Origin: a bacterium
GTDB taxonomy: Bacteria; JAMOTN01
Direction of reading: 5' to 3'
Length of the DNA: 13,724 bases
Assembly: GCA_027062325.1 (NCBI GenBank)
Contig: JAMOTN010000004.1
Location: 1 to 13,724, forward strand
The position numbers and the translations under genes were made by a program. The notes beneath the pieces were generated by a model, which ran no database searches, was not told where the DNA came from, and saw only the letters and a program-made list of their open reading frames with translations. Shown here piece by piece: positions 1 to 13,724 of this stretch (position 1 is the first letter of the stretch; each line of letters opens with the position of its first letter).

Positions 1-469
1 GCTTGATCACTGGAGTAATCCTTCTGCAGTTGTTACTGTTGACCTTGATTACTGGGCAAGTGTTGAAGATGTGTTTAAAAAGGCTTGCAATGATATATTG
101 GACGGTGTAGGAGGTGCTACTAAAGCTAACTTTAAGAACGAGTTAGATAATGACACAACAGAGGTTCAGTATGCATACTTTTGGTTGGCTACAGAAGAGG
201 GATGGTCTTTCATAGATATGCACCGGATACTTGAAATAGCTGGAGGTAAGACAGGTATGAATTATTTGAACGACATGGATGCAATAATGCAGAATTTGAT
301 ACTCAAGGTTTATAAAAGTCCTTTGACAAATTCCAATAACTACGGTATCTACGTTGCTTTTAAAAAGAACGCAACCACTGAAACAGATGATTTGACACTG
401 TGGGATCCCAGTTACTTAAATAGAGGCTTTTGTGTTTACACTAGGTGGCGTGAAATTTTAGAACCTTAG
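1..469 (+). CDS. 3' part of a gene, possibly a clostripain (C11)-like secreted protease
   Basis: The reading frame is open from base 2 to a TAG at 467-469, giving 155 visible residues. The true start lies upstream of the window, so the internal GTG at 71 is not taken as the start. The fragment is soluble-looking and rich in aromatic residues (DHWSNPSAVVTVDLDYW near the left edge, AYFWLATEEGWSFIDMHRIL in the middle). Its tail has a glycine followed by hydrophobic residues (GIYVAFKK) and later LNRGFCVYTRWREIL. A small hydrophobic segment followed by a closing T-x-W-x-x-(F/I)-L pattern resembles the C-terminus of clostripain-family (peptidase C11) proteins as I recall it. The catalytic His/Cys region would lie upstream and cannot be seen, so the family call is tentative. 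The stop codon directly abuts the stop of the convergent AOR-like gene. Confidence 0.4.
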   Translation, partial: LDHWSNPSAVVTVDLDYWASVEDVFKKACNDILDGVGGATKANFKNELDNDTTEVQYAYFWLATEEGWSFIDMHRILEIAGGKTGMNYLNDMDAIMQNLILKVYKSPLTNSNNYGIYVAFKKNATTETDDLTLWDPSYLNRGFCVYTRWREILEP

Positions 470-2236
470 TTATTCTTCTTCTTTGTCAATTCCGAATGAG
501 ATTAAGAAGTTGCGTATATCATTCCTTGTGAATGGATAGCGGGGGATGAGCGTTTTGAATTGAGAGGGAAGAGTTAACTCTACACTTAAGCTTTCTATAG
601 CAGCTTCGAATTCACCCTGTATATCTTCTACAAAAGCGGCGAGTTGAGAAGCATGCTCTGTTAGGAAAAAGTTGAAAACTGCTTTTGGACACAGACCTAG
701 GTTTTCGCTCATAGCACTGAAAATTAGAAGGTAGCGGCTCAGTTCCGTAACGGGACCTTTTTTGCTCAAGTCGTAGTTGTGGAGTTGTAGAATTCCGGAT
801 GTAAATGAGTAAAGAGGAAGATAGTCAAATGTTGGTACTGGAGAGAGGGAAAGATTAGCAGCAGTGTGTAATTCATTCGAAGTTGATACAACACTGAAAC
901 TTTTAAAAGATGTGGATGGAATCATGTTGAATAGGTGATTTAAGATTTGAGGAGACAATTTTACAGCTTCTTGAGAAGAGATTCTTGAAGCAGCTTCTAT
1001 GGGAGATAGGCTATTTTCAAGCCAGTATTGAATTTCAGCTAAGGTTTTTGCTTCATCTGAAAATGAAAAGAACAAAAGATCTTCCAAGGTAGGAACGGGA
1101 AGGGTTCCTTCAAAGTGAAGACGTCCCAGACACTTTATACTACAGCCAAAACAGCCAAACTTTTCTCTTTCTTCAAACAATTGATACATTCCGGAAGATA
1201 TAGGACGACTTATAGCTCCAGTATCGTTTAATTTTTCTACTATTGCAAGATCAGAATAGAGTGGAAGTCCCACTTCTAAAAATTCTGAAAGTATGGGAAT
1301 ATCAAGTTCTGGAAGTTGCGCACGCTCTACAGCGATTGCTAGCAGATTTTTCTTTGCAAAGGCGAAAGCTGCTCCCCCTCTTGCTCCATAGCTTGTGAAG
1401 TTTCCGTCACGGTGGAGGATAACAGATGAAAATGTTTTAAAGGGACCCAGGTGAAGGAGTGAGTAGTCTGCTACTAGAGATTCGATAAATGAGGCTTCCT
1501 CACCTTCAATTTCAATGAAATCAATTCCGGATTTGGTAATTAGTAGAACTGTAGGTTTGGATGCAGTGCCTGTTATTTTCAGCACTGGGATTTTAAGTTG
1601 AGCTAAGTGTTTCCCAAGGTTTCCAACCATCTTAGCAGAATAAGTTAAGAAATTGTTGTTTACTACTACACTAAAACCACCTGTCAGATTTGCAGCGTAC
1701 TTTGAAAGCTTTCCAGCAAAGATTACTATTGATCCTTTTGAAGCTTCTTTTAAAGCAAATGATCTACGGTTTGCTGGTAATTTTTCAAGTTTGAATGTTT
1801 TGGAAGAAAGGTCTATGTAACAGGCTGCGTCTTCTGAGTGAGTAAATAGGATGGGGGCTTCTTCTGTGAAAAAGATTACGTTTGCAATGGAAGAGGCTAA
1901 GTCCTTGTATTTTATGGGGATTAAGAATTGAATTTGAGTGTTAATGGAGGATAACTCCTCTATTTCTTCTCGAATTCTAACTATATCTCTGTGCTCAAAG
2001 TTTACAAGATTTGGAATAAAAGCTACAATGTCAGCGCCATTTCTGATGGCAAATTGAGCTTCAACAAGTTTTGCATTGACAGGGCTTATACCCCATGGAT
2101 AACCTATTACGGCAACAATTTTGAAACCTTTCTCCTTCAAGGAAGTTGCGTCTTTTACACAAGCTGATACAGTGTATATTAACTTACCTACTGGCTTAAA
2201 ATTTGTGTCCAGAGCAACAAATTTTGGTGTTATCAT
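470..2236 (-). CDS. DeoC-like domain fused to a shortened aldehyde ferredoxin oxidoreductase (AOR)-like domain
   Basis: This protein of 588 residues appears to have two parts. Residues about 15-110 align with the neighbouring Deo[15 protein letters not shown] matches [14 protein letters not shown], then AIRNGAD matches AIKNGAT, and IREEIEEL matches the equivalent helix. The Asp of the DeoC active site is Ala here, and the region that would carry the Schiff-base Lys is absent, so no aldolase activity is expected. From about residue 139 it follows the AOR family: a [15 protein letters not shown] opening, [28 protein letters not shown] at 284-303, [10 protein letters not shown] with Cys362/365/369, and ENLGLC with Cys516. 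These match the four [4Fe-4S] ligands of AOR. The AOR part is about 450 residues instead of about 600, and the Arg of the S-G-R motif is replaced (TGGF). It is the last gene of the operon. ATG starts in ATGA overlap with deoC, with no close Shine-Dalgarno, so translation is probably coupled. Substrate and activity are unknown. Confidence 0.75.
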
Positions 2237-3075
2237 GATCTTTTAAGCTCTGCCTCCTCTTTTGCAATCTTGACGCCTGAACTAGTTCCCAGTCTATTTG
2301 CACCTGATTTTATCATCTTGACAGCGTCTTCGTAACTTCTGATTCCCCCTGCAGCTTTGACTCCCATCTCTTCTCCTACAGTTTTTCTCATGAGAAGAAC
2401 ATCTTCAGCACGTGCTCCCCAAGATCCGAATCCAGTAGAAGTTTTTACGAAGTGAGCACCTGCTGCTTTTGAAATTATGCAAGCGGTGATTTTTTCTTCA
2501 TCTGTTAAGTAGCAGCACTCTATTATTACTTTGACAACATTTCCGGATGCTGCTTTTACGACTTCTTCAATATCATGCTGAACAGCTTTGTAATCCTTAT
2601 CCTTGAGGGCTCCAATGTTTATAACCATGTCTATTTCTGTTGCACCGTTTTTTATTGCCTCCTCGGTTTCCTTTGTCTTTGCATAGGTTGTAGTTGCTCC
2701 AAGGGGAAATCCGACCACTGTGCAAACGTCAATCCCTGTCCCAGATAAAACTTCTGAGCAGAGTTTAACCCAGTAAGGATTTACACATACACTTGCAAAA
2801 CGATACATTTTTGCTTCTTCACATAGTCGCAATATATCGTTCTTTTGAGCAGTTGGTTTTAAAAGAGTGTGATCTATCATTGCGGCAACGTTTACGTTGA
2901 GTGTTTCGCCGCGTTTAATGTAAGGCGTTTTGTAGTAGCTGGTTAATCTGTCTTCTGATGAGGTTATGCGCCGTGATACTTTAGCTCCTTCTGAAGCTGA
3001 AAAGTTGAGACCGCCTTCTTTCAATGGAACTGAAAAATCAAGGTTGTTGAGAACTTTTCTTATTTCTGCGTCCAT
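2233..3075 (-). CDS. deoC: deoxyribose-phosphate aldolase with N-terminal extension
   Basis: DeoC cleaves 2-deoxy-D-ribose-5-phosphate to acetaldehyde and D-glyceraldehyde-3-phosphate through a lysine Schiff base. The class I aldolase barrel begins at about residue 63 ([13 protein letters not shown]). It has VCVNP at 96-100, VVGFPLG at 120-126, the catalytic Asp149 in EIDMVINIG, the Schiff-base Lys211 in HFVKTSTGF, and Lys240 in GVKAAGGIR. All three key residues are present, so the enzyme should be active. At 280 residues it exceeds the usual length of about 220-260 by a 62-residue N-terminal extension. That extension starts with a short, possibly amphipathic helix ([11 protein letters not shown]) followed by a polar linker, the arrangement typical of microcompartment encapsulation peptides. 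The ATG at 3073-3075 follows a strong GGGAGGG site and overlaps the upstream vertex-protein gene by 16 bases. Its TGA overlaps the start of the AOR-like gene. The extension's role is inferred from context. Confidence 0.93.
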
Positions 3076-3350
3076 TTTCTTCCCTCCCTATACACCTCAT
3101 CAACTATACCTATTATGCCATATATGAAAGGTGCTTCTTTGTCACCTAATATGGATTGAACGCTTCCTCCTTCTTTTATGAAAAGGACAATGTCTCCTAC
3201 TCTGGCACCTACAAAGTCTATCATAACTTCACTCTTACCAGTTGAATTTAAATTGATATCCAGCACCTCTACTAAGAACAAACGCTTGTTTTTAAGTTTT
3301 CCTATCTTCTCATTCAATACGACTTCTTCTTTAACACGGCCGAACTGCAC
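3060..3350 (-). CDS. BMC-P vertex protein 2 (EutN/CcmL family)
   Basis: EutN/CcmL proteins form pentamers that cap the vertices of bacterial microcompartment shells. I take the GTG at 3348-3350 as the start. A GGGAGG lies at 3358-3363 with a 7-base gap, just after the TAA of the upstream vertex gene. The resulting 96 residues match the usual family length. An ATG further upstream (3407) would add 19 residues overlapping the previous gene and lacks this site. The product opens with FGRVKEEVV, then [24 protein letters not shown] (family pattern D-x-V/I-G-A-G-x-G-D-x-V), and ends near [10 protein letters not shown]. The pattern agrees with a beta-barrel core. It is clearly divergent from its neighbouring paralogue, so the two may form distinct pentamers or a mixed one. 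It is the third gene of the operon. Confidence 0.9.
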
Positions 3351-3357
3351 AGTATAT

Positions 3358-3363
3358 CCTCCC
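3358..3363 (-). promoter_or_regulatory. ribosome binding site deciding the start of vertex protein 2
   Basis: GGGAGG on the minus strand follows directly after the TAA of the upstream vertex gene and lies 7 bases before GTG at 3350. This fixes the start at GTG and gives the normal family length. Confidence 0.75.
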
Positions 3364-3645
3364 TTATTTGGTTCCTTCTTTTTTTCCAGACTTGTCGACG
3401 ATTCCAATTATTGTGGCATCAGAGGGTACTATGCGCTCTGGAAATACGAGACCTGCTTCGAGGCCCCCAGTGGTCATCACAACATACTCACCATAGCCTG
3501 CACCTATTGCATCTGTTGCTATTAAAAAATTACCTGTTTCTTTCAACTCTTCATTGAGTTCTTCTACAAGGAGAAGAGCCTTGCCTTCAACCACTGGATA
3601 AAGATAAGAAGGTGTCACTTTACCAACTACTTTTCCAAACTTCAC
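3364..3645 (-). CDS. BMC-P vertex protein 1 (EutN/CcmL family)
   Basis: This pentameric microcompartment vertex protein has 93 residues, the standard family size. It begins FGKVVGKVTPS, continues with ALLLVEELN and ATDAIGAGYGEYVVMTTG (the conserved D-A-I/V-G-A-G-x-G-E/D segment), and ends with ATIIGIVDK, the canonical I-x-G-I-V-D strand. All family landmarks are in the usual order and spacing. The start is GTG at 3643-3645, in GTGA overlap with the stop of the RpiB-like gene, and an AAAGGAG site lies inside the end of that gene. It shares only the family core with the second vertex protein downstream. No hexameric shell gene lies nearby, so the shell facets must come from another locus. Confidence 0.93.
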   Translation of the reverse strand: MKFGKVVGKVTPSYLYPVVEGKALLLVEELNEELKETGNFLIATDAIGAGYGEYVVMTTGGLEAGLVFPERIVPSDATIIGIVDKSGKKEGTK

Positions 3646-4484
3646 ACTATCACGAACTCCTTTCCTAAATCTTTGGCGATGTCTCGAGCAAGCGGAGTAA
3701 TGATAGTTTTCTTAGTTATAGGAATTTGATTTCCCTTCCAATGCTTTACAGTTTCCTCTGATACGAATTTTAAGGGTTGCATGGATGAGTTTAGCTGCGA
3801 ATTGGTATTATTTACCAACTGACGCTTGACGTTTTCAATTTTTGCTTCTAGTGAAGTTGGTTCTTTTAGACTACTGGGTGTATTACAAAATGGAGAGGTA
3901 CACTCTTCAGGTAGAGAGTTTATGCCATAAGGATCAGAACGACTAGAGAAAATTTTGGACGTTGTATTTGGTAGTAAGTTGTTTACAGAATAAGCAGATG
4001 CTGACGATGCTTCTTTTGCTACAATTTGTGCTTGAAATAGAACACGGTTTTCAATTGCGGTTATTTTGTCCACTCGTCTTGTATGGCGTCCACCTTCAAA
4101 TTCAGTAGTTAAAAATGTTTCTACTACCCTTTTGGCAACCTCTTCACCTATAACACGTGACCCCATGGTCAGCACGTTTGCGTTGTTGTGGGCGCGTGCA
4201 TTGTAGGCTGAGAATATTTCATTGCAGCAGGCTGCTCTTATTGTTGGAATTTTGTTGGCAACCATTGCGCTTGCAACTCCGACTCCATCAATCATTATTC
4301 CAAATTCAGCTTCCCCGTTCGCAACTTTCAGTGCAACTTGAATGGCAAAGTCGGGATAATCAACAGATTCTGGGGAATGGGTGCCAACATCTATTACTTC
4401 AACTGAAAATTTATCAACTATCCATTTTTTCAATTTCTCCTTTAATTCGAATCCACCGTGATCAGAGCCTATGACGATTTTCAT
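3642..4484 (-). CDS. RpiB/LacAB-family sugar-phosphate isomerase with BMC-associated C-terminal extension
   Basis: Residues 1-148 form a complete RpiB-type fold: SDHGG with Asp8/His9, GIMIDGVGVASAMVANK at 62-78, RAHNNANVLTMGSRVIG with His99, and GGRHTRRVDKI with His134/Arg137. RpiB enzymes interconvert ribose-5-phosphate and ribulose-5-phosphate, or related aldose/ketose phosphates. The base Cys66 of Escherichia coli RpiB is Asp here, and the following G-T-G-x-G is G-V-G-V-A, so substrate or mechanism may differ. The family is usually about 145 residues, whereas this protein has 280. A Ser/Asn-rich linker (about 150-237) leads to FVSEETVKHW and TIITPLARDIAKDLG (260-274). I recall an I-T-P-x-A-R-D-x-A-x-x-L-G tail from other microcompartment-associated proteins, which suggests docking or encapsulation. 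It is the first gene of the minus-strand operon. The ATG is preceded by GAGGTGG 8 bases away. The family is certain; the substrate is not. Confidence 0.88.
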   Translation of the reverse strand: MKIVIGSDHGGFELKEKLKKWIVDKFSVEVIDVGTHSPESVDYPDFAIQVALKVANGEAEFGIMIDGVGVASAMVANKIPTIRAACCNEIFSAYNARAHNNANVLTMGSRVIGEEVAKRVVETFLTTEFEGGRHTRRVDKITAIENRVLFQAQIVAKEASSASAYSVNNLLPNTTSKIFSSRSDPYGINSLPEECTSPFCNTPSSLKEPTSLEAKIENVKRQLVNNTNSQLNSSMQPLKFVSEETVKHWKGNQIPITKKTIITPLARDIAKDLGKEFVIV

Positions 4485-4515
4485 ATCCTTTCCACCTCAC
4501 AAGTTTACCTCTTCA

Positions 4516-4547
4516 ATTATACAAAAAACTTCCTAGTATGCTATAAT
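4516..4547. promoter_or_regulatory. overlapping divergent promoters of the BMC operon and the etfB-like operon
   Basis: On the plus strand, TGCTATAAT (4539-4547) is an extended -10 element. A partial -35 (TATACA, 4518-4523) lies 18 bases upstream. Transcription would start near 4554, about 60 bases before the etfB-like start. On the minus strand a perfect TATAAT lies at 4521-4516, though without a good -35. In this arrangement each -10 sits in the other promoter's -35 region, so polymerase could hardly occupy both at once. The plus-strand promoter is the better supported of the two. Confidence 0.5.
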
Positions 4548-4562
4548 CCTAGCGAAATGTGA

Positions 4563-4584
4563 AAGTTCTTTTACAGAGGAACTT
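4563..4584 (+). promoter_or_regulatory. short inverted repeat in the leader of the etfB-like gene
   Basis: AAGTTC and GAACTT are perfect 6-base arms separated by 10 bases. They lie just after the predicted transcription start and before the ribosome binding site. This could be an operator half-site pair or a weak leader hairpin. A repeat this short can also arise by chance. Confidence 0.25.
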
Positions 4585-4613
4585 CTTTAACAATTTTAAA
4601 GAGGTGATTTGAT

Positions 4614-5363
4614 TTGAAAGTAGCGCTTTTGGTGAAGGGAACACCTGTTGAACTAAGACCGACCAAAAGTGGTGGATATGTAAGAGAAGAATTAATATTA
4701 AATGAGACAGAGTTGAGTGCAGCAGGTTTTATTAACAAACTTTGTGCAGCAGTTAATGATGTGACGGTAGATGTCGTAAGTATGGGGCCAGAGGTTAATA
4801 CTGAGGTAATTGTTCAGGCAGCGAGCGTGTTTGATGAGGAGTTGTGGGGGGAATTTTATCTGCTTTCTGATCCGCGGCTTAAAGGTTCTGATACTTATGC
4901 GACGTCTAACGTGCTGGCTTCTTTTCTAAAAAAGAAGAATTATCAACTTATTCTTACTGGAAGTTACACTCAAGATAGTGCTACTTCTTTTGTACCTGCT
5001 CAGATTGCTCATATACTTGGTTATGCTTTTGCTGGTGATATAGTTGAAATTGTGGAAGTTAGATCTGAATATGTGCATTTAAAAGCTGGAGAAAATTGGT
5101 TAGATGAGATGAAAGTTAAGTATCCTGCTTTGCTTGCCTTTGCCCCTTCTAAAGTAGCAATAAATTTTGGTAGAATAGCAAAGGCGTTGAAAAGGGAAGT
5201 TAAAGTTATAGAAGGAGACGAAATAGAGGTCAAACCTTCCTTGACGGAGGTTGTTGCTGTAGAGAAGATTAAGTTTGAGAAGAAGGCGGAGAAAATAGAA
5301 GGGGATGTGTTGGAGAAGGCTAAGAGGGTATTGGAGATAATCAAAGGAGGGGAGGAGTTATGA
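4614..5363 (+). CDS. electron transfer flavoprotein beta-subunit-like protein (EtfB/FixA family), no EtfA neighbour
   Basis: The 249-residue product has the adenine-nucleotide-binding Rossmann-like ETF domain. It opens KVALLVKGTP (family K-I-x-V-x-V-K-x-x-P). The middle segment GSDTYATSNVLASFLKKKNYQLILTG runs into SYTQDSATSFVPAQIAHILGY, matching the family's (G-A-D-T-x-A-T-A…L-x-G-x-x-A-x-D-x-x-T-x-x-V-x-P-x-x-A-x-x-L-G) core. YPALLAF and INFGRIAKALKREVKV then correspond to the conserved lPall…iAkaKK region. The usual N-P-F/Y-D-E segment is N-E-T-E-L here, so it is a divergent member. EtfB normally pairs with an adjacent EtfA carrying FAD, but none is in the window. The TTG start follows AGAGGTGAT at normal distance. 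The stop overlaps the ATG of the aminotransferase (ATGA), so the two are co-translated and probably work on one substrate. The electron donor and acceptor are unknown. Confidence 0.8.
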   Translation: MKVALLVKGTPVELRPTKSGGYVREELILNETELSAAGFINKLCAAVNDVTVDVVSMGPEVNTEVIVQAASVFDEELWGEFYLLSDPRLKGSDTYATSNVLASFLKKKNYQLILTGSYTQDSATSFVPAQIAHILGYAFAGDIVEIVEVRSEYVHLKAGENWLDEMKVKYPALLAFAPSKVAINFGRIAKALKREVKVIEGDEIEVKPSLTEVVAVEKIKFEKKAEKIEGDVLEKAKRVLEIIKGGEEL

Positions 5364-6685
5364 AAAGACCAGAAATAAAAACTCAGCTTCCTGGACCGGA
5401 GGCAAAGAAAATTTTGGCAGATGATGAACTGTTTATTTCTCCATCATATACTAGAAGTTATCCCATGGTTGCCAAAAAAGGGAATGGATGTTGGGTAGAA
5501 GATGTTGATGGTAACACTTACCTTGACTTCAATGCAGGAATTGCTGTTTGTTCAACTGGACACTGTCATCCAGAGGTTGTAGAGGCTATAAAAAAGCAAG
5601 CAGAAGAGTTAATTCACATGTCAGGAACTGATTTTTACTATCCTCAGCAAGTTGAGCTTGCCAAAAAACTTGCGGAGATTGCCCCAGGTGATAATGCCAA
5701 GCGTGTATTTCTTTCCAACTCTGGTGCTGAGGCAAACGAAGCTGCGATAAAGCTTGCTCGTTATCATACAAAGCGTCAGTATATTATAGCTTTCTACGGA
5801 GCTTTCCACGGTAGAACTTACGGAGCAATGAGCCTTACTGCTTCCAAGTATGTTCAAAGGAAGCACTTTGCTCCTCTTGTTCCTGGCGTTATTCACGTAC
5901 CATATCCAAATCCATATAGACCTCCATTTTCAAAAGATGTTTCACCTGAAAAGGTTGCGGAAGAGGTAGTTCAATTTATTGAGGAAGTTGTATTCAATAC
6001 TGTTGCTCCGGCAGAAGAAGTGGCGGCTATAATAGCGGAGCCAATTCAGGGAGAGGGTGGTTATGTTGTTCCGCCGGATAACTTTTTCCCACTTTTGAAG
6101 AAGTTGTGTGAAAAGTATGGAATCTTGCTTATAATTGATGAAGTTCAGGCAGGAATGGGAAGAACTGGTAAAATGTTTGCAATTGAGCACTTTGGAATAG
6201 AGCCTGATATAATTAGCGTTGCAAAAGGTATCGCTTCTGGTATGCCTTTGGGTGCTACAATTGCTTCTCGTGACGTTATGGATTGGCCTCCAGGGGCTCA
6301 TGCGACTACTTTTGGAGGAAATCCAGTATCTTGTGCAGCTGCGCTAAAGACAATAGAGCTTCTTCAAAATGAGTTGATTGAGAATGCGGCACGTCAGGGT
6401 GAGTACTTACTTGGAGAGCTTAAGAAGTTTATGGATGAATTTGAGTTCATAGGAGATGTTCGTGGAAAAGGTTTGATGATAGGTGTAGAGATAGTCAAAG
6501 ATCGTGAGACCAAAGAAAGGGATGGTGCATTGCGCGATAAGATCGTTGATGAAGCATTTCGTAAAGGTTTGTTGCTTCTTGGAGCTGGTGCAAATGTTAT
6601 AAGATTTTGCCCACCACTTGTAGTTACTAAGGAAGAGATAGATGTTGCACTTGAAATCTTGCGTGATGTTATGAAAAGTGTTTAA
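5360..6685 (+). CDS. class III PLP-dependent aminotransferase (4-aminobutyrate/ornithine aminotransferase type, or related amino-acid racemase)
   Basis: This fold-type I enzyme uses pyridoxal phosphate. Visible landmarks are CWVEDVDGNTYLDFNAGIAV, SNSGAEANEAAIKLAR (119-134, phosphate cup), FYGAFHGRT (145-153), AEPIQGEGGY (226-235), IIDEVQAGMGRTGK with Asp260 (pyridine-nitrogen contact), VAKGIASGMPLG with the Schiff-base Lys289, TFGGNP and VRGKGLMIGVE. Its 441 residues are normal for the family and it looks fully functional. VPYPNPYR and the GDVRGKGLMIGVEIVK stretch recall the archaeal (Thermococcales) 4-aminobutyrate/ornithine aminotransferase and broad-substrate racemase group more than bacterial ArgD. 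Sequence reading cannot tell whether it transaminates an omega-amine or racemises amino acids. It is translated in ATGA overlap with the etfB-like gene, preceded by GGAGGGGAGG, and ends before a terminator. Confidence 0.9.
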   Translation: MKRPEIKTQLPGPEAKKILADDELFISPSYTRSYPMVAKKGNGCWVEDVDGNTYLDFNAGIAVCSTGHCHPEVVEAIKKQAEELIHMSGTDFYYPQQVELAKKLAEIAPGDNAKRVFLSNSGAEANEAAIKLARYHTKRQYIIAFYGAFHGRTYGAMSLTASKYVQRKHFAPLVPGVIHVPYPNPYRPPFSKDVSPEKVAEEVVQFIEEVVFNTVAPAEEVAAIIAEPIQGEGGYVVPPDNFFPLLKKLCEKYGILLIIDEVQAGMGRTGKMFAIEHFGIEPDIISVAKGIASGMPLGATIASRDVMDWPPGAHATTFGGNPVSCAAALKTIELLQNELIENAARQGEYLLGELKKFMDEFEFIGDVRGKGLMIGVEIVKDRETKERDGALRDKIVDEAFRKGLLLLGAGANVIRFCPPLVVTKEEIDVALEILRDVMKSV

Positions 6686-6722
6686 GGTGCGATAAGAGCT
6701 TTTGCTTGGTGGAGGTAAAATA

Positions 6723-6755
6723 ATGCTTGATGGGGTGGCAAGGGAGATCTTGTAA
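6723..6755 (+). other. possible 10-codon mini-ORF inside the terminator hairpin
   Basis: GGAGGT at 6711-6716 lies 6 bases before an ATG that opens MLDGVAREIL and then stops at TAA. The codons cover the ascending arm of the terminator hairpin. It could be a leader peptide, the remnant of a lost gene, or coincidence. Confidence 0.25.
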
Positions 6756-6786
6756 GTGATCCTTTGCTGCCCCTTTGTTATTATTT
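6732..6786 (+). terminator. rho-independent terminator after the aminotransferase gene
   Basis: A long imperfect hairpin starts with GGGGTGGCAAGGG (6732-6744), pairs with CCTTTGCTGCCCC (6761-6773) through G-U pairs and a short bulge, and is followed by a T-rich tail (TTTGTTATTATTT). It lies 46 bases after the aminotransferase stop. Confidence 0.75.
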
Positions 6787-6841
6787 GTAGAAAGTATTGT
6801 GAATGTTAAAAGGTAGGAGCAAAGAAAGGAGGATGAGAGGG

Positions 6842-7237
6842 ATGGAAGTGATTACAGTAAAAACTTCTCGTCGTATTCAGATGATTGATATAACTGCAGA
6901 GGTTGAATCTGTGGTGAGAAAAAGCGGTATTCAAAATGGAATAGTAGTGGTATTTATTCCTCATACGACTGCTGCTATCACGGTGAATGAAAACGCAGAT
7001 CCATCTGTAAAACATGATCTTGAGGAATTTTCAAAGGAGCTTGTACCGCATAATTGGCGTTGGACGCATGGTGAGGGAAATTCAGACAGTCACTTTAAGA
7101 GTTCAATGTTTGGTCCGTCATTGACGCTTATCGTGGAGAATGGTCGTATAGCTTTGGGAACTTGGCAGGGAATAATATTTGCAGAATTTGATGGACCGCG
7201 TACCAGAAAGGTGTGGATACAAGTTATTGGTGCTTAG
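6842..7237 (+). CDS. yjbQ: YjbQ/UPF0047 family protein
   Basis: This is a small conserved protein whose family is found in nearly all bacteria and archaea. E. coli YjbQ has been reported to have a thiamin-phosphate-synthase side activity, but the main role is not settled. Key family residues are all present in the 131-residue product: IPHTTAAITVNENADPSV (His41, Glu50, Asp53), WRWTHGEGNSDSHFKSSMFG (His76, Asn80, His84) and LGTWQGIIFAEFDGPRTRKV (GTWQ 106-109, Glu115). These form the conserved metal/phosphate-like pocket at the trimer interface. I choose the ATG at 6842 because AAAGGAGG (6825-6832) lies 9 bases ahead of it. Earlier in-frame ATGs at 6803 and 6833 precede or abut that site. It follows the aminotransferase terminator and reads on into the next gene after 37 bases. 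Confidence 0.92.
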   Translation: MEVITVKTSRRIQMIDITAEVESVVRKSGIQNGIVVVFIPHTTAAITVNENADPSVKHDLEEFSKELVPHNWRWTHGEGNSDSHFKSSMFGPSLTLIVENGRIALGTWQGIIFAEFDGPRTRKVWIQVIGA

Positions 7238-7274
7238 AAAGTGAAAGATGTGGGATTTTTAAGAGGTGATAAAT

Positions 7275-7715
7275 GTGAACTGGAGAAAATTTTTTAGAGA
7301 AAAGGCTTGGTTAGGGGGGACTATTTTAGTATTTGTTTTGTTGCTTTCAGGGGAGTTTGCTAATTCTGATTCGTGGTTTGCAGGTAAAAGACCGTATGCT
7401 TTCATGGTTGGTGGCGGTGAGGCTGATGTTTACTCAAATTGGTTTTTGTTAATTGGATCTGATTGGAGAATAAAGGGGAAAAATGTTGCCACACCGGATG
7501 ATGGAACGTTTGTCTATATGCTTAAAAAGTACGTTTATATCATAAAGAGAATAGGTTATAACGGCAAAATTTTGCCAATTGCCTTTAAAAAAGGGAATTT
7601 TTTGATGATGGGTTTGGAACTTGATGGTTATTATATTGTGTTTTTGCCAATTGTTGGTATGCAAAGTGAACCATATTTGACACCCTATCAATTAATGAAT
7701 ATGAGGGAAAAATAA
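7275..7715 (+). CDS. small exported or membrane-anchored protein of unknown function
   Basis: I do not recognise this family. The 146-residue product starts with a basic segment (NWRKFFREK), then a hydrophobic stretch at about 11-27 (AWLGGTILVFVLLLSG). This is either a signal peptide or an N-terminal anchor, and no lipobox cysteine follows. The remaining 115 or so residues are aromatic and beta-rich (SNWFLLIGSDWRIKGK, FVYMLKKYVYIIKRIGY, DGYYIVFLPIVG) and look like one compact extracytoplasmic domain. The GTG start at 7275 lies 8 bases after AGAGG. An upstream in-frame GTG at 7266 lies within that site and is rejected. It is probably co-transcribed with yjbQ and ends 4 bases before a strong terminator. 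Confidence 0.7.
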   Translation: MNWRKFFREKAWLGGTILVFVLLLSGEFANSDSWFAGKRPYAFMVGGGEADVYSNWFLLIGSDWRIKGKNVATPDDGTFVYMLKKYVYIIKRIGYNGKILPIAFKKGNFLMMGLELDGYYIVFLPIVGMQSEPYLTPYQLMNMREK

Positions 7716-7719
7716 GTAA

Positions 7720-7755
7720 GCCCGGCTGAGTTTGGATCAGCCGGGCATGTTTTTT
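7720..7755 (+). terminator. rho-independent terminator, possibly bidirectional
   Basis: A perfect 10-base stem, GCCCGGCTGA (7720-7729) with TCAGCCGGGC (7737-7746), has a 7-base loop and is followed by ATGTTTTTTG. It ends the yjbQ operon. Read on the minus strand it is followed by a T/A-rich stretch (TTACTTATTTTT), so it may also serve the convergent gene ending at 7790. Confidence 0.92.
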
Positions 7756-7789
7756 GATATTTTTGATAAGTTGTCTAGAGCGTATTTTC

Positions 7790-8758
7790 CTAATTGTCAA
7801 ACAAGTTATCTATAAAGTTGTGAATCTCTTGAGTTGCTGCATTGATTAGCTGTTGAGTTGCTTGATTTACTGCATGTTCAAGTTCTGAATGAAAGTGATC
7901 TGTCTCATTCTGAATGGCAGGTATTAGCTGATCTGCTGCAGATACGTATCCTGCTACATAGCCAAGTGCTGATGAAAATTCAACGTTTTTCTGAGTAAGC
8001 TTTTTAGCATACTTTGGATCTTCGACGTAATACATTACAAGAAGTCCTTGTATAGCTTTTTCGATTTCTTTAGCAGCGTTAACTAATCCCCTCAAAGCTC
8101 TTGTAGGGGGATTTTCAGAACGAAGTGCTTTCACAAGAATATCAATAACATTGAGCTTTTTGGCTTTTATAGCTTTTACAGCTTCCTCTGCAACAGCTTT
8201 TGATAACTTTTTCTCCTTGTCAACCAAAGCTGCATATTGATCAGCAATGTCTGGATTGTTGAGAAGCTCAATTTCCAATTGATAACGCTTTTTCCCAACA
8301 GCGAGCAACTTTCTTACAAGGCTTGCGAAGCCAAAGGCAACCTCTTGAACTTTCTTCTTGGCGATTTTTACTTCCTGCATATCTGAAACATTAAGAGTTA
8401 TTACAACCTTTTTAGTTTTCCCGGTAAAACTCTTTGCAATTAGTGTTTTGTTGACGGAAGAGCTATTGACTATTTTGTGGTAAACTTTCAAGGCGTCTTC
8501 TTTGTAGTTGTGTTTTTCTAAAATGGTTGCTGCCTTGAATAGGATACGGATAGCATCTTGCAACTTCTTGATTGAGCGGTCTTTGTATATCTTCAACGTT
8601 TCGTCGAAAGAAAACTCTGCTACGTATAGCATATTTTCTGTTTTTGCAGCTTCTCTTATTAGGCCATCAGCTTTTTTAACCAGTTCACCAACTGTTGCAG
8701 CATTTATAATTAAGTTTACAATCAATACACTGATAGGGATTATTTTTGCAAGATTCAT
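7790..8758 (-). CDS. secreted, mostly helical protein of unknown function
   Basis: I cannot assign a family. The 322-residue product has an N-terminal signal peptide (MNLAKIIPISVLIVNLIINAA, cleavage probably near residues 21-22). The mature part is rich in Lys/Ala/Glu/Leu with helix-forming heptad-like stretches, for example about 155-215 (KKLSKAVAEEAVKAIKAKK), and there are no cysteines. A shorter strand-like segment occurs in the middle (KTKKVVITLNVSDMQEV). The C-terminus is polar with several His and Gln (HFHSELEHAVNQATQQLINA). The ATG at 8756-8758 is chosen because GGAGGTGG lies 5-6 bases upstream. A GTG- or ATG-led extension to 8782 would run through that site. The gene stands alone: it converges with the yjbQ operon and lies downstream of the M23/PilN-like operon, separated by about 100 bases. 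It is likely periplasmic or cell-surface. Confidence 0.75.
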   Translation of the reverse strand: MNLAKIIPISVLIVNLIINAATVGELVKKADGLIREAAKTENMLYVAEFSFDETLKIYKDRSIKKLQDAIRILFKAATILEKHNYKEDALKVYHKIVNSSSVNKTLIAKSFTGKTKKVVITLNVSDMQEVKIAKKKVQEVAFGFASLVRKLLAVGKKRYQLEIELLNNPDIADQYAALVDKEKKLSKAVAEEAVKAIKAKKLNVIDILVKALRSENPPTRALRGLVNAAKEIEKAIQGLLVMYYVEDPKYAKKLTQKNVEFSSALGYVAGYVSAADQLIPAIQNETDHFHSELEHAVNQATQQLINAATQEIHNFIDNLFDN

Positions 8759-8855
8759 ATCTACCACCTCCATACTCCCCACGCTAGCAGGCTACTTCAT
8801 TCTACCCTTCCACAGTGAATTTTAATGATTTGATGAGGTGGTGTATCATACTTGG

Positions 8856-9203
8856 CTAATTACTTTTTATCCACGTTGCTAGTTTTTGTAAAGATATAGG
8901 TAATTTAACGGAACTTGTTGAAGTATAAGTTGTGTATTTAATGCGAATATCTCCTTTGTTTATGACTATTGAGTTAATAGCTAATTCATCTGGAAGTTCA
9001 TTTTCGAGTTTGTTCAGTGTTCCAAGAATGGATGGAGGAGATACGGTTTTTTCTTCGTATTTAAAATTAATAAAATTTAAGATTGCTCCAATTAAAAGTG
9101 TTGAAAGAGCAATAACAGCTAAGATTGAATAAAAATGTGGTGAGATTGGGAGACTTCTTGCCCATACCGGGACTAAATTATTAAGTTTCTTACTTTTTCC
9201 CAT
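8856..9203 (-). CDS. small single-span membrane protein, possibly PilN-like
   Basis: The 115-residue product has a cytoplasmic basic N-terminus (about 1-22), one membrane span at about 24-46 (YSILAVIALSTLLIGAILNF) and an extracytoplasmic domain. That domain shows LNKLENELPDELAINSIVIN, GDIRIKYTTYTSTSS and a final LQKLATW. PilN and GspL-type pilus/secretion assembly proteins share this layout: a single N-terminal span, then a ferredoxin-like domain with a (L…LP…v.l.s…g.i.i.g.a.s) pattern. I infer a PilN-like role at low confidence. It is short for PilN (usually about 180-200 residues) because the segment between span and domain is reduced. The ATG overlaps the end of the preceding gene by 31 bases, with GAGGTTGAT upstream. 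The two proteins are probably partners. Confidence 0.6.
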   Translation of the reverse strand: MGKSKKLNNLVPVWARSLPISPHFYSILAVIALSTLLIGAILNFINFKYEEKTVSPPSILGTLNKLENELPDELAINSIVINKGDIRIKYTTYTSTSSVKLPISLQKLATWIKSN

Positions 9204-9820
9204 AGTGAATCAACCTCACATTTTATCTCTCTGTTTAGTGATTCTTCAATACTGCTTTTAATCTGATTTATACTCTCTGAATCTTCAAATAGAAAAAATA
9301 CTTTTTCACCTTTTTCTTCGATGTCAGACATAGTAGAAGCGATGTTTACAATACTTTCTGAAGAGATTTCTCCTTGGGATGTAGAGAATTGCTCAGATGT
9401 TCCAATTATAAATTCGAAGTAAGGTGAGATTTCATTACTCTGTTCTTTTGATGAATAAGGTTTTTGAGTTTTCAAAGATAAAATTAGAAGGTTTAGCTTT
9501 GTCTCTTCAAGTTTTCCTATAAATACAGGGAGCAGGGCATTATGGATACAACAGTGATGTATATGAGCTGGATCAAATTTTGAGGAGGTGAGAATTATAC
9601 ATTTGGTAAAGGTTGGTATGTCCAGTTTTTCTCTTAAAGATAAAATCTTTATAGGTAGTTCTTCTACTATATCAAAGCTTTCAATGGCTACATTGTATTT
9701 ATAAGTATCAATAAGGATTGTGTGGTTTTGTGAAAAGATTAAAAAAGCTTGAGGAATAAAAGGCTTCATTTTTACCCAACTTTTAATACGTTTTTTCACG
9801 GCTTCTAACTTTTCGTTCAA
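9173..9820 (-). CDS. cytoplasmic protein of unknown function, partner of the PilN-like protein
   Basis: The family is not recognised. The 215-residue product has no signal peptide or membrane span. It begins with a basic amphipathic segment (EKLEAVKKRIKSWVK), followed by alternating hydrophobic strands (FLIFSQNHTILIDTYKYNVAIESF, CIILTSS). A HHCCIH cluster lies mid-protein with nearby Cys. A Ser/Glu-rich, probably disordered linker covers about 120-165. A final VFFLFEDSESINQIKSSIEE alpha/beta unit precedes the end. Its position directly before, and overlapping, a PilN-like single-span gene is the usual position of pilM, so a reduced PilM/GspL-like scaffold is one possibility, but I see no actin-fold ATPase motif. 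The TTG start at 9820 is supported by AAGGAGGT 7-8 bases upstream. It follows the LysM/M23 endopeptidase by 36 bases and is likely co-transcribed with it. Confidence 0.65.
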   Translation of the reverse strand: MNEKLEAVKKRIKSWVKMKPFIPQAFLIFSQNHTILIDTYKYNVAIESFDIVEELPIKILSLREKLDIPTFTKCIILTSSKFDPAHIHHCCIHNALLPVFIGKLEETKLNLLILSLKTQKPYSSKEQSNEISPYFEFIIGTSEQFSTSQGEISSESIVNIASTMSDIEEKGEKVFFLFEDSESINQIKSSIEESLNREIKCEVDSLWEKVRNLII

Positions 9821-9856
9821 TACTGCTACCTCCTTGACTTGATAATAATTTACCTT

Positions 9857-10954
9857 TTAAAGTCTTGTGTATTTTAAGGGGTTCACAGGTTTTCCGTATT
9901 TTCTAATCTCAAAATGAAGATGAGGGCCTGTGGCAATTCCAGTTTTACCAACTTTACCTATCACTTGACCTTTTTTAACATGCTGTCCATTTTTGACAAG
10001 TATTTTAGAAAGATGCGCGTATCGGGTTTCAAAACCTTTTTTATGCTTTATTACAATAACTTTTCCGTATCCACGAAGCCATCCTACAAATGTGACAACT
10101 CCATCAGCTGCAGCATATACTGGCCTTCCAATTTTACCGCGTAGATCAATTCCGGTATGAAGTAGCCTTATGTGATATACAGGATGAATGCGATATCCAA
10201 AAGGAGAGGTTATGATGATTTTACCTCTTAAAGGTGAAGAAAACATGTACTTTTTAGAGATATGTTTTGGTTTTTCTAGAAACATTGCTAAGTCAACATT
10301 ACCTTTTGCTTTGTAAGAAGCAGGTGGTATCAAGAGTTTCTGGCCTTCTTTTAACATTGCAGTTTTTAAATGATTGTACTCTATCAAATTTATGAGTTTA
10401 ACTTTAAATTTTCTGGCAATTGTCCACAAGCTGTCACCACGTTTCACAGTGTAAATAATAGGTTTATTTTGTTCTGTAGATTTTGTTAAAACTGTAGAAG
10501 AGATGGTTTGCTTGCGGTTTGAAAGGTTAAGTTGTGCTGGGAAAGTGTTTTGAGTTTGTATCTTAGAAGTTTTGGAATAACTTATCTTTGAATTGACATT
10601 TGAAGTTTCAACGAGCATTTGCGTGTTAGAGGTGAATTTTTTTGCTTTTACCTGGAGTTTTATCTCTCTTCCTTTCATTACTTTGAAAGAAAGTTTGTTT
10701 TGTGATGAGCTTTTTACTTGATTAAAAATTTTGTCTAGAGCTTTGACAAGTGTGATATTAACTTTATCGTTTTTATGCTGCCATTGCCAGTATTGAGTTA
10801 ATTCTAATGTTGTTTTGTATACATGACCTGATTTTAAAGGGGTGGCTTGAAATGAAAAAAGAATTGCTATGAGTGTGATTGAAAATATGATTGCTGCTAC
10901 AGTGGTTGAAAGTGTCATTAGATCTAATTTGATGTTGTTCAGTTTTAGATTCAT
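9857..10954 (-). CDS. LysM domain / M23 (lysostaphin-like) peptidoglycan endopeptidase, membrane-anchored
   Basis: This zinc endopeptidase cuts peptide cross-links of peptidoglycan. Of its 365 residues, about 14-37 form an N-terminal span or uncleaved signal (MTLSTTVAAIIFSITLIAIL). Residues 40-165 are a polar, low-complexity linker. A LysM peptidoglycan-binding domain covers about 167-211 (YTVKRGDSLWTIARKFKV…EGQKLLIP). The M23 domain covers about 240-362. All catalytic-site residues are visible: His266 and Asp270 (HTGID), His314 (RYAHL), and His345/His347 (GPHLHFE). It therefore looks active, unlike degenerate EnvC/NlpD-type relatives. The start is ATG at 10952-10954 after GGGAGGGGA. It heads the operon that continues into the unknown and PilN-like genes. 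It lies behind the flgE terminator and a possible sigma-28-type promoter, which suggests a role in inserting the flagellum or a pilus through the wall, or in cell separation. Confidence 0.92.
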   Translation of the reverse strand: MNLKLNNIKLDLMTLSTTVAAIIFSITLIAILFSFQATPLKSGHVYKTTLELTQYWQWQHKNDKVNITLVKALDKIFNQVKSSSQNKLSFKVMKGREIKLQVKAKKFTSNTQMLVETSNVNSKISYSKTSKIQTQNTFPAQLNLSNRKQTISSTVLTKSTEQNKPIIYTVKRGDSLWTIARKFKVKLINLIEYNHLKTAMLKEGQKLLIPPASYKAKGNVDLAMFLEKPKHISKKYMFSSPLRGKIIITSPFGYRIHPVYHIRLLHTGIDLRGKIGRPVYAAADGVVTFVGWLRGYGKVIVIKHKKGFETRYAHLSKILVKNGQHVKKGQVIGKVGKTGIATGPHLHFEIRKYGKPVNPLKYTRL

Positions 10955-10988
10955 ATTTTCCCCTCCCAGATTTTTGACTCCATAAAAG

Positions 10989-11015
10989 ATATCGGTAAAG
11001 AATAAAAAAAGTTAA
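10989..11015 (-). promoter_or_regulatory. candidate sigma-28 (FliA/SigD)-type promoter for the M23 operon
   Basis: Read on the minus strand, TTAACTTT (11015-11008), 11 bases, then ACCGATAT (10996-10989) match the flagellar consensus TAAAGTTT-N11-GCCGATAA at 6 of 8 positions in each box, with exact spacing. It lies about 35 bases before the start codon and just after the flgE terminator. The T-tract of that terminator overlaps the upstream box and raises the chance-match risk. Confidence 0.45.
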
Positions 11016-11056
11016 AATAAAAGCCCCGCCTCAGCTTTAACGCCAAGAGGCAGGGC
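11012..11056 (-). terminator. rho-independent terminator after flgE
   Basis: Minus-strand GCCCTGCCTC (11056-11047) pairs with GAGGCGGGGC (11032-11023), with one G-U pair and a 14-base loop, and is followed by TTTTATTTTAAC. It lies 52 bases after the flgE stop and closes the flagellar transcript. Confidence 0.88.
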
Positions 11057-11077
11057 AATTCCCAAAGCACTCACGGA

Positions 11078-11108
11078 GGGGTGGTGGTTGCTATGGGAGG
11101 GGGTGGGG
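11078..11108 (+). other. G-run tract between flgE stop and its terminator
   Basis: Four plus-strand G runs (GGGG 11078-11081, GGG 11095-11097, GGGGG 11099-11103, GGGG 11105-11108) form a potential G-quadruplex on the DNA strand. In the flgE transcript the same stretch is C-rich. The first loop is long (13 bases), so stability is uncertain. Confidence 0.3.
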
Positions 11109-13724
11109 TTATCTCCGCAAGTTAACCAACTCCTCTAGGATTCTATCTGAAGTGGATATGACGCGTGAATTCGCTTGGAATCCACGTTGGGCTATTATCA
11201 TATTTGAAAATTCCTCAGATAAATCAACGTTGCTCATTTCCAAAGCGCTTCCGATAATCTTACCACGTCCTCCAGTGTTTGGAATACCAATTTGTGCTAT
11301 TCCAGAGTTTGCTCCTTCAATGAAAAGAGTGTTACCTATGGATTCTAGACCTGCTGGGTTTCTAAAAATGGCCAGTGGTATCTGACCAACTTTTCTCCTG
11401 ACACCGTTGTCGTAAACCCCAGTGATTGTTCCTATTTCGTCAATTTCGAATGATTTCATCATACCCATTGAATAACCATTTTGTTGACGAGGAGTGGTTG
11501 TGGTTTCGCTTTGGAATTGAGTGACTCCAACCATATCAAGTGAAATTTCCTGCTTTGTTCCATCAGGATACGATATTGTTAAAGGAGGAACAATATTTGG
11601 AGGAGATACATTGTTTGCTGTTGCAGTTTTTGTTTGATCTAAGCGACCGTATTCGTCAAAAATCAAATATCCCCAGTTGTCAGAGATTTGCTCATTTAAT
11701 GGATCTCCTTCGTCGAATTCTGCTTTGTATATCCAGTGGTCTTTACCAATTTTTTCAAATGATACACGGAGGTTGTGCTCTCCACCTTGTCTGTCGTATA
11801 TTTTTATGTTTGTAACGTGTGTTTTTCCGGGAGTTAGGTTTATATCCATTGGTGAACCTCTACCGTTTTCAACAATTCTTACGTTCAGTCCACTTTGATC
11901 AGGAGTAGGAGATATTGCCATCTTTACCTTTTCGGTAACGTTTATTGGAGCTTCGGTTCGAATAGTTGCATTTCCTGCTTTAAGTTGATCTATTGAAAGC
12001 TTTATGTATCCGATATTTGAGTCTCCAATTGTTATCTCTTTTGAGTTTGCAGATACGTTTTCTAAACTTATAGTCATTTCTACTTCTTCATCTGTACCGC
12101 TTGTTTTTCTTATACCTTTGAACTTGTCTACAACATTGTAAGTTATATCTTTTCCAGTACCGGTAATGTTTTCGGCTGTTGTTGGGTCACCGTGACCTGT
12201 ATCTGTTGCACTAGTTGCACTACCTGTGGTTATCCAGTTATCTAAAAATCCTCCAGTGTCTCCATTTTCATTAACTGTAATAGTTGCTCCTGTTCCGCCT
12301 TCCTTTGAAAGTAAAACAAATCTTCCATTTTCTATGTAAGCATCCATTACGTCTTTAAGTTGTAATCCACTACCATTTGCATCTGTTACGCTCATCAAAG
12401 AGTTGATAAAGTCTTCAAACGTAGTAGTAGATGTGGCTCCTGTGTCAGATATGTAGAATCTATAAGTTCCTGATGAGTTTGTAATTTCGATGTATTCGTT
12501 TGTATAAGAAGTAGTGTTGACGCCAATTTCAGTGGTTGGAGAAATACTTAAAGTATTGTCACTGTAAATTTTTGCACCTTCAATTTCTGTGAATAGAACT
12601 CTGTAAACACTTGGGGTATTCAAACTACCGGAGACTTCTAAACTTATATCACTGCCTGTATAAGCTGTCTCAAGAACAAGTTGACCTTCTTCAAGTTTTG
12701 CTGTAACCATACCCGCCGTTTGATCATTTATGGCGTTGATTAAATCTCCAATGGTTTTGCAGTTTGAAGGATTAACTTTGTAAACGTATTCTCCAATACC
12801 TCTTACAGTTAAGACAAGCGGAGCTGATAAATCAGTGATACCCACATCATTTAATTTTGTATCTTCTGTCAAGTACCATGGTTGGAATGATATTGAGTTT
12901 CCATCGTTGACTGTGTCTCCGTCTGTACCAGCTCTCTTGTAAGAACCCATTACCTTAGCAGGTTCTGCTGGGTTTTCGGAGACAGTTATATTGTGAGTAC
13001 CATCTAGAAATTCTCTTTGAGCGATTACACTTGGAAGATCTCCGTCGGAAAAAGATGAATCAAATGGAGATGTTGAAGATTTGTTTGTTGCACCAGTAGA
13101 ATCCGTCAATGAAAAGTTTACATTTTTGATAACTACATTTTCTAAGTTTGGTTTCACTGTCATGTATATCTTACCGTTTCTGTACTCAAAATTTACATAG
13201 TCTTCTAATTTGTGCGCTCCGTCTGCTGTTCTAAAACCTATATTGTCTGATCCATCTGAATAATTTAGTTTTTGTAGTAATGAGGCTGGAGTTTCACCAG
13301 CAGCAATTGTTATGTAGTCACTGGACGGAGAAGTTGAATCATCATATAAATTAAAGGTCAATTCTTGATCTCCCATTTGTAAAACAACTTGACCATATAT
13401 TCTATCTCCAGCTGAGATATTGTTATTTGAATTGTCGATAGCATCGTTAATTGCTGCAATATCTCCTGATGAATTTTTAAATTCGTTGTTATTAGCTCCA
13501 ATTTCAATCCACTTGTGCCACAGATCTGCTAATGGTTCAACTTCTGTAAATCCTGCAGTGTTTCCCTCTTCAAGATATGCTTTAGCAGGTTGTCCATCTG
13601 TTCCATCTGGATCAAATTCTAAGTTTATTTGACCAGAAATTATTTTACCAGCCCAATCAGCTTGCACTATGGGTGGAATTGCAAAGTTTATTGGTTCTCC
13701 ATCAACCGTGAGGTAAACGCGCCA
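11109..13724 (-). CDS. flgE: flagellar hook protein FlgE, large form (N-terminus beyond window)
   Basis: FlgE polymerises into the hook that joins the flagellar basal body to the filament outside the cell. The frame is open from the window edge (WRVYLTVDG…, then 852 more residues) to TAA at 11109-11111, so the N-terminal D0/D1 start is missing. In visible-fragment numbering (871 residues), the C-terminal 280 or so are canonical: VTNIKIYDRQGGEHNLRVSF and DHWIYKAEF, LIFDEYGRL, LTISYPDGT, VGVTQFQSE, QNGYSMG, IDEIGTITGVYDNG, and the final SNVDLSEEFSNMIIAQRGFQ followed by ANSRVISTSDRIL. About 500 residues between the truncated start and this part are extra compared with the usual 400-500-residue hook protein. 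They include three flagellin_IN-like modules (near 100-200, 298-370 and 405-490). Low-complexity Thr/Ser/Gly stretches surround them. The gene ends at a terminator. No other flagellar gene lies in the window. Confidence 0.95.
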   Translation of the reverse strand, partial: WRVYLTVDGEPINFAIPPIVQADWAGKIISGQINLEFDPDGTDGQPAKAYLEEGNTAGFTEVEPLADLWHKWIEIGANNNEFKNSSGDIAAINDAIDNSNNNISAGDRIYGQVVLQMGDQELTFNLYDDSTSPSSDYITIAAGETPASLLQKLNYSDGSDNIGFRTADGAHKLEDYVNFEYRNGKIYMTVKPNLENVVIKNVNFSLTDSTGATNKSSTSPFDSSFSDGDLPSVIAQREFLDGTHNITVSENPAEPAKVMGSYKRAGTDGDTVNDGNSISFQPWYLTEDTKLNDVGITDLSAPLVLTVRGIGEYVYKVNPSNCKTIGDLINAINDQTAGMVTAKLEEGQLVLETAYTGSDISLEVSGSLNTPSVYRVLFTEIEGAKIYSDNTLSISPTTEIGVNTTSYTNEYIEITNSSGTYRFYISDTGATSTTTFEDFINSLMSVTDANGSGLQLKDVMDAYIENGRFVLLSKEGGTGATITVNENGDTGGFLDNWITTGSATSATDTGHGDPTTAENITGTGKDITYNVVDKFKGIRKTSGTDEEVEMTISLENVSANSKEITIGDSNIGYIKLSIDQLKAGNATIRTEAPINVTEKVKMAISPTPDQSGLNVRIVENGRGSPMDINLTPGKTHVTNIKIYDRQGGEHNLRVSFEKIGKDHWIYKAEFDEGDPLNEQISDNWGYLIFDEYGRLDQTKTATANNVSPPNIVPPLTISYPDGTKQEISLDMVGVTQFQSETTTTPRQQNGYSMGMMKSFEIDEIGTITGVYDNGVRRKVGQIPLAIFRNPAGLESIGNTLFIEGANSGIAQIGIPNTGGRGKIIGSALEMSNVDLSEEFSNMIIAQRGFQANSRVISTSDRILEELVNLRR

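Follow-up and report, generated by a model that had tools for sequence, protein, structure and literature searches.

A DeoC-AOR fusion protein encoded in a sugar-phosphate microcompartment operon: a possible cargo adaptor derived from two enzymes

Introduction

The last gene of a bacterial microcompartment (BMC) operon encodes a protein that begins as a shortened DeoC aldolase and continues as a relative of aldehyde oxidoreductases (AORs). This raises the question of whether such a protein, located next to an intact DeoC, is still an enzyme or has become a part of the organelle with a different role. To our knowledge, there is no experimental model for BMCs of the sugar-phosphate (SPU) type, and the exit of reducing equivalents from metabolosomes is an open question. 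SPU microcompartments are defined by DeoC, RpiB and shell genes (PMC4207490, PMC8217296) and are among the most widespread BMCs, with more than 280 loci in 26 phyla (PMC8217296).

Genetic organization of the operon

The analyzed window comprises the whole of contig C4 (13,724 bases), which is part of a 1.65-Mb genome of 81 contigs with a completeness of 84%. The genome collection used for comparison contained no relatives of the source genome below the rank of domain. Five overlapping or abutting genes extend on the minus strand from position 4484 to position 470, in the order RpiB, BMC-P, BMC-P, DeoC and fusion:

3642..4484, minus strand: RpiB sugar-phosphate isomerase with a C-terminal extension of ~135 aa ending IITPLARDIAKDLGKEFVIV (PF02502, 189.4 bits)
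3364..3645, minus strand: BMC-P vertex protein (EutN/CcmL; PF03319, 72.5 bits)
3060..3407, minus strand: BMC-P vertex protein (EutN/CcmL; PF03319, 61.7 bits), start position uncertain
2233..3075, minus strand: DeoC of 280 aa with the full catalytic set (TIGR00126, 282.7 bits; D149, K211 and K240 invariant)
2233..2236, minus strand: ATGA overlap of the fusion start and the deoC stop, translational coupling (ORF coordinates)
470..2236, minus strand: fusion gene (588 aa; N-terminus derived from DeoC, the rest from an AOR), which closes the BMC operon

The N-terminal extension of DeoC (~60 aa) begins with a helix resembling an encapsulation peptide (EP), as judged by inspection.

Tails similar to that of RpiB were observed at the ends of the RpiB ORFs of four other BMC loci (L156, L112, L161 and L162), and are absent from most of the other sampled SPU loci. 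The C-terminal extension of RpiB also weakly matches the C-terminus of PduM/TIGR02536; the tail is possibly a shell- or cargo-binding element. Divergently from the BMC operon (window positions 4614-6685, plus strand), an ETF-beta-like gene overlaps a gene for a class III aminotransferase (acetylornithine-type family), and no ETF-alpha gene is adjacent to it.

Integrity of the fusion gene

The sequence-only reading of this DNA had interpreted the region 470-2236 as a fusion of a truncated, catalytically dead DeoC domain to a shortened AOR domain. Comparison with both parents using hhalign bore out the composite nature of the protein, and the following features were distinguished within its gene:

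1862..2236, minus strand: DeoC-like domain, residues 1-125 (DeoC-guided AF2 model, whose fold matches are DeoCs)
1946..2146, minus strand: statistically certain DeoC stretch, residues 31-97, with the catalytic Asp replaced by Ala72 (hhalign, E 2.9e-8)
1124..1822, minus strand: AOR-derived stretch, residues 139-371, from AOR domain 1 through CxxCxxxC (hhalign, E 1.1e-7; AFOR_N)
1373..1387, minus strand: GARGG motif, residues 284-288, opposite GRGG of 1AOR (alignment to 1AOR)
1130..1153, minus strand: CFGCSIKC with Cys362, Cys365 and Cys369, opposite the [4Fe-4S] ligands C288/291/295 of 1AOR (hhalign, MAFFT)
473..1123, minus strand: residues 372-588, in the place of AOR domains 2-3; AOR similarity undetected in the shuffle test
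689..706, minus strand: ENLGLC, residues 511-516, possible vestige of the D-x-x-G-L-C motif that holds the fourth cluster Cys (hhalign, E 0.24; opposite DSAGLC of 1AOR)

Since the genome is fragmented and incomplete, the ORF might be an assembly or frameshift artefact uniting two genes in a metagenome-type contig. However, the 588 codons, starting with ATG, form a single uninterrupted reading frame, and no in-frame ATG, GTG or TTG that could start a separate AOR is present between codons 90 and 200. The GC3 values before and after the junction are alike (0.32 vs 0.30; 0.26-0.32 in other genes of the window), and GC1, GC2 and GC3 of the whole gene are coding-like and equal to those of its neighbours. 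Moreover, the AOR homology starts ~15-40 residues past the last DeoC-like strand. Given the absence of an in-frame start near the junction, the uniform base composition and the ATGA overlap with deoC, it is unlikely that two separate genes have been joined. Of the outcomes that could have undermined the earlier reading, neither a missing AOR or DeoC match nor, as judged from the assembled contig, a frameshifted join was encountered, and an artefact is very unlikely, the least credible of the explanations considered here.

The DeoC-derived N-terminal domain

A search with the deoC model TIGR00126 gave a match at fusion residues 30-92 (28.7 bits, far under the cut-off of 117.3), and phmmer analysis of solved structures with the fusion as query returned nine DeoCs and nothing else. 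When residues 1-140 were compared with 30 DeoCs using hhalign, residues 31-97 were aligned (95%), with the motif pairs VIGYPWG/VVGFPLG and AIRNGAD/AIKNGAT in register. The HMM score of the DeoC part was 37.2 bits, whereas none of 500 shuffles exceeded 6.5. Thus, of the DeoC likeness originally placed at residues ~15-110, the stretch 31-97 is secured by alignment, while the wider region 1-125 is seen only via a DeoC-guided model.

This model (AF2; residues 1-140) was guided by 44 DeoC fragments spanning strand 2 to helix 4, as the C-terminal DeoC segments were scattered in a longer version of the guide alignment. It reached a pLDDT of 77, with low confidence past residue ~125, and contains strands at residues 5-9, 39-44, 70-73, 102-107 and 120-123. 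In a Foldseek search the top 50 matches were all deoxyribose-phosphate aldolases, and VIA-align gave a Z of ~10 over 120 residues (rmsd 3.3). Because the model leans on the DeoC guide rows, this fold match is partly circular, and the shortened N-terminus appears compatible with a partial DeoC fold, but not more. Folding of the full-length fusion by AF2 without relatives gave a pLDDT of 35, and this model was excluded from fold searches.

On strand 4, the catalytic Asp (D149 in the adjacent DeoC, invariant in the alignment) corresponds to Ala72 of the fusion. No match was found in the fusion for the Schiff-base Lys (strand 6), the proton-relay Lys (strand 7) or the phosphate-site strands, the hhalign alignment stopping at residue 97. 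The loss of the active-site Asp and of the Schiff-base Lys region, noticed previously, is thereby confirmed and, with its catalytic residues gone, the domain is predicted to be incapable of cleavage.

The DeoC part shares ~26% identity with the DeoC encoded next to it; foreign DeoCs are equally close or closer. An origin of the fusion by recent duplication of the neighbouring deoC was rejected on these grounds.

The AOR-derived part

The AFOR_N model (PF02730) matched fusion residues 169-304 (30.0 bits, cut-off 29.8). Comparison with 16 AORs using hhalign extended the similarity to residues 139-371 (94%), the alignment ending on CFGCSIKC, with the CxxCxxxC motif in register, and the HMM score of this stretch was 18.7 bits (shuffle maximum 4.1). 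No Pfam match to PF01314 (AFOR domains 2-3) was detected in the fusion; in its own genome this model finds only an AOR encoded on another contig (C80). Similarly, residues 372-588 gave no HMM match to AOR, and their mean alignment score against AORs (11.0) was within ~1 SD of that of shuffled sequences (9.1 +/- 2.1). The claim that an AOR domain makes up the rest of the protein therefore holds for residues 139-371, but residues 372-588 are not demonstrably AOR-like. With this reservation, nearly all details of the earlier reading stand.

The fusion and the Pyrococcus furiosus enzyme (1AOR) share 21% identity over 419 columns, and the AOR part is ~155 residues shorter, in good agreement with the ~150 residues first estimated to be missing. 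In a MAFFT alignment of the AOR set, C288/291/295/494 of 1AOR correspond to C362/365/369/516 of the fusion, and the active-site acids E313, E332, D338 and D489 correspond to Glu 385, 401, 407 and 511; this residue mapping is tentative past residue 371. R76, the link between cluster and pterin, is replaced by G187, in line with the loss of an arginine already noted, and N93 is replaced by K202. H448, an active-site residue, lies opposite a gap, in a region outside the statistically supported alignment.

Retention of all four cysteines, as well as of the GARGG and ENLGLC motifs, had also been proposed. Cys362, Cys365 and Cys369 are in register in the hhalign alignment and GARGG aligns to GRGG of 1AOR, whereas Cys516 belongs to ENLGLC, the best hhalign stretch within residues 372-588, whose alignment to DSAGLC of 1AOR (E 0.24) is statistically unsupported. 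Since this region is also devoid of detectable AOR signal, a role of Cys516 as the fourth cluster ligand is no firmer than plausible. Overall, the fusion has largely kept the Fe-S site, and its tungstopterin site has undergone severe changes.

The AOR of its own genome resembles the AOR part no more than other AORs do; it scores below several foreign AORs, and a duplication of the genome's own AOR was therefore rejected as the origin of the fusion. Kinship to the fusion was no closer for divergent AOR-like genes that score low with AFOR_N (L197-L199).

Distribution of the fusion

The DeoC-AOR fusion is known from a single incomplete genome. Scanning 84,980 species with peptide patterns revealed no relative of the fusion, and protein searches in 59 and 386 genomes across Bacteria identified only plain DeoCs and plain AORs. 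Viral contigs contained neither a relative of the fusion nor an AOR, and no relative was present in the phyla to which two lineages with a high GltX score belong, represented by only 7 and 6 genomes. In 79 BMC loci (those with shell genes among the DeoC contigs and BMC-P-containing regions retrieved), the only fusion-like proteins were the resident DeoCs, and none of these loci had an AOR gene. All these searches rest on a single divergent query, which remote homologues would escape, and the lineage is simply under-sampled.

The fusion is also unmentioned in the main texts of two BMC surveys (PMC4207490, PMC8217296), in which the word ferredoxin does not occur. In agreement with the sequence-only reading, the literature and sequence searches thus point to an architecture that is undescribed, as far as searched, in the setting of a known kind of organelle.

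A single known occurrence, combined with the absence from both parts of many residues that are invariant elsewhere, would be expected of a decaying gene, i.e. a recombinant between a copy of deoC and an aor gene, in which stops have yet to accumulate. This explanation is at odds with the stop-free frame, the ATGA coupling to deoC and base composition at all three codon positions. The low identity to the neighbouring DeoC (see above) also argues against it, since it indicates that the fusion is old and not a fresh duplicate, and in the absence of selection a reading frame would not remain open for so long. We therefore consider decay improbable, although less so than an artefact.

Other microcompartment genes of the genome

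Judging from gene content, the fusion operon is a satellite of an SPU-type BMC whose other parts are encoded on three further contigs. Contig C76 encodes a BMC-H, the third BMC-P of the set and an AldDH whose N-terminus is EP-like, contig C35 a BMC-T of the tandem type together with a homologue of PduS, and contig C53 a PduL that likewise has an EP-like N-terminus, its gene being located beside that for acetate kinase. A single organelle of this type would thus be spread over at least four contigs (C4, C35, C76, C53) as satellite loci. Only one BMC-H gene was found in this incomplete (84%) genome.

The BMC-T of contig C35 is nearest to PduT-type structures (E 1e-31 to 1e-36) and retains the pore motif as CAGKF, and the PduS homologue retains both 4-Cys motifs. 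A pore Cys motif of PduT (C-P/S/A-G-K/R/S-Y/F) and the interaction of PduS with PduT have been described (PMC6325248). Directly upstream of this gene pair is an ORF whose 193-aa product is Cys-rich at one end (CEFPYCC; L018:7267-7848, contig C35); no relative of this protein was found in Pfam, in the PDB or among the BMC loci sampled.

DeoC, AldDH, PduL and acetate kinase make up a full core pathway that does not require the fusion. AldDH and PduL take acetaldehyde to acetyl phosphate and, therefore, no AOR step is needed. The full-length AOR of the genome is encoded away from the BMC genes, beside a 4Fe-4S ferredoxin (contig C80). Although this AOR is complete, no match to MoaA (PF06463) was detected in the genome; given its 84% completeness this absence is weak, and it reflects either an assembly gap or an unusual cofactor supply.

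These data bear on whether the fusion is still a W- or Mo-dependent aldehyde oxidoreductase whose active site has been remodelled. Such an enzyme would oxidize some of the acetaldehyde, yielding acetate, and deliver electrons via its [4Fe-4S] cluster to PduS/PduT; its DeoC domain would bring it to the source of the aldehyde. The surviving cluster motif, the Glu residues at all four acid positions and the aldehyde-producing neighbour are consistent with this, as is the complete AOR elsewhere in the genome, from which it follows that the lineage uses AOR chemistry. On the other hand, the replacements at the Arg76 and Asn93 positions, the loss of His448, the ~155 missing residues and the unrecognisable C-terminal 217 residues speak against catalysis, AldDH and PduL already cover the job and, as a weak additional point, MoaA was not found. 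A retained oxidoreductase activity is accordingly doubtful in our estimation.

Predicted role of the fusion

The fusion is probably active neither as a DeoC nor as an AOR, as far as its residues reveal. Our preferred explanation is that it serves an SPU-type BMC as cargo or as an adaptor and consists of a dead, shortened DeoC domain on a degenerate AOR, with docking, an Fe-S cluster and a function as redox scaffold; the probability of this reading is estimated at roughly 0.4. It is favoured because the core pathway does not require the fusion, the DeoC part cannot cleave and residues needed by an AOR are lost, and because the protein retains a segment still identifiable as part of the adjacent enzyme, together with a motif for cluster binding.

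The fusion sits directly behind the active DeoC in the operon. Docking to DeoC, or a channelling of aldehyde, had been put forward as a possible role in the sequence-only reading, which makes no mention of a BMC locus. Its DeoC-like domain may dock on the EP-bearing DeoC or on the DeoC oligomer, by which the EP-less fusion would be carried into the shell; as the operon is a BMC locus, such docking would serve the building of organelle cargo. The AOR-derived part may hold a [4Fe-4S] cluster but no functional tungstopterin site, within an organelle whose shell carries an Fe-S pore of the PduT type. The protein would then act as a redox-active scaffold close to the aldolase that produces acetaldehyde, with electrons passing to or from PduS/PduT; this last step is the least certain.

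Several observations weigh against this cargo-adaptor function. With a single sequence, conservation or purifying selection has no second copy from which it could be read; the fourth Cys is statistically unsupported; and the Glu residues opposite the active-site acids of 1AOR (E385, E401, E407, E511) would also fit a modified active site. Furthermore, the DeoC-like domain lacks some helices and strands and, consequently, may fail to present the DeoC oligomer interface.

A purely structural scaffold, in which a DeoC mimic and an AOR-derived fold would organize BMC cargo with neither metal cluster nor electron transfer, would account for the degradation of both active sites and for the divergence of the C-terminal part past recognition. 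There are precedents, since dead enzyme domains have been proposed as BMC scaffolds in the case of the GRM1 AldDH (PMC4207490) and CcmM (PMC8580825). The CxxCxxxC motif has nevertheless stayed in register within a highly diverged protein, which argues that the cluster is still in use. We rank this explanation level with a remodelled oxidoreductase, ahead of gene decay and, lastly, of an artefact.

Within the preferred cargo-adaptor reading, it is conceivable, if speculative, that the fusion follows a CcmM-like principle: a dead DeoC fragment together with a de-cofactored AOR bearing a [4Fe-4S] cluster would form an adaptor that nucleates the DeoC cargo and wires the core to the PduS/PduT electron exit. 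Recruitment through an enzyme-mimic domain is known from the SSUL modules of CcmM (PMC8580825), and PduO/PduS are EP-less cargo that is piggy-backed (PMC6325248). The fusion may be regarded as a concrete candidate for cargo assembly and redox wiring in SPU microcompartments, and as an unusual case in which two metabolic enzymes gave rise to one, probably non-catalytic, part.

Comparison with known systems

Compared with DeoC/DERA (TIGR00126), the fusion keeps the sequence from strand 3 to helix 4 and, in the DeoC-guided model, the fold. It differs by the Asp to Ala replacement, by the lack of the Schiff-base Lys and the phosphate-binding strands, and by a domain length of ~125 residues instead of ~210.

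With the P. furiosus AOR (1AOR; PF02730/PF01314) it shares the domain-1 similarity of residues 139-371, the CxxCxxxC motif in register and the GARGG/KNL motifs. In contrast to this enzyme, the fusion is ~155 residues shorter, has lost Arg76, Asn93 and His448, has unrecognisable domains 2-3 and carries a DeoC fragment at its N-terminus.

Like CcmM of beta-carboxysomes (PMC8580825), the fusion is a BMC protein in which an enzyme-mimic domain is joined to a domain derived from another enzyme. The analogy is functional only; the two proteins are not homologous, and binding of DeoC by the DeoC-like domain is putative. The Fe-S conduit formed by PduS/PduT in PDU/GRM microcompartments (PMC6325248) has its counterpart in this genome, which encodes both homologues with their Cys motifs kept; the fusion would add to it an Fe-S protein of AOR origin, unfamiliar in that system.

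The gene content resembles that of SPU BMC loci (Axen 2014, PMC4207490; Sutter 2021, PMC8217296), with which this genome shares a DeoC-type aldolase with an N-terminal extension, RpiB, several BMC-P proteins, an acylating AldDH, PduL and a PduS/PduT-type pair. Unlike in those loci, the genes are distributed here over at least four contigs, and the DeoC-AOR fusion is an additional component.
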